The notes under the pieces: model-generated
Seen by the model: only the letters and a program-made list of their open reading frames with translations
What the model was told of the DNA's origin: nothing
The model's database searches: none
Source: Terriglobia bacterium
GTDB lineage: Bacteria; Acidobacteriota; Terriglobia; Terriglobales; Acidobacteriaceae
Direction: 5' to 3'
DNA: 64,000 nt
Assembly (NCBI GenBank): GCA_020072815.1
Contig: JAIQGE010000003.1
Location: 186,001 to 250,000, forward strand
Part shown: piece after piece, positions 1 to 64,000 of the stretch
How the letters are laid out: each line of letters starts with the position of its first letter
How positions within the stretch are numbered: position 1 is the stretch's first letter
Made by a program: the position numbers and the translations under genes

Positions 1-278
1 GGCTCGGATTCGTCGCCATTGACCAGAATGTATTTCGGCTTGGCGGATTCCTTGGGGACGAAGCTCCACTTCATGCCGGTGGGGAAGCCTGCGCCGCCGC
101 GCCCGCGGAGGTTTGAAGTCTTGACCTCATTGATGATGTCGTCGGGCTGCATCTTGAGGGCTTTTTGCACGGCCTTGTAGCCGTCAAGCTTCAGATACTG
201 CTCGATATCGGCCGCACCTTTGCCAAAGCGGCTGGAGACAATGCGTACTTCGTCGGGATGGGAGGTTAGTTCCGCCAT
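1..278 (-). CDS. nuoF: NADH-quinone oxidoreductase subunit F, N-terminal part
   Basis: This is the start of the FMN- and NADH-binding subunit of respiratory complex I. Only the first 92 codons lie in the window; the rest runs off the left edge. The visible part carries the family's glycine-rich nucleotide-binding stretch [17 protein letters not shown], followed by [12 protein letters not shown], which is typical of NuoF. The ATG at 278-276 is the only sensible start. The gene is the last visible member of the minus-strand nuo operon. It is separated from nuoE by about 550 bases holding an unrelated four-helix-bundle gene, whereas nuoE and nuoF normally lie next to each other. The identification is secure. 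Confidence 0.93.
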
Positions 279-295
279 TACCTTTCGTTTCTCAG

Positions 296-372
296 TTGGA
301 AATTGCCAACAATGCCAAAATTGCCGCGAAAAAAATTGCCAAGATTGCCAGAATTGCCAAAATTGATGATTT
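296..372. repeat. Left inverted-repeat arm (ATTGCCA repeat) flanking the four-helix-bundle gene
   Basis: This A/T-rich tract is built from iterated units of about 9 bases of the form ATTGCCARR. Its inner end, ATTGCCAAAATTGATGATTT (353-372), occurs in exact reverse complement at 787-806. The two arms bracket the gene at 379-735, so together they look like the ends of a small mobile or intervening element. Confidence 0.8.
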
Positions 373-378
373 GAAAGC

Positions 379-735
379 TCATCTCTGTTTTGCTGTTTGC
401 CGGGAAATTGAAAATATTGCTGTGAGTTCCCGGGATTCCTTCAACAAATCTTCGAGACGCTCTTTCCTCATGATCTTTAGATCAGACAGCAACTCAATCC
501 AGAAAGCCGACTCGTCTGCCTCTTCCGTTACTATTCCGATCTTCGAAACAAACTCTGCTTTTGAGCGTGCCCTGCAGGCAGCCCGATAGTTGGCTCCAAC
601 CGCTGTACCGCAACGTAACAACTGCTTCCCGATAATCTGCGCCTCTGTAGCTGGCGGTAACGAACGAAACAGACGAACAATACGGACTGCGAATTCCTTG
701 GTTCGCGTGCGAAGCTGCTCCGTTCTGCTATCCAA
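379..735 (-). CDS. Four-helix bundle protein (23S rRNA intervening-sequence / S23 family)
   Basis: The 118-residue product matches the S23/IVP four-helix-bundle family in length and pattern. It has an N-terminal basic helix, [17 protein letters not shown], then [24 protein letters not shown], the family's most recognisable segment, and a helix rich in acidic residues near [13 protein letters not shown]. These proteins were first seen inside 23S rRNA intervening sequences and relatives are linked to retroelements; their biochemical role is not settled. Here the gene sits inside the nuo operon between nuoE and nuoF, in the same orientation, and is enclosed by the inverted repeats at 353-372 and 787-806. 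It may be co-transcribed with nuo. The placement suggests insertion as a unit. Confidence 0.85.
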
Positions 736-786
736 GGGCGGCCTCTCCTTGCTTGTCGCTCAGAACTGTCTTACCAAGACAGCGCC

Positions 787-829
787 AAATCATCAATTTT
801 GGCAATCATGGCAATTCTGGCAATCCTGA
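787..829. repeat. Right inverted-repeat arm flanking the four-helix-bundle gene
   Basis: AAATCATCAATTTTGGCAAT (787-806) is the exact reverse complement of 353-372. Beyond it, two further TGGCAAT units follow, one more than in the left arm, so the arms differ by one repeat unit. The arm ends directly at the nuoE stop codon (830-832). Confidence 0.8.
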
Positions 830-1315
830 CTACTGTTTCGTTTTCTTTCTGTAACTCTCCAGCACCTGGTCCATTTTGTCTACCGTCAGGTTCTCATGAA
901 AGTCATAGTTCACCTGGACGGCTGGCGCCCAGCTGCAAGCGCCGATGCACTCGACCTCTTCCAGGGAAAACACGCCGTCTGTCGTTGTGCCTTTGTGGCC
1001 GATGCCCAGAGTCTTTTTGCAATGTTCAAAAAGTTCATCAGAGCCGCGCAGCATGCAGCAGATGTTGGTGCACACCTGCACGTTGAATTTGCCGATGGGC
1101 TTGGTGCGCAGCATGGAGTAATAGCTGACCACGTTGCGGACCTCAAGTTCAGTCAACTCGGTCTTTTTTGCCAGATGCGAAATCACATCATCGCTGACAC
1201 ACCCGACTTCATCCTGGCTATAAATCAACATCGGGACGAGGAAGGAGCGCTTGGTCGGGTACTCTTTCATCTTTTCGTCGAAAAATTTGTCAAGCTTCTC
1301 AGATATGACGGCCAT
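830..1315 (-). CDS. nuoE: NADH-quinone oxidoreductase subunit E
   Basis: This is the 24-kDa-type 2Fe-2S subunit of the complex I NADH-dehydrogenase module (161 residues, usual length). The four cluster ligands are visible as VCTNICC near residue 82 and ECIGAC near residue 123. The middle region, LTELEVRNVVSYYSML, is typical of the thioredoxin-like family. The ATG overlaps the nuoD stop codon by one base (TAATG at 1315), which suggests translational coupling. The downstream neighbour should be nuoF, but an inverted-repeat-bounded four-helix-bundle gene intervenes. Confidence 0.95.
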   Translation of the reverse strand: MAVISEKLDKFFDEKMKEYPTKRSFLVPMLIYSQDEVGCVSDDVISHLAKKTELTELEVRNVVSYYSMLRTKPIGKFNVQVCTNICCMLRGSDELFEHCKKTLGIGHKGTTTDGVFSLEEVECIGACSWAPAVQVNYDFHENLTVDKMDQVLESYRKKTKQ

Positions 1316-2520
1316 TACCGGTCAATCTCCCCGAGGACGATGTCAATGCTCCCGATCGCGGCCACCACGTCGGCGATCAGCTTGCCTTCGCACATCTGCG
1401 GCAGGGCTTGCAGGTTGGCGTACGAGGGCGAACGCATGTGTACGCGCATGGGCTTGGCCGTGCCGTCGCTGACCACGTAGTAGCCCATCTCTCCGCGCGG
1501 CGACTCAATCGCCTGATAAACCTCGCCCGCCGGGACCGCAAAGCCTTCGGTCACGATCTTGAAGTGATAGATGAGGGCTTCCATCTGGGTCTTCATCTTC
1601 TCGCGATCGGGCAGAACGACTTTGGGTGCGTCCGCTTTGATGGGACCTTTAGGCATGCCTTCCAATGCCTGTACGCAGATTTCCCGCGATTCGCGCAGTT
1701 CCTGTACGCGGCAGACGTAACGGGCCCAGACGTCGCCATCCTGGGAGACAGGGACCTTGAATTTGAAGTTCTCATAGCCGCAGTAAGGAAGGTCGCGGCG
1801 ATGGTCAAAGTCCACGCCGCTGGCGCGCAGGGCCGGGCCTGTCATGCCGATGGCCAGGGCGTCTTCCGCGCTGATCTGGGCAACGCCCTTCAGCCGGTTA
1901 ATGAAGATGCGGTTGCCGGTAAGCAGGTTTTCGTATTCGTCAATCTTTTCGGAGAACGTGTCGAGAAACTTCTTCACCTTCTCAAAGAAACCGAGAGGCG
2001 CTTCCAGCGCCAGGCCGCCGATGCGGAAGTAAGAGGTCATCATGCGCTGGCCGCTGACCATCTCGTAGATCTTCAGCAGCTCTTCGCGTTCACGGAAGCA
2101 ATAGAGGAAGACCGTCATGGCGCCGATGTCCATGGCGTGCGTCCCCAGCCAGACCAGGTGTGAGCTGATGCGCTGCAGTTCGGCAAGTAGCACGCGCATC
2201 CAGGTGGCGCGTGGAGGAATCTCCAAGCCCAGCAGCTTTTCCACGGCCAGCACGTAGCACAGGTTATTGACCATGGGGCAGAGGTAGTCAATGCGGTCAG
2301 TGAGCGGGACGATTTGCTGATAAAACTTAGCTTCGCAGGTTTTCTCAATGCCGGTGTGGAGAAAGCCGATGTCCGGCATCATGCGGACCACGGCTTCGCC
2401 GTCAATCTCCAACAGCAAACGCAACACGCCGTGCGTGGATGGATGTTGCGGGCCCATGTTGAGAATCATGGTCTTGTCGCCGGCGGGATCAATGACCGGA
2501 GTGGAAGTGAGATGCCCCAT
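1315..2520 (-). CDS. nuoD: NADH-quinone oxidoreductase subunit D
   Basis: This is the 49-kDa-type subunit, which forms part of the quinone-binding pocket of complex I. It has 401 residues as a stand-alone protein, not fused to NuoC. The signature LNMGPQHPSTHGVLRL near the N-terminus includes the conserved quinone-site histidine, and the C-terminus has the expected DIVLGEIDR ending. Start and stop codons overlap with nuoC and nuoE by one base each, showing a tightly coupled operon. Confidence 0.96.
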   Translation of the reverse strand: MGHLTSTPVIDPAGDKTMILNMGPQHPSTHGVLRLLLEIDGEAVVRMMPDIGFLHTGIEKTCEAKFYQQIVPLTDRIDYLCPMVNNLCYVLAVEKLLGLEIPPRATWMRVLLAELQRISSHLVWLGTHAMDIGAMTVFLYCFREREELLKIYEMVSGQRMMTSYFRIGGLALEAPLGFFEKVKKFLDTFSEKIDEYENLLTGNRIFINRLKGVAQISAEDALAIGMTGPALRASGVDFDHRRDLPYCGYENFKFKVPVSQDGDVWARYVCRVQELRESREICVQALEGMPKGPIKADAPKVVLPDREKMKTQMEALIYHFKIVTEGFAVPAGEVYQAIESPRGEMGYYVVSDGTAKPMRVHMRSPSYANLQALPQMCEGKLIADVVAAIGSIDIVLGEIDR

Positions 2521-3011
2521 TAGCGGTAGCCCTCCACGGGGTAATCTTTGCGTAGAGGATGGCCTTCCCAGTCTTCCGGCATCATGATGCGGCGGAGATA
2601 GGGGTGACCAAGGAAACGCACGCCGAACAGATCGAAGAGCTCGCGTTCGAAGAAGTTGGCCGATGGCCAGACCGCGGTAATGGATTCCACCACGGGATCA
2701 TCGCCGCTGAGCTTGACTTTGAGACGCACGCGGGCTTTGTTCTTCATGCAGAGCAGGTGGTAAGCCAGCTCAAAACGCGGTTCGCGGGGATAAAAGTCCG
2801 CGCAGGTCAGGTCCGACATAAAGTCGGTCAGGCCCTGGGACTTGAGCTGGGCGCAAGCTTCGCGGATGTTTTCGCGGGCGACGTAGATGGAGAGTTCGTC
2901 GCGATCGAACTTTGCGCCCTGGACCGCGGCCGGGTTCCAGGCCACCAGCGCGGCCACCAGCGGACGGTCCTTGAGTTGCTCCAGATCAGTGATTGCAGGG
3001 GCCAGGGCCAT
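2520..3011 (-). CDS. nuoC: NADH-quinone oxidoreductase subunit C
   Basis: This is the 30-kDa-type peripheral-arm subunit (163 residues). The C-terminal signature ERELFDLFGVRFLGHPYLRR followed by GHPLRKDYP identifies the family. The gene lies directly after nuoA with a one-base TGATG overlap. In the usual bacterial order nuoB would stand between nuoA and nuoC, and it is absent here. The protein is not a NuoBC or NuoCD fusion; its length fits NuoC alone. Confidence 0.95.
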   Translation of the reverse strand: MALAPAITDLEQLKDRPLVAALVAWNPAAVQGAKFDRDELSIYVARENIREACAQLKSQGLTDFMSDLTCADFYPREPRFELAYHLLCMKNKARVRLKVKLSGDDPVVESITAVWPSANFFERELFDLFGVRFLGHPYLRRIMMPEDWEGHPLRKDYPVEGYR

Positions 3012-3403
3012 CAGCCTTCAGTCCTCTCTGGCTTGTTCCAGTCAAGCACGCCTTTTTTCCAGATGTAGAAGAAGCCCACCATCACCAGCCCGATATACGT
3101 GAGCATTTCCCAGAAGCCGAACATCTTGAGTTCGCGGGCGATCACCGCCCAGGGATAAAGGAAGACCGCTTCCACGTCAAACAGGATGAAAAGCATGCCC
3201 ACCATGTAGAACTTTACGGTGAAGCGCGATTGCGCGTCGCCCGTGGGGTTGATGCCGCATTCATAGGCGGTGTTCTTGGCGCGGTTCCATTTGTGTTGCC
3301 CCACCAGCGTGGAGAGAAGGACCATGATTCCAGCCAGGGCAAGGGCCACCACAACCTGGATCAGCAACGGGATGTAACGGGCGAAGTAGTTATTGTCCGG
3401 CAT
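3011..3403 (-). CDS. nuoA: NADH-quinone oxidoreductase subunit A
   Basis: This is a small membrane-arm subunit of complex I (130 residues from the chosen ATG). Three hydrophobic segments are visible, with the family motif YECGINPTGDAQSRFTVKFY between the first and second, then MLFILFDVEAVFLYPWA. A GTG ten codons upstream (3433) is also possible and would leave a very short leader below the predicted transcription start near 3444. The ATG at 3403 gives a more usual N-terminus. It is the first gene of the operon. Confidence 0.93.
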   Translation of the reverse strand: MPDNNYFARYIPLLIQVVVALALAGIMVLLSTLVGQHKWNRAKNTAYECGINPTGDAQSRFTVKFYMVGMLFILFDVEAVFLYPWAVIARELKMFGFWEMLTYIGLVMVGFFYIWKKGVLDWNKPERTEG

Positions 3404-3450
3404 GAATAAGCCTGTATATAATGCGCCAGCCACTGCGGGCTAAACATTCG

Positions 3451-3479
3451 AATGTAATTTCCCTTCGCAGGGGTGTCAA
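3451..3479 (-). promoter_or_regulatory. Predicted sigma-70-type promoter of the nuo operon
   Basis: On the minus strand a perfect -35 TTGACA (3479-3474) is separated by 17 bases from a -10 TACATT (3456-3451, four of six consensus positions). Transcription would start near 3444, about 40 bases before the nuoA ATG. Confidence 0.6.
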
Positions 3480-3593
3480 GCCCTTGAATTTGCACGATGT
3501 TAATGTTTCCCAAATGTCGCTCACAGAAAGCGATTTCCGACAAGAGATTTTGCGACGCAAGGCTCCTTGCCAATTGAGCGCGGCTACGCTGCT

Positions 3594-4175
3594 ATGACCA
3601 TCTTCGGCTTCAATACTGACGTTAAGCACGGTGACCAGGTGTTCCACGTCCAAAGCGAAGCCCGGCAGAATGATCTGCTATTGCAGACCCTGGTCTTTGT
3701 GAAAGGGCAGTGCGTAGGAAAGCATGCGGCTTCTTACGCGCATATGACATTGCAGCCCGGCTTTGCCGAACAGACGATGCATGAGCTGCTGAAAGCGCAG
3801 CACCGAGCAGTGCTGGACGCCGTGGAGAGCGGCCGGATGGATTCGGCACTGAGCGGCGGCGTCGCCGTGCAGGACGTGGGTGGCTCAGGCCTGGCGCTGA
3901 AGTGGGTGACTTCGTCGCCGGAGAATCAGGGCGAGTCGCTGGTCTTCCACATACAAGTGCTGGACGCAGGCCAGCCGGCCAGCGGGGCCGCAGTGGCTGC
4001 TTTGCCGTGCTCACCTGCAGGCGCAGAGGGCCTGGCACATGCGATGGCAGATGCTGAGGGCAACGTTGCGTTGACGGTGCCGCTGACGGACGACGTCCAG
4101 CGCGATTCCGCCGTGCTCGTCCAGGCGACGCGGGGAGCAAAGTCAGCTACCAGGAAATTTCGGTTTAGGAAGTAG
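3594..4175 (+). CDS. Conserved hypothetical protein, two-part
   Basis: I do not recognise this 193-residue protein. The first ~85 residues (FGFNTDVKHGDQVFHVQSEAR...) form a compact globular part with no signal peptide. Residues ~90-193 look like a beta-rich, Ig-like or carboxypeptidase-regulatory-like domain (FHIQVLDAGQPASGAAV..., DAEGNVALTVPL). The start chosen is ATG 3594; an in-frame TTG lies at 3567. It is transcribed away from the nuo operon and converges on the FecR-like gene. Confidence 0.65.
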   Translation: MTIFGFNTDVKHGDQVFHVQSEARQNDLLLQTLVFVKGQCVGKHAASYAHMTLQPGFAEQTMHELLKAQHRAVLDAVESGRMDSALSGGVAVQDVGGSGLALKWVTSSPENQGESLVFHIQVLDAGQPASGAAVAALPCSPAGAEGLAHAMADAEGNVALTVPLTDDVQRDSAVLVQATRGAKSATRKFRFRK

Positions 4176-4201
4176 CTTGACCTAGCTGCAGAGTGGCGGC
4201 T

Positions 4202-5245
4202 TTATTTGCCTGGCTTTTCCGGATTTTTCCTGCCCTTCTTGATCTCGCTCAGGCCCAGCGCCTGATGGACTACCGGCCACCAGGCGTCCATGGAATTGAC
4301 TTGCCAGTTGCGGGCGGTCTCGCGCGTGATGCCGGGTGGAGCGGGAACCAGCCGGTTGAGGCGGTCGAAAACCTCCAGTCGCTCACTCTCATTGGCGCGC
4401 GGGAAGAGGTTGAGAAGAGTGAAGGCGTCGCGCTGGCGGGCATCATGCAACAGGATGGTGAGGGCCGGGTGGCGCAGCGACGCGTCGCTGATAAACGAAA
4501 AATCCACCACCGCCTGCTGGAATGCGGGACTCGAGTCCTCAAAGTAAGGCGCCGTCAGCGCGCCGCCTGCGGCGATTTTGGCCACGGCGCCGGCGGGAAC
4601 CAGCGCTTGGGGAGAATTGCTGTTGAGGGATACCCATCCGCTGGAGACGCGCAGCTCGCCGCGACCTTCGCGGTCAACGTTGAGGGTGTACTCGCAGCCC
4701 AGGTCAATGGCGCGGGCTGAAGGCGTGTCCACCACAAAGAGGCCGGGAAGCGCATAAATGCGGGCGTGCATGTTGCCGTAGCGAAGAGAAAGACGTTGTT
4801 GTTCCGGCGTGGCTTCCACCAGGCTGACCTGGCTGTTGGCGCCGATTTCCACTTCGCCGATGTCTTTGGCGTCAATGTGGACTGATTCGTTGTTGCCGGT
4901 AGTGAGCCAGACGCCGGGAGCCAGGTACGCGCGCTGTAGAACTTTGCCGCCAAGGTCGGGCGCGCCCGCGGTGGTCTGCGCGTCCCAGAGCGAAGCGGGA
5001 GGCGTGGCGGAGTGGCGCAGAAGGAAGACCATGGTTGCAATGAATGCGATGCAACCAGCCAGAGCAACCGCCGTTCCCCAATCCAACTGCGAACCGGCCT
5101 TGATCCGCTCGAGGAAGGTCGGTTTGCGCGGCGGGGTGAACTTGGGACGACACTCGCGCAGGCGCAAAGGCGCCAGGGCATCTTCCAGTTGCTTGATCTC
5201 GGGATCGGGCTCGCCGCTGCGGTCCCATAAATACTTCTCGTTCAC
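4202..5245 (-). CDS. FecR-domain membrane regulator, probable anti-sigma partner
   Basis: This is a 347-residue protein with a cytoplasmic N-terminus of about 55 residues, one transmembrane helix (TAVALAGCIAFIATMVFLL, about 58-76) and a periplasmic FecR-like beta-rich domain (YLAPGVWLTTGNNESVHIDA through YTLNVDREGRGELRVSSGWV). Such proteins usually sense an envelope signal and control a cognate ECF sigma factor. The GTG start at 5245 overlaps the sigma stop codon in a GTGA arrangement, so the two are translated as a pair. The open frame continues further upstream, but that part is a shadow of the sigma gene. No TonB receptor lies next to it, so the signal is unknown. Confidence 0.8.
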   Translation of the reverse strand: MNEKYLWDRSGEPDPEIKQLEDALAPLRLRECRPKFTPPRKPTFLERIKAGSQLDWGTAVALAGCIAFIATMVFLLRHSATPPASLWDAQTTAGAPDLGGKVLQRAYLAPGVWLTTGNNESVHIDAKDIGEVEIGANSQVSLVEATPEQQRLSLRYGNMHARIYALPGLFVVDTPSARAIDLGCEYTLNVDREGRGELRVSSGWVSLNSNSPQALVPAGAVAKIAAGGALTAPYFEDSSPAFQQAVVDFSFISDASLRHPALTILLHDARQRDAFTLLNLFPRANESERLEVFDRLNRLVPAPPGITRETARNWQVNSMDAWWPVVHQALGLSEIKKGRKNPEKPGK

Positions 5246-5823
5246 AGGCCGGCCTCGTTTCTCAGCGCGTGCCGCAACAACTCCATGCCGCGATGCAGGT
5301 TCACCCGCACGGAACCATGGCTCAAGCCGGTGCGCTCGGCAATTTCCGGCCCGGTCATGCCTTCCACCAGGCGCATGACCAGCGTGTCGCGATAGGCCTC
5401 CGGCAGGTGCTGGATGATCTTGAGCACCGCAGCGGCCACCATCGCGGCCTGCGTCTTGGGCTCGTGACGCGCATGCTGATCGGTTATCTCCACTGAGCCG
5501 TTCTGCTCGCGATAAAAGTCCATGGCGCGGTTGCGGGCGATGGTCATCAGCCATCCGCCGAACGCCGCGGGGTCGCGCAGGGTCTTCAATTTGCGCAACG
5601 CCACCAGAAATACCTCCTGCACCAGGTCTTCCGCGTCCGCGGGTGGGACGCGCGCCAGCAGAGTTCCGTGCACCATGCGGGAAAAACGCGCGTAGAGCTC
5701 GCCGAAGGCTTTCATGTCGCCCCGCTGCGCGTCGGCCACCAGTTGGCGCAACCGGGGTGTTTCTTGCCCCACGGAGTTTTCAGCGGACACAGGCATGGCA
5801 CGTTTGAAGGACGGAAAAACCAT
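5242..5823 (-). CDS. ECF-family RNA polymerase sigma factor
   Basis: A 193-residue group IV sigma-70 factor. Region 2 is seen as AFGELYARFSRMVHGTLL and DAEDLVQEVFLVALRKL, and region 4 as LPEAYRDTLVMRLVEGMTGPEIAERTGLSHGSVRVNLHRG. The ATG at 5823 is chosen; a later ATG (5796) and an upstream TTG (5841) are alternatives. It is co-transcribed with the FecR-like gene downstream. Its targets are not visible in the sequence. Confidence 0.9.
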   Translation of the reverse strand: MVFPSFKRAMPVSAENSVGQETPRLRQLVADAQRGDMKAFGELYARFSRMVHGTLLARVPPADAEDLVQEVFLVALRKLKTLRDPAAFGGWLMTIARNRAMDFYREQNGSVEITDQHARHEPKTQAAMVAAAVLKIIQHLPEAYRDTLVMRLVEGMTGPEIAERTGLSHGSVRVNLHRGMELLRHALRNEAGL

Positions 5824-5987
5824 AACAGGTGTTAACCGCAACTTTGAAGCTTTTTGTTTTGACGGCAGGGGTTAACAGTGCCGGTGGGAGGCGCGTCCTT
5901 GCCTCAAATGCGGCACGTCTGCAAGCCGGCAAGGCTGTGGCGACGAGCGCGTGAGAGCTTGACTCTGCGACGAAAGGAAGCAACGCT

Positions 5988-6578
5988 ATGAGAATTTCCA
6001 GCAAAATGCGTTTCTGGCTGACCGGAACCTTGGGCCTGGCGGCGTGGTTGACCGCTCAAGCCTTCGCTAGCGGTCCTCCGCCAACTCCTCCGCCGCCGGC
6101 TAACGTGAGTTCGGTGGGCGTCATTGGCGAAGCCAATGAGCCGGGCGAGCGGTTGGTGGTTTCCGGGCAAGTCTTTGCCCCCGACGGAGTCACCCCCGTC
6201 GCCGGCATCATCGTGTACGCGTATCAAACGGACGCTACCGGCGAATATCACAATGACGCCAACCGCGTGGCGCGCCTGCACGGCTGGGCCAAGACCGATG
6301 CCCAGGGTCGCTACGAGTTCCGCACCATTCGTCCGGCGCCCTATCCCGGGCGGAGCATCGCTGCGCACATTCACTTTCACGTGTACGGCGCGGGATTTCC
6401 GCTGCAATGGACGCCGGAACTGTTGTTCGCGGGCGACCAATTCATCAAGCGCGCGGAGATAGATTCTTCGGCCGCGCTGGGCAAGTTCGCCAACGTGCAA
6501 GCGCTGACCAAGGGCAGTGACGGCGTCCTGCATTGCTCGTTCAACATCCGAGTGAGCAGCACGACCAACTACCGCTGA
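5988..6578 (+). CDS. Exported intradiol ring-cleavage dioxygenase-fold protein
   Basis: The 196-residue product starts with a signal peptide (MRISSKMRFWLTGTLGLAAW, cleavage after ~QAFA). It continues into the beta-sandwich typical of intradiol dioxygenases: SGQVFAPDGVTPVAGIIVYAYQ, then TDAQGRYEFRTIRPAPYPGR and AHIHFHVYG. Likely Fe(III) ligands are Tyr119 (PAPYPGR), His127 and His129 (HIH), and one of Tyr79 or Tyr87. The family cleaves catechol-type rings, but exported members like this one have no assigned substrate. A clear Shine-Dalgarno AAGGAAG precedes the ATG. It faces the methyltransferase gene with only one base between their ends. Confidence 0.8.
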   Translation: MRISSKMRFWLTGTLGLAAWLTAQAFASGPPPTPPPPANVSSVGVIGEANEPGERLVVSGQVFAPDGVTPVAGIIVYAYQTDATGEYHNDANRVARLHGWAKTDAQGRYEFRTIRPAPYPGRSIAAHIHFHVYGAGFPLQWTPELLFAGDQFIKRAEIDSSAALGKFANVQALTKGSDGVLHCSFNIRVSSTTNYR

Positions 6579-6579
6579 A

Positions 6580-7425
6580 TTATTTCTTCAGGTGCAGGCA
6601 GGCGACGGCGCCTGCGCCCGCCGGACAGCCCGGCCAGGGCGTGTCCGAGTTGAGATCGAAATAGAGGGCGTCTGCGGCCTCAGTTTGACTCGACCGCTGC
6701 CATTCCTCTTTTTGCGTGTAGCGGAAGTAGGTGATGGTGTGCGACGCGGGCTGAAAAGCGGCAATCAGGCGGTCCAGCATCGCGGCGTCAAAAACCTGGA
6801 GCCAGGTGCGGACGTCTTGCTTACCAAAGGGGACGCTGATCAGGCACGAGCCGCCGGGCCTCAACACCCGCCTGAATTCCGCCACGGCTGCGAGATAGCC
6901 TTCCGGGTCTGGTTCCGAATGGACGGCGCTGCCGACGTATCGGGAATTGTCCAGCCCCACGTGCTCGAGCACGGAAAGACTGACCACACAGTCAAAGGCT
7001 TCGTCGCGAAAGAAAGTGTGGCGCAGGTCACCGTAGACATAGGAGACACCTTGGCGACAGAAGCAGTCTTCTTCTGGAGCCAGGGTCATGATGGTGATTT
7101 TCTTGCCGCACAACTGAGGCCGACTCAAGATCAAGTGATGGTTTAAGGTTGAGCCTGCATCCAGCAGATAAGCCGACTCTTGCGACAACTCGTTCAACAT
7201 CCACGGGTATTCCACCAGGCGTTCGTCCAGCCAGCGGCCGTAACCTGCGGGGAGTTGCCCAGATGGGAAGGGCGAGTCCAGAGCGCGCCGGAGTTCTCCG
7301 TCCTTATAGGCTCCGTAGAAGCGATGGTTGGAGTAATGTCCGGCGGACATGAGGAACAGGCGGGCCTTCAAGCTTTGCATTAACTTTTGCATCGCCAAAC
7401 TTTGTCGCGGCGGCGGGAATCGCAT
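6580..7425 (-). CDS. SAM-dependent methyltransferase (class I)
   Basis: The product resembles Methyltransf_11-type enzymes. A poorly kept motif I (YLLDAGSTLNHHLIL) is followed by FDCVVSLSVLEHVGLDNS (motif II region) and EFRRVLRPGGSCLISVPFG (motif III). It is transcribed divergently from the polysaccharide operon and could modify a glycan or lipid carrier, but this is inferred from position. Start choice is uncertain: ATG 7425 gives 281 residues, ATG 7392 and ATG 7380 are close alternatives, and none has a strong ribosome-binding site. The open frame extends to 7674, but that extension shows no family similarity. Confidence 0.7.
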   Translation of the reverse strand: MRFPPPRQSLAMQKLMQSLKARLFLMSAGHYSNHRFYGAYKDGELRRALDSPFPSGQLPAGYGRWLDERLVEYPWMLNELSQESAYLLDAGSTLNHHLILSRPQLCGKKITIMTLAPEEDCFCRQGVSYVYGDLRHTFFRDEAFDCVVSLSVLEHVGLDNSRYVGSAVHSEPDPEGYLAAVAEFRRVLRPGGSCLISVPFGKQDVRTWLQVFDAAMLDRLIAAFQPASHTITYFRYTQKEEWQRSSQTEAADALYFDLNSDTPWPGCPAGAGAVACLHLKK

Positions 7426-7721
7426 CGTAAGACCGCCGAGAGCAACCATCCTACCATCGCGTCGCGGCGCAGCGATCACGGCGTGTCGAATCCGCGCTCT
7501 TAGCAACTCCTGAAGCCTGCCATGAATCCCACAGCTCGCAAGTTTTCTGCCAAGCCCAAGTTCTTCATTTAGTCTTGTGGCGCGCAAGGCGGCGGAGAAA
7601 TCCGGAGCAAGAAGAGAAAGACTGCCGCATGCGGGACGTTTCCCGTACAATTGACCGGAATTCTTCGTCCGCAAGTTGCTGAAAACATCTGACTAGCCAG
7701 GTCTTGCAAGCGCAAGCCTGC

Positions 7722-10454
7722 ATGGACCTTCAGGGGAAAGATTTGATTTCATTGAGAGCTTTGATTCGGTCGGGCCGTCTGCAAGCCGTGGCGATGGTTT
7801 TGTTGTGTTGCGCCTGGGGGCTGCAGGCGATGGGACAGTCGCAGCAGTCGCAACCCCAGCAGCCGCAACAGCAGCAACAAGCGCAAGAGGCTGATCTGCC
7901 GGCGGAAGACATCATCCAGATTCTGCAAGAGGACCCGCAGCTGCTGGCGGACGCGAAAGCGCAAATCGTGAGCCAGTTGCGCGACCGCGGCTATGCGGTT
8001 ACCGAGCGGGAAATTACCGACGACCGTCTGTTCGGCCAGATACGTTCCGATGATCGCGTGCGCCACTTGATGAGTGACGAGTTGAAGCGTCGCGGATATG
8101 CGGTTACCGAGCCGGAAGCCGGGGCGCCATCGCAAGCCCGCCAGCCGGCGAGTGGGGCCGGCGCTCAAACGGGCGCGCAGCGCGGGCAAGGCGAGAAGGT
8201 CCAGCGTGAGGTCCGCGAAGGCAAAGAGCGCGCGACGCCGCAGAGCCAGTATCCGTTGCGCAACCTGCCGGCCATGCGCGACCTTTACACCCAGGCGCTG
8301 AATCCGACGGCAACGCTGGAGCGGTTCGGCGCGGCGCTGTTTCGCAACAGCGTGGCCACCGCGGAAAAGTCCGGAGAGAAAGCTGGATCAGACATCCCCG
8401 TGGGACCGGATTACATCGTTGGCGCCGGCGATGAGCTGGTGGTGGAGTATTGGGGACTGAGCACGCAGCGCCTGCAGCTCACGGTGGATCGCGAAGGCCG
8501 CGTGCTGATTCCCGAAGCCGGCGCGGTAGTGGTTGCGGGACGCAGCCTGGGAGAAGTGCAGGAGAGCATTACCCGCGCGCTGAAGCGCCAGTTCAAGAAC
8601 ATCAATGTGGAAGTGACGGTGGGCCGGCTGCGCACCGTTCGGGTGTACGTGGTGGGCGACGTGAAGAATCCCGGGGCGTATGACATCAGTTCTTTGTCCA
8701 CGCCGCTGAGCGCGCTGATCGCGGCGGGCGGACCCACGGAAACAGGCTCGTACCGGCTGGTCCGGCATTTTCGCGGCAAAAAGCTGGAGGAAGAAGTTGA
8801 CCTCTACGATCTGATGCTGAAAGGCGTGACCGGCGCGCAGGTGCACCTTGAATCAGGCGACAGCATTCTGGTTCCTCCGGCCGGTGCGCAGGTGACGATT
8901 GCAGGAACGGTCCGGCGGCCGGCGATCTATGAGATTCGCAACGAGCAGTCGCTGGACCAGGCGCTGGAACTGGCCGGCGGCGTGCCGGTTTCGGGCTCGC
9001 TGGCCAAAATTACGGTGGAGAGGATTGAGGCCCACCAGCGCAAGGAGATGCTGACCGTCAACCTGCCGCAAGGCGGCGACGCAGCAGCCGCGCTGGACGC
9101 ATTCAAGCGCGTCCAGATCAAAGACGGCGATGCCATCACCGTCTCGCCGATACTCCCTCACAGCAATGAAGCGGTGTATCTCACCGGCCACGTGTTCCGT
9201 CCGGGCAAATATCCGTTTAAAGAAGGTGAAAAAGTAACGGACCTGATTTCGTCTTTTGCCGACCTGCTGCCTGAACCCGCAGAGCGCGCGGAAATTGTGC
9301 GGCTGCAGCCGCCGGACCTGAACCCGGCGATCATCGGGTTCAACGTGCGCGACGTGATTGAGAAGCGGACGTCCGCTCCCAGCTTGCGGCCGTTTGACAC
9401 CATCCGAATCTTTGGCCGCTATGAAGTGGATGCGCCCAAGGTTTCCATTTACGGCGAGGTGCTGCGTCCCGGCGAGTATCCGCTCTCTGACCGCATGACC
9501 GCGGCGGAGCTGTTGCGCCTGGCGGGAGGCTTCAAACGCAGCGCTTACCGTGAGTCCGCCGACCTGGGAAGTTATTCCATCCTCAAGGGTGAGCGCGTAG
9601 AGCTGGAACATCGGCAAGTGGCCATTGGCCGCGCGCTCGCCGGGGAAGCCGATACGGACGTCCTGCTCAAGCCCGGCGACGTGCTCACCATCGGACAGAT
9701 TGGCGGATGGAATGATATTGGCGGGGCCATTGCAGTGACCGGCGAGGTGCTGCATCCTGGGCGCTACGGCATCCAGCAGGGCGAGCGGCTCAGTTCGATC
9801 ATGAAGCGCGCGGGCGGCTTCAGCGCGGACGCGTACCCTTACGGCGCAATTCTGGAGCGCGCGCAAGTCCGCGAATTTTCCGCCAAGAACCGCGAAGAGA
9901 TGATCGGCAAGCTGCAAGACCAGGCTTCGCCCGGCGGCGTGCGAACGGTGAGCACTCCAGCCACCCGGCAGAACCAGCAACTCATCGAACGGCTGCGGCA
10001 GATTGCGCCCAGCGGGCGCATGCTCATCCACATTACGGCCGACGTGGACAAGTGGCGGAATACCTTTGTGGACGTTGAAGTCCGCCCCGGCGACACGCTT
10101 TATATCCCCAAGCGGCCGAATTTTGTGATGGTGGCGGGCCAGGTGTACAACCCGGCGGCAGTTACCTACAGCGCGGGCAAACACGCGGGATGGTACCTGC
10201 GGCAGGCGGGCGGTCCCACAAGCATCGCCAACAAGAAGGACATCTTCGTCATCCGCGCGAACGGTACGGTGGTGGGCAAGGGCTCCGGCGAATGGTGGTC
10301 CGGCAACGTGATGAGCGCGGTGCTGCAGCCGGGAGACACGATTTACGTGCCTGACAAAATCTCCGGCGGCAGCGGGATTTTCAAAAACGTGAGCCAGACC
10401 ATATCGCTGCTCTCTGGCGCGGCAGTGGCTGTCAGCGTGATCAGGACTTTCTAA
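7722..10454 (+). CDS. Polysaccharide export protein with multiple SLBB domains (Wza-like)
   Basis: This 910-residue outer-membrane/periplasmic export protein has an N-terminal signal segment (AVAMVLLCCAWGLQAMGQ), then a long Gln-rich linker. A Poly_export domain starts near residue 225 (GPDYIVGAGDELVVEYWGL) and is followed by a tandem series of SLBB-like beta-grasp repeats, each with a signature such as VYVVGDVKNPGAYDI, VYLTGHVFRPGKYPF, VSIYGEVLRPGEYPL, IAVTGEVLHPGRYGI and VMVAGQVYNPAAVTY. It is about twice the length of E. coli Wza and ends with a short hydrophobic stretch. ATG 7722 is used; a TTG lies at 7704. It opens the exopolysaccharide operon. Confidence 0.92.
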   Translation: MDLQGKDLISLRALIRSGRLQAVAMVLLCCAWGLQAMGQSQQSQPQQPQQQQQAQEADLPAEDIIQILQEDPQLLADAKAQIVSQLRDRGYAVTEREITDDRLFGQIRSDDRVRHLMSDELKRRGYAVTEPEAGAPSQARQPASGAGAQTGAQRGQGEKVQREVREGKERATPQSQYPLRNLPAMRDLYTQALNPTATLERFGAALFRNSVATAEKSGEKAGSDIPVGPDYIVGAGDELVVEYWGLSTQRLQLTVDREGRVLIPEAGAVVVAGRSLGEVQESITRALKRQFKNINVEVTVGRLRTVRVYVVGDVKNPGAYDISSLSTPLSALIAAGGPTETGSYRLVRHFRGKKLEEEVDLYDLMLKGVTGAQVHLESGDSILVPPAGAQVTIAGTVRRPAIYEIRNEQSLDQALELAGGVPVSGSLAKITVERIEAHQRKEMLTVNLPQGGDAAAALDAFKRVQIKDGDAITVSPILPHSNEAVYLTGHVFRPGKYPFKEGEKVTDLISSFADLLPEPAERAEIVRLQPPDLNPAIIGFNVRDVIEKRTSAPSLRPFDTIRIFGRYEVDAPKVSIYGEVLRPGEYPLSDRMTAAELLRLAGGFKRSAYRESADLGSYSILKGERVELEHRQVAIGRALAGEADTDVLLKPGDVLTIGQIGGWNDIGGAIAVTGEVLHPGRYGIQQGERLSSIMKRAGGFSADAYPYGAILERAQVREFSAKNREEMIGKLQDQASPGGVRTVSTPATRQNQQLIERLRQIAPSGRMLIHITADVDKWRNTFVDVEVRPGDTLYIPKRPNFVMVAGQVYNPAAVTYSAGKHAGWYLRQAGGPTSIANKKDIFVIRANGTVVGKGSGEWWSGNVMSAVLQPGDTIYVPDKISGGSGIFKNVSQTISLLSGAAVAVSVIRTF

Positions 10455-10469
10455 ACGGAGTTTGCAAAA

Positions 10470-13025
10470 TTGAATCCAATGGCGTTACCCCGGCCCTCAT
10501 GCATTCTTCTGCTCGCGTTCGTTCTTGCCCTGGTTAGCACTGGATGGGGCCAGGAAACTGTGAAACCCACGGAGCAGTCAGACGGGAAACCCGTTCAGCA
10601 GGCCGATGATCCTGCCAAGGCCCCGGCCAGCAGCCAGCTCCCGGAAAAACCTGCGCCTCCGGCGGAGAAAAAGCCGGTGGAGAAAGAGCGGTCACCGGCC
10701 AGTGCCTCGCCCAAGGGATTTCTGCGTAACTTTGCTCAAGACCAAAAAGACATATGGACCAGCCCACTGCACGCTCGCGTGAGTGATCTGAATTGGCTTG
10801 CTCCCATGGCCGGCGTGACGTTCGGAATGATCAACGCCGATGCGGAGTTTTCTTCGCGGCTCTCCAATACCGGAACGCTGTTCAAACGCTCCAGTACGGC
10901 CTCGAATGGAGGGGTAGCGGTAATTCTCGCGGGGACCGGTGGGTTGTATTTTCTGGGAAGGATTCGGGAAGACGACCGGCAGCGGGAAACCGGCATTCTG
11001 GCCATGGAAGCGGCTGCGGACGCCGGGGTGGTGGTGGAAGTTTTCAAACTGGCCACGCAACGCCAGCGTCCTCAGGACGGAGCCGGACAGGGCAAATTCT
11101 TCCAGAGCAGTTCGATTTTGAATTCTTCATTTCCCTCGGCCCACAGCGTGGTAGCGTGGTCGGCGGCCACGGTGCTGGCGCATGAATATCCCGGCGTGTT
11201 GACGCAGGTGCTCAGCTACGGCCTGGCGACTGCCGTAAGCGTGACGCGCGTGACGGGCAAGCAGCACTTCACCAGCGACGCGGTAGTAAGCAGCGCCATG
11301 GGCTGGATGATTGGCCGCCATGTCTATTTTTCGCACCACCAGGGTGATCTGGCGGGCGGGATGTGGGGAACGTTTCATCACGACGGCCAGGAGGAAGGCG
11401 GGTCCATCGCGCACCGCTCGTCGCCGTATGTCCCCATGGACAGTTGGGTGTATGCGGCGTTTGACCGCCTGGCGGCGCTGGGCGCCGTCAACAGCGGGTT
11501 TGCCGGCTTGCGTCCTTGGACGCGGGCGGAGTGCGCGCGGCTCCTGGAAGAAGCCGAAGGCGAGGTGGACGAACAATCTGGCGATGAAGGCTCACGCGTG
11601 TATGCCGCGCTGGCCCGGGAGTTTGCTCCAGAGTTGAACGACACGCTGCGCAACGATGTAGCGATTGACTCGGTATACGCGCGCGCCACCAATATCTCCG
11701 GTACACCACTCACGGATGGCTACCATTTTGGACAGACCATCGTGAATGATTACGGGCGTCCGTACCAGAAGGGATTCAACGGGCTGGCCGGGTTTACCGC
11801 CAGCGGTTCCAGCGGCGCGCTGGGATTCTACCTTCGCGGGGAGTATGAACACGCTCCTTCGGCACCGGGAGTCTCACAAGCAGTGCTGGACCAGACCCTG
11901 CTTACCGACTTCAAGGTCCTGGGGCAGACGGCCGCGCCCATCGCAGCATTCAGCCAGCCCCGGTTGCTGGACACCTACGTGATGCTGAACATCAAGGGAT
12001 GGCAGGCATCGTTTGGCAAACAAAGTTTGTGGCTGTCACCCACGCAAGATCCTTTCCTGCAAAGCACCAACGTCGAACCCATGTACATGCTCCGCGTATC
12101 GCAGACGGCGCCGCAGCAGTTGCCGGGCTTCTTGAAATACCTGGGGCCGTTCCGCACGGAATTCTGGGTGGGCAAGATGACCGGGCATCACTACATCAGC
12201 ACACAGGGGCCGCTGGGCGACGTGGTCAGCCTGGGCCGGACGTTGTCCCGGCAGCCGATGGTGAACGGCACCAAGATCAACTTCAAGCCGACTCCAAATT
12301 TTGAGTTCGGCGTGGGACGCACCGGAGTTTTCGGCGGACCGGACTTCCCGATCACCGTGGGGTCCATGCGCCACGCGTTGCTTTCCACCACGAACGCGGC
12401 CGGGCGGGGGCACGATCCAGGCGACCGCCGGTCTACATTTGACTTCAGCTATCGCCTGCCGGGATTCCGCAACTGGCTTACGCTGTATGACGATTCGTTT
12501 GTGGAGGATGAGATATCTCCCATCGGCTATCCGCGGCGCGCTGCGCACACGCCCGGGCTCTACATGTCACAGGTGCCAGGTCTTCCGCATCTCGACCTGC
12601 GTGTGGAAGCCTCCTATACCAACCTGCCTGGGTTGATCCAAACGCCGGTGGGCGGCTTCTTCTACTGGAACACGCGTTACCTGGACGGCTACACCAACAA
12701 GGGCAACGTCATCGGAAACGGGACGGTGGGGCGGCAGGGAATTTCTCTGCGGGGATCGAGCACCTATTGGTTCGCATCCGACAAAACCGTGCAACTGGGG
12801 TACCGCAGCATGATCGCCGACGATATGTTCCTGGGCGGCGGCAACCTGCGCGACATCTATCTCAAGTCAGAATGGAGTTTCCGCAAGAGCGTTTCGGTTT
12901 CAGCGTTCCTGCAACACGAGTGGTGGAATTTTCCGTTGTTGAGCGCGGGACAGAAGCAGAATGATTTCACCGCGTCGTTTCAAGTAACATATTCGCCGCA
13001 TTGGAGATTCAAACGTGGAAGCTAG
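10470..13025 (+). CDS. PAP2 phosphatase - Wzi-like capsule assembly fusion protein
   Basis: An 851-residue fusion. After a signal peptide and a Pro/Lys-rich linker, residues ~100-285 form a PAP2-type lipid phosphatase with all three catalytic motifs: K-x6-RP (KLATQRQRP, ~192), PSAH (SFPSAHS, ~222) and R-x5-H-x3-D (RVTGKQHFTSD, ~256). Residues ~330-851 match the Wzi capsule-assembly beta-barrel family (FGKQSLWLSPTQDPFLQS, INFKPTPNFEFGVGRTG). PAP2 enzymes can recycle undecaprenyl pyrophosphate, and Wzi proteins anchor capsule at the outer membrane. Having both in one chain is notable. The TTG start at 10470 lies 9 bases after GGAG; ATG 10479 is further away. It overlaps the next gene by 11 bases. 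Confidence 0.85.
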   Translation: MNPMALPRPSCILLLAFVLALVSTGWGQETVKPTEQSDGKPVQQADDPAKAPASSQLPEKPAPPAEKKPVEKERSPASASPKGFLRNFAQDQKDIWTSPLHARVSDLNWLAPMAGVTFGMINADAEFSSRLSNTGTLFKRSSTASNGGVAVILAGTGGLYFLGRIREDDRQRETGILAMEAAADAGVVVEVFKLATQRQRPQDGAGQGKFFQSSSILNSSFPSAHSVVAWSAATVLAHEYPGVLTQVLSYGLATAVSVTRVTGKQHFTSDAVVSSAMGWMIGRHVYFSHHQGDLAGGMWGTFHHDGQEEGGSIAHRSSPYVPMDSWVYAAFDRLAALGAVNSGFAGLRPWTRAECARLLEEAEGEVDEQSGDEGSRVYAALAREFAPELNDTLRNDVAIDSVYARATNISGTPLTDGYHFGQTIVNDYGRPYQKGFNGLAGFTASGSSGALGFYLRGEYEHAPSAPGVSQAVLDQTLLTDFKVLGQTAAPIAAFSQPRLLDTYVMLNIKGWQASFGKQSLWLSPTQDPFLQSTNVEPMYMLRVSQTAPQQLPGFLKYLGPFRTEFWVGKMTGHHYISTQGPLGDVVSLGRTLSRQPMVNGTKINFKPTPNFEFGVGRTGVFGGPDFPITVGSMRHALLSTTNAAGRGHDPGDRRSTFDFSYRLPGFRNWLTLYDDSFVEDEISPIGYPRRAAHTPGLYMSQVPGLPHLDLRVEASYTNLPGLIQTPVGGFFYWNTRYLDGYTNKGNVIGNGTVGRQGISLRGSSTYWFASDKTVQLGYRSMIADDMFLGGGNLRDIYLKSEWSFRKSVSVSAFLQHEWWNFPLLSAGQKQNDFTASFQVTYSPHWRFKRGS

Positions 13026-14376
13026 CGGTTCCGCCCCCATCCCGATCTATGAACCTCCGCTGGGACCGGAGATCGGGAAGCCGGAAGGATGGGAACGCCG
13101 GGAGCAAAGCGCAGGTTTTGTGTCCAAACTGCGTTTGCTGTGGCGCGACCGCCGATTCTTGTGGCGCGTTACATGGATGACCGGGGTGTTGTCGGCGGTG
13201 GTGGCGTTGCTGCTTCCGGTGCACTGGAAAGGCGTGGTCAAGGTGGTCCCCAGCGAAGGCTCGGGCAGCATGGCGATGGGCGGCCTGCTCAGCCGGATCG
13301 CCAACAGCAGCGCTGCGTCCACGGGTTCAAGTTTGGGATTGGGGCTTGACGCGGCGAGTCTGCTGGGCGCCAAGACTCCCGGCGCGTTCTATGTGGAAGT
13401 CCTGAAAAGCCAGACGGTACGCGACCGGTTGATAGACCGCTTCGATCTGCAAACGCACTACTGGATGGGCGCCGGCCGATTCCCCTCGCTGAAAGGCAGC
13501 CGCTTCAAGACGCGCAAGAAGCTCGCGGCATTCACTGACATTGAAGAAGACAAGAAGAGCGGCGTCATCACGGTAACGGTCACCGACTACGACCAGCGGA
13601 TGGCAGCCGCGATCGCCAATGCCTACATCCAGGAACTCAACCGCGCATCCGCCGACTTGAATGCGTCTGACGCGCATCGCGAACGCATCTTCCTGGAAGA
13701 CCGCCTCAAAGGCGCCCGGCAGGATCTGGCGCGAGCGTCCGAAGAGCTGACGCAGTTCTCCAGCAAAAACAGTGTTATGGATCCGCAGTCGCAAAGTCGC
13801 GCCATGATGGATGCGGCGGCACGGTTGCAGGGAGAGCTCATCGCCAGGGAATCCGAATTGCGGAGCCTGGAACAGATATATTCCGCAGACAATACCCGAG
13901 TCCGCACCTTGCGGGCACACATCAGCGAACTACAGTCGCAACTCAAGAAGATGGTTGGAAGCTCCGTGTCGGCGCAAGGCACGGTCGAAGCAGCAGGCAC
14001 GGTGCCTTATTCCATGCGAACGCTGCCGGCCCTGGGCACGCGCTACGCCGATCTGTACCGGGAAACCAAAATCCAGGAAACGGTGTACGAGTTCCTGACG
14101 CAGCAATACGAGATGGCGAAGATCCAGGAAGCCAAAGAGCTTCCCATGGTGAGAACCATGGACCCGGCGCTGCCGCCGGAAAAGAAATCAGGTCCCATAC
14201 GGACGTTGGTGGTGAGCGCTAGCATGATGCTAGGTCTGTTCATGGCTTGCTCCTGGACCCTGGGCCGAGCGGCGTGGGACCGCGTGCCGGCGCACGATCC
14301 GCGGCGGCAGTTGGCGAAGGAGATTGGGAGTGACGTCCACAGCTTTGCCGCAAGATTCAGGCGAGGGAATTCGTAA
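13015..14376 (+). CDS. Wzz-family polysaccharide co-polymerase (chain-length determinant)
   Basis: A 453-residue inner-membrane protein with a first transmembrane helix near residue 55 (WMTGVLSAVVALLLPVHW), a large periplasmic coiled-coil-rich part (HRERIFLEDRLKGARQDLARASEELTQF, GNVR-type segment RTLPALGTRYADLYRETKIQE) and a second helix near the C-terminus (TLVVSASMMLGLFMACSW). It lacks the cytoplasmic tyrosine-kinase domain found in Wzc-type proteins and no separate kinase is adjacent. The GTG start overlaps the previous gene by 11 bases. It should set chain length with the Wzy-like polymerase and SLBB exporter of the same operon. Confidence 0.88.
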   Translation: MEASGSAPIPIYEPPLGPEIGKPEGWERREQSAGFVSKLRLLWRDRRFLWRVTWMTGVLSAVVALLLPVHWKGVVKVVPSEGSGSMAMGGLLSRIANSSAASTGSSLGLGLDAASLLGAKTPGAFYVEVLKSQTVRDRLIDRFDLQTHYWMGAGRFPSLKGSRFKTRKKLAAFTDIEEDKKSGVITVTVTDYDQRMAAAIANAYIQELNRASADLNASDAHRERIFLEDRLKGARQDLARASEELTQFSSKNSVMDPQSQSRAMMDAAARLQGELIARESELRSLEQIYSADNTRVRTLRAHISELQSQLKKMVGSSVSAQGTVEAAGTVPYSMRTLPALGTRYADLYRETKIQETVYEFLTQQYEMAKIQEAKELPMVRTMDPALPPEKKSGPIRTLVVSASMMLGLFMACSWTLGRAAWDRVPAHDPRRQLAKEIGSDVHSFAARFRRGNS

Positions 14377-14413
14377 TTGTTTTGATATCGAAGTCAGCGG
14401 AGCGACAACCCGA

Positions 14414-15064
14414 GTGCCCCTGAGAAATATCAACCCGTTTCGGCGATTCCCGGCCAAGCCGGCCAGCAGCGTTGAACCTTACTTTCGCAAAATGGCGCAG
14501 TTGATCCCTGCGCTGCCCTACCAGGCCATTGATCAGATCGCTGCCGCCTTCCTGGAGGCATTGCAGGAAGGCAGGAGAGTTTTTGTCTTCGGCAACGGCG
14601 GCAGCGCCGCGTCCGCTTCGCACATGGCCTGCGACATGAACAAGGGGCTGGGGGAGCAGACGTCGGCGCGACGCATGAAAGTAATGGCGCTTACCGATAA
14701 CGTTCCGGTGATGACGGCGCTGGCCAACGACTACGGTTACGAACATGTGTTCTCTGAACAGTTGAAGAATTTTGCCCAGGAACGCGACGTGGCCCTGGCC
14801 ATCAGCGGGAGCGGCGACTCGCCCAATATTCTTTTGGCGTTGAAGACGGCGCGCGCGATGGGGGCCCGTACGGCGGGCGTGGCCGGGTTCCATGGCGGGG
14901 CGATGAAGTCCTTGTGCGATATTTGCGCGGTGGTGCCGTCGGACGACATGCGGATGATTGAAGACATGCATCACGCCATCCTGCATTCCATCTTCACCGC
15001 CATGCGGGAGACGCTGCGGGCCGAACAAGAAGCGGCCGCGGCAGCAGGACGGTTCGGCAGATAA
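14414..15064 (+). CDS. SIS-domain sugar isomerase, phosphoheptose isomerase (GmhA)-like
   Basis: A 216-residue SIS protein. VFGNGGSAASASHMACDMNKG (from residue ~58) and AISGSGDSPNIL (~130) form the sugar-phosphate binding loops, and DMRMIEDMHHAILHSI near the C-terminus matches GmhA-type isomerases, which convert sedoheptulose-7-phosphate to heptose-7-phosphate. Inside this operon it probably supplies a precursor sugar. GTG 14414 with GGAG 11 bases upstream is chosen. A longer frame reaching back to 14324 would overlap the wzz-like gene, and ATG 14492 would be short. The true substrate is not proven. Confidence 0.8.
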   Translation: MPLRNINPFRRFPAKPASSVEPYFRKMAQLIPALPYQAIDQIAAAFLEALQEGRRVFVFGNGGSAASASHMACDMNKGLGEQTSARRMKVMALTDNVPVMTALANDYGYEHVFSEQLKNFAQERDVALAISGSGDSPNILLALKTARAMGARTAGVAGFHGGAMKSLCDICAVVPSDDMRMIEDMHHAILHSIFTAMRETLRAEQEAAAAAGRFGR

Positions 15065-15087
15065 CTGCTGCCGCCAGTCATCAATCC

Positions 15088-16221
15088 ATGCGAATCGCAT
15101 TTGATCTGCGGAGAATCCACAACCCCGGTATCGGCAGGTACATGAAGGGCCTAACGGAAGCCGTGCTTGCGCTGGCGCCGCAAAACGATTACCTGTTGAT
15201 TTTGCCGCCCGGCGGGGAAGAGATGGTCGCCGGCGCATCCTCCCGCGTGGAGCGAATCATTACTCCGCTGAAGTATTACTCATTGCGCGAACAGATTGAG
15301 CTGCCCGCCATGTTGCGCCGCCACAGAGTAGACCTGCTGCACGCGCCGCACTTCAATCTGCCGTTGCTGCGGAGCTGTCCCACGGTGGTAACTTTGCACG
15401 ATGTGATTTACCTGGCTTGTCCGGACGACTTGTCGTCTCGGCTGGGCCGATGGTATTACCGCGGCATGATGATGGCGGCTGCTCGGCGCAGTAGCCGGAT
15501 CGTCACTGATTCCGAGTTCTCTAAGAGTGACTTGATCCGTTATCTGCATGCCGACGCCGCGAAGATAGATGTTATCTATCCTGGGGTTGATCCGCTCTTT
15601 CAGCCAGTTAGCGACGAAGCCAGGCTGCAGGGCGTCCGCACGCGCTACGGCATTGAAGGCGACTACCTTATATATACGGGCATTTACAAGCCACGCAAGA
15701 ACCATGCCGGGCTGTTGCGCGCGTTTCAGAGCCTTCTGCGCCGTCGCGTCTCAGTGCAGTTGGTGCTGGCCGGCCCTTTGAATGAAGGTGAAGCAGAGTT
15801 GCGTAAGCTGGCCGGCGAGCTGGGCGTTGCGGAGCGCGTGATCTTTACTGGGTTTGTCAGCGACGCCGACCTGTCTGCGCTGTACTCGGGAGCGCGAGTC
15901 TACGCGTGCCCGTCGCTTTACGAGGGATTTGGTTTTACCGTACTGGAAGCCATTGCGTGCGGCGTGCCGGTGGTCTGCGCCAGGGAAACATCTTTGCCGG
16001 AAGTCGCCGGCGATGCGGCCCTCTACGCCGACTCTCGCAACCCGGAAGAATTCGGCGCAGCCCTGCATCGCGCCTTCAGCGACGATGAGCTGCGCACAGC
16101 GCTACTCGAGAAAGGTCGCAAGAATGTCCGGCGCTTCCGCTGGGAGACCGCAGCGGCCCTGGTACTGGCCGTGTATGATCGCGCGCTGGGTGGCGGCGTG
16201 CGCCAACAAGTTGCTGCGTGA
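15088..16221 (+). CDS. Glycosyltransferase family 4 (GT-B fold)
   Basis: A 377-residue retaining glycosyltransferase. The N-terminal acceptor domain begins MRIAFDLRRIHNPGIGRYMKG. The C-terminal donor domain has YIYTGIYKPRKNHAGLLRAF-type sequence and the E-x7-E signature YEGFGFTVLEAIACGVPVV. It is cytoplasmic or membrane-associated and adds a sugar to the lipid-linked repeat unit; donor and linkage cannot be read from sequence. It lies 23 bases after the SIS gene, in the same operon. Confidence 0.9.
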   Translation: MRIAFDLRRIHNPGIGRYMKGLTEAVLALAPQNDYLLILPPGGEEMVAGASSRVERIITPLKYYSLREQIELPAMLRRHRVDLLHAPHFNLPLLRSCPTVVTLHDVIYLACPDDLSSRLGRWYYRGMMMAAARRSSRIVTDSEFSKSDLIRYLHADAAKIDVIYPGVDPLFQPVSDEARLQGVRTRYGIEGDYLIYTGIYKPRKNHAGLLRAFQSLLRRRVSVQLVLAGPLNEGEAELRKLAGELGVAERVIFTGFVSDADLSALYSGARVYACPSLYEGFGFTVLEAIACGVPVVCARETSLPEVAGDAALYADSRNPEEFGAALHRAFSDDELRTALLEKGRKNVRRFRWETAAALVLAVYDRALGGGVRQQVAA

Positions 16222-16328
16222 TCTGTTCCGCGGCCACAGCCCATCAAGCCCACGGCGCGTGAGCGCCGAACGGTGATGATCGTCGAAGACGCAGCGCGCG
16301 TCGTTGATCGTTGAGGAGACAAGTCCCG

Positions 16329-17510
16329 GTGAGAATCGCCATTGATCCTTGGGTGCTGGCCAGCCGCTTCAGTCATCACGGAACGCACGTGTATGCGCGG
16401 AACCTGGTCGCCCAATTTCATAAGCTGGCTGCCTCGCATGCGGGAGTGGAGTTTTGTCTCTTCCGGCCGTCCGGCAACGTGAACGGCGACAAACTTTTCC
16501 AGCCGAGCCCGGGCTTTGAACTGGTTGCAGCGCCGATGGTGCGGAACGATCGGCTGTGGCGGTTGGCGGGCGCTAATCGCGCGGCGGCGCGTTCGCATGC
16601 CGACCTGCTGTTTTCTCCGACCTCGAATACTCTGGCCTGGGGCAAGGTGCCGGTGGTGGCGACCATCCATGACACCACGCCCACGGTGATGCCTTCGCAC
16701 TCGGGCCGAGTCAACTTCATGTTGCGGTCGCTTATGAGGGCCGCGGTAAAGTTCTCGCGGGCCATCATCACCGTTTCCGAGTATTCCAAGCAAGATTTGA
16801 TCAAGACATACGGCGTGGCCGGAGAGAAGATATCGGTGGTCTATAACGGATATGACCGCAGCGTGTTCAACGCGGCGCCAGTTGATGCCGAAAAGCTGCG
16901 CGTGCTGCGCGAAAAACTGGGGATTCGCCGGCCATATGTGTTTCATCACAGCGTTATCCAACCCAGGAAGAATTTGGTCAGACTGATTCAGGCGTATCGT
17001 CTGCTGTTGGAGAAGAACCCGAGTATGGAGCTTGACCTGGTGCTGGCGGGGCCGCTGGGCTGGCAGTATGAGGGCGTGGTAGCTGCTGCCCAGGGGCATG
17101 AACACGCACGCGGGCGGGTGCTGTTGCCCGGAGCTTTAGCTGACGTTGAACTGGCCGCGCTGATCAAGGGCGCGTCGCTGGTGGTGATACCGTCGTTATA
17201 CGAAGGTTTTTGTTTACCGATGATTGAAGCCATGGCCTGCGGCGCGGCGGTGATCGCGTCGGGAACGTCCTGCTTGCCGGAAGTTTCCGGGAAGACGCTG
17301 CGGTATTTTAATCCAACTTCAGTGGAAGAAATGGCGGAGCAGATGCAATCTGTTCTCTGCGACGCTGCGCTGGCCCGCGAGCTGCAGCAGAGAGGACTGC
17401 AGCGGGCAGAAGCGTTCAGTTGGGAACGCTGCGCGGAAGAAACGCTGCGAGTGTTGCTGAACGCCGCACCGGGAGACGAACCCAAAATGAGCGACTGCGT
17501 GAGGCAATGA
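16329..17510 (+). CDS. Glycosyltransferase family 4 (GT-B fold), second copy
   Basis: A 393-residue GT4 paralogue of the preceding gene, with PYVFHHSVIQPRKNLVRLIQ-type donor-domain entry and YEGFCLPMIEAMACGAAVIAS as the E-x7-E region. The GTG at 16329 is preceded by GAGGAG about ten bases upstream, which favours it over the in-frame TTG at 16311. The 107-base gap from the previous gene includes a short palindromic GGCGCGTGAGCGCC. The stop codon overlaps the start of the polymerase gene. Confidence 0.88.
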   Translation: MRIAIDPWVLASRFSHHGTHVYARNLVAQFHKLAASHAGVEFCLFRPSGNVNGDKLFQPSPGFELVAAPMVRNDRLWRLAGANRAAARSHADLLFSPTSNTLAWGKVPVVATIHDTTPTVMPSHSGRVNFMLRSLMRAAVKFSRAIITVSEYSKQDLIKTYGVAGEKISVVYNGYDRSVFNAAPVDAEKLRVLREKLGIRRPYVFHHSVIQPRKNLVRLIQAYRLLLEKNPSMELDLVLAGPLGWQYEGVVAAAQGHEHARGRVLLPGALADVELAALIKGASLVVIPSLYEGFCLPMIEAMACGAAVIASGTSCLPEVSGKTLRYFNPTSVEEMAEQMQSVLCDAALARELQQRGLQRAEAFSWERCAEETLRVLLNAAPGDEPKMSDCVRQ

Positions 17511-18931
17511 TGGACGAGACCATGACCACAGCGCTTCCCGGCAAGAGGCAATCGAGCCGGATGGCGGTGATCATCGCGGTGGCCGCGGTGTCCCTGGTGG
17601 TGGCGTCTTACGCGAACCTTCTGGTGCTGGCATTGGCGCTGGGGATGGTGGCGTTGGTGTTGGCCAGTGTCCGTTTCAAGCCTTTGCTGTTGGCCGTGGT
17701 CTTCTTCCTGCCGGTGGCGCCGTTTCTGAGCTGGGACTTTGTCATCAAGGACCTGGGAACGCTGCTTCGCGTCTGTTTGTTCGCCGGAGCGCTGGTGAGC
17801 CGCTTGCGCAACCGGGAGTCCATTCGAAACTGGCTGTTTTCCGGCCGCATGACCTGGGCCATGCTGGGCTATTGCGCCGTCGCGTTTTGTTCCGCCGTGG
17901 TATTCAACGCGCCGACCGGCGCGGCAGCCCGCGAACTGATGCGCCTGGCCTCATACCTGTGCTTCTACTACGTGATCAGCGATTGGGTCAGGAGTGATGA
18001 TGATTTTGCCGGCGTGGCCAAGGCCCTGATGCTTTCGACGCTGTGCGTGGTCGCGTTTGGCTTTTACCAGGTCGCCGTTGGCGACTACTCGCGGTTGTAC
18101 GACGCGCTGTATCCCGTGCAGGATGAGCTTCTCAAAAATCCTCCGTGGTCGGGACGCATCACCTCATTCCTGAGCCACTTCAACGGGCTGGCCGGATACT
18201 TGAACCTGGTGATTCCATTTTGTATTGGCTTCGCGTTACGCGCACGCGACGTTGTTTTGCGGCGGCTCAGCGTGATGTGCTTCGTCTTCAGCAGCATCGC
18301 TCTCTTGTTGACCCAAAGCCGCGGCGGATTGCTGACCTATGCCGGAATCCTTTTGTTGAGCGCGTATTTTCTTGTGCCGACGCGCAAGCTGCGAATTCAG
18401 TGGACAGGCGCGCTGTTGGCGATGGAAGCAGCGTGCGCGGTGGTTGTGGGTATGGTGTTTGAGCGGCTTGCCGGCGTGGACCAATACACCGCGATCACGC
18501 GGCTGGGAGTTTGGGCCGGCGCTGCCAGCGTGTTCACGGGAGCACCGCTGGCGGGGATCGGCTTTGGCAATCTGCGGGAATCGTTGGGCGGCGTGATCGG
18601 CTTGCCGGAAGGCGCGGTCCTGGACGCGCACAATCTGTACCTGGAGTTGCTGTCAGAAACCGGAATCATGGGTTTCGCGGCTTTCGCTGTTTTCATGGTG
18701 ATCGCGCTGCGGCTGGCCTTGCGCATTCGGCGCCGGGCCCAGGGAGACATGGAAGGCGTGATTGGATTTGCCGCATTCGCCGGGATTGCCGGTGTGCTGT
18801 TGCACGGCCTGGTGGATTACATGTTTCACACCACGCCGCAGTTTGCCGCGTTGTTCTTTCTGGTGCTGGGCCTGTTGAACGCCGCCGGCTCCCGTCAGGA
18901 AGCGGCGCCGTCGTCCTTGCGCTCAAATTGA
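17510..18931 (+). CDS. O-antigen ligase/polymerase-like membrane protein (Wzy-type)
   Basis: A 473-residue polytopic inner-membrane protein with about ten to twelve hydrophobic segments. The O-antigen ligase/Wzy_C-type signature is visible: SRGGLLTYAGILLLSAYF and, after a periplasmic stretch, GIGFGNLRESLGG with AHNLYLELLSETGIMGFAAF. It probably polymerises lipid-linked repeat units. Two adjacent ATGs overlap the previous stop codon (ATGATG at 17507-17512); the second is chosen because GAGG sits at a more usual distance. Confidence 0.85.
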   Translation: MDETMTTALPGKRQSSRMAVIIAVAAVSLVVASYANLLVLALALGMVALVLASVRFKPLLLAVVFFLPVAPFLSWDFVIKDLGTLLRVCLFAGALVSRLRNRESIRNWLFSGRMTWAMLGYCAVAFCSAVVFNAPTGAAARELMRLASYLCFYYVISDWVRSDDDFAGVAKALMLSTLCVVAFGFYQVAVGDYSRLYDALYPVQDELLKNPPWSGRITSFLSHFNGLAGYLNLVIPFCIGFALRARDVVLRRLSVMCFVFSSIALLLTQSRGGLLTYAGILLLSAYFLVPTRKLRIQWTGALLAMEAACAVVVGMVFERLAGVDQYTAITRLGVWAGAASVFTGAPLAGIGFGNLRESLGGVIGLPEGAVLDAHNLYLELLSETGIMGFAAFAVFMVIALRLALRIRRRAQGDMEGVIGFAAFAGIAGVLLHGLVDYMFHTTPQFAALFFLVLGLLNAAGSRQEAAPSSLRSN

Positions 18932-18950
18932 TTTGTGTTACGCGATTGAT

Positions 18951-19754
18951 ATGGACCCGTTACAGCAGCTCAAACGAAACTGGGAAGGATTCGCGCAGAC
19001 GGACCCGTTGTGGGCCATCTGCACCGATCCGCTCAAAAAGGGCAATCGCTGGACGCCCGAGGAATTGTTTGCGACGGGACGCGAGGAAATTGACCGCGTT
19101 CTCGATTGTATGCAGTCACTGGGGCTTGAGCCCGACTGGAAATCACCGGCCCTGGATTTCGGATGCGGCGTTGGCCGCTTGACGCGCGCGTTGGCGGGCC
19201 GTTTTGAGGAGTGCTGGGGCGTGGACATTTCGCCCAGCATGATTCAACTGGCGGAAGAGTACAACCGCGATCTTCCGCACTGCCATTTCCTGGTGAACGA
19301 CGCCGAGCGCATGGAAGCATTTCAGGAGAATCATTTTGGTTTTATCTATACCAGCATTGTGCTCCAGCATATTCCGGAGAAGTACGCGAAGAGCTACGTG
19401 GGCGAGATGGTCCGCCTGTTAAAGCCCGGCGGAGTCCTGGTGTTTCAGATACCGGACCGCTTTCGCGCGGGGGTGTTCACGCGCATACGACAGAAGCTGG
19501 CTCTGCGGTCGCGCCTCAAGAGGTTGGCCGGACGGCAGGAAAGCTTCGCGATGGAAATGCATTGCATCGCGGAAAACGCGGTGCGCCAACTGGTCGAGCA
19601 CAACAACGCCAAGGTGTTGGACGTCCGGCTGACGAACTCTTGCGATCCTTCCTTCAGCGGCCACCTGCGCTACCTGGAAGAAGAACCGGCGCGAGGGTTT
19701 GTGAGCAAGCAATATTGTGTGGTGAAAAACGCGGCCGGAGACGAGCGGCCATGA
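18951..19754 (+). CDS. SAM-dependent methyltransferase
   Basis: A 267-residue class I methyltransferase. Motif I is ALDFGCGVGRLTRAL, followed by CWGVDISPSMIQLAEEY, the acidic post-motif I, and FIYTSIVLQHIPEKY and VRLLKPGGVLVFQIPDR. It probably methylates a sugar of the exported glycan, inferred from its place among glycosyltransferases. ATG 18951 is chosen over an upstream TTG (18933). Its stop overlaps the ATG of the next gene (ATGA). Confidence 0.85.
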   Translation: MDPLQQLKRNWEGFAQTDPLWAICTDPLKKGNRWTPEELFATGREEIDRVLDCMQSLGLEPDWKSPALDFGCGVGRLTRALAGRFEECWGVDISPSMIQLAEEYNRDLPHCHFLVNDAERMEAFQENHFGFIYTSIVLQHIPEKYAKSYVGEMVRLLKPGGVLVFQIPDRFRAGVFTRIRQKLALRSRLKRLAGRQESFAMEMHCIAENAVRQLVEHNNAKVLDVRLTNSCDPSFSGHLRYLEEEPARGFVSKQYCVVKNAAGDERP

Positions 19755-20884
19755 GCGGGACAATGCGCGTAGGTTTTGATGCGCGCTGGTACAACGATTC
19801 CGGCGTGGGCACGTACGTGGCTGAATTGCTCCGCGCCCTGGCCCCATTGCAGACGGACGTGCATCTGGTGGTGTACGACGACGCGGGCAATCCGGTGCCC
19901 GGGCTGGAGCGTTTGCCGCTGGAGCGGATCCCGGTGGACGCGGGGAAGTATTCGCTAGGCGGAATGCGCGCGATGGCGCGGCGCTGCCGCGATGACCGGC
20001 TGGACGTTTTTCATAGTCCGTTTTATCCTTCGCCGTTGAATGCGCCGTGTCCCGTGGTGGTGACCATCCATGACCTGATTCCGTTTCTCTTTCCCATCTA
20101 CGCGTGGCCCAAGCGGGAGATGGTGAAAGCGGGGTACCGGAGGGCGGGGCGAGTAGCCAGCCAGGTGATTGCCGGGTCATCGCACACCGCGCGCGACGTG
20201 GAGAGAATCCTGAAAGTGAAGCCGGACAAGATTACGACGATCGCATATGCTGTGTCGGCGGCGGAGTTTCGTCCCGAGCGCAATGCCTCAGAACTGAAAT
20301 TGTTGTGGGACAAGTACGCGTTAAAGCAGCCTTACACTGTGGCAGCCAGCGCGCGCAACTGGAGCACCAAGAACCTGGAGAGCGCGCTACGGGCGCTGCA
20401 AGCGGCGGGGGAGATTGCGGGCGTCAAATTTCAGACTGCGGTGTACGGCGTGTGCGATGGGCTGGATGCCGCAGGCGGAGAGAAGCGCTGGCCTCAGCTG
20501 AACCTGGCGCGAGTGGGTTACGTTTCCGCTACGGAGCTGGCCATGCTGTACCGTCACGCGGAACTATTTATCATGCCTTCGCTCTATGAGGGTTTTGGGT
20601 TGCCGGTGGTGGAGGCGATGGCGTGCGGCTGTCCGGTGATTACCTCCAACGGTGGAGCGTTGGCGGAGGTCGCAGGACAGGGCGCGCAGGTGTTTCAGGC
20701 GATGGACGTGGAAGGCATGGCTGCGGCGGCTGCGGCGCTGATGACCAGTCCCGCCGTGCGCGACCGCTGGCGGCTCGCTGCTCTGCGTCGCGCTGCGGAG
20801 TTTTCCTGGAACAGGGCAGCGATGGAGACAATAGCGGTATATCATCGGGCGTGTCGCGGTGGGATCTCGGGAAAACGCGCGTGA
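19751..20884 (+). CDS. Glycosyltransferase family 4 (GT-B fold), third copy
   Basis: A 377-residue GT4 enzyme starting MSGTMRVGFDARWYNDSGVG, with the donor-site signature YEGFGLPVVEAMACGCPVITS. The start ATG overlaps the preceding methyltransferase stop by four bases. The open frame continues far upstream, but that part is a shadow of the methyltransferase. It is one of three GT4 enzymes in the operon, so the repeat unit likely contains at least four sugars counting the primer; this count is an inference. Confidence 0.88.
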   Translation: MSGTMRVGFDARWYNDSGVGTYVAELLRALAPLQTDVHLVVYDDAGNPVPGLERLPLERIPVDAGKYSLGGMRAMARRCRDDRLDVFHSPFYPSPLNAPCPVVVTIHDLIPFLFPIYAWPKREMVKAGYRRAGRVASQVIAGSSHTARDVERILKVKPDKITTIAYAVSAAEFRPERNASELKLLWDKYALKQPYTVAASARNWSTKNLESALRALQAAGEIAGVKFQTAVYGVCDGLDAAGGEKRWPQLNLARVGYVSATELAMLYRHAELFIMPSLYEGFGLPVVEAMACGCPVITSNGGALAEVAGQGAQVFQAMDVEGMAAAAAALMTSPAVRDRWRLAALRRAAEFSWNRAAMETIAVYHRACRGGISGKRA

Positions 20885-20916
20885 GACGCTCGGCATCTTT
20901 TCATCTTGGAGCTTAA

Positions 20917-21579
20917 GTGCCGGTAGCAGCGACGGAAAGGCTGAAAACCAATCCGCAGGCCAGAGAAAGGCCGAGCGCGGCGAGCGCACGCTTGCTGAAG
21001 CGCGCGGTGGACGTTGCCGGCGCGGCGATCGCGATGGTCGTGTGTGCTCCGGTCATCGGAATGCTGGCGCTGCTGGTGAAATTGCAGGATGGAGGCCCGG
21101 CGATCCATCGCCGGCGGGTGGTAGGGCTGGCGGGCGAGTTTGATGCTTTCAAACTTCGCAGCATGCGCGTGGATGCGGATGCCATCCTGCAGCGCGACGC
21201 GAAATTGCGCGAAGAATTTGAAAGCAACTTCAAGTTGAAAGACGATCCGCGAGTCACGCGCGTGGGGGCGTTCCTGCGGAGGAGCAGTCTGGACGAGCTG
21301 CCGCAGTTGTGGAACGTGCTCACAGGACAGATGAGCCTGGTGGGGCCGCGCATGATCACCCGCGCGGAGCTTGATAAATTTGGCGAAGCGGCGTGGATCT
21401 TCACGCGCATGAAGCCCGGGCTGACCGGCTACTGGCAAGTCAGCGGCGCAGCCAACGCGACATACGAGCAGCGCGTGGCCATGGAAGTCCACTACGTTGA
21501 GAACTGGTCATTGCTGGTGGACTTAAAGATTCTGGCGATGACGCCGGCCCGAGTCATTCGCGGGCCGAGGGCCGGCTGA
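20917..21579 (+). CDS. Monotopic sugar-phosphate transferase (initiating glycosyl-1-phosphate transferase)
   Basis: A 220-residue bacterial sugar transferase that moves a sugar phosphate from its nucleotide to undecaprenyl phosphate, priming the repeat unit. It has a single membrane segment (VAGAAIAMVVCAPVIGMLALL, likely re-entrant), RRVVGLAGEFDAFKLRSMRVD, the Asp-Glu catalytic dyad in RRSSLDELPQLWNVL, and GQMSLVGPR. The large N-terminal multi-helix domain of WbaP/WcaJ is missing, so this is the small PglC-like form. GTG 20917 has GGAG five bases upstream. It overlaps galE by one base. Confidence 0.9.
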   Translation: MPVAATERLKTNPQARERPSAASARLLKRAVDVAGAAIAMVVCAPVIGMLALLVKLQDGGPAIHRRRVVGLAGEFDAFKLRSMRVDADAILQRDAKLREEFESNFKLKDDPRVTRVGAFLRRSSLDELPQLWNVLTGQMSLVGPRMITRAELDKFGEAAWIFTRMKPGLTGYWQVSGAANATYEQRVAMEVHYVENWSLLVDLKILAMTPARVIRGPRAG

Positions 21580-22589
21580 TGGCAAACATTCTGGTTACCG
21601 GAGGCACCGGCTACGTCGGCTCAGTGTGTTGCGCCGAACTGTTGCGCCAGGGACACCGCGTGACGGTGGTGGATGACCTTTCCACCGGATTTCGCGATGC
21701 AGTGGCGCGCGGCGCAGAGTTCCATCAGCTTGACGTCGGCGACCGGCGCGAATTACGGCAGGTTGTCCGCCGCAACGACTTTGACGTCGTATTTCATTTC
21801 GCAGCGAAGGCGCTGATTCCGGAGTCGGTGAGCAATCCCGGCGTGTTCTTCGAGAAGAACGTTGCGGCGGGAATCGCCATGCTGGAGGTGCTGCGCGAAG
21901 CGGGGATTCGCAACATTGTGTTTTCGTCGTCGGCCGCGGTGTATGGCGCGCCGGAGAAAGTCCCGATTGAAGAAGAAAGCCCGCTCCGACCTATGAACTC
22001 CTACGGGCTGACCAAGCTAATGATGGAACAGATACTGGAGTGGTACGCGCGGGCTTACGGATGGAGCGCAATCGCATTCCGCTATTTCAGCGCGGCTGGG
22101 GCGACGGCGGAACTGGGAGAGCGGCATGAGCCGGAAACGCACGTCATCCCGCTGCTGCTGGAAGCGGCGGCCGGGGAGAGAGCCAGCTTCAGTATTTACG
22201 GAGATGATTACGATACGCCCGACGGCACTTGCCTGCGGGACTACGTTCACGTGGTGGACATTGCGCGCGCCCACATCTGCGCGTTGCAGAAAATGGGGCA
22301 GCCGGGAATGCGGACGTACAACATCGGCACCGGCGTGAGCTACTCGGTGCGCGAGCTGTGTGTCGCGGCGGAGGAGGCGACCGGGCGGCAAATTCCGGTT
22401 CGCGTCGCCGCACGGCGGGAGGGCGATCCGCCGGCGCTGTGCGCGAGTCCGCGGCGGATCATGGACGAGCTGGGGTGGAAGCCGGAGCATTCGTCGCTCA
22501 GGGAAATACTGGAATCGGCCTGGGATTGGCAACAGAAGCGCTGGAAGCAGAGGCAGGTGAAAAACGTGGGAGCCGCTTCGTCGCGATGA
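21579..22589 (+). CDS. galE: UDP-glucose 4-epimerase
   Basis: A 336-residue extended short-chain dehydrogenase. GGTGYVGS near the N-terminus binds NAD, DVVFHFAAKALIPESV is the family's second signature, SSSAAVYG carries the catalytic Ser/Thr region, and the Tyr-x3-Lys pair is in NSYGLTKLMMEQ. LRDYVHVVDIARAH and YNIGTGVSYSVREL complete the GalE pattern. It would interconvert UDP-glucose and UDP-galactose for glycan building, although related hexose epimerases cannot be excluded. It overlaps both neighbours. Confidence 0.9.
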   Translation: MANILVTGGTGYVGSVCCAELLRQGHRVTVVDDLSTGFRDAVARGAEFHQLDVGDRRELRQVVRRNDFDVVFHFAAKALIPESVSNPGVFFEKNVAAGIAMLEVLREAGIRNIVFSSSAAVYGAPEKVPIEEESPLRPMNSYGLTKLMMEQILEWYARAYGWSAIAFRYFSAAGATAELGERHEPETHVIPLLLEAAAGERASFSIYGDDYDTPDGTCLRDYVHVVDIARAHICALQKMGQPGMRTYNIGTGVSYSVRELCVAAEEATGRQIPVRVAARREGDPPALCASPRRIMDELGWKPEHSSLREILESAWDWQQKRWKQRQVKNVGAASSR

Positions 22590-23278
22590 AAGCGTTCATT
22601 CTCGCGGCAGGCAACGGAACCCGGCTACGCCCGCTGACGGACAAAGTTCCCAAGTGCCTCCTGCCTATTCAGGGCGTTCCGCTGTTGGAGATTTGGCTGC
22701 GCCATTGTGAAGCGGCGGGCGTGCGTGAAGCGCTGGTAAACTCCCATGCGCACGCGCAACAGGTCAAAGAGTTTGTCGCCGGCCGCGCGGGCGTTGTGCA
22801 AGTGAGCGTGGCGGAAGAGCCGGAGCTGCTGGGCAGCGCGGGGACGCTGGCGGACAATCGCGGCTTGGTTGCCGGCGAAGGTGCTTTCTTCGTGTTCTAC
22901 GGAGATGTGTTGACCAACGCCAGCTTGAGTGCGCTGTGGGAGTTTCACCGGGAGAAGAGATTGCCGGTGACATTGGGAATCACCCAGGTGGCAGATCCCT
23001 CGCGTTGCGGGATCGTTTCTGCGGATGAGAGCGGGATTGTGCGTGGCTTCGTGGAGAAACCGTCTCATCCGGAGAGCAACTGGGCGTTCGGCGGCGTGAT
23101 GGTCGCCAGCCAGGAGATTTTTGACGCGATTCCAGGGCGGCGTCCTGCGGATATTGGGTTTGATGTGTTGCCAAGGCTTGTAGGGCGAATGGCGGCATAC
23201 CGGATATCGAGCTACCTGATGGATGTTGGCACGCTAGAGAACTACCGGGCAGCGCAAGAGTCATGGCCGGGATTGTGA
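22586..23278 (+). CDS. NDP-sugar pyrophosphorylase (nucleotidyltransferase)
   Basis: A 230-residue single-domain sugar nucleotidyltransferase. FILAAGNGTRLRPLTDKVPK is the nucleotide-binding signature with the catalytic lysine region (PKCLLPI). Later motifs are FFVFYGDVLTNASL and RGFVEKPSHPESNW. It lacks the C-terminal hexapeptide domain of longer GlmU/ManC-like enzymes and resembles the small mannose- or heptose-1-phosphate guanylyltransferase group. With the GmhA-like SIS protein and the HAD phosphatase nearby, a heptose-type nucleotide sugar is possible but not shown. Start ATG overlaps the galE stop. Confidence 0.85.
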   Translation: MKAFILAAGNGTRLRPLTDKVPKCLLPIQGVPLLEIWLRHCEAAGVREALVNSHAHAQQVKEFVAGRAGVVQVSVAEEPELLGSAGTLADNRGLVAGEGAFFVFYGDVLTNASLSALWEFHREKRLPVTLGITQVADPSRCGIVSADESGIVRGFVEKPSHPESNWAFGGVMVASQEIFDAIPGRRPADIGFDVLPRLVGRMAAYRISSYLMDVGTLENYRAAQESWPGL

Positions 23279-23289
23279 GGAAGACGAGA

Positions 23290-23952
23290 GTGGAGTTGGC
23301 GGGAGTGATTTTCGATCTGGACGGGGTAGTGGTGGACAGCCATCCGGTGCACGTGATGGCGTGGAAAACTTTGTTCGCGTCCCTGGGGAAGAAGGTTTCA
23401 GACGGTGATTTATCGTTCGTGCTGGACGGGCACAAGCGAGACACGATCCTGCGGCATTTTCTGGGCGAGTTGGGCGCAGATGAGTTGAAAGAGTACGGGG
23501 AAAGAAAGGCCACGCTTTATCGCGAAACAGCGACGGAACTCAAAACCATTGCAGGGCTGGGAGGGTTCATGGATGCCGTGGAAGCAGCCGGATTGCCCAT
23601 GGCGGTGGCCAGCTCAGCGGGGCGAGCTCGCGTTGAGCATACGCTGAATGCACTGGGGATCGCGAAGCGCTTTCGCACGGTGGTGACCGGCGATGACGTT
23701 GCCGCAAGCAAGCCTGATCCGGCGGTGTTTCAATTGGCGGCCCGCGAGCTGGGCGTGAAGGCGGAGTCCGTCCTGGTGTGCGAGGATGCGGTGGCGGGAG
23801 TGGAAGGCGCAAAAAGGGCGGCGATGAAATGCCTGGCGATTGCCGCCAATGGCCGGGGGCCGCTGCTGAAGCAGGCTGGAGCAGATTGCGTGGTTACGGA
23901 TTTTACACAAGTGAGTCTGGATGAGTTGAGAGGGCTGTTTGGGAATCAGTAA
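23290..23952 (+). CDS. HAD-superfamily phosphatase/mutase (beta-phosphoglucomutase-like)
   Basis: A 220-residue HAD subfamily IA enzyme. The nucleophile motif is VIFDLDGVVVDSHP, followed by SSAGRARVEHTLNALG (motif II Ser), KPDPAVFQLAA (motif III Lys) and VCEDAVAGVEGAKRA (motif IV). The group includes beta-phosphoglucomutase and sugar-phosphate phosphatases. GTG 23290 is preceded by GAGGAAG at good spacing; ATG 23263 inside the preceding gene is the alternative. It is the last gene of the exopolysaccharide operon. Confidence 0.82.
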   Translation: MELAGVIFDLDGVVVDSHPVHVMAWKTLFASLGKKVSDGDLSFVLDGHKRDTILRHFLGELGADELKEYGERKATLYRETATELKTIAGLGGFMDAVEAAGLPMAVASSAGRARVEHTLNALGIAKRFRTVVTGDDVAASKPDPAVFQLAARELGVKAESVLVCEDAVAGVEGAKRAAMKCLAIAANGRGPLLKQAGADCVVTDFTQVSLDELRGLFGNQ

Positions 23953-24311
23953 GGCGTGCCGCCCCTATGGGGCTTCGTTGTATTTGTGCTGGTCACCCAG
24001 GCCTTCCGGCCTGGGCTAACTCATCTGGCGCCTCCGGCGCTTGAAGATGGTGGTTGGAAGGCAGCCTTCTCGGAAATGAAAATGCATAGGTCCTTCGACT
24101 CCGCGCCGGTCAGCGTCGTAAAAAGAAAAATCTCTGTGGCGCTGCGCTCAGGATGACATGGGTGATTGATGGGCCGCGAGTACCGAACACCTACGCAACG
24201 CGTCTAATGATGATTTGATAGTTCTAAAACATTTTGCACGCTGGCAGGCCGGAAGGAGCTAACTTCTCAGCCTGCCAGAATGCCTGAGCAAGACGGCAAA
24301 CGGCCTTTCGA
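23953..24311. repeat. Intergenic spacer with a dispersed palindromic repeat
   Basis: No convincing gene is seen in these 359 bases. Positions 23956-24045 hold two strong palindromes, CCAGGCCTTCCGGCCTGG and GGCGCCTCCGGCGCT, plus a G/C-rich CCGCCCCTATGGGGC. The same set of motifs occurs in reverse orientation near 50711-50800. The rest (around 24090-24160) resembles another dispersed spacer type ending CTCAGGATGACAT. A 66-codon open frame here is not convincing. Confidence 0.55.
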
Positions 24312-25400
24312 TCAACCGATGGCCGCCCTTCTCAGTTCGCGGGACGCGAAGTCATCAATCACTTTGGCGGCGGGGCGGGCGCCGCGGCGAATCACCTGTT
24401 GGGAAAATCGCTCCATTTCTTCAAGTTGCGGGCTGAATTGCAGTAGCAGCAGGTCCACGCCGGCTTCTTCAAATTCAGCAATTCGCTCAGACACCTGCTC
24501 CGGAGTGCCGACCAGCCCGGACCTGAGCCCGCGATTTGATACGGAATAGTCTTCGAGCGAAACGCGCTGCTCCAGTTGGGTGTTGGCCAGCCATTGCTGG
24601 TAGTTGCCGTAGCCGGCGGCGTTCTGCTTCACGTCAGTAATGCGGCGCAGCTCCTGCTGGGCTTCTTCTTCGCTGTCGCGGACGATGGCGTAGGCGGCCA
24701 CGCCGAACTGCATGCGTGGCAGGCCATGTTTTTCGCGGCGGGCGGAGAGATCGCGGATTTTTTCGCGAATTTTCTCCGGCGGGTCGCCGTGCATGACGTA
24801 TGCGTCGCACTTCTGGGCAATCAGGTTCTTGGCGGCTTCCGATTCGCCGCCGGCGTAGATCACGGGACGCGGTCGCGAGACCGGCTTGGGCTGCAGGACG
24901 AGATCGTCCACGCGGTAGTACTTGCCGTGGTAGCTGAAGTGGTCCTGCTTCCACGATTGATCAACCACGTCAAGCCACTCGGAAGTGCGGGCATAGCGGT
25001 CATCGTGCTGGTCAAATTGCACGCCGTATTTGCGGGCTTCTTCCGCCCACCAGGAAGAAACAACGTTGAGGGAGAGGCGGCCGTTGCTGATGTGATCAAT
25101 GTTGGCGGCCTGCTTGGCCAGCAACGCAGGGTTGTGGAAGGTGGGCCGGACGGCGACCATCAGCTCAAGGCGATGGGTGACGGCGGCCAGAGCGGCAGCG
25201 GTGGACCAGGCGTCAAGCGAGGGCTCTTCCGGGCCTTTGATGTCATTGAGATTGAGTTCGGCGATGAGTGTGAGATCAAAACCGATTTCTTCACTGCGGC
25301 GGGCGAGGCGGCTGATGTACGGCCAAGTGGCCTGCATGTTTTCATCTTCAACGTTGCGCAGCCAGCCGCCGAAAACAGGGAGCCAATATCCGTAGCGCAT
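24312..25400 (-). CDS. LLM-class flavin-dependent monooxygenase (SfnG/SsuD-like)
   Basis: A 362-residue luciferase-like FMN-dependent oxidoreductase. It resembles dimethylsulfone/alkanesulfonate monooxygenases across its length: LARRSEEIGFDLTLIAE, RLELMVAVRPTFHNPALLAK, IDHISNGRLSLNVVSSWW, HDDRYARTSEWLDVV and FSYHGKYYRVDDL. This group uses reduced FMN and oxygen, often to free sulfur from sulfones or sulfonates. No flavin reductase or transporter is adjacent. Its ATG overlaps the ATP-grasp stop codon by one base (TAATG), so the two are translated together. The operon is preceded by a Met/Cys-rich leader ORF, which fits a sulfur theme, though the substrate is unknown. Confidence 0.85.
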   Translation of the reverse strand: MRYGYWLPVFGGWLRNVEDENMQATWPYISRLARRSEEIGFDLTLIAELNLNDIKGPEEPSLDAWSTAAALAAVTHRLELMVAVRPTFHNPALLAKQAANIDHISNGRLSLNVVSSWWAEEARKYGVQFDQHDDRYARTSEWLDVVDQSWKQDHFSYHGKYYRVDDLVLQPKPVSRPRPVIYAGGESEAAKNLIAQKCDAYVMHGDPPEKIREKIRDLSARREKHGLPRMQFGVAAYAIVRDSEEEAQQELRRITDVKQNAAGYGNYQQWLANTQLEQRVSLEDYSVSNRGLRSGLVGTPEQVSERIAEFEEAGVDLLLLQFSPQLEEMERFSQQVIRRGARPAAKVIDDFASRELRRAAIG

Positions 25401-26383
25401 TATGCAGCCTCCCTTGCTTCGAATTCGAGGAAGTCCACGAGGCGGACAAAGGGGTCAAAGCCCACGACGCGGGGGCCGTCGGCGACGAAGTTGGAGAGGG
25501 CGTTGACGTCGTAGAAGTAGAGCTGGCCGTCGCGGTCGTCAATGATGTACTCGACGCCGCCGACTTCGATGTTGGATTCGCGCATGATGCGCTCCACGCC
25601 ACGGATGGCTGCGTCCGGCGGAGTGTAGCCTTCCACTTTCAGGCCGCTCTTGGGGGCGTCCACGGGGCAAGCGGCGCGGTTCAGTTCCTGGCCGCCGGTG
25701 GTGCGGCAGATGTCCGCCGGGCAGAGGTCAAAGGTCTCGCCGGTGAGATGGACTTTGATGCCGTAGAGAAACTTGCAATCAACAACTTCAACGCGGACGA
25801 TGTGCCCGCCGCGCGCCGGGATAAATTCCTGGACAAGGGCCGTGGTGTCGAGGCCGAGGTCGAGGGCCGCTGGGCTGGCAGGATCGGCGTGGACGGATTC
25901 TTCCAGGTGCTCACGCGTTTGGAACTTCTTGACGCCAGCGCCGCTGCCGCCGATGTTGGGCTTGACGACGATGGGGAAGCGCAGACCGTCGGCGGCTTCC
26001 AGAGCGTCGGCCGGGGAGTTGATGACGCGCGTCTTGGGATAAGGAAGCCCGAGCGATTCCAGCAACGAGAGCTGAAGGGCCTTGGAGGTCTCGTAACGAA
26101 AAGCCTTCTGGCCGTTCACCACGCGCTTGCCGCGCTGCTCCAGATGCGCGAGATAGTACAGCGTGTAGAAGATGCCCTGGCCGTGGCCGCGGCGATAAGC
26201 AGAGGGGCTCATGCGGTTGAAGATCAGCGAGTAGTTGCCTTCGCCGTTGAGCTGCGCAGGGTCAAAGTGATGCTGAGCGGCGTTGACGCGGATGAAGGGC
26301 GTCCCGCGGCGTTCCAGTTCAGCAAACAGCGGCTTGAACCAGTGCGGATGTTCGTAGTAAATCGCGATAGGTTGTTTGGACAT
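25400..26383 (-). CDS. ATP-grasp ligase (RimK/LysX-like), function unknown
   Basis: A 327-residue ATP-grasp protein. The N-terminal ~90 residues are a pre-ATP-grasp domain (IAIYYEHPHWFKPLFAELER). The ATP-binding part shows FPIVVKPNIGGSGAG (lysine and glycine-rich loop), ALVQEFIPARGGHIVRVEVV, and VGGVEYIIDDRDGQLYFYDV followed by NALSNFV, which holds the usual metal ligands. Such enzymes join a carboxylate to an amine or thiol. ATG 26383 has a strong GAGGAAAG ribosome site; ATG 26410 does not. The gene lies downstream of a small Met/Cys-rich ORF and a terminator hairpin, and is coupled to the SfnG-like monooxygenase. Its substrate could be a small metabolite or the small peptide; neither is demonstrated. 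Confidence 0.83.
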   Translation of the reverse strand: MSKQPIAIYYEHPHWFKPLFAELERRGTPFIRVNAAQHHFDPAQLNGEGNYSLIFNRMSPSAYRRGHGQGIFYTLYYLAHLEQRGKRVVNGQKAFRYETSKALQLSLLESLGLPYPKTRVINSPADALEAADGLRFPIVVKPNIGGSGAGVKKFQTREHLEESVHADPASPAALDLGLDTTALVQEFIPARGGHIVRVEVVDCKFLYGIKVHLTGETFDLCPADICRTTGGQELNRAACPVDAPKSGLKVEGYTPPDAAIRGVERIMRESNIEVGGVEYIIDDRDGQLYFYDVNALSNFVADGPRVVGFDPFVRLVDFLEFEAREAA

Positions 26384-26427
26384 GCTTTCCTCATTGGTTG
26401 AGGACCGCATCTGGCATGAGCAGCCGG

Positions 26428-26458
26428 AAAAGAAGAAGGCCGCTCAGCTTGAGCGGCC
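26428..26458 (-). terminator. Terminator/attenuator hairpin between the leader ORF and the ATP-grasp gene
   Basis: On the minus strand GGCCGCTCA (26458-26450), a 3-base loop and TGAGCGGCC (26446-26438) form a perfect 9-bp stem followed by TTCTTCTTTT. It lies 35 bases after the leader stop codon and 44 bases before the ATP-grasp start, the usual place for a transcription attenuator. Confidence 0.75.
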
Positions 26459-26493
26459 CCTGACTTTCGAAATCTCGTGAAACTTAGAAAAGA

Positions 26494-26589
26494 TTACGCG
26501 TCACCGGTCGCTCGCCCCATACAACAACACATGCACATGGCCATAGCCATGTTGGAGGCGGACGCCGGGTTGGCGCAGTAAGACTGCAT
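26494..26589 (-). CDS. Met/Cys-rich 31-residue leader peptide (or peptide precursor)
   Basis: This small ORF has 31 codons plus TAA. Residues 14-24 read MAMAMCMCCCM: five Met and four Cys in eleven codons; a further Cys is residue 5. The ORF ends ...RATGDA. It starts about 7-10 bases after the predicted transcription start, with no Shine-Dalgarno, so it would be translated leaderless or nearly so. A terminator hairpin follows, then the ATP-grasp/SfnG-like operon. Clustered codons for the two sulfur amino acids before a terminator and a sulfur-type monooxygenase fit a leader peptide that senses charged tRNA-Cys/tRNA-Met. A Cys-rich precursor of a modified peptide, with ATP-grasp and flavin enzymes as maturases, is the main alternative. 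Expression is not proven. Confidence 0.6.
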   Translation of the reverse strand: MQSYCANPASASNMAMAMCMCCCMGRATGDA

Positions 26590-26602
26590 ATTGAATCAGT
26601 AG

Positions 26603-26631
26603 ATTTAAACAGATGCGGGGGCGGGAGTCAA
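26603..26631 (-). promoter_or_regulatory. Predicted promoter of the leader/ATP-grasp/monooxygenase operon
   Basis: On the minus strand -35 TTGACT (26631-26626, five of six) and -10 TTAAAT (26608-26603, four of six) are exactly 17 bases apart. Transcription would begin near 26596, only a few bases before the leader ATG at 26589. Confidence 0.6.
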
Positions 26632-26728
26632 TGAAGTAGGTTGTGTCTCCTTGCGGATACACTGCAAAGTAGAAACTTGGCGGGCCATAGCTCCGCTCGC
26701 AGGGAAAGGCCGATGTACCCTTTTGCGA

Positions 26729-26757
26729 TTGACGTTAAGTCCTTCCTGATGTATAAT
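26729..26757 (+). promoter_or_regulatory. Strong predicted sigma-70-type promoter for the aminopeptidase gene
   Basis: -35 TTGACG (26729-26734) and a perfect -10 TATAAT (26752-26757) are 17 bases apart. The transcript would start near 26764 and carry about 210 untranslated bases before the ATG at 26977. Confidence 0.7.
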
Positions 26758-26826
26758 AACTCTTTTATTTACAGCACCTTATAGGGATTTAGGTATCCCC
26801 GGGGATGGGTAGTCCGTCGCCGGGGA

Positions 26827-26896
26827 GGGACCAGGGGATGACTCCGGGGATGTTTGGAGCTAAGTCCTTATTTTTCGGGGATGAACGGGGAGGGGG
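26827..26896 (+). repeat. G-rich repeat module, copy 1 (G-quadruplex-like)
   Basis: The unit CGGGGATG recurs here, and the end reads GGGGATGAACGGGGAGGGGG (26877-26896) followed by TGG. The same core, GGGGATGAACGGGGAGGGG, preceded by a TAAGTC...ATTTT spacer, recurs at about 61.47-61.52 kb. It lies in the predicted 5' leader of the aminopeptidase mRNA. Confidence 0.6.
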
Positions 26897-26976
26897 TGGC
26901 CGCGGAGCGGCCACATCGCCGGGATCGCCGACATCGCAACGCGATCGCCGGAATCGGAAAACAGGACAGGGGTTTG

Positions 26977-29601
26977 ATGCGAGAGATGACGAGAACTGCC
27001 AAGACTGCCAGGATTGGGAGCCTGTTCCTCATCCTGTTCACGGGCTGGGCTGCCAAGGCTGTTGGTGCTCCGGACGGGATTCCCCGAGAATTGGCGCGGC
27101 AGCGGGCGCAGCAGGTTTCTGATGTTCGCTACCGGCTGAGCTACACGCTTGTCCCGAAGGCGGCGTCGGTCAGCGGACATGAGGAGCTGCGGTTCGTCCA
27201 GAATGCGGACGCACGCGGTATCCTGCCGGAGTTGCTCGACTTCCGCGAAGGGGCCATCAGCAGCCTGACCGTGAACGGGCAAGCGGCGCCGGCGGCGATG
27301 GAGAATGGACACGTCGAGCTGCCGGCCAAGCTGCTTAAGCTGGGCGAAAACGTGGTGGAGATTGATTTCACCGCACCGGTAGCGCCGGCAGGGAAGGCCT
27401 TCACGCGTTTCGAAGACAAGGACGACGGCAGCGAATACATCTACACGCTGTTTGTGCCCATGGATGCCGAGATGGCGTTTCCGTGCTTTGACCAGCCGGA
27501 CATGAAGGCCAAGTTCACGCTGACGGTGACCGCGCCCGAAGAGTGGATTGTGATTTCCAATGGAGCGGTGCAAAGAACTAATGCCGGAGTTGGTGAGCGA
27601 TTGCGTCGGACAGAATTTGCCGAAACCAAGCCCATCAGCACATATCTGTTTGCGTTTGCCGCAGGACCGTTCCAGAAAGTCCACGAAGTTCCGGGAATGC
27701 CGGGGCTGTACGTCCGCAAGTCGAAGCTGGACAAAGCGGAGGCGGAAGCCCACGCGGTCCAGCAGATTACCTCAGACGGCATGAGGTATCTTTCGGAATA
27801 TTTCCAGCAGCCGTTTCCGTTTCCCAAATATGACATGGTGTTGCTGCCCGGCTTCGCCTACGGCGGTATGGAACATGCCGGGGCAACGTTTCTGCGGGAA
27901 GAATCCATCCTGTTTCGCACCTCGCCAACGCACAGCGACCGCTTGAACCGCGACATCCTGCTGCTGCACGAACTGACGCACCAGTGGTTCGGCGACCTGG
28001 TGACCATGCGCTGGTTTGACGATCTTTGGCTGAAAGAAGGTTTTGCGCAGTATATGGCGTACCAGACGCTGGCGTCGCTGAAGCCGACCGACAACATCTG
28101 GAAGCGGTTCTATCAGGCGATCAAGCCGGCGGCGTATGGGATTGATTCCACGCCGGGGACCACGCCGATTTACCAGGAGATCGCTAACCTGAAGGACGCC
28201 AAGTCGGCCTACGGCGCGATTGTCTATTCCAAAGCGCCGGGCGTGCTCAAGCAACTGGCGTTTGTGCTGGGGGAAAACAAGTTTCGCGATGGTTTGCGGC
28301 TCTATCTGAAAGAGCACGCCTACGCCAACGCTGAGTGGAGCGACCTGGTAGGAGCGTTGGAAAAAGTTTCCGGCAAGAAGCTGGGAGACTGGGCGAACGC
28401 GTACATCCGCCGGCGCGGCATGCCGCAGGTGGATGTGGAATGGAAGTGCGATCCGAAGAAAGGCGTGACCCGCGTGTTTCTCACGCAGCATGACGCGTTG
28501 AATGAAGGCGGAACATGGCCCATAGCAACGCAGGTGCTGCTTAACTATGGCGCCGCGGAGTCGGTCGTCCGTGCTGACTGGCAACGCGGGAAGACAGAGT
28601 TCGAGCAGGCCGGCGCAGTTTGTCCGCAGTGGATCTTCGCCAACGACCGAGACCACGCTTACGGCCGCTTTCTGCTGGACGCGAAAAGCCGCAAAGCAGT
28701 GACGGAGCAGATGAGCGGGATTACTGATGTGTTTGAGCGTACGCTGCTGTGGGGATCGTTGTGGGACTCAGTGCGCGAGGCGGAGATGGATCCACAGGAA
28801 TACGTTGAGCTGGCGCTGAGGTCGCTTCCCGCGGAAAAAGACGAAGCACTAGCGCAGAGCATGATCGGCCGGACAATCTTTGCGCTGCACAAGTATCTCA
28901 GCGATGATGCGCGCGCGCTGATTGTACCGAAGGCAGAAGCCCTGGCGTACGACCAGATGCTGCATGCGCCGCAGAAAGACATGAGGATTGTCTGGTTCCG
29001 CGCGCTGCGTGCCGTCGCTGAGACGCCGCAGGGGCGGGATTGGATCAAGCAGATCCTCGCGGGGAAGCTGGAGGTGCCGGGAGTGGAAGTGCGTCCGCTG
29101 GACCGCTGGCAGATGGTGACCGGGCTGGTGGCGCTGAATGATCCTGAGTCGGAAGCGTTGCTGGTGGCGGAAGAGAAGCGCGACCCGTCGGGTGAAGGAA
29201 GAAAGTATGCATTCGTCGCGGCGGCGGCGCGTCCGGATGGAAAGTCGAAAAAGGAGTTCTTCGATGGCTACCTGCATGACGCAGCGCGCCCGGAAGACTG
29301 GGTGGAGCAGAGCCTGGGGGCGTTCAACTGGTGGAACCAATCGTCACTGACTTTGCCATTTCTCAAGCCCGCGCTGGAGGCCTTGCCGCAGGTGAAGAAG
29401 GAGCGAAAGATCTTCTTCGTTCTGGCGTGGCTGAACGCGTTCATTGGCGGGCAGCAATCAGCCGAAGCACAGACGCAAGTCCAGGAATTCCTGCAGTCGG
29501 CCAGCCTGGATAAAGACTTGAAGCTCAAGGTCTTGGAAGTATTTGACGATTTAAACCGTACGGTGCGAATTCGCGCCAAATACCAAAAGAAGGCGGGTTG
29601 A
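26977..29601 (+). CDS. M1-family zinc aminopeptidase, exported
   Basis: An 874-residue gluzincin aminopeptidase. The zinc site is complete: HELTHQWFGD with His331, Glu332 and His335, and Glu354 in LWLKEGFAQY (HExxH-x18-E). The substrate-recognition loop is GGMEHAGA (296-303), a variant of the GAMEN motif. A C-terminal ERAP1_C-like helical domain follows (from ~560). ATG 26977 gives a signal peptide, MREMTRTAKTARIGSLFLIL. The open frame reaches back to 26854 through repeat DNA, which is not coding. The first codons overlap a degenerate ACTGCCAAGACTGCCAGGATT repeat. It would trim N-terminal residues from peptides in the periplasm or outside. Confidence 0.92.
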   Translation: MREMTRTAKTARIGSLFLILFTGWAAKAVGAPDGIPRELARQRAQQVSDVRYRLSYTLVPKAASVSGHEELRFVQNADARGILPELLDFREGAISSLTVNGQAAPAAMENGHVELPAKLLKLGENVVEIDFTAPVAPAGKAFTRFEDKDDGSEYIYTLFVPMDAEMAFPCFDQPDMKAKFTLTVTAPEEWIVISNGAVQRTNAGVGERLRRTEFAETKPISTYLFAFAAGPFQKVHEVPGMPGLYVRKSKLDKAEAEAHAVQQITSDGMRYLSEYFQQPFPFPKYDMVLLPGFAYGGMEHAGATFLREESILFRTSPTHSDRLNRDILLLHELTHQWFGDLVTMRWFDDLWLKEGFAQYMAYQTLASLKPTDNIWKRFYQAIKPAAYGIDSTPGTTPIYQEIANLKDAKSAYGAIVYSKAPGVLKQLAFVLGENKFRDGLRLYLKEHAYANAEWSDLVGALEKVSGKKLGDWANAYIRRRGMPQVDVEWKCDPKKGVTRVFLTQHDALNEGGTWPIATQVLLNYGAAESVVRADWQRGKTEFEQAGAVCPQWIFANDRDHAYGRFLLDAKSRKAVTEQMSGITDVFERTLLWGSLWDSVREAEMDPQEYVELALRSLPAEKDEALAQSMIGRTIFALHKYLSDDARALIVPKAEALAYDQMLHAPQKDMRIVWFRALRAVAETPQGRDWIKQILAGKLEVPGVEVRPLDRWQMVTGLVALNDPESEALLVAEEKRDPSGEGRKYAFVAAAARPDGKSKKEFFDGYLHDAARPEDWVEQSLGAFNWWNQSSLTLPFLKPALEALPQVKKERKIFFVLAWLNAFIGGQQSAEAQTQVQEFLQSASLDKDLKLKVLEVFDDLNRTVRIRAKYQKKAG

Positions 29602-29610
29602 ATGTTAAGG

Positions 29611-29636
29611 AAAGGCGCTGTTTCGCCCTTATTTTT
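29611..29636 (+). terminator. Weak candidate terminator after the aminopeptidase
   Basis: AAAGGCG, a short loop and CGCCCTT are followed by ATTTTTG. The stem has one bulge, so it is only a modest candidate. It lies just before the promoter of the GT2 gene. Confidence 0.4.
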
Positions 29637-29676
29637 GCTGCACAGGGCGGAATTAAGCGAGGTATAATCTGGTTCG

Positions 29677-30654
29677 ATGCCGAAGTACTCGATCATAGTA
29701 CCTTTTCACAATGAGCAGGAGAGCGTGACCGCTCTCTACGACCGCTTAAAGGCCGTGATGGAAGCCACGGGCGAGACCTTTGAACTGGTCTTTGTGGACG
29801 ACGGCAGTGTGGACCGCACCTACAAACTGCTGCGCGAGATTGTGACCATTGACAGCCGCGTGGTGGTGGTGAAATTGCGCCGCAACTTCGGACAGACCTC
29901 GGCCCTGGCGGCGGGGTTCGCGCACGCGCAAGGCGAGTATCTGATCGCCATGGACGGCGACCTGCAGCACGATCCGGACGACATTCCAAAATTCCTGGAA
30001 ATGCTGGAGCAGGGCTACGACCTGGTAAGCGGCTGGCGCAAAGAGCGTGTGGACAATTTTGTGATGCGGCGGATCCCGTCGCGCATTGCCAACTGGGCCA
30101 TGGCCAAGCTGAGCGGCGTGGACATCCACGACTTTGGCACCACGTACAAGGCGTATCGCCGGGAAATTATTCAACAGTTGCCGCTGTATGGCGAGTTGCA
30201 CCGTTTCATTCCCGCGCTGGCGTCATGGTACGGCGCTTCCATCTGCGAAATTCCCATCAAGAACATCAACCGGCCCAAAGGCGCGTCGCACTACGGGATT
30301 TCGCGCACGGTCCGCGTGTTCTTTGATCTGATCACCATCCGCTTCCTGCTGAAATATATGTACCGTCCTCTGCACCTGTTTGGCAGCGTGGGCATGCTGT
30401 CTCTGCTCAGCGGCATGGGCATTGCGCTGTGGCTGATGCTGACCAAACTTGTCTGGCACCAGAGCGTAATGGGCGAGCACGGACCGCTGTTGATCTCAGC
30501 CGCGGTGCTGATCGTTTTCGGCGGGCAGATGCTGGCGCTGGGTCTTTTGGGCGATCTTCAGGTGCGCAACTTCCAGGAGCCGAGCCGCCGCGTACCGTAC
30601 ACGGTGGCGCACGTTTTGCGGTCGCAAAGCCAGGAACAGGCCGTTAACGAATAA
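29677..30654 (+). CDS. Glycosyltransferase family 2, dolichyl/polyprenyl-phosphate sugar synthase-like
   Basis: A 325-residue GT2 enzyme of the DPM1/GtrB/ArnC type. The N-terminal GT-A domain starts YSIIVPFHNEQESVTALYDR and has FVDDGSVDRTYKLL and AMDGDLQHDPDDIPKFLEML (DxD). FGTTYKAYRREI follows, and two C-terminal transmembrane helices (GSVGMLSLLSGMGIALWLML and ISAAVLIVFGGQMLALGLLG) anchor it. It would load a sugar onto a polyprenyl phosphate. A TATAAT ends only 8 bases before the ATG, so its mRNA may be leaderless. Confidence 0.88.
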   Translation: MPKYSIIVPFHNEQESVTALYDRLKAVMEATGETFELVFVDDGSVDRTYKLLREIVTIDSRVVVVKLRRNFGQTSALAAGFAHAQGEYLIAMDGDLQHDPDDIPKFLEMLEQGYDLVSGWRKERVDNFVMRRIPSRIANWAMAKLSGVDIHDFGTTYKAYRREIIQQLPLYGELHRFIPALASWYGASICEIPIKNINRPKGASHYGISRTVRVFFDLITIRFLLKYMYRPLHLFGSVGMLSLLSGMGIALWLMLTKLVWHQSVMGEHGPLLISAAVLIVFGGQMLALGLLGDLQVRNFQEPSRRVPYTVAHVLRSQSQEQAVNE

Positions 30655-30691
30655 CATCTAAACAACAGTCTGGAAATCATACGAGCAAAAA

Positions 30692-31888
30692 ATGAGCACA
30701 GGACTTTCCACGCAAACTGAGCTGCGACTGGCCAAACGCATGTCGCGGTTGGGATCAGAAACCGCCTTTGAAGTTCTCGCCAAGGCGCGTGCCCTGGAGG
30801 CCCAGGGCAGAGAGATTATTCACCTGGAAATCGGCGAGCCGGATTTCGATACGCCGGCGAACGTGGTGGAAGCCGGGATCAACGCCATCCGCGAAGGCTA
30901 CACGCACTACTCGCCTTCGGCCGGCATGCCGGAGCTGCGGCAGACTGTCGCCGACGAAGTTACCCGCACGCACGGGGTGAAGGTCACGGCGGACGAAGTG
31001 GTCATCGTCCCGGGCGGCAAGCCGACGATCTATTTCACGTTCACGGCACTGGTCGAAGAAGGCGATGAAGTCATCTATCCCAATCCGGGATTTCCGATTT
31101 ACGAGTCGCTGATCAACTTTACCGGCGCGAAGGCGGTCCCGCTGCAGATGCGCGAAGAGAAGGACTTCCGCCTGGACCCGAACGAGCTGGCCGACCTGAT
31201 CACCGACCGCACCAAGCTGATTGTGCTGAATTCGCCGCACAACCCCACAGGCTCTGTGCTCACCGAGCAGGACGTGAAAGACATTGCCGCGGCCATTGGC
31301 GACCGCGACATCATGGTCCTCTCCGACGAAATTTACAGCCGCCTCATCTTTGAAGGCCAGCACCACTCGCTCATGTCGCTGCCGGGATGGCGCGACCGGG
31401 TGATCATGCTGGACGGCTGGTCGAAAACCTACGCGATGACCGGCTGGCGCCTGGGTTACGGCGTGATGCGCAAAGACCTGGCCGCACACTTTGGCCGCTT
31501 GATGACCAACGTGAACTCGTGCAGCGCAGGCTTTACACAAATAGCGGGCATGGAAGCGCTCAAGGGCGACCAGGCGTCGGTGAGGCATATGTGCGCACAG
31601 TTCAAGGCGCGGCGGGACAAGTTCATCGCCGGACTGAACCAGATTCCCGGGTTCAGTTGCAAGCTGCCGCACGGCGCGTTCTACGCGTTCCCCAACGTCA
31701 AGAAGACGGGATGGGATTCGCGAAAGCTGGCGGACGCGATGCTCAACGAGGCAGGCGTGGCATGCCTTTCCGGCACGGCGTTCGGCGTGTTTGGCGAAGG
31801 CTACCTGCGATTTAGCATCGCCAACTCCATGGAGAACCTGGACAAGGCGCTGGACCTCATCGGCGGCTGGGCGAAGAAAAACCTCTAG
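30692..31888 (+). CDS. Class I/II pyridoxal-phosphate aminotransferase (AspC-like)
   Basis: A 398-residue fold-type I aminotransferase. The PLP lysine is in SKTYAMTGWRLGYGV, preceded by the cofactor-binding NSPHNPTGSVL and DEIYSRLIF. HLEIGEPDFDTP near the N-terminus fits aspartate/alanine-type enzymes. It probably moves amino groups between an amino acid and 2-oxoglutarate; the exact substrate cannot be read. It lies 37 bases after the GT2 gene, possibly co-transcribed. Confidence 0.88.
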   Translation: MSTGLSTQTELRLAKRMSRLGSETAFEVLAKARALEAQGREIIHLEIGEPDFDTPANVVEAGINAIREGYTHYSPSAGMPELRQTVADEVTRTHGVKVTADEVVIVPGGKPTIYFTFTALVEEGDEVIYPNPGFPIYESLINFTGAKAVPLQMREEKDFRLDPNELADLITDRTKLIVLNSPHNPTGSVLTEQDVKDIAAAIGDRDIMVLSDEIYSRLIFEGQHHSLMSLPGWRDRVIMLDGWSKTYAMTGWRLGYGVMRKDLAAHFGRLMTNVNSCSAGFTQIAGMEALKGDQASVRHMCAQFKARRDKFIAGLNQIPGFSCKLPHGAFYAFPNVKKTGWDSRKLADAMLNEAGVACLSGTAFGVFGEGYLRFSIANSMENLDKALDLIGGWAKKNL

Positions 31889-32079
31889 GGAAATTGGTAA
31901 TTGAGTAAGTTGGTAATTGGGTAATTTGGATCCGGCTCCAAATTGCCCTTTTGCTTTTATGTGGGCCTCGCAGGGGCGTTATCAGTGCAATTCCGCCGCC
32001 TGCTTGATTTCGCGTCATTCGCGGCCAAGCTTTGCTTCAATCAGCGTTCATCTGCGAAAATCAGCGGCGAAGAACTTTC

Positions 32080-33210
32080 ATGTCAAATTCATTCAGAATC
32101 TTTGCCACCTGCCACATCGGCGATGCCGCCGAAAATCTTCTGCGCGAAAAAGGGTGCGACTTGGAAATCTATCCCGGTCCGGAAGCGCCGCATAAGAGCG
32201 TGATCGTGGAGAAAGTACGCAGCGGTGTGGACGGACTGATCACCACGCTGCGCGATCCCATTGATGCCGAGGTTTTTGAGGCCGGCGAAGGAACGCTGAA
32301 AGTGGTCTCGCAGATAGCCGTGGGGTTCGACAATATCAACCGCGCGGACGCCAATCGATACCGCGTTCCCTTTACCAACACGCCGGAAGTCCTAAACGAC
32401 ACCACCGCGGAATTTGCTTTCTTCATGATGGGAGCGCTCTCCCGCCGCTTGTGGGACAGCGAGAAGATGGTGCGCGAAGGGAAATGGGGCGCGTGGCACC
32501 CGTTTCTTCCATTCCTGGGCGATGAGATCACGGGGAAGACCATCGCCATCATTGGCACTGGAAGAATCGGGCTGGCGCTGATCAAAAAGTGTACCGGCTT
32601 TGACATGAACGTCCTCTGCTACGATCCGGTATACCAAAACCACCGGTTTGCGGCGGATATGCAGGAATTGATGGACCTGCGCCACAAGCTTGGGATGGTG
32701 AAGGAAAAGAACTGGATCAAATACGTGAGCCTGGATGAGGCGCTGGGCGAAGCGGACTACGTGAGCTTGCATGTTCCGTTGGTTCGCGAAGGCAAAATGC
32801 CCACCTACCACCTGATCAACGAACGTACGCTGAAGCTCATGCGCAAAGACGCATACTTGATCAATGCCGCGCGCGGTCCGGTGATTGATGAAGCTGCGCT
32901 GGCGAAAGCTCTAAAAGAGCGATGGATCGCCGGAGCGGCGCTGGACGTGTTTGAACACGAGCCACTGTCTTCTGAATCGCCGTTGCTAGACCCGGAGATC
33001 GAAGACCGCTGCCGCTTATATCCGCACTTTGCTAGCGCGGGAAGGATTACGCGCTTGTCCGTTGATCCGAAAAAAGGGATGGCGGGACGGTGCGTCCAGG
33101 GCTTGCTGGATGTCCTGGAAGGGAATTACGGCGGTGACAGAACGCGAATGCCGTACGTTGTGAACAAAGAGGCGTGGACGGGATCGGGCGCCGATGGGGA
33201 AGGGATTTGA
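32080..33210 (+). CDS. D-isomer-specific 2-hydroxyacid dehydrogenase (glycerate/hydroxypyruvate type)
   Basis: A 376-residue NAD(P)-dependent dehydrogenase. The Rossmann motif is IIGTGRIGLALIKKC, followed by ADYVSLHVPLV, NAARGPVIDEAALAKAL with the catalytic arginine, and DVFEHEPL with the catalytic glutamate. The histidine is in YPHFASAGRITR. The insert around MDLRHKLGMVKEKNWIKYVS is longer than in most relatives. ATG 32080 is chosen; an earlier in-frame ATG (32032) lies in A/T-rich spacer. Its 191-base upstream spacer contains tandem TTGGTAATTG-like units. Confidence 0.85.
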   Translation: MSNSFRIFATCHIGDAAENLLREKGCDLEIYPGPEAPHKSVIVEKVRSGVDGLITTLRDPIDAEVFEAGEGTLKVVSQIAVGFDNINRADANRYRVPFTNTPEVLNDTTAEFAFFMMGALSRRLWDSEKMVREGKWGAWHPFLPFLGDEITGKTIAIIGTGRIGLALIKKCTGFDMNVLCYDPVYQNHRFAADMQELMDLRHKLGMVKEKNWIKYVSLDEALGEADYVSLHVPLVREGKMPTYHLINERTLKLMRKDAYLINAARGPVIDEAALAKALKERWIAGAALDVFEHEPLSSESPLLDPEIEDRCRLYPHFASAGRITRLSVDPKKGMAGRCVQGLLDVLEGNYGGDRTRMPYVVNKEAWTGSGADGEGI

Positions 33211-33212
33211 GG

Positions 33213-33243
33213 AGATCGGGTGATCGCGTGATCTGGTGATCGG
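33213..33243. repeat. Short tandem GTGATC repeat
   Basis: GATCGGGTGATCGCGTGATC followed by TGGTGATCGG shows four near-copies of an 8-9 base GTGATCNG unit between two genes. Nothing else is seen in this spacer. Confidence 0.6.
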
Positions 33244-33350
33244 AACCCTATTGGAAACTGCGAATTGATCGAAGCGCAAAGACAAGCGAAAGAATCCCCT
33301 GTGGCTGGGCGCGGCGGAAGAACAAATGAGAAACGCGGGAAGCGACAACT

Positions 33351-33941
33351 ATGAGAGCAACAAGAGCGCGAAACAGTAACAGCACTAAAAAGGACTTGTC
33401 ACCAAAACAACGTGAAGAACTGCTCAGAACATTGCAAGCCCGTTTTGAGAAGAACATGAACCGCCACAAAGGGCTTGCATGGGCTCAAGTGCAGGCAAGG
33501 CTGGAGCCGAACGCCGAAAAGCTGTGGTCGCTCCATGAAATGGAAAGAACTGGCGGTGAACCGGACGTTGTTGGTCATGATAAAAAGACGGGCGAATACA
33601 TTTTTTATGATTGTTCAGCGGAAAGTCCTAAAGATCGCAGAAGCGTTTGTTACGACCGTGAAGCGCTGGCGTCAAGGAAAGAACATAAACCAAAAGATAG
33701 CGCTACTGATATGGCAACGGCCATGGGCATTGAACTCCTCACGGAAGAACAATATCGAGAGTTGCAGAAGCTTGGAAATTTCGATACGAAGACGTCGAGC
33801 TGGGTGAAAACGCCTTCTGATATCAGAAAACTCGGTGGCGCCATCTTTTGTGATCGCCGCTACAACACTGTTTTCGTGTATCACAACGGTGCGGAATCTT
33901 ACTATGCCGCCCGGGGCTTCCGTGGATCGCTAAGGGTCTGA
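33351..33941 (+). CDS. DUF4256 domain protein
   Basis: A 196-residue cytoplasmic protein matching the DUF4256 family by its core: LQARFEKNMNRHKGLAWAQV, LWSLHEMERTGGEPDVVG, YIFYDCSAESPKDRRSVCYD and SWVKTPSDIRKLGGAIFCDR. The biochemical role of the family is unknown. The gene is more A/T rich than its neighbours, hinting at recent acquisition. It ends 6 bases from the converging purQ gene. Confidence 0.85.
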   Translation: MRATRARNSNSTKKDLSPKQREELLRTLQARFEKNMNRHKGLAWAQVQARLEPNAEKLWSLHEMERTGGEPDVVGHDKKTGEYIFYDCSAESPKDRRSVCYDREALASRKEHKPKDSATDMATAMGIELLTEEQYRELQKLGNFDTKTSSWVKTPSDIRKLGGAIFCDRRYNTVFVYHNGAESYYAARGFRGSLRV

Positions 33942-33947
33942 GCTGCG

Positions 33948-34646
33948 TTAGCGCGCTGTCACTAGCGCGTTGGCCATCGACTTAAAGATCTTGGCGCCGT
34001 CGTCGGAGCCGAGCAACGCTTCGCTGCAACGGTCAGGATGGGGCATCATGCCCAGGACGTTGCGGCCTTCATTGCAGATGCCCGCAATATTATCTAAGGA
34101 CCCGTTGGGATTGGCTTCCGCCGTGATGCGGCCGTCGGGAGTGGCGTAGCGGAAGACGATGCGGTTCTGGCGCTTGAGCGCGTCCAGAGTCGCCGCGTCG
34201 CAATAGTAGTTGCCTTCCATGTGGCCGATAGGGATACGCAGGACGTCGCCTTGTTTGCAGGCGTTGGTGAACGGCGTTTCAGCGTTTTCCACGCGGAGGT
34301 CAACGAACTTGCAGATGTATTTGAGCCCGGCGTTGCGCATGAGCGCGCCGGGCAGCAGTCCGGCTTCACATAGGATCTGGAAGCCGTTGCAGATGCCGAT
34401 GACCAGCCCGCCGGAGGCGGCGAATTTCTGGACTTCGTCCATGATGGGCGCGAATTTGGCGATGGCGCCGGTGCGCAGGTAGTCGCCGTAGGCGAAGCCG
34501 CCGGGGACAATGATGGCGTCACAGTTTTCCAGGTTGTGCGATTCGTGCCACAGGAACGCTGCTTGCTGTCCGGTGGCAGTGATGGCTGCGTGGTAGCTGT
34601 CCTGGTCGCAGTTGGAGCCGGGGAAGATGATGACGCCGAATTTCAT
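33948..34646 (-). CDS. purQ: Phosphoribosylformylglycinamidine synthase, glutaminase subunit PurQ
   Basis: A 232-residue class I glutamine amidotransferase that supplies ammonia to PurL in purine synthesis. The start [16 protein letters not shown] is diagnostic. The nucleophile is Cys86 in [19 protein letters not shown], and the His/Glu pair is in [15 protein letters not shown]. The open frame extends upstream to 34793, but the family N-terminus begins at ATG 34646. There is no ribosome site; TAAAAT lies just before the ATG. purS and purL are not adjacent. Confidence 0.95.
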
Positions 34647-34701
34647 AATTTTATTTAAACACACTGTGGTGACAGGAGAAAGCAATTCCACCGGCGCGCA
34701 T

Positions 34702-35067
34702 TCAGGGCCGTCTTGATTGCTGTTTGAGCCACCACCGAGGAGGTCGTGGAGCCGAAGCGGCGGTGAGGCCGCGATAGGCAAGAAGAAAGCCAAGGATCAA
34801 GGTCCCTAGCGAAACGCCGCCCGTCATGAACCCGGCTAGCCACTCTCTGTAGTCGCGAAAGGCGATGATGGCGTTGACAAGAAGGAACCATCCCGCCATG
34901 ATTGCCGAGACGCTTAGCGCTAGCACGCCCAACCGCTGGACCGGGTTCAGGCTCATTTTGAAGCGGATAATGTGCCGATAGAAGCGGGCATCATTCAGCA
35001 CGGTATCAGGAAACACGATGTTGCGTTGCCGGTTGATAATGTCGCGTTCCCATTCCTGCAACTTCAT
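34702..35067 (-). CDS. Small membrane protein of unknown function
   Basis: A 121-residue protein with an N-terminal charged part ([29 protein letters not shown]) and two transmembrane helices ([20 protein letters not shown] and [19 protein letters not shown]). I do not recognise a family. ATG 35067 is used; ATG 35091 is eight codons upstream and overlaps a TATAAT on the other strand. It is divergent from yebC. Confidence 0.6.
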
Positions 35068-35181
35068 GGCGGAATCATAGCCGGACTCCATGCTATAATC
35101 TACTTTGTTTTCATGCGCTTGTTAGCGTCTGCCGCTCCCCTGGTCGGCCGCATAAATCTTTGATTCTTTGAGGTTATCCAC

Positions 35182-35931
35182 ATGTCTGGCCATTCAAAAT
35201 GGGCCACAATCAAGCACAAAAAGGGCGCGCTGGACGCCAAGCGCGGCAAGATTTTCACCCGTCTGATCAAGGAAATCACCATGGCCGCCAAGAGCGGAGG
35301 CGGTGACGTGGAAGGCAACCCGCGTCTGCGTGGGGCGGTGGCCGCGGCCAAGGCGGAGAACATGCCGGCGGACAACATCAAACGCGCCATCCAGCGCGGC
35401 ACCGGCGAGCTGGAAGGCGTGAACTACGAAGAAATTCTGTTCGAAGGCTACGGCCCTGGCGGCGTCGCACTGCTGGTGGAAGTGACCACGGACAACCGCA
35501 ACCGCACGGTGAGCGACATCCGTCACATGTTTACCAAGGGCGGCGGGAACCTGGGTGAATCCGGCTCCGTGGCCTGGATGTTCCACAAGAAGGGCTCCAT
35601 CATCGTCTCCAAGGCCAAATCTAAAGAAGACGACTTGATGAACATTGTCCTGGAGCAGGGCGGGGACGACCTTAACGACGATGGCGACAGTTGGGAGATT
35701 ATCACTCCGCCCAGCGCTTTTGAGACCGTGCTGGAAGCGGTGAAGAAGTCAGGCGCTGAAGTTCTGCATTCTCAAGTGGGAATGATTCCGAAGACGTACG
35801 TGAAACTGGAAGGCGCAGCCGCCAACCAGATGATCCGTCTGCTGGAGACCATTGAAGACCACGACGACGTACAGAACGTGTATTCCAATTTTGACGTGGA
35901 CCAGAAACAGCTGGAAGAAGTTGCGGGGTAG
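35182..35931 (+). CDS. yebC: YebC/PmpR-family protein
   Basis: A 249-residue protein with the invariant N-terminus [20 protein letters not shown] and the [16 protein letters not shown] segment. Family members were described as DNA-binding regulators and, more recently, as factors that help ribosomes through proline-rich stretches. It is a stand-alone transcription unit: a TATAAT lies at 35094-35099 and a strong terminator follows the stop codon. The usual ruvC/ruvA/ruvB neighbours are not here. Confidence 0.95.
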
Positions 35932-35950
35932 GACAAGACGCTTTCGCCAG

Positions 35951-35980
35951 AGGCGGCCTGCGGGCCGCCTTTTGGTTTTG
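35951..35980 (+). terminator. Rho-independent terminator of yebC
   Basis: AGGCGGCC, a TGCG loop and GGCCGCCT form a perfect 8-bp stem followed by TTTTGGTTTT, 20 bases after the yebC stop codon. Confidence 0.85.
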
Positions 35981-36020
35981 ACGCACAAGCTGGTAGTCTT
36001 TTCCGTCTGAGTTCTGTGAG

Positions 36021-36665
36021 GTGAGTCCCTTGTTCTTGAAGCGGCCATTGTCATCATTTTTCTCCGTGTCTCCGTGTCTCCGTGGTGGAATTGCTGCGGT
36101 TGTCTTCCTGTTGGTGGCTGCAGGCATCGCTGGCGCGCAATCTTCCAGGCCGCTGGACGGCCAGCCCTGGGACATTGGCGTGTGGGCCAGCGGAGGATTC
36201 AGCGTCCCCGGCGGGACGAAAGACACGCAGGTGTTTGATGCCGGCGTTCGCCTGGGCAAAGTGCTGACGGACGATCACCTTGCCGGGTTCGTGCGCGGGA
36301 AGTTTGAGTGGTCGGCGGACCTGATGCCGGTCTATTACGTACTGCAGCCAAATCCGGCTAAAGATGCTTATGGGGCAGCATTTAACCCGCTAAACCTCAA
36401 GTGGAACTTTACCCGTGGGGAACGCACGGTCCCGTACCTGGAGCTGGGCGGAGGAGTGCTTTTCAGCCGTCATGACGTGCCGCTCAACACTTCGCACGTG
36501 AATTTTCTGACGCACGCAGCGCTGGGCGTGCATTTCTTCAACAGCCAGAAACGGGCTTTTACAGCAAGCGTCCGCTATGAACACATTTCGAATGCCGGAC
36601 TCTCGGTGCCTAACCCGGGGGTGAACACGGTGCAGTTTATGGTGGGGATGAATTGGTTTAAGTGA
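36021..36665 (+). CDS. PagL-like lipid A deacylase / acyloxyacyl hydrolase family outer-membrane protein
   Basis: A 214-residue exported beta-barrel. A hydrophobic signal (GIAAVVFLLVAAGIAGAQ) is followed by amphipathic strands and ends with VRYEHISNAGLSVPNPGVNT and VQFMVGMNWF, matching the PagL family's conserved His-x-Ser-Asn region. PagL removes the 3-O-acyl chain of lipid A. The GTG start at 36021 is the only available one giving a signal peptide. The N-terminal codons run through a TCTCCGTG triplet repeat. No PagL-type catalytic Glu can be assigned with confidence. Confidence 0.75.
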   Translation: MSPLFLKRPLSSFFSVSPCLRGGIAAVVFLLVAAGIAGAQSSRPLDGQPWDIGVWASGGFSVPGGTKDTQVFDAGVRLGKVLTDDHLAGFVRGKFEWSADLMPVYYVLQPNPAKDAYGAAFNPLNLKWNFTRGERTVPYLELGGGVLFSRHDVPLNTSHVNFLTHAALGVHFFNSQKRAFTASVRYEHISNAGLSVPNPGVNTVQFMVGMNWFK

Positions 36666-36669
36666 AGCC

Positions 36670-36824
36670 ATTGCCAGAATTGCCAAGATTGCCAAAATTG
36701 ACAATTGATATGGGTCAGAAACTAGACCTGAACTTGCCTGTCGTGACACGGGCCTGTGCGTGAACGCCGATACTTGTCTCAGCATTTGTCAATCTTGGCA
36801 ATCCCGGCGCTTTTGGCAATTCTG
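36670..36824. repeat. Miniature inverted-repeat element of the ATTGCCA family
   Basis: Left arm ATTGCCAGAATTGCCAAGATTGCCAAAATTGACAA (36670-36704) and right arm (36785-36824, reading TTGTCAATCTTGGCAATC...TTTTGGCAATTCTG) are inverted, with 17 of 18 positions matching over GATTGCCAARATTGACAA. About 80 bases of apparently empty DNA lie between. The arms are of the same family as those flanking the four-helix-bundle gene at 0.3-0.8 kb. Confidence 0.65.
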
Positions 36825-36839
36825 CTATCCTCTCCAGTT

Positions 36840-38312
36840 ATGTCTTCTCTGGTTCAATGTGTTCCGAATTTCTCTGAAGGCCGCGACAAAGCGGTGGTTG
36901 ACGCCATTGTGGACGCCATGAAAGTGCCGGGCGTCTATCTGCTCGACCGCGAAATGGATTCCGACCACAACCGCTGCGTGATCACGCTGGTGGGCGATCG
37001 CGAGGCGATTGCCGAAGCGGCCATTCGCGGCGTGGGCAAAGCGGCGGAGCTGATTGACCTGACCAAGCATCAGGGCGCGCATCCGCGCATCGGCGCGGCG
37101 GACGTGATTCCGTTCATTCCCATTGAGGGCGTGACGATTGAAGACTGCGCGGCCATCGCGCGCAAGGTGGGAGAGGAAATCTGGAAGCGCTTCAAGATTC
37201 CTGTCTATCTCTACGAAGCGGCGGCGACGAGCCCGGAGCGGCAGAACCTGGAGAACATTCGTCGGGGCCAATTTGAAGGCCTGCGGGACGATATACAGGT
37301 CAATCCGGCGCGCAATCCGGACTTCGGCGAAGCCAAACTGCATCCCACGGCGGGCGCGACGGTGGTGGGTGCGCGCAAGGCGCTCATCGCGTACAACGTG
37401 TTTCTCAACACGACGAATGTTGATATCGCCAAGAAGATTGCCAAGGCGATACGGTTTTCCTCCGGAGGGCTGCGTTATGTGAAAGCCGCGGGATTTGAGG
37501 TCCGCGGGCTGGCCCAGGTGTCCATGAACCTGACCGATTTTGAGCAGACACCGGTGGCCCGCGCCTTCGAGTTCGTGAAGCGGGAAGCGGCGCGTTATGG
37601 CGTGACGCCGCTGAGCAGCGAGATTGTCGGGCTGATTCCTAAAAAAGCGCTGGAGCAAGCTGCAGAGTGGTTTCTGCAGGTGGAGAACTTTGATTCGTCG
37701 CTGATATTGGAAAACCGGCTGGCCGGCGTGATGAGCGGAACGGTCGCAGCCGGCGGACTGCGCGCAGGAGTTGAACCGTTCATCGAACAGTTGGCAGCGC
37801 CCACAGCAACACCGGGTGGAGGAAGCGCGTCGGCAGCCGCGGGAGCCATGGCCGCGGCGCTGGCCAGCATGGTCGCCGGGATGTCACGCGGCAAGAAAGC
37901 TTATCTTCAATATGAAGCCGAATTGAGCCAGGCGCTGGCACGGCTGGCGCAACTGCGCGAAGAGTTGAAAGCCGCGATTGATGCCGACGCGGAAAGCTAC
38001 AACCAGGTGATGGCTGCCTACAAAGCCGCCAAGACGGCAACCGACGGCGACCTGATGATCGAATCGGCGATGAAGGGAGCAACTACAGTCCCTTTTGAAA
38101 CGGCGCAAAAGGTGCGCGAGGTGGCGGACATCGCGGAGAAACTGCGGCCCATCACCAGTCCCAACATGGCGTCTGACCTGACGGTGGCGCTGGCCCTGGC
38201 CAGGGCAGCGATCGAAGGGGCGGTTTCCAACGTGGAAATCAACCTGGCCACGCTAAAAGACGCAACATTTGTGAAGGAGATGCGTTCTAAAGTAGGCCAG
38301 ATCCAGAGGTGA
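36840..38312 (+). CDS. ftcD: Bifunctional glutamate formimidoyltransferase / formimidoyltetrahydrofolate cyclodeaminase
   Basis: A 490-residue fusion of the two enzymes that pass the histidine-derived formimino group to tetrahydrofolate and then release ammonia. The N-terminal transferase begins QCVPNFSEGRDK and contains KHQGAHPRIGAADVIPF and HPTAGATVVGARKALIAYNV. The C-terminal cyclodeaminase (from about residue 310) has TPGGGSASAAAGAMAAALASM and an all-helical pattern. ATG 36840 is the family start; the upstream open frame runs through the inverted repeat. No other hut genes are adjacent. Confidence 0.95.
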   Translation: MSSLVQCVPNFSEGRDKAVVDAIVDAMKVPGVYLLDREMDSDHNRCVITLVGDREAIAEAAIRGVGKAAELIDLTKHQGAHPRIGAADVIPFIPIEGVTIEDCAAIARKVGEEIWKRFKIPVYLYEAAATSPERQNLENIRRGQFEGLRDDIQVNPARNPDFGEAKLHPTAGATVVGARKALIAYNVFLNTTNVDIAKKIAKAIRFSSGGLRYVKAAGFEVRGLAQVSMNLTDFEQTPVARAFEFVKREAARYGVTPLSSEIVGLIPKKALEQAAEWFLQVENFDSSLILENRLAGVMSGTVAAGGLRAGVEPFIEQLAAPTATPGGGSASAAAGAMAAALASMVAGMSRGKKAYLQYEAELSQALARLAQLREELKAAIDADAESYNQVMAAYKAAKTATDGDLMIESAMKGATTVPFETAQKVREVADIAEKLRPITSPNMASDLTVALALARAAIEGAVSNVEINLATLKDATFVKEMRSKVGQIQR

Positions 38313-38397
38313 ATACCTTAAAGTAACGAAGATTGCATCCTGGTGGGCCTAAGGAAGCATCTGAATTCAGAGTAAAACGGATTAGAATAGAAGGACT

Positions 38398-39339
38398 ATG
38401 AAACGTTTAGGCTTGTGTGTTCTTATTTTTGCTCTTGTATTGAGCGGCTTGCCCGCGGGCGCCGCTTCGCTGGCCACGGCCGCACGGTCGGTCATCCCGG
38501 TGGAAGTGCAGCAGATCATCAACGTGGACTACCGGCGGATGAAGAATTCAGACACGGCCATGGAGATGAAGACCAAACTCATCCCGGCCAACATGAAGCA
38601 GTTTGAGGACGCGCTGAAGGACATTGGCGTGGTGCCGGACCGCGACATGGAACAGATCACCCTGGCGTCCTTCCGCCTTAAGGACCATGGCATCCAGATC
38701 GTGGGCATTGCCCAGGGACAGTTCCCGCGCAAGAAGATTGTCCTGCGCCTGGTGAAACAGAAGATCAAGAGCAACAAAGTGAACGGATCGTTTGTCTATC
38801 CCATGCCCGGCGGCATGCAGATGGTTTTTCTGGATGACTGGACCATGTTGTTCGGCGAGAGTTCAGCGGTCAAGGCCGCGCTGGACGCACGCGACAACAG
38901 CAGCATGAGCCTCAACGCCAACCCCGACATCACGGACATGATCGCTTCCGTGGAGCAGGGAACGGTGTGGAGCGTGCTGGACCGTGAAGGCACGCAGACC
39001 ATGCTGAAAAACGCCCTGGGCCCCGCCGCTGACCTGGCGGAGTATGACACGCTGAAGAAGCACCTGGTGGGTTCACGCTACACGGTGGATTTTGACCACG
39101 GCATTGACTTCAACTTGAACATAGTCACGTCAGACAATATCACCGCGGCTTCGCTTTCGTCGGTCATGAAGGCAGGATTGATGTTCAAGAAGTCCGGCGC
39201 AAACCCTACAGAGCAGTCAGCGATTGACGGAACCACCGTGGATTCCGACGGCGGCAGGCTGGTGGTGCATTTCAAGGCCAATGACAAGAGCTTCCAGGCG
39301 CTGCTGGATTCGCCGATGTTTGTGGCGGTCACGCACTAG
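38398..39339 (+). CDS. Secreted protein of unknown function
   Basis: A 313-residue exported protein with signal peptide MKRLGLCVLIFALVLSGLPA (cleavage near AAA). The mature part begins IPVEVQQIINVDYRRMKNSD. It has alternating strands such as MVFLDDWTMLFGESSAVKAALD and ends with a strand DGGRLVVHFKANDKSFQALL. I do not recognise the family. A GAAGGA ribosome site and TAGAAT-like -10 lie just upstream, so it is probably its own transcription unit. Confidence 0.75.
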   Translation: MKRLGLCVLIFALVLSGLPAGAASLATAARSVIPVEVQQIINVDYRRMKNSDTAMEMKTKLIPANMKQFEDALKDIGVVPDRDMEQITLASFRLKDHGIQIVGIAQGQFPRKKIVLRLVKQKIKSNKVNGSFVYPMPGGMQMVFLDDWTMLFGESSAVKAALDARDNSSMSLNANPDITDMIASVEQGTVWSVLDREGTQTMLKNALGPAADLAEYDTLKKHLVGSRYTVDFDHGIDFNLNIVTSDNITAASLSSVMKAGLMFKKSGANPTEQSAIDGTTVDSDGGRLVVHFKANDKSFQALLDSPMFVAVTH

Positions 39340-39503
39340 AGCTTCAGGAACTTAACCACAAAGGACACGAAGGAACACGAAGGCAAAGTATCAGCTTCGT
39401 GGAGCTTGGTGTCCTTTGTCTTTGATCGCCAGCAAAAAGACGCGGCTTGCCCTGGCTGAATCTTTCCCTCGTCCGCCGCATCCCATACAATCGAGCACAC
39501 GAT

Positions 39504-40127
39504 ATGGACGACCTGGGCATATTTTCCGGCAATGAACGCAAGCAGAAAGAGCAGGAAATGCGGGATTCGGGCCGCCTGCCTGCGGGGCAGTCGCTCACGC
39601 TGAAGTGGCCGGTGCTGCACTATGGCTCGGTGCCGCGCTTTGATCCGGCGCGATGGGACTTCCGCATGTGGGGCCTGGTGGCGAACCCAGTGAAACTGTC
39701 CTGGAATGACTTCAACACGCTGCCGCGATATCACAGCCGCAGTGATTTTCATTGTGTCACCCGCTGGAGCCGTTTTGACAACGAGTGGGACGGAGTGGCG
39801 TTCAAAGACGTTCTGAAGCTGGCGCAAGTCAAGTCCGAAGCCAAGTATGTTCTGGTCCACGCCGAGCAGGGGTTCACGGCGAACGTCCCGCTGGCGGACC
39901 TGGACCGCGACGGCGTGCTCCTGGCGACGCATCACGATGGCGAAGCGCTCTCCGCCGATCATGGTTATCCCCTGCGCCTGATTGTCCCGCACTTGTACGC
40001 GTGGAAGTCAGTGAAGTGGGTGCGCGGGTTTGAGTTCCTGGAGCACGACGCTCCGGGCTTTTGGGAACAGAACGGCTATCACATGTATGGCGATCCGTTC
40101 AAAGAACAAAGGTTTGATACGGATTGA
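39504..40127 (+). CDS. Sulfite-oxidase-fold molybdopterin oxidoreductase (YuiH-like)
   Basis: A 207-residue cytoplasmic molybdoenzyme domain without a signal peptide. LKWPVLHYGSVPRFDPARWD opens the fold, and the probable molybdenum ligand is Cys84 in DFHCVTRWSRFDNEW. GYPLRLIVPHLYAWKSVKWV is the second signature. The family includes sulfite oxidase and MsrP-type reductases, but short soluble forms have no proven substrate. ATG 39504 is chosen; the frame begins further upstream with no family match. Confidence 0.85.
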   Translation: MDDLGIFSGNERKQKEQEMRDSGRLPAGQSLTLKWPVLHYGSVPRFDPARWDFRMWGLVANPVKLSWNDFNTLPRYHSRSDFHCVTRWSRFDNEWDGVAFKDVLKLAQVKSEAKYVLVHAEQGFTANVPLADLDRDGVLLATHHDGEALSADHGYPLRLIVPHLYAWKSVKWVRGFEFLEHDAPGFWEQNGYHMYGDPFKEQRFDTD

Positions 40128-40130
40128 GCA

Positions 40131-40372
40131 ACTAGCAGCTAGCAATTGGCAATTAGCACAAAGATCTACTGCAGAGCGTCTTCTGCAATCCCGAGCGAAG
40201 CGGGGGATCCCTATTGCCGGAATAGCCTCCAACAACTTCAAGCTTTTTGCCGCCTGTGAATGGGTTACCGAGAGCGCGTCGTAGTGATAGGGCCCCCTCG
40301 CTTCGCTCGGGGTTTCAGAAAAAGCCTAGTCCAAAAGTTTTCCGCTCGCTGATTGCCAATTGCTGACTGCTA
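40131..40372. repeat. Palindromic MITE-like element
   Basis: The outer ends are inverted (TAGCAGCTAGCAATTGGCAA at 40133-40152 against TTGCCAATTGCTGACTGCTA at 40353-40372), and a second, inner inverted pair contains CCGAGCGAAGCG (40191-40202) against CGCTTCGCTCGG (40299-40310). The element fills the whole spacer, and its right end supplies the stop codon of the SPOR-domain gene. No gene is seen inside. Confidence 0.65.
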
Positions 40373-40930
40373 TTTCTTCAAGATCGGGTTATATCCGTCG
40401 CCAGCCAGACGGCTGCGCATGGCTTCCGCTTCTCGTTGGTCACTGAAGGGACCGACCTGGACGTGGAAGAGCGCGTCGCCGGGCACGTTGGCGATGAAAA
40501 CCGGATATTGCTTCTTGCGTAGCGCGTTGACCAGGATTTCCGCGTCCTCTTGTTTGGAAACCGCCGCCACCTGGACCATAAAGCTCCCGCTGGTTGTGCT
40601 GGACGCGTCCTGGGCCGGGCTGGGCGACGGGGAAGCGCCGGGGCGAGGAGTCTGCGCGGGCGCCGGAGTGCTGGTTGATGCTGCCGGGTTTTGGCTGGAG
40701 TCGCCTTTATTGGTGGCGGAGGGTTTGCCCGCGGAACTACCACCGGTGGGGACGCTGCCTACGATTTCCGTCTTGCCGCCGGCGGCGCTGGCGTGTCCCA
40801 GCATGTATCCCAGAGTAAAGAACAGCCCGCAGACTATCGCCAAGCCGAAGAAGATTCCCAGCAATTTTCCGGTGCTCAATGTGATTTCAGTGTCCTGCGC
40901 CTGATCGGTTTCCTGATCGCCCATTTTCAC
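40370..40930 (-). CDS. SPOR-domain membrane protein
   Basis: A 186-residue protein with a short cytoplasmic N-terminus, one transmembrane helix (LLGIFFGLAIVCGLFFTLGY), a Pro/Ser/Thr-rich linker and a C-terminal SPOR domain (SGSFMVQVAAVSKQEDAEIL through FHVQVGPFSDQREAEAMRSR). SPOR domains bind denuded peptidoglycan, often at the division site. ATG 40930 is used; ATG 40924 is possible. It is the last gene of a four-gene minus-strand operon (TPR, NfeD, slipin, SPOR). Its final codons abut a palindromic repeat. Confidence 0.88.
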   Translation of the reverse strand: MKMGDQETDQAQDTEITLSTGKLLGIFFGLAIVCGLFFTLGYMLGHASAAGGKTEIVGSVPTGGSSAGKPSATNKGDSSQNPAASTSTPAPAQTPRPGASPSPSPAQDASSTTSGSFMVQVAAVSKQEDAEILVNALRKKQYPVFIANVPGDALFHVQVGPFSDQREAEAMRSRLAGDGYNPILKK

Positions 40931-40972
40931 TCCAGAGAGATTTGTCCCAGTGTATCCGATTTTGCCTGGTAA

Positions 40973-41740
40973 TTATTTTTTCGCGACGCTCTCCAGGGCC
41001 TTGGTAATGGCGGTAAGAATATCCACCGGCAGGGGGAATACGATGGTGGTGTTTTTCTCCACGCCGATTTCGGTGAGCGTCTGCAGGTAGCGGAGCTGAA
41101 TGGCAATGGGCTCGCCGGAAAGGATGTGGGCGGCTTCCATGAGGCGCTGGGAGGCGGCAAATTCGCCTTCGGCGTGAATGATCTTGGCGCGTTTTTCGCG
41201 CTCGGCTTCCGCCTGCTTGGCCATGGCGCGCAGCATGGACTCCGGCAGATCAACCTGCTTGACTTCCACGTTGGAGACCTTTACGCCGTAGGGCGCGGTG
41301 TGCCCGTCAAGGATGCTCTGGATGCGGGCGTTGAGCTTGTCGCGATGGGCCAGAAGTTCATCGAGCTCCACTTCGCCCAGCACGGAACGCAGGGTGGTCT
41401 GCGCGAACTGCTGGGTCTGCCAGTAGTAATTCTGTACTTGGACCACGGCCTGAGGAGCGTTCAGCACGCGCCAGTAGATGACGGCGTTTACTTTCAGCGT
41501 GACGTTGTCGCGGGTGATGATGTCTTGCGGGGGAACTTCCAGGGCCTGCTGGCGCAGGTCCACGCGGACCATCTTGTCTACCGGCGCAAACACCACGATG
41601 ATGCCCGGGCCTTTGGCTTCCTGTTGCAAGTGCCCGAAGCGGAAGATCACGGCGCGTTCGTATTCGCGCATGATCTTGATGCAGTTGAGGACGTACAATA
41701 GAACAATAGCGATGGGAATCGCGATGAAATACCAGGGCAC
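40973..41740 (-). CDS. Slipin (SPFH/band-7 family membrane protein)
   Basis: A 255-residue stomatin-like protein with an N-terminal membrane anchor (WYFIAIPIAIVLLYVLNCI), then an SPFH domain (YERAVIFRFGHLQQEAKGPG, VDLRQQALEVPPQDIITRDN, ARIQSILDGHTAPYGVKVSN) and a C-terminal coiled coil (MAKQAEAEREKRAKIIHAEG). Slipins form membrane-bound oligomers and are known partners of NfeD-type proteases, which is exactly the next gene upstream. Confidence 0.93.
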   Translation of the reverse strand: MPWYFIAIPIAIVLLYVLNCIKIMREYERAVIFRFGHLQQEAKGPGIIVVFAPVDKMVRVDLRQQALEVPPQDIITRDNVTLKVNAVIYWRVLNAPQAVVQVQNYYWQTQQFAQTTLRSVLGEVELDELLAHRDKLNARIQSILDGHTAPYGVKVSNVEVKQVDLPESMLRAMAKQAEAEREKRAKIIHAEGEFAASQRLMEAAHILSGEPIAIQLRYLQTLTEIGVEKNTTIVFPLPVDILTAITKALESVAKK

Positions 41741-41827
41741 GGAGACCTCCGCACGATCAGGTTAACCTGCGCACCGGATTCTAATGGCACCGGGCAGCCA
41801 CTTGAAAAAAAGTAAAGAAAAACGATA

Positions 41828-43129
41828 TCACGCGCGCGACCTGGGCGGCGGCTCTTCCTCTACTTGTAGAACAAGATTGTGTACGTCGCGCACAACCACA
41901 TGGCCTCCCGTATGAACGTTGGTGGGGGCCACGGCGTCCCAGAGTTCGCCGTGCAGATAGACTTTGCCGGAGGGCGTGAGCGGAGAGCGGACGACGGCCA
42001 ATTCTCCGATCAACGCGCGCTCGCCCATGATGGACTTGTTGCGCCGGGCGCGGATGGCGATGGTCATCAGGAACGCGGTGATGAATCCCAGCGGGACGCT
42101 GACAGAAAGCGCGGCCCACCAGCTGACGCGCATCTGGGGAATGGGGCCATCGACCAGAAGCAGAGCGCCCAGCACCATCACTACAATGCCGCCCGTAGTA
42201 AGCGCGCCATGAGTATGAAACTTGGCTTCCAGGGCGAAGAGCACAAAGGCGGACAGAATGAGCACGAGTGCGATGGAGCGGAACGGCAGCATATTCAGCG
42301 CATACACCGCCAGCAGAATGGCAATGAAGCCCACTACTCCGGGGATGACGGCGCCGGGGTGGTTGAATTCGAAGTAGATGCACAGGGCGCCTATGGCGAA
42401 CAGCAAGAAGGAAATGCTCGGGTCCATCAGGAAGGTCAGGATCTCCTGCCGCACGGTCATTTCGAAGAGGCGAACCGGTTTGCCGGCAACGTGCAAGACC
42501 ACCTTGGTTCCGTCAAAGCGAGTGATAGTCTTGCCGTCAATCTGCTGGAACAGATCAGCCTGGTTCTTGGCGATGTAATCAATCACATGATCTTTCAGCG
42601 CCTCTTCCGCAGTGAAGGACTTTGACTGGCGCACCGCGCTTTCCGCCACTTCCACGTTGCGTCCGCGCTTGGTGACATAGGAACGCATGAGCGATGCTGC
42701 GTAGTTCTCAATCTTTTCCTTCATGACCGGGTCCATGGCCTGGCCGTCACCGCGAACGGGATGGGCCGCTCCGGTGTTGGTGCCGGGCGCCATGGCGGCA
42801 ACGTCCGATGATTCCAGGATGAAGAACCCGGCAGATGCGGCGCCGCCGCCGGAAGGCGTTACATAAATGATCACCGGCACGGGCGAATCGAGGATGGCGT
42901 GCACGATGGCTTCCATAGAACTCATCAGGCCGCCGGGAGTGTTGATCTCAATCAGCAGCGCGTCAGCGTGGATGCTTACCGCCTGTTGCACCGCGCGTTC
43001 GACGTGCTCCGCCATGATGGGATGGATGGTGTCATCCACCACAATCTTCAGCACGTCGGCCAAGCCGGCGCGGGAGACAAGACTAAAGGCCAGAAGAGCA
43101 GCGAGTTTCAACGTTAGACGGACGCGCAT
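41828..43129 (-). CDS. nfeD: NfeD-type membrane serine protease (ClpP-class)
   Basis: A 433-residue full-length NfeD. After a signal peptide the ClpP-like domain shows IEINTPGGLMSSMEAIVHAI and VTPSGGGAASAGFFILESSD, with the likely nucleophile serine in ASAG and an NTGAAHPV loop. Several transmembrane helices follow (near 235-360), and the C-terminus is an OB-fold NfeD domain (ERALIGELAVVRSPLTPSGK). The known archaeal homologue cleaves the C-terminus of its stomatin partner; slipin lies 87 bases downstream. ATG 43129 is chosen, 16 bases after the TPR gene stop. Confidence 0.92.
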   Translation of the reverse strand: MRVRLTLKLAALLAFSLVSRAGLADVLKIVVDDTIHPIMAEHVERAVQQAVSIHADALLIEINTPGGLMSSMEAIVHAILDSPVPVIIYVTPSGGGAASAGFFILESSDVAAMAPGTNTGAAHPVRGDGQAMDPVMKEKIENYAASLMRSYVTKRGRNVEVAESAVRQSKSFTAEEALKDHVIDYIAKNQADLFQQIDGKTITRFDGTKVVLHVAGKPVRLFEMTVRQEILTFLMDPSISFLLFAIGALCIYFEFNHPGAVIPGVVGFIAILLAVYALNMLPFRSIALVLILSAFVLFALEAKFHTHGALTTGGIVVMVLGALLLVDGPIPQMRVSWWAALSVSVPLGFITAFLMTIAIRARRNKSIMGERALIGELAVVRSPLTPSGKVYLHGELWDAVAPTNVHTGGHVVVRDVHNLVLQVEEEPPPRSRA

Positions 43130-43145
43130 GGTGGTTACCTCACAG

Positions 43146-44726
43146 CTACCGGGATGGCGATTTCGACAGTGCCGAGGCAATGTCGCGCTTGAGCGCGGCG
43201 GCTGCGGCGCTCCCGGGTTCGAGTTGCAGAGCGTGGTTTACATTCTGTTCAGCGGCGGCTGGATCATTTTCCGCCAAATCCAGCCGCGCCAGCAGCAAAT
43301 AAGCGTCCGCCGAAGGCTTCAGCTTGAGCGACATGAGCGCTTCACTGCGGGCGGCGGAAGGATTCTGGAAACTTTCCAGAACGCGGGCCAGCCCGGCGTG
43401 GGCCCCGGCGTTGGAAGAATCCAGCATCACGGCTTCGCGAAACTGCTTTTCCGCTTCGCCTAAAAATCCCTGTTCCAGCAGTTCCGCGCCGCGCTGCACA
43501 TGAAAAGCGGCGTGGGTGACGGCGTCAGCTTTTTCCAGGCGGGCTTCATTGGCGTTGTCAATCTCCAGGGCGAGTTGGCGAAAGCCGGATTCGTCATAGT
43601 TGCGTTTGATGCGTTCCAGAGGAAGCCGCGACGGCGCCGTGCCGGCGTTGATGGCGTCAAGAAAACTGTTGGCTTCAGGGTCCGGTTGAGCGGCCAATAC
43701 CTGGCGAAGCTCGCGTGCAGATTCCTGGGTGTTGCCTTCGCGATAGAGTTCCACCGCCAGGTTGAAGTGATAGTCGGGGTCGTTAGGATCGGTCTGGACG
43801 GCTTTTTCAAAATGACCGCGCGCGCGGCGGTCGCCACGGCGGGCAGCCACCACGCCCAGGTTGTTGGTGACCTCCGTGAGCGGCAAACGGGAGGCCAGCG
43901 AACTGAACGCGGCTTGGGCGGCGTCCATTTGGCCGGCGTAAAAAGACGCGAGGCCAAGATAGAACTGGGCTTCATTGCCGTGCGCCTGGGCGACGGGTAT
44001 CTTGGCCAGCCAGGTTGAGGCTGACGCGTAGTCGCGGGCGTTGTAATAGGTCTTGCCCAGCTGCAGAAGCGCGAGGGCGTAACCAGGATCGAGACGAACG
44101 GCCTCTTTCAGCCTTGCGATTTTTTCCTGCTGGTTGCCGGCTACGATGCCGCGAACGTAACTTTCCAAGGCGTCCTTGCGGATCGGCGGAAACTGGGCGG
44201 CAAACTGCGCTTTGGAAACGTTGCGCGTCCGCTTGAGATGGTCGAGCACGTCCCAGGCCAGCGCGGTTTCCAAAGCGACGAGATCTTCAAGCGGCCCGGA
44301 CTCGGACAGCTCCGGACTCAGGCGCAGATTGTTGACGTCCATGACCTGGGCGCGCGCGGTGAGCGTGGTTCCCGCCACGCGATAGCTGCCGACGATCACG
44401 AAGTCGGCGTCTAAGGCTTGCGCTACCTGGAGAACGGTGGCCCGCGACGGCTTGGCGCTGGCGGGAAGGCCCAGATGGTCGAAGGCGCTGAGGCGGTCAT
44501 CGCGGCTGAAGACAAACAGCGGACCCAAGTCAAGCCGGGCGCCCAGGACTTCAGGAAAAGCTTCACTGATCCACTCGCTGCCCGCGGCGCTGGAAGTATT
44601 CTCAAACGGCACGATCAACACCAGGTCGCTCACCCGGGGTTCAGCTTGCTGGGCCAATAAGCTTGGCGGCGCTGCTAGTAGGGAAACAAGCAGCAGACAG
44701 ACAACAATACAAGCTGGAATCCTCAC
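43146..44726 (-). CDS. Exported TPR-repeat protein
   Basis: A 526-residue protein with a signal peptide (IPACIVVCLLLVSLLAAPPS). An N-terminal globular part, LVLIVPFENTSSAAGSEWIS and ADFVIVGSYRVAGTTLTARA, resembles the TolB-like/FlgO-like amino-terminal domain. About eight TPR units follow (e.g. LDPGYALALLQLGKTYYNAR, TDPNDPDYHFNLAVELYREG, LDSSNAGAHAGLARVLESF). The start is GTG 44726: a TATAAT lies only 12 bases upstream, so the mRNA leader is about 5 bases. It heads the NfeD/slipin operon and may be a scaffold for it, which is inferred from position. Confidence 0.82.
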   Translation of the reverse strand: MRIPACIVVCLLLVSLLAAPPSLLAQQAEPRVSDLVLIVPFENTSSAAGSEWISEAFPEVLGARLDLGPLFVFSRDDRLSAFDHLGLPASAKPSRATVLQVAQALDADFVIVGSYRVAGTTLTARAQVMDVNNLRLSPELSESGPLEDLVALETALAWDVLDHLKRTRNVSKAQFAAQFPPIRKDALESYVRGIVAGNQQEKIARLKEAVRLDPGYALALLQLGKTYYNARDYASASTWLAKIPVAQAHGNEAQFYLGLASFYAGQMDAAQAAFSSLASRLPLTEVTNNLGVVAARRGDRRARGHFEKAVQTDPNDPDYHFNLAVELYREGNTQESARELRQVLAAQPDPEANSFLDAINAGTAPSRLPLERIKRNYDESGFRQLALEIDNANEARLEKADAVTHAAFHVQRGAELLEQGFLGEAEKQFREAVMLDSSNAGAHAGLARVLESFQNPSAARSEALMSLKLKPSADAYLLLARLDLAENDPAAAEQNVNHALQLEPGSAAAAALKRDIASALSKSPSR

Positions 44727-44738
44727 GGTAATAAGACG

Positions 44739-44767
44739 ATTATAGGCAGGGCCACCAGGCGGAGCAA
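44739..44767 (-). promoter_or_regulatory. Predicted promoter of the TPR/NfeD/slipin/SPOR operon
   Basis: On the minus strand a perfect -10 TATAAT (44744-44739) is preceded at 17 bases by TTGCTC (44767-44762). The transcription start would be near 44732, a few bases before the GTG. Confidence 0.55.
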
Positions 44768-44786
44768 ACCACCGCGGAGCAAACCA

Positions 44787-45488
44787 ATGGAGAAATCCGG
44801 CAAAGTGTTCATCCTCACCGGAGCGGGCGTCAGCGCGGAAAGCGGCATTCCGGTGTTCCAAGGGACCAACTGGCGCGGACGCAGTCATTACGAACTGGCC
44901 AACATTGACGCTTGGCGCGCCGATCCCGGCTTGGTCTGGGACTATTATTCTGAGCGGAGGAAGCGGGCGCGCGATGCCAAGCCGAACCGAGCGCACCAGG
45001 CGCTGGCGGAGTTTGAGCGGTCGCGGCCGGCAGGTAGTTGCTTCCTGTGCACGCAGAACGTTGACGGTCTGCACGAAGCCGCGGGGTCAGTGAACGTGCT
45101 GCATATCCACGGCAAGCTGTTCGAGAACCGTTGTGCGGATGAATGCGGTAAACCAGCCGTCGCCGACTCCAGCGGATACAGCGCGGGCGATCTGCCGCTT
45201 TGCGTCTGCGGAGCGCTGCTGCGCCCCAACGTTTGCTGGTTCGGCGAGCAGCCGTACGAAATGGACCGCGTGCATGAAGAACTGGAACAGTGCGACGTGT
45301 TTCTGGCGATCGGCACATCCGGGTCCGTTCAGCCGGTGGCCAGCTTTGTGGCGATGCTAAAACAGCGCCGCAAACCGGCGAGGACGATCTTCGCCGGACT
45401 GGAGCGGCCGGCCAACGCACACTACTTTGACGACGTGCGATTGGGGCCAGCGTCCGTGACCGTGCCTGAAGTGCTTCGCGGCTTGTGA
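44787..45488 (+). CDS. cobB: Sirtuin, NAD-dependent protein deacylase (CobB-like)
   Basis: A 233-residue Sir2 enzyme. TGAGVSAESGIPVFQG and TQNVDGLHEAAG form the NAD site, and His108 (LHIHGK) is the catalytic base. Zinc cysteines are in RCADEC and LCVCG. The YSER sequence (Tyr54, Arg57) matches the Tyr-x2-Arg pair that class III sirtuins use to accept succinyl or malonyl groups, so desuccinylase activity is likely. It is divergent from the TPR operon. Confidence 0.9.
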   Translation: MEKSGKVFILTGAGVSAESGIPVFQGTNWRGRSHYELANIDAWRADPGLVWDYYSERRKRARDAKPNRAHQALAEFERSRPAGSCFLCTQNVDGLHEAAGSVNVLHIHGKLFENRCADECGKPAVADSSGYSAGDLPLCVCGALLRPNVCWFGEQPYEMDRVHEELEQCDVFLAIGTSGSVQPVASFVAMLKQRRKPARTIFAGLERPANAHYFDDVRLGPASVTVPEVLRGL

Positions 45489-45592
45489 AGCGCTTACCAG
45501 TTTTCGTCTGGTGATGAACGTCTGCTGACGCGGCGGCGGTTCTCTTATATTATGATTACGTGTTTCAAAAACGGAATACTCTGCACGAGGAG

Positions 45593-46057
45593 ATGGCGTT
45601 GAAGAACTTTTTGAAGATGTGCGTGGCGTTGCTGCTGTTGGCGATTTTGGGCTGTCCTGGAGGGCAACAGGCGGCCAACGAAAGAGACCAGGCCGGCAAA
45701 ACAAACGTTGAAGCCCCGGCACCCGCTATCGGTTCGGACAACAGCCAGCCGGCCCCGGCGGACGCCACAGCCACGGGCGGCTCGTCGCTGACGGCCAGCG
45801 CGCCTTATAAGCAAGCGGGCGCCGGCGTCGCGCAAAACGTGAATGCTGCACCGTTCATGATCGCCACGCAACCTGCCGGCAAAACGGCCACACAGTCTTC
45901 CGATTTGATCAGCCGCGCGGACGGCACCATGATGGGCCCCAACGATCAGATGGCAGCCGGCACTGGGCCTGGTGGTCAAGGTATGGGTTCTGCAGTCCCG
46001 CCCAAACCGGCGGCTCCGGCAAAACAGGCAAGCAAGCCTACGACTCCGACCAAGTAG
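45593..46057 (+). CDS. Small lipoprotein, Ala/Pro-rich
   Basis: A 154-residue predicted lipoprotein: MALKNFLKMCVALLLLAILG ends in a lipobox whose cysteine would be acylated. The rest is low-complexity, rich in Ala, Pro, Gln and Thr, with no family I recognise, and ends KPAAPAKQASKPTTPTK. The ribosome site GAGGAG ends directly at this ATG, which is unusually close; the in-frame TTG at 45599 would sit at a better distance. A TATTAT-like -10 lies near 45547. Confidence 0.65.
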   Translation: MALKNFLKMCVALLLLAILGCPGGQQAANERDQAGKTNVEAPAPAIGSDNSQPAPADATATGGSSLTASAPYKQAGAGVAQNVNAAPFMIATQPAGKTATQSSDLISRADGTMMGPNDQMAAGTGPGGQGMGSAVPPKPAAPAKQASKPTTPTK

Positions 46058-46089
46058 TAAACGATCATCGAAAATTCTTGCGAAGATTT

Positions 46090-46164
<75 letters not shown>

Positions 46165-46313
46165 TCTGGCCGAGACGGCGCGTAGGACTACCTGATATTA
46201 GCAGGCCGGTCATGGCAATTGCCAACGCGCGCGTCAAGGAATCTGCCAATCGTCGGGCGCCGCGCCAGTCTGACGTCGTTCGTCCCTGTGATACATTCAT
46301 CTCAACAAACGCC

Positions 46314-47720
46314 ATGGCAGAAAAACGCGCGACGCCGCTTTGGGTTGACCTGCTGTGGTTGATTTTTCTTGCCGGCCTGGCCGTCCTGCCGCCGGTTGCC
46401 GAACTCCATAAACAAGCAATTTTGCTGGCGATTGGCGTGTTCCAACTGCTGGAAGACCGCTTCATCCAGATTGTGGGCGAGCGCCGCGGGCGCGTGGAGG
46501 CCGTCCTGCTCAAAATGGTCCTGGCCACGGCGCTGCTCGACCACACGCGCGACCTGGCCATCAGCAGCAGTTATTGGCCCATCTTCCTGCTGCCGGTGAT
46601 GACCGCCGCCATGTACTTCGGCCCGCTGGGGACGCTGCTGTGGACCACCGCCAGCTCGGCCGCGTATGTATCGTTTCTCATTCCCGCGCTGGTGGATTTT
46701 CGCCTGGATTGGCAAGGCGCCAGCGAACTGATGATCCGCATCCTGTTCTTCTTTCTGGTGGCGATGACCATGAACCGCTTCGTCATCGAATACCGCATTC
46801 AAGTGCGACGACACCAGTTGCTCTCGCAAACCCTGGCGGAGGCCAATCGCAACCTGCAGCGCGCGCAGGAGGAGGCGCGTCGCGCCGAACGGCTGGCGGC
46901 GTTGGGCCAGCTTTCCGCTGGGCTGGCGCATGAGATCCGCAATCCGCTGGGCGTGATCAAAGGCTCGGCGGAAATCCTCAACCAGAAGCTTGGCTCCGGT
47001 GACGCGCTGGCCAAAGAGCTTTCCGGCTACATTTACACGGAAGTCAACCGCGTGAGCGCGCTGGTCAGCCGCTTTCTGGATTTTGCCCGGCCGTCGCAGC
47101 TGGACCTGCGTCCAGCGCAAGTGCCGGAGGTGGTGGAGAAGAGCATCAAGGCCGCGGAAGAGCAGGGCGCCACGTCGGCGGTGAAGATTGTTCGCGACTA
47201 CGCTCCCAACCTGCCGGACGTCATGCTGGACGAAGGCCTTTGTGAGCAGGCGTTCCTGAATCTGGTGCTCAATGCCTGCCAGGCGATGGGCGAAGCGGGC
47301 GGCGAACTGCAGATCAGGATCCGTCCGGCGGAGTCGAACGGACACGATCAAGTGGTGGTGGAGATTGAAGACAGCGGCCCAGGCGTTCCTGCCGACATGA
47401 AAGAGCAGATCTTCAACCCGTTTGTCACCACCAAGAAAGATGGCGTTGGACTGGGGCTGGCGATTGTTTCCAAAATCATTGACGCGCACGGCGGCTCCGT
47501 TCAGTTGATCGCCCGGCAACAGCAACCGGGCGCGTGTTTCCGGGTTGTCATTCCTGTGACCGGACCTGCGGTCGGGCCTGTCAGCGGCCCCGTTGCCGGT
47601 GCGGCAACCGGAGCGATGACCGCCACCGTCGCCGACCAAGCAACCGGAACAACGCTGGCGTCTGTCAGCGGACAAGCAACCGGGCAGAGCGAGTCCGCAT
47701 CTGGACACGCTGACTCCTGA
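46314..47720 (+). CDS. Membrane sensor histidine kinase (NtrB-like)
   Basis: A 468-residue kinase with about five to six N-terminal transmembrane helices (e.g. LLWLIFLAGLAVLPPVAEL, WPIFLLPVMTAAMYFGPLG), a short coiled coil (NLQRAQEEARRAERLAAL), a HisKA domain with His206 in GLAHEIRNPLGVIKG, and a HATPase domain (FLNLVLNACQAMGEAGGEL, DSGPGVPADMKEQIFNPFVT). The C-terminal ~55 residues are an odd Gly/Ala/Thr/Val-rich tail. The start ATG 46314 avoids the tRNA. It pairs with the sigma-54 regulator that begins 4 bases later. What it senses is unknown. Confidence 0.9.
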   Translation: MAEKRATPLWVDLLWLIFLAGLAVLPPVAELHKQAILLAIGVFQLLEDRFIQIVGERRGRVEAVLLKMVLATALLDHTRDLAISSSYWPIFLLPVMTAAMYFGPLGTLLWTTASSAAYVSFLIPALVDFRLDWQGASELMIRILFFFLVAMTMNRFVIEYRIQVRRHQLLSQTLAEANRNLQRAQEEARRAERLAALGQLSAGLAHEIRNPLGVIKGSAEILNQKLGSGDALAKELSGYIYTEVNRVSALVSRFLDFARPSQLDLRPAQVPEVVEKSIKAAEEQGATSAVKIVRDYAPNLPDVMLDEGLCEQAFLNLVLNACQAMGEAGGELQIRIRPAESNGHDQVVVEIEDSGPGVPADMKEQIFNPFVTTKKDGVGLGLAIVSKIIDAHGGSVQLIARQQQPGACFRVVIPVTGPAVGPVSGPVAGAATGAMTATVADQATGTTLASVSGQATGQSESASGHADS

Positions 47721-47740
47721 AATCATGACTCCTGAAATCA
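47711..47740. repeat. Perfect 15-bp tandem duplication at the kinase/regulator junction
   Basis: TGACTCCTGAAATCA occurs twice head to tail (47711-47725 and 47726-47740). The first copy contains the kinase stop codon. Each copy ends in the CA-T that starts an ATG, so the regulator has two possible starts 15 bases apart. Confidence 0.9.
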
Positions 47741-49200
47741 TGACCAACATCCTCATCGTCGAAGACGAACCCCGTATGCGCCGCCTGCTGGAGATCAGCC
47801 TGGGCGAAGACGGCCACACCGTCCACACGGCGGCGGACGCGGAAACCGGATTGAAGCTCCTGCGCAAAGAAACCATCGGCCTGATCGTCACTGACCTCAA
47901 GCTGCCCGGCATGAATGGCCTGGAATTTCTGCAAGAGGCCAAGCGCATGAACTCGGGAATTCCTATTATCGTCATGACCGCCTACGGCACCGTCGAAACC
48001 GCCGTGGAAGCCATGAAGGCCGGCGCCAGCGACTACGTGCTCAAGCCCTTCACCATGGCCGAGATGAAGCTGGTGGTGAACAAAGAGCTTGACGTCCAGA
48101 AGGTGCGCGACGAAAACCGCACGCTCAAAGAAGCTCTGGGCCACCGCTACCGCTTTCAGAACATTGTTGCCCGTAGCGCCAAGATGCAGGAAGTGCTGGC
48201 GCTGGTAGAACGCGTGGCGCCCACCAACTCGACTGTGCTGCTGGGCGGCGAGAGCGGCGTAGGCAAAGACCTGATCGCCCGAGCCATCCACCAGAATTCG
48301 CGCCGCGCCGCGGGGCCGTTCATCAAGGTCAACAGCACGGCCATTCCGGACACGCTTTTTGAAAGCGAGCTGTTCGGCTTCGAAAAAGGTGCGTTCACCG
48401 GAGCGCTGGCCAGCAAGCCGGGCAAATTCGAACTCGCCGACAAAGGCACGCTCTTCCTGGACGAAATCGGCGACGTGCCCGCGCCCATCCAGGTGAAGCT
48501 GCTGCGCGTCCTGCAGGAGCGCGAGTTCGAGCGCCTGGGCGGGACCAGGACGCTCAAGGTTGACGTCCGGCTGCTGGCGGCGACCAATCGCGACCTGCGC
48601 GCCGCCCTGGAGCAAGGAACTTTCCGCGAAGACCTTTACTACCGCCTCAACGTGGTGCCCATTGATATTCCTCCGCTGCGCGAACGCAAAGAAGACATCC
48701 CCGAGCTGGTGACGCACTTTCTGGAACGCTACGCGCGCGACAACGGGAAGGCCATTCGCGGGATCACGCCCGCGGCCCTGGAGAAACTGGCCGCGTACCA
48801 CTGGCCGGGGAACGTCCGCCAACTGGAGAACACCATTGAGCGTGCGGTGGCGCTTTCCCATGTGTCTTCAAAAAATGCCGCCACACAAGAAGCGTCTACT
48901 CAAAACGCCTCAACACAATCACAAGGCGGCTCGGCGCAAAGCGCGTCGGCGCAAGACGGCGCGCTGCTGGACGTGAATGACATCTACCTGGACGCCGGCC
49001 AGCCCAAGCCCGCCAGCGGTACCGGCAACGCCTTTCTGCCCGAAGGCATGACGCTGGAACAGTGGGAGGACGAGATGGTCCGCGAAGCTCTCCGCCGGGC
49101 CAACGGCAACAAGAGCCAGGCCGCGCGTCTGCTGGGACTGTCGAGGAATGCGCTGCGGTATAGGCTGTCAAAGCTTGGTGTGCCTGACGAAGGCGAGTGA
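47725..49200 (+). CDS. Sigma-54-dependent response regulator (NtrC family)
   Basis: A 491-residue regulator. The receiver domain has phospho-acceptor Asp57 in VTDLKLPGMNG and Lys in YVLKPF. The AAA+ domain has Walker A GGESGVGKD (~174), the sigma-54 contact loop GAFTGA (222-227), TLFLDEIGDVPA and the arginine-rich RLNVVPIDIPPLRERKEDIP. A Gln/Ser/Ala-rich linker (~392-415) precedes a FIS-type helix-turn-helix (KSQAARLLGLSRNALRYRLS). It would activate sigma-54 promoters when phosphorylated by the adjacent kinase. ATG 47740 is an equally possible start. Confidence 0.93.
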   Translation: MTPEIMTNILIVEDEPRMRRLLEISLGEDGHTVHTAADAETGLKLLRKETIGLIVTDLKLPGMNGLEFLQEAKRMNSGIPIIVMTAYGTVETAVEAMKAGASDYVLKPFTMAEMKLVVNKELDVQKVRDENRTLKEALGHRYRFQNIVARSAKMQEVLALVERVAPTNSTVLLGGESGVGKDLIARAIHQNSRRAAGPFIKVNSTAIPDTLFESELFGFEKGAFTGALASKPGKFELADKGTLFLDEIGDVPAPIQVKLLRVLQEREFERLGGTRTLKVDVRLLAATNRDLRAALEQGTFREDLYYRLNVVPIDIPPLRERKEDIPELVTHFLERYARDNGKAIRGITPAALEKLAAYHWPGNVRQLENTIERAVALSHVSSKNAATQEASTQNASTQSQGGSAQSASAQDGALLDVNDIYLDAGQPKPASGTGNAFLPEGMTLEQWEDEMVREALRRANGNKSQAARLLGLSRNALRYRLSKLGVPDEGE

Positions 49201-49746
49201 TCCTGACCTGACGATACCCGTGTGGCACCGCCCGGCGTCCCCAGCAAGCCCGACTTCGGCTTGTTGGTGTGGAGGGGCCTTCGGCGGTGAGGCTTTGCGG
49301 TTTTCAATCGCCAATTTTTGGCAATTCTCGGCAATTTTGGCAATCTCTTCGCCCCCCCCACCCCTCCCTACATGTCCGCGCTGCAAACACAAGGGTTATT
49401 GCATTCGACCCAACGGTCACCCAACTGTTTACCACTTAGTATATTTCCGGCCTATCCCGTTGGTTCTTCGCGGCCTTAGCGCCCTTTGCGGTAAACACCG
49501 CTCTTGAGGTTTTTGGCTAGTGGCTAGCTGCCAGCCGCTAGCTGCTTGTTTTCAATGATCTCGGTTCTTTCGCACCCTGAGGCGCACATCATCATAGCGC
49601 GTTTCTACCAGCGAATCAATTGCGAAATAAGACATGGTTCGTTTTCGCGCACCCTGGCCCAGCGCTCTCAGCAGGGACGGAAAGAGCGGCCCTCACAGGC
49701 CGCTCAAGGACACCAAAAGGACGGGTTTTGTCCCTGAGAAGGGAAC
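49201..49746. other. Repeat-rich intergenic spacer
   Basis: No convincing gene is seen in these 546 bases. Positions 49217-49236 carry a G/C-rich CCCGTGTGGCACCGCCC repeat also found in inverse at about 53185 and 61595. Positions 49305-49347 hold an ATTGCCA-family palindrome (GCCAATTTTTGGCAATTCTC). Positions 49513-49541 hold a CTAGCTGCCAGCCGCTAGC palindrome. At 49684-49705 GAGCGGCC...GGCCGCTC is a possible terminator for the minus-strand gene that follows. A 63-codon open frame at 49546-49737 lacks support. Confidence 0.5.
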
Positions 49747-50199
49747 TTAAGCCTTCCGAACCCGGAGGGTTTCGCTGTGGATCAGGGGCCAGCGCTTGAT
49801 GGGACGCCAGTCGCCGGTCTTCCAGTCAACGTGCTCGGTTTCCAGGGTGAAGCCAGGATCGATGATGAAATGGAGCGCGGTTTTGTCCTGAAAGCGGACG
49901 TCAATTGCATGGTACTCGCCAGCGGTGAAGACCTCGACAAAGTCTACGGTCTTGCCGTTGAATTCGCCGAAGCGGTAGAAGGCGCGTCCGCGAAAGCGGC
50001 GGATGGTGGTCTTGCCGCGTTTGGTCTCAGTGAACCGCAGGGAGGCCGGGAGCCTCTCCCGTTTCTTTGGTTTCGGTCCTTTGGAGTTTGGCTTTTTCGG
50101 GTTGCGGTGTTTCGGGGCTGGATGCTGAGTACTGATTGCGGAGTGCTTCTTGCGGGGTTGCGCCGAGCGGACGGAGCGTTTACTTTCAATAGCAGCCAT
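49747..50199 (-). CDS. Basic hypothetical protein
   Basis: A 150-residue protein. The first ~65 residues are Lys/Arg/Pro-rich low complexity, part of it read through a GAGTACTGATTGCGGAGTGC-like dispersed repeat. Residues ~68-150 look globular and beta-rich (RGKTTIRRFRGRAFYRFGEF, VDFVEVFTAGEYHAIDVRFQ, LHFIIDPGFTLETEHVDWKT). A very strong AAGGAGGG ribosome site precedes the ATG. I do not recognise the family. Confidence 0.65.
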   Translation of the reverse strand: MAAIESKRSVRSAQPRKKHSAISTQHPAPKHRNPKKPNSKGPKPKKRERLPASLRFTETKRGKTTIRRFRGRAFYRFGEFNGKTVDFVEVFTAGEYHAIDVRFQDKTALHFIIDPGFTLETEHVDWKTGDWRPIKRWPLIHSETLRVRKA

Positions 50200-50316
50200 T
50201 TTGCCCTCCTTGGGGGCGACTTGGTTAGGGCGCGTTCGGTGCTTCGAACACCGGGCGCCGCCCGTTAGGTTGTCATTCCGAACCGCTTTTAAGCGGTGAG
50301 GAATCTGCTTTTGTGC

Positions 50317-50622
50317 TTACTTCTTCTTGGGCTTGCGTTGCTTGTGTGGCACAGGCACTCTTGCCTGTGCTTTTTGTTCAGCTGATTGCTGAGTGCTGAC
50401 TGCTGATTGCTTCTTCTTGTATCGGGTTTTCCTGCCGTTGGCGATCTTGGGCAGAAGCTTGCGGACCTTCTCGACATCCCGCTCCGTCCACACGCGATAT
50501 TTCCCGCCACCGAGCGTTTGCACGGGTGGAACAGGTATCTTCTTGGCGGCGATATACCGCTGGATCGTTCTCCAATCCAGTCCAAGCATTCGGGCAGCTT
50601 CGCGTGTCGAGTATTGACTCAT
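50317..50622 (-). CDS. Excisionase/MerR-type helix-turn-helix protein
   Basis: A 101-residue protein whose first ~60 residues form a winged-helix DNA-binding domain of the MerR/excisionase kind: YSTREAARMLGLDWRTIQRY, IPVPPVQTLGGGKYRVWTER and DVEKVRKLLPKI. The C-terminal part is a Lys/Gln-rich tail partly made of dispersed-repeat DNA. Such proteins often belong to mobile elements or small regulators, but no integrase is adjacent. It may be co-transcribed with the basic protein downstream. Confidence 0.75.
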   Translation of the reverse strand: MSQYSTREAARMLGLDWRTIQRYIAAKKIPVPPVQTLGGGKYRVWTERDVEKVRKLLPKIANGRKTRYKKKQSAVSTQQSAEQKAQARVPVPHKQRKPKKK

Positions 50623-51147
50623 TATGTCAATACCCTATGACAGATTTATTCGGCTGTCAACTGAAAATCTTTGCCATTATTCTGAGGATATGGGCCGGCT
50701 CCTCTTGGATGCGCCAGCCCCGGAGGGGCGGAACAGCCTAGCCCAGGCGCGTAAGCCCTGGGTAAGCATGTTGAAAAATGGCGAGCGCCGTAGGTGCGGC
50801 ACAACAAGCGGCAATTGTCCATCAAGTCTTTTAAGTTTTCAGAAAAGACTTTTGGCGGGTGGGATCTCAAATCAAGTCAGTCGCCAGAGGTCATTTCGCA
50901 AAGTAAAGCAGCGCTCGCCAACCGGGGCGGAGAAGAAGGGCCGGTGAATGATCGGCGAGTAATTATCTCCCACCCTTTGCTCCGCTCGAGATTGCGCAAC
51001 CCCGGCGCAACCTCGCTCTCCGCACAGGAATGGGCGACCCGACGGTAGTTCCAGAATGGAACTACCCACAACAAAAATATCTATAGAACAATCTGCGGAG
51101 ACTTGCTGCGATATTGCAATATATACCCAGAAAGTGAGGTTAGTGAT
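50623..51147. other. Intergenic spacer with a dispersed palindromic repeat
   Basis: No gene is convincing here. Positions 50711-50800 contain GCCCCGGAGGGGC, AGCCCAGGCGCGTAAGCCCTGGG and GCGCCGTAGGTGCGGCAC, the same motif set seen in reverse near 23956-24045. Positions 50940-51060 hold further G/C-rich spacer. Overlapping open frames on both strands have no ribosome sites or family resemblance. Confidence 0.5.
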
Positions 51148-51561
51148 ATGCGATCACTTTTAGTTCTTGTGTTGTTCTTTGGGGTTAGCGCATGGGGTCA
51201 GGTCTGCACGCATTCCGATCTTGTAAGCACAAGGAGGACTTGCCCTTGCAACGGTACCGTGATTTTCGTCAACGTATGCCAAGGAACTTTTGGCGGCCAG
51301 GGTTGTCAGGACCTTGGGTCCTTTAATTTCTGCGGGAGCAGTTGTGCAGTTGGAAGTGCAACAGGTTGCATCCCAGGCGGCCCCAAGTCCAGAGTCCTTT
51401 CTGGCTCAGACTTGTTCAGAAGCAACATCGAAGGTCTTTCGGCCAAGGAGCCTCAAATAGGGGCGGTTACTTGTAACAATAATAGCGATGCATTTGAGAA
51501 GTGGCTTGCCAGGACGAACAGAGCCCGGCTCGCTCAGCCCCAGAGAGGCATCGGCAACTAG
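51148..51561 (+). CDS. Small secreted cysteine-rich protein
   Basis: A 137-residue product with a signal peptide (MRSLLVLVLFFGVSAWGQ) and a cysteine-rich first half (VCTHSDLV, RRTCPCNGTV, NVCQGTFGGQGC, NFCGSSCAVGSATGC), followed by a more ordinary tail. Nine cysteines suggest disulfide bonding outside the cytoplasm. GAGG nine bases upstream supports ATG 51148 over a longer frame. I do not recognise a family. Its stop is immediately followed by the ATG of the next gene with no gap, so they form an operon. The region is more A/T rich than average. Confidence 0.7.
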   Translation: MRSLLVLVLFFGVSAWGQVCTHSDLVSTRRTCPCNGTVIFVNVCQGTFGGQGCQDLGSFNFCGSSCAVGSATGCIPGGPKSRVLSGSDLFRSNIEGLSAKEPQIGAVTCNNNSDAFEKWLARTNRARLAQPQRGIGN

Positions 51562-52533
51562 ATGCTATTCGTGTTATTGGCGTTATTGATGAGCGGCCTT
51601 GCGGCGCAGGATGCATCTCTGCAGCTTTCGCCCAGGCCGCTCAAGGCTTCTTCCATCAAGAAGCTGGAGGTCCCTTCCTATGGAACTTTCGGCCAACCGC
51701 AGTGTGATGATAACTCGTCGATTTATGAACACCTGGCGACCGGTTCCTACAGAAACACCGTGATCTTGCGGACTTCGTTTTCCGGTACGGAGAGTACCCT
51801 TTATAAACTGCCGGATGAATTTGCCCAATCCACGGCCTTCACCGATTTCTCCGTTACGCCGGACGGCAACGTAACGGTACTCGTCGAGAACGAGCAAGGC
51901 CATTCGGTCCGGTTTGATTTCGATGGCGACGGCAATGTCACCAGCCATTCTCAGTTGGAACTGACGGAGCAAGTGAGAGGAGACAACATTGCCGTGTTTC
52001 CCAACGGTACACTCCTGTTCTCCGGACACTACAGGCCTAGTGCCCCGCCCGATTTAAGGGGCAAGAGGTACATGGGAGTGTTCCAAGCCTCGGGAAAATT
52101 GCTGCGAAAATTGGACCTGTCTGGCGTGGGAGATATAAAACTGGACCGGCCGCCAGCATATATACCGGAAGGTGGAGCAACCATTGGACGGGACGGGAAT
52201 GTTTACTTGCTCACCCCTGACAAGGTGCTGGTGATTTCCGCATCGGGAGTCATTCAAAAAAAAATCCCGTTCACTAAACCGGATCCGGAGTTCTCAGCCG
52301 TTGCCCTGCAATACTCGGAAGGCTTGGTCGCAATATCGTTCGGGAAACAAAGGAAATCGGAAGCCATTTTTCGATACCTGGTTGTGAACGCTTCCAGCGG
52401 TGAGCCATTGGGCTTGTTTGAGCCGACGGAGGAGACTGGTAACAACAACGTGTGTTTTTCACGTCGAGACGGTTTCCTTTTTGTGACTGTCAAGAACGAC
52501 AGGCTGCACATAGTGACGGCTCCGCTCCGCTGA
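51562..52533 (+). CDS. Secreted beta-propeller-like protein of unknown function
   Basis: A 323-residue exported protein: MLFVLLALLMSGLAAQ is the signal peptide. The mature chain has repeated strand-turn units such as FTDFSVTPDGNVTVLVENEQ, DNIAVFPNGTLLFSGHY, GATIGRDGNVYLLTPDKVLV and NNVCFSRRDGFLFVTVKNDR, a pattern typical of beta-propellers with DGN turns. No catalytic motif is visible. It begins directly at the stop codon of the cysteine-rich gene, so the two probably act together. Confidence 0.72.
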   Translation: MLFVLLALLMSGLAAQDASLQLSPRPLKASSIKKLEVPSYGTFGQPQCDDNSSIYEHLATGSYRNTVILRTSFSGTESTLYKLPDEFAQSTAFTDFSVTPDGNVTVLVENEQGHSVRFDFDGDGNVTSHSQLELTEQVRGDNIAVFPNGTLLFSGHYRPSAPPDLRGKRYMGVFQASGKLLRKLDLSGVGDIKLDRPPAYIPEGGATIGRDGNVYLLTPDKVLVISASGVIQKKIPFTKPDPEFSAVALQYSEGLVAISFGKQRKSEAIFRYLVVNASSGEPLGLFEPTEETGNNNVCFSRRDGFLFVTVKNDRLHIVTAPLR

Positions 52534-53231
52534 CGAAATGTTCGCTGGGTGGGATTCGGGAAAGAAGCATTCAGCAGCAACCAAACCAAGGTTCGTATCA
52601 GGGCACGAGGTTCACTCGTGCCGCAAGAGCGCAAAGAAATTTCGGCTTCAGCCGCTGCGGGTTCCTTGCTGTCGCTACGCCTGCGACTCGTCTTCTTCTA
52701 GCGCGCTCCGCGTTGCTCCGCGCTGATCTCCACCCCGCCACGCGAAGCGCGTGCATGGGGGCCCCGGGCCTACGGCAGCAAGGACATGTCTCTATCGCGC
52801 GCCTTACGGCACGACTTCGCAGTCCGTCGTTCGCATGCTCACTCCGGCCTAAGCCGCTCAAGTCGTGCCCTGACAATTGTCTCGTGGAAGACTATCAGCA
52901 TTCCAAATTACGACGTGTCATTCCGAGGCCGAACTGATTATGCCTTCACTCTTCCGTCCGGCTTGTTGTGAGGCCGAGGAATCGGCTCCGCTGGTCTCTG
53001 CGTTCACGAATATTGTTTCGCCTTTGCAGCAGCAGAGCAGATCCCTCACTTTCGCACAGGAGACCCTCGATGGTAGAAGGCGATGTGTGTGCTTCGGTTC
53101 GGGATGGCACGTCGTGGAGACAACGATTCCACGGCAAAGCAAGATTCACCGCAGAGGACGCAGAGGTCGCAAAGGAAGAAACACCGCCGAGGGCGGCGGT
53201 GCCACACGGGAATTGGATGTCCGGCGACACG
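52534..53231. other. Long intergenic spacer made of dispersed repeats
   Basis: These 698 bases hold no convincing gene. A perfect hairpin GGCACGAG-GTTCA-CTCGTGCC lies at 52602-52622. A GCCGAGGGCGGCGGTGCCAC repeat at 53187-53206 is also found at 49217 (inverse) and 61595. Overlapping open frames on both strands (52452-53451) look like repeat DNA, not protein: they lack ribosome sites and consistent codon use. Confidence 0.5.
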
Positions 53232-53657
53232 TCACGCCGCCGCCGACTTGCGCAGTCCCCAGAGAAACAGCAACGTTGACCCAACGCAGGCCAGTCCGAC
53301 GCTCATGAACAGCCCCGTCACCAGTCCTTCCTGCCAGGGCACTGCGCTGTGGCCGGCTGAGGTGATGGGCGAAAGGGCCGCCGTCCCCAGGACCGCCCCC
53401 AGCGTGGTGACTGCCCAGTTGACGTACGTGGCGTACAGCGCGCTCCAGTAGGCGGTGACCTTGAGCCGCGGGGCGAGTCGTACTTCCGTCCACACGGCGC
53501 CCAGCGCGACCAGGAAGGTCCCGTTCATCACGCCTTCCAGATGAGCGGCGAGCCCCATGCGCGGGTTGGCGAACTTGGTTTCGACAAAGCCGGTGAGCAG
53601 TCCCAATAAGAACAGGAACATGCCGTGCCACATCAAACGACGCTTGTTATCTTCCAT
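53232..53657 (-). CDS. Hydroxylaminobenzene mutase-like membrane protein (HabA family)
   Basis: A 141-residue protein with four transmembrane helices. GMFLFLLGLLTGFVETKFAN and RMGLAAHLEGVMNGTFLVALGA match the (hydroxyamino)benzene mutase family, whose studied members rearrange hydroxylaminobenzene to aminophenol. Many family members have no known substrate. ATG 53657 is chosen; the longer open frame to 53819 has no membrane or family features. Confidence 0.72.
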   Translation of the reverse strand: MEDNKRRLMWHGMFLFLLGLLTGFVETKFANPRMGLAAHLEGVMNGTFLVALGAVWTEVRLAPRLKVTAYWSALYATYVNWAVTTLGAVLGTAALSPITSAGHSAVPWQEGLVTGLFMSVGLACVGSTLLFLWGLRKSAAA

Positions 53658-53933
53658 GCTGGTTGCTGCTCTCCTTGTGCAATGTGCCTGGGCGTAAGTG
53701 TAGCGGAAGTCCGGCTTATGGCGTCTGAGCGAGGATCCGTAAAGATACGTTAACGCCGGGCAAAGAGTTGTAGGGAAATGGCATTGCGCACAACCATTGC
53801 CAGGATTTGGTGTTCGCACTCAGTAAGGATTCAACCGTGCCGGGTTACGGCGACTGGTCTCTCAGAATTTGATTCTTGCGACCCGTCAAAGTTCGCGGTG
53901 ACGTCAAAAAGGTATTTGTCAGGAGGTCCCAAA

Positions 53934-54623
53934 GTGCGACATCTAAAATATCTCGTTCTGCTGGCTGCTCTAGCGCTGCCCGCAGCATACTCCCAGGCGC
54001 AAGTGGCCGTTGGAGTCCAGATTGGCCCGAGTTACGGCGTTTACAATGCGCCCCCGGTGTGCGAGTACGGGTTTTATCCCGATTATCCGTTCGCGTGCGC
54101 ACCCTATGGCTACTGGGGCCCTGAATACTTCGTGGACGGCATCTTCATCGGCGCCGGCCCCTGGTACAACTTCTACTACACGCATCCCGGGTTCTACCGG
54201 CCCTTCTACGTGAACCGTGGCTTCGGGTTCCACGGCGGATTTAATCACTTCCGCGGCGGCGGCCGGATCTATGATCGCGAGCGCTTCCGTGGCGACGGGT
54301 TCCGTGATCGCGGGTTCCGCAACTTCAACGGCGTTCGTGGCGGACAATCATTCCGTGGCGACGCTGGCCGGTCCTTTCGTGGCGACGCTGGTCGATCGTT
54401 CCGAGGCGAGGCCGGTCGTGGCTTCCGAAGCGATGGCAATCGTGGGTCGCGCAGCGGCGGAGGCGGTCGTGAATTCCGCGGCGGCAACGGTGGATCACGC
54501 GGCGACGGCGGCCGTGGCGTTCGCAGCGGCGGCAACGGTGGCGGATCACATGGTGGCCGTGCGTCACACGGCGGTGGTGATTCACGCGGCGGCGGCAGGG
54601 GCGATCATGGCGGACGTCGGTAA
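53934..54623 (+). CDS. Secreted Gly/Arg-rich repeat protein
   Basis: A 229-residue exported protein. The start is GTG 53934, fixed by an excellent AGGAGGT seven bases upstream. A signal peptide (HLKYLVLLAALALPAAYSQA) precedes a Tyr/Pro/Gly-rich segment (CEYGFYPDYPFACAPYGYWG, FYYTHPGFYRPFYV). The rest is low-complexity with imperfect repeats (FRGDAGRSFRGDAGRSFRGE) and long Gly/Arg/Ser runs. It resembles surface- or matrix-associated low-complexity proteins in composition, but no family is assigned. Confidence 0.75.
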   Translation: MRHLKYLVLLAALALPAAYSQAQVAVGVQIGPSYGVYNAPPVCEYGFYPDYPFACAPYGYWGPEYFVDGIFIGAGPWYNFYYTHPGFYRPFYVNRGFGFHGGFNHFRGGGRIYDRERFRGDGFRDRGFRNFNGVRGGQSFRGDAGRSFRGDAGRSFRGEAGRGFRSDGNRGSRSGGGGREFRGGNGGSRGDGGRGVRSGGNGGGSHGGRASHGGGDSRGGGRGDHGGRR

Positions 54624-54840
54624 GCTGGCGTCGCTAAAGAACGCACGACCTACCGCAATATGATCATCCGAAACGGCTGGCAGCTGACACTGCCGGCCGT
54701 TCCTTTTGACGACCCTTTGCCGCGTGCCCCTCGATGAGAGAGAGGACCGGTGCGGCATGGTCTTTCGTTTCCCCCGATTTGGCCCGGTTTGTGTAATCAT
54801 TCCAGCAAGCCCCCAGAATTAGAGGTTCAAGAGAGAGCAG

Positions 54841-55035
54841 ATGCCCAAGAAGAAGGCGCCCAGGAAAAAGGCAGCGAGATCCCGGGCCGGAAACGCCACC
54901 AACGCCGCCAAGACGAAGACCACCCGCAAGCAGGACGACCTGAACAGGGAAGCCGCACGGCTCATCCGGGAAGCCCAGCGGGAAATGGTGAAGCAGGCCG
55001 TCGCCCGCCTGGTGGCCGAAACCGCGCCAGAATGA
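54841..55035 (+). CDS. Small highly basic protein
   Basis: A 64-residue product. The first ~30 residues are Lys/Arg/Ala-rich (MPKKKAPRKKAARSRAG), and the rest forms an amphipathic helix (DDLNREAARLIREAQREMVK). It has histone-tail or nucleic-acid-binding composition, but no family is recognised. A GAGAGAG purine run precedes the ATG. It stands alone between two secreted-protein genes. Confidence 0.5.
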   Translation: MPKKKAPRKKAARSRAGNATNAAKTKTTRKQDDLNREAARLIREAQREMVKQAVARLVAETAPE

Positions 55036-55219
55036 TCTGCGCAGGAACGACCTGAAGCCGGGATTCTGCGGACTTCACTCTTAAATTCGCCAGCACGAGT
55101 TCTTCGACGTTGCGAAACACAAATCCCCAGCACGCTCTGCGCATGCCGGGGACAAGTCTTGCTGAGTCGCTGAGCGAACCGTCTGTTGGCAATTCGCCGT
55201 TGTCAGCTCAAAAGCACTT

Positions 55220-55612
55220 CTAGCGTCGTCCCCAGAGATTGACTTCCGGTTTGCCCGACGCCGGGTTGGCCTTGGAGTACCACAGTTCCAGGCTCTGTAC
55301 GATGCGGTCGCCCTGCAGCGGGATAACGCGGCTGCGGCCGCCGGCGCGGATAACCTGACGCACCTGCAGTGTCTCCGGTTCGCCATTGCCGTAGTGGACC
55401 ACCACGTGGTCGAATTCGATGGGCCCGTTGTTCACGCGCAGCTGTATGCCGCGATAGCGTCCGGCATTGGCGCCGACTTCAATGTTGTCGTGGTCATGCT
55501 GGCCGTCCACGTGGGCCTGTCCCAGGTAAACCCAGCCGCGTTGGGCGTGGGCCGCTGGAGCAACGTACAGCATCACAGCCAGCGCAAAAAGTGTGATCAG
55601 AACTTTCTTCAT
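55220..55612 (-). CDS. Small exported protein, DUF2541-like
   Basis: A 130-residue product with signal peptide MKKVLITLFALAVMLYVAPA and a beta-rich mature part: GWVYLGQAHVDGQHDHDNIE, YRGIQLRVNNGPIEFDHVVV, HYGNGEPETLQVRQVIRAGG and RSRVIPLQGDRIVQSLELWY. The pattern resembles DUF2541-type periplasmic proteins of unknown function, which I cannot confirm without a search. AAGGAGGG lies about 12 bases before the ATG, somewhat far. Confidence 0.7.
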   Translation of the reverse strand: MKKVLITLFALAVMLYVAPAAHAQRGWVYLGQAHVDGQHDHDNIEVGANAGRYRGIQLRVNNGPIEFDHVVVHYGNGEPETLQVRQVIRAGGRSRVIPLQGDRIVQSLELWYSKANPASGKPEVNLWGRR

Positions 55613-55866
55613 TAGAGAGACACCCTCCTTTGGTGTCCGGCCCGCCCCCAAATCATGGCCCGGTTTGGCAAGTGGGTCAAGATTACTGGAGCGGTTCCGA
55701 TGGGATAAAACCCGAAGAATGAAACCCGCGTCACCAGGATAAGTTTTCCCGCCGATGACCCGCCGAATATCCGCCGACCGCCCCGCTCATGCCCCGCCGA
55801 TCGTCCCGCCGATAACCCGCCGACGACGATTCGGACGCCTGGCGTCTGCTAGCTTCCCGCACCAAC

Positions 55867-56709
55867 CTACTTCGCGTTCTTGCACGCGATGTCATTCAAC
55901 GCGCTCTTCCACTCGATCGTCTGGCTCGAATACTGCACACCGGGCAGCGGAAACAGAAAGTAATTCACGTTGCTGGTGAGCGTTCTTAGCCGTTGCGCTT
56001 TGTATATCCGGTGGCCGCTGCCGCCGGGCATCGCCGGAAAATTGCTGTAGGTCGCCCATTCGTAGCGATAGCAATGCGCGCCGCTGGTGTCCAGCAGCAG
56101 GGGAAGCGCCGTGCCCGGCGTGTTAGGGTCTTCCTCAATCTTGCCGATAGTCTCTCCGTTCAGGCGCAAATCCCTGGCCTGGTCGCAATGCGGCGTATAG
56201 GGAAAAAGGACCTTGCCGGCTTCACCCGCCGCCACCGGCTGCTCGTATTCGCCCACCGCCAGCCGAAGAGCCGCGCCGCCGCGGTTGTCCACCAGCGCCG
56301 TCACCTGCTGCCAAAAAGTCTTGTCGGAATCCAGGTAGATGGTCAAAGGGACGCTGCGTTTCTCCTTGCGGGCCTGCTCGATCTCATGTTCGCTCGGCGG
56401 ACTCATCTCCACCTTCGCCGGCTGCCATCCGCACACAGAGAGCACGCTGGCTTCCACGTGCGGCAGCATGTCTTTGGGCTTATCGCCGCGGCGCCCGTGC
56501 GCGACCAACTGATACGGCAGCGTGGACGCCACCGGCCCCCTCGGCACTCCGTCCACCACCAACTTGTATTGCGTAAAGTCGCCGGCCCCCGGCGCTTCCA
56601 GCTTTAGCTCAAAGTCAGGAGGCGCCTTGCTGCAACCAATCCACGCCAGGAATACAAGAGCGGCGGCGCCATATCTGAGAGCGCGTCGAGAAGCATGAAG
56701 TTTGGGCAT
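55867..56709 (-). CDS. Lipoprotein of unknown function
   Basis: A 280-residue predicted lipoprotein. Its signal peptide ends in AWIGCS, so the cysteine would be lipid-modified. The mature part is beta-rich (QYKLVVDGVPRGPVASTLPY, VPLTIYLDSDKTFWQQVTAL, HCYRYEWATYSNFPAMPGG) without a family I recognise. ATG 56709 is the natural start. It is preceded by a repeat-containing spacer. Confidence 0.72.
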   Translation of the reverse strand: MPKLHASRRALRYGAAALVFLAWIGCSKAPPDFELKLEAPGAGDFTQYKLVVDGVPRGPVASTLPYQLVAHGRRGDKPKDMLPHVEASVLSVCGWQPAKVEMSPPSEHEIEQARKEKRSVPLTIYLDSDKTFWQQVTALVDNRGGAALRLAVGEYEQPVAAGEAGKVLFPYTPHCDQARDLRLNGETIGKIEEDPNTPGTALPLLLDTSGAHCYRYEWATYSNFPAMPGGSGHRIYKAQRLRTLTSNVNYFLFPLPGVQYSSQTIEWKSALNDIACKNAK

Positions 56710-56799
56710 GAAAGGATTCTATCAACCGGCCTCCGTGTTTCTCTGTGCCCTCCGTGGTTTGAGGGTTTCCGATCACGCGGACGTAGCCCGTCCTTTGGG

Positions 56800-56837
56800 T
56801 TTTTTCTGTCCCTCACAAATACGCGAGGGTGCCCCAT
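56800..56837. repeat. Dispersed CCCTCACAAATA-CGAGGG repeat, copy 1
   Basis: TTCTGTCCCTCACAAATACG followed by CGAGGGTGCCCCAT recurs at 57727-57764, and a related TTTTTCTGTCCC-type unit occurs at about 61157. It contains a CCCTC...GAGGG hairpin. Confidence 0.65.
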
Positions 56838-56878
56838 ACCGGCTCTTTCGGATACGCTGCCTTGGGGCGAGAGAAGTG

Positions 56879-57142
56879 TCAGTATTTTCGGCCGGTACCG
56901 CCGCCGAACCCACTGCCCTTTTCGCCCGCTGCGACTTCCACCAGGGCCTTGCGTTGGGGGTCTATCTTATAGAGCTTCCCCGGTTGCATGGCGTCAGATT
57001 GCACTTCAATGGCAGCCAGGTGTTCACGCGCAATTTTGCTGCGCTCATGGGCCCGCTGTTGCGCATGGGCCGCATCGGCAGGGCCGCGGTGGACGCTGAT
57101 GATCTGGCCCGAACGCGTATCGTAAGCGATGTGAGTTTTCAT
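56879..57142 (-). CDS. Small hypothetical protein
   Basis: An 87-residue cytoplasmic product, MKTHIAYDTRSGQIISVHRG, with a charged central helix (ADAAHAQQRAHERSKIAREH) and a Gly-rich C-terminus ending GFGGGTGRKY. GGAG seven bases before ATG 57142 supports the start. It begins 10 bases after the stop codon of the preceding gene and is probably translated with it. No family recognised. Confidence 0.65.
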   Translation of the reverse strand: MKTHIAYDTRSGQIISVHRGPADAAHAQQRAHERSKIAREHLAAIEVQSDAMQPGKLYKIDPQRKALVEVAAGEKGSGFGGGTGRKY

Positions 57143-57152
57143 TTCTTTACTC

Positions 57153-57494
57153 CTAAATGCTAAACACATTCATATGGGCGAATGCAAAAGCCCGTTGAAC
57201 AGAAAGCTGGAAATTGATTCTGGCGACGTTCTGAATAACGGCCGTGCTCTGGCCGAACGGAAGATCCTGCCGGTCCGACTCCGAACCGGCAGGAAGATAA
57301 GTTGTGAACCAGGATATCTGAGCGGCAGCGACGAAGGTAGGATCGGGCGAATTACCGGAAAACAGCGTGTCTATGAACGAGAGAGAGATGGTTGCATAGA
57401 CATTTGTTCCCGGAGGAAACGGACCTGCGGTGTGTTCTCCGAGGATGGAAAAAGAAGAGACGGCCCAGAGATACCAAAATTCAAGTAGATTCAT
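57153..57494 (-). CDS. Small hypothetical protein
   Basis: A 113-residue product. It begins MNLLEFWYLWAVSSFSILGE and continues with beta-prone segments (PGTNVYATISLSFIDTLF, VAAAQISWFTTYLPAG, AVIQNVARINFQLSVQRAFA). GGAGG lies about 11 bases before the ATG. It forms a two-gene unit with the 87-residue gene downstream. No signal peptide or family is recognised. Confidence 0.6.
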   Translation of the reverse strand: MNLLEFWYLWAVSSFSILGEHTAGPFPPGTNVYATISLSFIDTLFSGNSPDPTFVAAAQISWFTTYLPAGSESDRQDLPFGQSTAVIQNVARINFQLSVQRAFAFAHMNVFSI

Positions 57495-58140
57495 AGCGAT
57501 CTAAGCCTCCTGCGGTTCCGGCTCACGCTGAAGTCGAGTACCGTCTCGACCCGCGGAAGCGGCGTTGTACAGATTGATTTGCCATCGGTCTGGATTGTTA
57601 GTGTCAGGGATAGGTTACCTGTTACAAAAAATATATCGTTGGGAGCGTTAAACCGGCAGGCGAAGACGGCGGATGAACGAGGAGGGGGAGGCGCATGGAG
57701 AATCGGACGGGTAACCCAGCCTTTGAGCTTTTTCTGTCCCTCACAAATAAGCGAGGGTGCCCCATCCTTTCCTGGAAGCTGGCCGTTGGTTTATCAGCTT
57801 CCGGGAAAGGGTGGGATATGAGATCACGCCGTTGCCTAAAGTTTGATCCGCACGTTGAGGTTCAACTGAATTCGAGAAACAACACGAAGAACAGGGGCGG
57901 CCGGCGAAAGGATGATCTCCCATCCTTTTGCTTCAGCTGAAAAAGCAAAGGCCAGCCTGCGCAAAAGGATGGGGCACCCGCGAGTATGCTAGAGGAGAGA
58001 AAAAGCGGGGAACGGTGGGCCACCCGCCAACCAATCTAACAATATGAAAAGCTCCAGCAGTACGGCGGCGTCTTTGTTACGCAAATCGAACCCATCTGTT
58101 TTGTCTCTGGCAAGGATCTACGTCTCCTCAAGAATCGAAA
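57495..58140. repeat. Repeat-rich spacer with a MITE-like inverted-repeat element
   Basis: No gene is convincing in these 646 bases. Between 57727 and about 58010 an element is bounded by CTTTTTCTGTCCCTC...GGGTGCCCCATCCTTT and its inverse AAAGGATGGGGCACCC...GAGAGAAAAAG. Inside, CCTTTCCTGGAAGCT and AGCTTCCGGGAAAGG form a large hairpin. The element lies at the left edge of the ATPase/DUF4276/HEPN-like island. Confidence 0.6.
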
Positions 58141-59031
58141 CTAGGGGTTCTTTGTTCTTCTATTGAAGTATTCAAATTCAAAAACCAAACTGCTTGAATC
58201 GACCAGATTCTTGTACCAGAGCTCCAAACTCTCTACTGCAGAACTGATTTGACTATAAGCTTCGGCCGCCATCTTAGTCGCAGCGTCTCCGCCTACGTGT
58301 TTTTCGGGGGCATAAGTGCGCGGCCCCTGCGCTGCAAGCCTGCGTTGTTCAACCAGAACATTGATGCTCTGCTGAGCAGTCCTCGTCGCGACCTCATGAA
58401 CCAGGGCGTTCCTCAAATCTCGATAGCTTTGGGTTGCGGTAGTGACCGCTAGGAGTTTATTCAAAAGCTGGCGATTGTCGTCAGTTGCCGTATCCAGAGA
58501 TTCTTGGAACGGCGCGGCATACGCTCCACGTTGGCCGCGCGGCAGAGAGCTTTGCCTCAGATACTGCCCTTTGTTCTGTCCGAATCTGGCCATCAAGAAA
58601 AAATCTCGAAGGCGATCAGAGGCAATATTGAGCCATTGCAACGCTGTTGAATATTCATGCCAGAACTCCTGGTTATCGCTCATGCTCTCGTTGGAGTCAA
58701 TTAGGGCGAAATAACAGAGCGCCATGCCTATTGATCTGCGGGCGAAGATCATGGTCCCGGCGAAATCCTCACTGTTACGAATAAGGACCTCGTCTCTATC
58801 TGTCGGTACGTACCTGACCTTGTTCCCACTGAAAAAGGCTCCCCATTCCGGCTCGAATGGCGGACTGGTTTGCCACATCGCATGCCCGATATGTTCCGAA
58901 TCTGGGGTATCGTGGTCTGACCAGCCGTAGCTCAAGATGTCATACACTTCATGAATCACCAATAGTCGGTCCGCTTCTACTTGTAGCCCTGAAAGTAGTG
59001 TCCGAAGTTGTGTGGAAATATCGTCAATCAC
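58141..59031 (-). CDS. HEPN-like protein of a putative defence island
   Basis: A 296-residue, mostly helical protein. Near residue 207 it has SYRDLRNALVHEVATRTAQQ, where R-N-A-L-V-H fits the R-x4-H motif of HEPN ribonucleases. The preceding helices (YSTALQWLNIASDRLRDFFL, NRQLLNKLLAVTTATQ) fit the HEPN four-helix scaffold, close to Cthe_2314-like proteins. The GTG start has AGGA upstream. It is the third gene of a minus-strand set, 72 bases after the DUF4276 gene. If active it would cut RNA; this is inferred from the motif alone. Confidence 0.6.
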   Translation of the reverse strand: MIDDISTQLRTLLSGLQVEADRLLVIHEVYDILSYGWSDHDTPDSEHIGHAMWQTSPPFEPEWGAFFSGNKVRYVPTDRDEVLIRNSEDFAGTMIFARRSIGMALCYFALIDSNESMSDNQEFWHEYSTALQWLNIASDRLRDFFLMARFGQNKGQYLRQSSLPRGQRGAYAAPFQESLDTATDDNRQLLNKLLAVTTATQSYRDLRNALVHEVATRTAQQSINVLVEQRRLAAQGPRTYAPEKHVGGDAATKMAAEAYSQISSAVESLELWYKNLVDSSSLVFEFEYFNRRTKNP

Positions 59032-59103
59032 GAGCGAAATCCTTTGGATCCAGAATTTACCGCCAAAACTGAATGCCCGTCTGCCAAGGCAACACTCAGG
59101 GTC

Positions 59104-59796
59104 TTATCGAACCCGCGCTTCGAGCGATTCAATCCAGGTGTCAAAATGGAGGCACTGTGCCCGAATTCTGTCTAGACCGATTTCCAGAGCAGCAAGGATA
59201 CCGAATAGAGGTTTCTCGTAGCTTGGCACGAGTGCTTCAATCCTCTTCGACGGACTAGTCACAGGAGAGTCGTTTATGTCTTCAGGAGACTGAAAATCAT
59301 CTCGAATCTGTTGAAAAGCCGGTTGCAAGTCTGTTCTCCCGATGCCGCGAGCAAATGCAGCACAATCACTAAAAAGTAGCCCCTCGAATTCATGCATGAC
59401 GACAAACGGGATAAAACGATTTGGATTGATCTGGGCCTCAGTGTCGCTGAGGAAATCATCTAGTAGGGCTTTTTGCACGTGCGCTGCTTTCTCATTTGAT
59501 GCCACGTGCGTTGCTTCTTCGCGTCCTGGCCATCCCCCGTTGCCCTCTTTAGGGAGACCGTAATAATCGACCATGGTAGTTGCTAGACACCCATGATCCT
59601 GTCGCAAGTGGTTGATTATGTCCTTTTTCACAGGCGGCCATGGGCGAATTCCGCCCCGCAGTCGGCGCAGGCGAGCATTGCCAAGTATCCTCGCACTAAC
59701 AGACTCGTACCCCACGTGCATCAAGTAATCTCGAAGCACGACATTTACGAAATCCTCTTCGGTTTGACCCTCCACATGGATTAGCAAACGGGGCAT
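59104..59796 (-). CDS. DUF4276 protein (TOPRIM-like) of a putative defence island
   Basis: A 230-residue protein of the DUF4276 family, recognised by MPRLLIHVEGQTEEDFVNVV, TTMVDYYGLPKEGNGGWPGR and RFIPFVVMHEFEGLLFSDCA. The first acidic motif (VEGxTEE) and later Asp residues resemble the metal site of TOPRIM nucleases, an assignment made from the pattern. The ATG lies 2 bases after the AAA ATPase stop codon. ATPase plus TOPRIM-type partners are typical of OLD/PARIS-like anti-phage systems. The role of DUF4276 itself is not established. Confidence 0.85.
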   Translation of the reverse strand: MPRLLIHVEGQTEEDFVNVVLRDYLMHVGYESVSARILGNARLRRLRGGIRPWPPVKKDIINHLRQDHGCLATTMVDYYGLPKEGNGGWPGREEATHVASNEKAAHVQKALLDDFLSDTEAQINPNRFIPFVVMHEFEGLLFSDCAAFARGIGRTDLQPAFQQIRDDFQSPEDINDSPVTSPSKRIEALVPSYEKPLFGILAALEIGLDRIRAQCLHFDTWIESLEARVR

Positions 59797-59798
59797 AG

Positions 59799-60920
59799 TT
59801 ATTCGGGAAGCGGCCTCCCCGCAAATTCGTTCTTTTCCCAAAGCTGGCCTAAGCTGTAGTCCTCGAGCCAGTCTTTCAATTGAGCGGGCTCCAGACGCGT
59901 TATCTGCGTACCGCCCTCCACTCGATTAGCAACCAGTACGTCTTCGGGATCAAAGTGATCCAACAGGAGGGATGACTGAGTAGACGCAATCACTTGCCTG
60001 CTCTCTGATGCATGCCGTATGAGGGATGCCAGCATTTCGATGGCGTACGGGTGTAATCCCAATTCCGGCTCATCAACGAGGATCACAGACGGAAGATACT
60101 GCTTCGGCTGGAGAAAGAGAGTAGTGAGGGCAATAAACCTAAGTGTGCCGTCTGAAAGCGACGACGCGTCAAAGTATTGATCCGAGTTCTTGTGCGTCCA
60201 TTCGAGTTTGATGTCGTCGGGCTTCAGCTTAGAAGGTTGCAGCTTGAAGTCGTCGAAGAAGGGCGTAACCCGCTGCACTGTCCGCCGAATCAGGCTGTAC
60301 TCTGTTTGGTGCTTTTCTTGGAGGTAGTAGAGAAAAGCGGCGAGATTTGATCCATCAGGACGGAGATACCGATTGTCGTCCACTTTCGCTGTTTTTCGCA
60401 TTGGCGAAGACATACTTGTGTCGTGCACGTGGTACAGTCGCCACCCGCCGAGGCGTAGACGCACCCAACTGGCCGTTCTTGTGAGTTGCGGATCACTGAT
60501 GCCAGCCTCTCGACCCTGCTCGCGGGACGTCAATGGAGTGTCGTACGGATGTTTAAAGCCTCGACTCTTATCCCAGAAATACGCTGTTTCTAAAGACGGA
60601 TATAGGCCATCATCCTGCGTCGGAGAAAGCGTAAGATCGTATTGATTGACCTCATCCAGAAAGGAAAGGTGAATGTAAACTTGTCTCGTTGTCTTCGAAC
60701 CGAAGTGCAGTACTTTTTCGGCTCCCCCCGCCTCGATCACATAGTCTTTTAATCGGCCTTCTCGGATGGCGTGAAGAAAGGAAAAAACTCCAATAAAATT
60801 GGATTTTCCCGAGCCATTCGAGCCGATCAAAATGTTGACGGACTTTAGCGGCAGCTTCTCGATCGAGGCGATGCTCTTAAAGCCTCGAACCGTGATGTAG
60901 TCAAGTGCAGTTGAAGGCAT
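59799..60920 (-). CDS. AAA ATPase (AAA_21/OLD-like, ABC-type)
   Basis: A 373-residue ATPase. Walker A is LIGSNGSGKSNFIGVF near residue 30, the ABC-type signature region is SSLSDGTLRFIALTTLFL, Walker B is SVILVDEPELGLHP, and the switch region is QVIASTQSSLLLDHF. These proteins form the ATP-driven sensor half of many defence pairs. The start MPSTALDYITVRGFKSI (ATG 60920, AGGA upstream) is typical; the open frame to 61079 is not coding. It leads a minus-strand operon with the DUF4276 and HEPN-like genes. Confidence 0.88.
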   Translation of the reverse strand: MPSTALDYITVRGFKSIASIEKLPLKSVNILIGSNGSGKSNFIGVFSFLHAIREGRLKDYVIEAGGAEKVLHFGSKTTRQVYIHLSFLDEVNQYDLTLSPTQDDGLYPSLETAYFWDKSRGFKHPYDTPLTSREQGREAGISDPQLTRTASWVRLRLGGWRLYHVHDTSMSSPMRKTAKVDDNRYLRPDGSNLAAFLYYLQEKHQTEYSLIRRTVQRVTPFFDDFKLQPSKLKPDDIKLEWTHKNSDQYFDASSLSDGTLRFIALTTLFLQPKQYLPSVILVDEPELGLHPYAIEMLASLIRHASESRQVIASTQSSLLLDHFDPEDVLVANRVEGGTQITRLEPAQLKDWLEDYSLGQLWEKNEFAGRPLPE

Positions 60921-61849
60921 GAATTCCTGGGCGAAAACGGCAAGGACTGCACCCGGTGCAAACCCGCCTCCGCAACCGTTAGAATAAACCATTTCATCCG
61001 ATTTCGGCAGGCGCATTAGCCTTGCTCGATAAACGGTCACGGCCCAGGGATGCAAGTTCGTATCAGTTGGCGGTCCCAAATCATATCGAGCTGAGAACGA
61101 TGAATCGAGCGTTGTAAACGGCTAGTATTCGAGCAGGTGGCCCAGGCTTCCGCTATTCTTTTTCTGTCCCGCACCCCGCGCGCGGGTAGTCCATCCTTCG
61201 CGGTTTTTGCGAAGGGTGGGATTCGATGATGTATCCCTCTCGCCTCGCGACGAGCACTCAGCATTCAGCAATCAGCCAAAGGGAAGAAACATCTGCGCGA
61301 AAATGAACAGCTTTCCGAAGCTCGGTTGTCAAGATGTACTACTTCTTAATTGATTCGCTATTGGAAACGCGGTAAAATGGGTTCGCCTCAGGGGGCGGGG
61401 GTGCGAAACGCACCCATCGCCGTGATCGCCGACATCGCGCGTGATCGCCGTGAGTGGAAAAAGTACCCCCGGGGATGAATCGTGTAAGTCTATATTTTCC
61501 GGGGATGAACGGGGAGGGGAGGGGATGGTGAAAAGATTGCCAGAATTGCCAGAAATGCCAAAATTGGCGATTGGAAATCACAAACCCTTACAGCCGAGGG
61601 CGGCGGTGCCACACGAGAGTCGTCCCCCGGCCCAAATCCACCAATCGCCCTGGCTGAAAACCACCACCCGTCCGAAATCCTCACCCGTAAAGTTTTGTAA
61701 CCCACTGAAACAAATTGGCTTGCCGAGTGTTGCTATTGGCAGCGGACGTGCACTTGTCTCCAGGCAAGAGTCTTGAAGTCATGCGTTTGGAGGCAAGGTT
61801 GATGAGAAGTTGGGATCCCCGCGGAGCTCGGGAAACAAGAGGCCATGCA
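60921..61849. other. Repeat-rich intergenic region between the island and the surface-protein gene
   Basis: No gene is supported in these 929 bases. From about 61157 TTTTTCTGTCCCGCACCCCG, then CCATCCTTCGC-GGTTTTT-GCGAAGGGTGG (61190-61219) forms a hairpin of the same kind as at 57.7 kb. GATCGCCGACATCGC repeats follow at 61420, then the G-rich module, an ATTGCCA tract and a GAGGGCGGCGGTGCCACAC repeat near 61595. Confidence 0.55.
61467..61575 (+). repeat. G-quadruplex-like module, copy 2, followed by an ATTGCCA tract
   Basis: CCCCCGGGGATGAATCGTGT, a TAAGTC...ATTTT spacer, then GGGG-ATGAAC-GGGG-A-GGGG-A-GGGG (61501-61524): four G4 runs with loops of 6, 1 and 1 bases. From 61536 ATTGCCAGAATTGCCAGAAA follows. 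The same modules, in different order, lie upstream of the aminopeptidase gene at 26.8-27.0 kb. Confidence 0.7.
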
Positions 61850-64000
61850 ATGAAAACCAAAGTGACACGATTCTTAGTGGTTCTATGGATGTCGGCGGTG
61901 TGGTTGATCGGCGCCGCTGCGGCGCAAAGCACGCCAGATCAGGACAGCGGGTCGCGTCCGCCCAGCCAGCAGCAAGCGCCCGTGCCTCAAAACCAAGCCC
62001 AGGAGCCGCCCGCTCCGCCGCCACAAGCCCAAGCGCAGCCGCAAGATCAGGGTAACGGGTCGCCGGCGGCGCGGCAGTCTGGCGGCAAGAACGTCCCGCA
62101 TCTGAACTATCCACAGTCGAGCGCGCCGGACACCGACCTGCAAACCGACGTACAAAATACTGATCTGCAGAGTAACGACGCGCAAGGCGACGCACAAGGA
62201 CAAGGAGAAGACCCGCAAGCTGCCGATCCCAAGGCCAGCGCCAAGCAGCCGGCCGCGGCCCGCGTCAGCATGATTCACGGCGACCTCTCCATGCAGCGCG
62301 CCGACAACGCTGAGTGGTCGGCGGCCACGCTGAACACGCCGCTGGTGCGCGGTGACATCGTCGCTACGGGCGACCGCTCACGCGCGGAAATTCAGCTCGA
62401 CTTCGCCAACATTCTCCGCCTCTCCGCCCACAGCCAGGCCAAGATTGCCGACCTCACGCACAGCCGCATCCAGGTACAAGTCGGCGAAGGCTACGTCAAC
62501 TACAGCGTATTCAAAGGCAATGAAGCCGACGTGGAGATTGATACGCCCAACGTGGCCGTGCATCCGCTGCGCCAGGGACGATATCGCATTCAGGTAAATT
62601 CCGCGGAAGAGTCGGAAGTGATCGTGCGCGAAGGCGAAGCGGAGATCACCACGCCGCAGGGCAGCACCACGGTGCATGAAGGCGAGATGATCACCATCCG
62701 CGACGTTGACAATCCGGAATACAAAGTCACCAACGCTCCGGGCAGCGACGATTGGGACCGCTTCAACAAAGATCGCGACCGCAATATCCGCAACGCGGAC
62801 GGCTTGCGTCGCACCAACCCGTATTACGCGGGCGCGCAAGATCTTGATGGCCACGGCCGCTGGGTCTTTGTCCCGGGCTACGGCTGGGTGTGGCAGCCTT
62901 ATCAGCAAGCGAATTGGGCGCCGTATCAGGACGGCCGCTGGGTTTGGGAACCGTATTACGGATGGACTTGGGTTTCTTATGAGCCTTGGGGCTGGGCGCC
63001 GTATCACTACGGACGCTGGTTCCTCTCCGGCGGAGTCTGGGTGTGGTGGCCGGGACCGGTGTATGCGCACTATCGTCCTTACTGGTCGCCGGCGTTTGTA
63101 ACCTTCATCGGCTTTGGACGCCACGCTGGATTTGGTATTGGCTTTGGCTCCATCGGCTGGATACCCTGCGGCCCGTTTGATCCTTTCTACCCGTGGTACG
63201 GAGGCGGCTTTAGCAGCGTGACGTTCATCAACTTTGGCTTTGGCGGCGGGTTCCACGGCCGGTTCATTCGTCCTCTGGGCATTCGCGGACGCCAGCCGTT
63301 CATCTCCAACACGCGCCTGGCGCTTACCAACTCGCGCGTGCGCGGTGGAATTACCACCGTGGCTGCGGGTGACTTTGGCCGTGGCGTTCGCGGCAGCCGT
63401 GGTGTGAGCGCAACCGATCTTCGCCAGGGCCATACCATGACCGCCAACTTGCCCGTGGTACCTTCGCGAGAAAGTCTGCGGACTGGCGGCCAGGCAAAGC
63501 TGGGCGGGTTCCAGCCGAGGACCCAGCAGCGCTTCTTCACACAACATCAGCCTCCGGCAGGGCCGGCGGCATTCCACGATCAGCAAAGACAGGTGCAGGG
63601 CGTGGTCCAGGCGCATAGCGGCGGAGCGCAGGTTCCGGCGTCGCGCGGTGGCGAAGCGCAGCAGCGTGGCGGTGAAGCAGGACGCGGCGCGGAAACTCAT
63701 ACGCAGCCGGCGATCGCAAGCAGGGCTGGAGGTCCCGAAGGAAGGGGAAAATCGGAAGCTCCGGCAACCAGCGGTTCAACCGGAGCGCAGTCGCCCGCAG
63801 CCACGCACCAGCAGCAGCCCGTCGAGAACAACAGCGGACGGCCCGCCAGTTCCGCGGGAACCGGACACGCGTCGCCCAGCGGCAGCACCAGCGGCGCCGG
63901 TGAACAGAATCGGGGCGGCTGGACGAAGTTTGGTCCACCGTCGTCAGGCCGGGCTGCATCGGGCGACGCGGGTCGTCCCGGCGGAAGCGGTAGCTCAATG
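61850..64000 (+). CDS. FecR-domain, DUF6600-like tryptophan-rich surface protein (partial)
   Basis: At least 717 residues; the right end is cut by the window. Signal peptide TRFLVVLWMSAVWLIGAAAA, a long Gln/Pro-rich linker, then a FecR-like domain (SMIHGDLSMQRADN through EVIVREGEAEITTPQG, about 140-280). Next is a Trp/Tyr/Pro-rich stretch with tandem units such as GRWVFVPGYGWVWQPY, GRWVWEPYYGWTWVSY and PWGWAPYHYGRW, as in DUF6600, then a Gly/Phe-rich part and a low-complexity C-terminus. AAGAGG seven bases before the ATG supports the start. Its role at the envelope is unknown. Unlike FecR anti-sigma proteins it has no nearby sigma factor in the window. Confidence 0.82.
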   Translation, partial: MKTKVTRFLVVLWMSAVWLIGAAAAQSTPDQDSGSRPPSQQQAPVPQNQAQEPPAPPPQAQAQPQDQGNGSPAARQSGGKNVPHLNYPQSSAPDTDLQTDVQNTDLQSNDAQGDAQGQGEDPQAADPKASAKQPAAARVSMIHGDLSMQRADNAEWSAATLNTPLVRGDIVATGDRSRAEIQLDFANILRLSAHSQAKIADLTHSRIQVQVGEGYVNYSVFKGNEADVEIDTPNVAVHPLRQGRYRIQVNSAEESEVIVREGEAEITTPQGSTTVHEGEMITIRDVDNPEYKVTNAPGSDDWDRFNKDRDRNIRNADGLRRTNPYYAGAQDLDGHGRWVFVPGYGWVWQPYQQANWAPYQDGRWVWEPYYGWTWVSYEPWGWAPYHYGRWFLSGGVWVWWPGPVYAHYRPYWSPAFVTFIGFGRHAGFGIGFGSIGWIPCGPFDPFYPWYGGGFSSVTFINFGFGGGFHGRFIRPLGIRGRQPFISNTRLALTNSRVRGGITTVAAGDFGRGVRGSRGVSATDLRQGHTMTANLPVVPSRESLRTGGQAKLGGFQPRTQQRFFTQHQPPAGPAAFHDQQRQVQGVVQAHSGGAQVPASRGGEAQQRGGEAGRGAETHTQPAIASRAGGPEGRGKSEAPATSGSTGAQSPAATHQQQPVENNSGRPASSAGTGHASPSGSTSGAGEQNRGGWTKFGPPSSGRAASGDAGRPGGSGSSM

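Follow-up and report, generated by a model that had tools for sequence, protein, structure and literature searches.

A Candidate Cysteine-Responsive Attenuator in the Leader of an ATP-Grasp/Flavin Monooxygenase Operon of Acidobacteriota

In a 64-kb stretch of DNA from a soil acidobacterium (the window, hereafter), a short leader on the minus strand, upstream of genes for an ATP-grasp protein and an LLM-class flavin monooxygenase, most probably acts as a transcription attenuator that is mediated by the ribosome, responds to cysteine, and relies on an intrinsic terminator (a probability of about 0.84 in our estimate). The leader has three features expected of an attenuator, namely a Cys-rich ORF, a terminator before the first gene, and a predicted antiterminator that would exclude the terminator by sharing one of its arms, although the antiterminator pairing of the window taken alone is not significant. 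In related sequences the ORF, its control codons, the predicted alternative pairings, and the terminator are conserved, and from these we infer the stalling of the ribosome and the direction of the response. The leader is a concrete candidate attenuator for Acidobacteriota that can be tested by reporter. It would place an uncharacterised ATP-grasp/flavin monooxygenase unit, spread over several phyla, in a likely sulfur-starvation response, and it offers a setting in which to ask whether methionine codons ever act as the control codons of an attenuator.

A Met/Cys Leader ORF and an Intrinsic Terminator Precede the Operon

An earlier, sequence-only reading of this DNA had described a promoter, a short Met/Cys-rich ORF, and a terminator ahead of the ATP-grasp gene, and these elements are present in the sequence exactly as described, positions included. 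The −35 box TTGACT (26626–26631, minus strand) is separated by a 17-nt spacer from a −10-like TTAAAT (26603–26608, minus strand), and TTGAC recurs 40–44 nt upstream of the leader start in all nine loci of the genus. The pair is unlisted in our promoter scan, which demands an A at position 2 of the −10 element, missing here. Transcription is expected to start near 26597, which would make the leader ORF near-leaderless. This ORF (26494–26589, minus strand, ATG at 26589) has 31 codons, MQSYCANPASASNMAMAMCMCCCMGRATGDA, and its codons 14–24 (26518–26550, minus strand), which read MAMAMCMCCCM with contiguous Cys codons, are the putative control codons. Counterparts of the ORF and of its Met/Cys run are found in 9/9 genus loci.

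Four segments on the minus strand could form alternative hairpins. R1 (26552–26577), upstream of the control codons, is able to pair with R2 as a protector hairpin. R2, GAGCGACC (26506–26513), lies within the ORF and is the candidate 5′ arm of the antiterminator. R3, GGCCGCTC (26451–26458), is common to antiterminator and terminator, and R4, GAGCGGCC (26438–26445), is the 3′ arm of the terminator. The terminator hairpin (26436–26460, minus strand) has 11 pairs with G-U allowed, contains the perfect 9-bp stem GGCCGCTCA/TGAGCGGCC that had been reported, and is followed by a T-rich tail to about 26427. It folds with −19.3 kcal/mol (z = −3.5), although such hairpins are not rarer in shuffled sequence, where 2.2 are expected over the 2-kb region against the one found.

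The ORF is unusual for its composition. When the upstream 450 nt were shuffled with dinucleotides preserved, an ORF with at least four Cys and at least four Met in 11 codons arose in 0/3,000 shuffles, and at least four Cys alone was reached in 25/3,000. No second ORF of 8–60 codons passes the Met/Cys criterion in the 64-kb window, and no Rfam family matches above its gathering score between 26000 and 27000, where two sub-threshold matches were returned.

According to the proposed mechanism, transcription would start a few bases upstream of the ORF, and the leader would read the supply of charged tRNA-Cys. When cysteine is plentiful, the ribosome would cross the Met/Cys codons, and R2 would be covered by it or captured by R1; with R2 occupied, R3 would pair with R4, and transcription would stop before the ATP-grasp/LLM operon. 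When charged tRNA-Cys is scarce, the ribosome would stall in the stretch of Cys codons that separates R1 from R2 and keep R1:R2 from forming, whereupon the free R2 would pair with R3 as it is made, no terminator would form, and the operon would be transcribed.

The Leader Is Conserved in the Genus, the Peptide Tail Less So

The ATP-grasp orthologue is present in all eight other genomes of the genus that were compared, at 81%–89% identity. In all nine genus loci, the window included, the TTGAC box is followed after 40–44 nt by a short Met/Cys ORF (33–39 codons in the eight relatives), a GAGCGGCC-like R2, and, upstream of the ATP-grasp gene, a terminator with the arms GGCCGCTC and GAGCGGCC. Each leader has 3–5 Met and 4–6 Cys in 12 codons, and the runs are alike in composition more than in order (MAMAMCMCCCM, MAMAMCCCMC, MAMCCCMCMC, MAMCMCCCIC, CCCMAMCMCLC, and MVMAMCMCCMC). 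After the run, inside each ORF, stands GAGCGGCC or a variant of it with one or two changed bases, complementary to the terminator 5′ arm GGCCGCTC. In the comparison of related genomes that had been suggested as a check, both the Met/Cys codons and the hairpin are kept in 9/9 genomes. The window's peptide tail is frame-shifted by a one-base offset (GRATGDA versus RERPVLSNFS in relatives such as L004), and seven of the eight R2 bases are kept despite this shift. ATGTGYATGTGY occurs at 25 places in the nine genomes, leaders included.

Alternative Pairings of R2

The window had been said to pair at seven of eight positions between 26513–26506 and 26458–26451, and this is correct, the one mismatch being an A opposite a C. 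In the eight other genus loci all eight positions of R2:R3 are paired, G-U included, so that over the genus these pairs form in 98.6% of cells (71/72, the sole failure being the window), compared with 29%–51% in a slid-partner control; terminator pairs form in 100% of cells. In 9/9 loci the R2..R3 fold exceeds the 8-bp terminator core in stability. The window has the weakest such fold of all nine (−18.8), slightly below its full terminator hairpin (−19.3); its longest exact complement to the terminator arm is five bases, and its antiterminator taken alone is no better than shuffles (fold z = −0.85, duplex p = 0.10). Among 18 usable loci of 19 (L093 had no usable terminator string), 11 have an R2:R3 pairing better than that of their shuffles (p < 0.05); the seven others are the window, L097 (p = 0.77), L037, L038, L039, L042, and L077. 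The argument for the antiterminator is carried by the relatives of the window. Covariation within the genus neither favors nor disfavors the attenuator model: the pairs hardly vary, none has a two-sided change, and shuffles score equally.

The distance from the ribosomal A site to R2 is 9–48 nt across the control codons, and a ribosome usually covers some 12–13 nt downstream of its A site. Because of these distances, a ribosome stalled at any Cys codon but the last would leave R2 free. It had also been proposed that a ribosome at the stop codon covers R2. This fits the window, where the stop codon lies 17 nt past the start of R2, but not its relatives, in 8/8 of which the distance is 27 nt. 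A broader model, in which a finished or absent ribosome would let the upstream R1 capture R2, is weakly suggested by the sequences. R1 segment core pairs form in 91.7% of cells, and R1:R2 reaches p < 0.05 in one of nine loci (p = 0.066 in the window; combined p = 0.003 over what are related loci).

Cys-Run Leaders Occur beyond the Genus

We counted Cys-cluster ORFs, with at least four Cys in 10 codons and at most 450 nt upstream of the gene. In a first sample of homologues, 80 of 317 relatives were kept, six loci (L031–L036) being, judged by length, the same contigs as six of the genus loci, and 80 of 81 loci were counted, L063 being omitted for having only 4 nt upstream. Such an ORF precedes 24/80 homologous operons versus 8/423 other genes of the same contigs (p = 1e-14), and 17/73 once the genus is removed (p = 5e-10). 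The terminator is found in 18/19 non-Bacteroidota loci with a leader versus 3/54 loci without one. A second sample comprised 80 upstream stretches from 115 matches in 113 genomes of the class. Here 13/80 have a Cys-cluster ORF, and the terminator is found in 13/13 of these and in 9/67 without such an ORF, two of the nine standing behind leaders with three Cys. The criteria for a terminator differ slightly among these three sets of counts, and the two samples share two loci (L212 = L042 and L215 = L083). Most ATP-grasp homologues have no Cys-cluster ORF (56/80 in the first sample and 67/80 in the second).

We tabulated 32 leaders from several families, leaving aside L093, L097, L277, and the Bacteroidota. 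A terminator is present in 31 of them (none was found for L110), and an exact complement of at least six bases to its 5′ arm follows the Cys run in 22/31, inside the ORF in 21 of these; in 9/31 the complement is just 4–5 bases. The codon phase of R2, taken in the GAGCGG register, is 0 in 13 leaders (the eight genus relatives, L037–L039, L047, and L077), 2 in ten leaders of other families (L042, L211, L214, L245, L247, L248, L254, L256, L258, and L274), and 1 in the window. Since the complement is kept inside the ORF in differing codon phases, it is the RNA that is conserved and not the peptide tail. In L089 and L103, furthermore, a different terminator arm, GGCCCGGAAGGC, is matched downstream of the Cys codons by GCCTCCGG, which is complementary to it but for one missing base (p = 0.02 and 0.01), both partners having changed together, in what may be one event.

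The pattern GAGCGG..GGCCGCTC..GAGCGGCC is found in 12/399 genomes of the class versus five genomes with a reversed control. ATP-grasp leaders account for four of the 12, and a Cys-run leader is lacking in the remaining eight, so that by itself the pattern lacks specificity; the R2 mismatch keeps it from matching the window.

The Operon and Its Link to Sulfur

The first gene (25400–26383, minus strand, ATG at 26383–26381, with GAGGAAAG ahead of the start) encodes a RimK-like ATP-grasp protein. The second (24312–25400, minus strand) encodes an LLM-class flavin monooxygenase. With crude ORF calling, an LLM-cluster gene is found next to the ATP-grasp place in 60/81 loci and an ATP-grasp-cluster gene in 52/81. 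The enzyme had been called SfnG-like. It is indeed related to SfnG and alkanesulfonate monooxygenases, its nearest solved structures being 3rao (putative luciferase-like monooxygenase), 8vw6 (alkanesulfonate monooxygenase), and 8t0u (dimethylsulfone monooxygenase). It scores 268.2 bits against TIGR04021, the equivalog model of SfnG dimethylsulfone monooxygenase, which is below the cut-off of 382.95, so that SfnG function is not established. The operon probably has a role in obtaining sulfur from organic compounds.

A link to sulfur comes from Bacteroidota, where the homologous operon follows a SAM-I riboswitch and then a Cys-run ORF in 7/9 loci (L058 is without a riboswitch). In seven Bacteroidota genomes we found 27 SAM-I riboswitches, 19 of which have, 5–11 nt behind them, an ORF with a Cys run (at least three Cys in four codons) at or close to its end, an arrangement that looks like composite control by SAM and cysteine. 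Seven of eight SAM-I riboswitches that have no Cys-run ORF stand ahead of what we take, from a motif, to be methionine synthase. Eight proteins downstream of riboswitches were scanned: two phosphoadenylyl-sulfate reductases and two proteins of the O-acetylhomoserine sulfhydrylase family scored above cut-off, one sulfhydrylase-like and two sulfite/nitrite-reductase-like proteins scored below it, and one was unmatched. The 19 riboswitch-linked ORFs (L165, L166, L168–L171, L173, L174, L176, L178, L179, L181–L184, L186, and L188–L190; around position 1600 on the riboswitch strand) are of 31–48 codons, come from Pontibacter, Nafulsella, and Salinimicrobium, and in some cases stand ahead of sulfur assimilation genes.

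Within the genus, two of five sulfate-assimilation (cys) operons from three genomes have a Cys-run ORF of their own followed by a terminator, and L204, in the window's genome, has none; Cys-cluster ORFs also occur inside coding regions of these stretches. The terminators of the two operons concerned, L205 (G004:C62) and L208 (G001:C152), are of a different sequence. As a separate observation, the PAPS reductase family PF01507 has no match in three of the nine genus genomes (G005, G002, and G007, one of them 99% complete) and a match below cut-off in G003; the genomes without it may depend on organic or reduced sulfur.

Do the Methionine Codons Contribute?

The sequence-only reading had the leader respond to cysteine and also to methionine. 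The cysteine part is strongly backed by the comparison, whereas the methionine part is suggested by the conservation of Met codons only. If the Met codons were read too, a lack of cysteine or of methionine would each switch the operon on; this would extend the cysteine attenuator, and we regard it as possible but doubtful. It would account for the 3–5 Met kept in the run in every genus leader, where Met makes up 35/65 of the non-Cys residues versus 34/163 in 23 other leaders (ties in the choice of counting window favor Met). Ten of those 23, however, have at most one Met in the run, and four have none; methionine shortage would presumably hinder initiation as well; and several of the predicted folds show the ATGGCCATG block as an RNA hairpin, which could itself account for the block.

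The distribution of SAM riboswitches bears on the same question. With the best 99 candidates per genome scored, SAM-I was found in 0/9 genus genomes versus 10/16 other relatives, and the Bacteroidota place it ahead of the same operon. Tentatively, and with the same modest probability, the interleaved Met/Cys codons might be a two-input sensor that stands in for the riboswitch and Cys-run ORF of Bacteroidota; if so, two phyla would have handled the same pair of signals in different ways, one with codons and nothing else, the other with a riboswitch and codons together. The Bacteroidota leaders of the ATP-grasp/LLM operon have Cys runs without Met, and Met adjoins the Cys run in several Bacteroidota leaders of other sulfur genes (e.g., L169, L173, L182, L183, and L190). 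One of the two genus cys-operon leaders has two Met at its run, and the other has none in the run. Among the best first-pass candidates, SAM-IV was found in 0/9 genus genomes, with one control matched; SAM-II gave no match among such candidates, in the control genomes either, and is uninformative. A search for S-box pieces by regular expression gave many weak matches and was set aside.

Other Explanations

Three further accounts are, in our judgment, weaker than the cysteine attenuator. The product of the leader might be a peptide, rich in Met and Cys, with a function of its own (as a RiPP precursor or in binding metal) that the two enzymes modify, with the terminator setting only the ratio of precursor to enzyme. 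ATP-grasp and flavin enzymes do occur in peptide maturation, the ATP-grasp protein weakly matches a ribosomal-peptide maturase model (30.1 bits against a cut-off of 350), and the N-terminal half of the leader is partly conserved in the genus. We nevertheless consider such a product very unlikely, as the leaders share little across lineages except Cys and often Met, residue order is permuted even within the genus, the sequence behind the run is R2 translated in one frame or another, the tail of the window is frame-shifted, and Cys-run ORFs also stand ahead of two genus cys operons.

Met/Cys motifs generally bind Cu(I), and the run could, as a nascent chain in the ribosome, arrest translation on binding copper, another metal, or an oxidant. 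Translational copper sensing by a nascent protein has been reported (PMC9973294). Neither gene of the operon, however, resembles a metal gene, the order and spacing of Met and Cys vary, and the Cys runs of Bacteroidota sit at the end of their ORFs, next to a SAM riboswitch, all of which makes a sensor of this kind less likely still. Least likely is a constitutive weak terminator beside a chance ORF, with no regulation, for although intergenic terminators are common and the window's R2:R3 is imperfect, the shuffles did not yield such an ORF, the arrangement is kept in all nine genus loci, and ORF and terminator occur together in the second sample.

Relation to Known Attenuators

The attenuators of the trp, his, and thr operons combine control codons with segments that pair as R1:R2, R2:R3, and R3:R4. 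The window leader would follow the same four-segment logic with control codons; unlike in these operons, its control codons stand between R1 and R2, R2 lies in the reading frame in varying codon phase, and the 5′ leader before the ORF would be very short.

Leaderless poly-Cys attenuators are known from mycobacteria (Canestrari, 2020, as related in passages of PMC9031893 and PMC9094748 and cited in PMC13236596), and Cys-run leader peptides had been predicted earlier (Seliverstov, 2005), in a study that reported no conserved terminator hairpins for them (PMC1262725). As in those systems, a short ORF with contiguous Cys codons precedes a sulfur-linked operon in the window; the ORF would be near-leaderless if transcription starts where predicted, and the speed of the ribosome on Cys codons would be the signal. 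It differs in its conserved intrinsic terminator with a matching antiterminator, in phylum and genes, and in having Met interleaved with Cys. The uORFC-8-2 motif, described in passages of PMC8632094 as exclusively upstream of cysS in Rhodobacterales, with ribosome-mediated attenuation proposed, likewise combines a terminator with Cys codons in a leader ORF; it has two tandem Cys, whereas here 4–6 Cys and Met precede an ATP-grasp/LLM operon and R2 lies within the ORF. In contrast to the SAM-I riboswitch (RF00162) that, with a Cys-run ORF behind it, precedes the homologous Bacteroidota operon in 7/9 loci and was found in 0/9 genus genomes, the reading of the window element would fall to a ribosome and not to a bound metabolite.

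A search of the open-access literature found, among the titles, openings of abstracts, and passages covered (the passages from PMC1262725, PMC8632094, PMC2965389, PMC13236596, PMC9031893, PMC9094748, and PMC3766115), no description of a cysteine attenuator in Acidobacteriota, of attenuation by Met codons, or of a poly-Cys ORF coupled to a SAM riboswitch.

Other Observations

A scan of the window's genome for tandem TGY codons gave 112 matches and was uninformative. Dense tandem codons of the TGY type were seen at G000:C4:97149–97943, with 40 matches in 0.8 kb, probably in a repeat-rich gene. On the plus strand of the window, a near-consensus promoter TTGACG-17-TATAAT (11/12; 26729–26757) points toward a divergent ORF of 915 codons (26854–29601), which from a motif we take to resemble an aminopeptidase.
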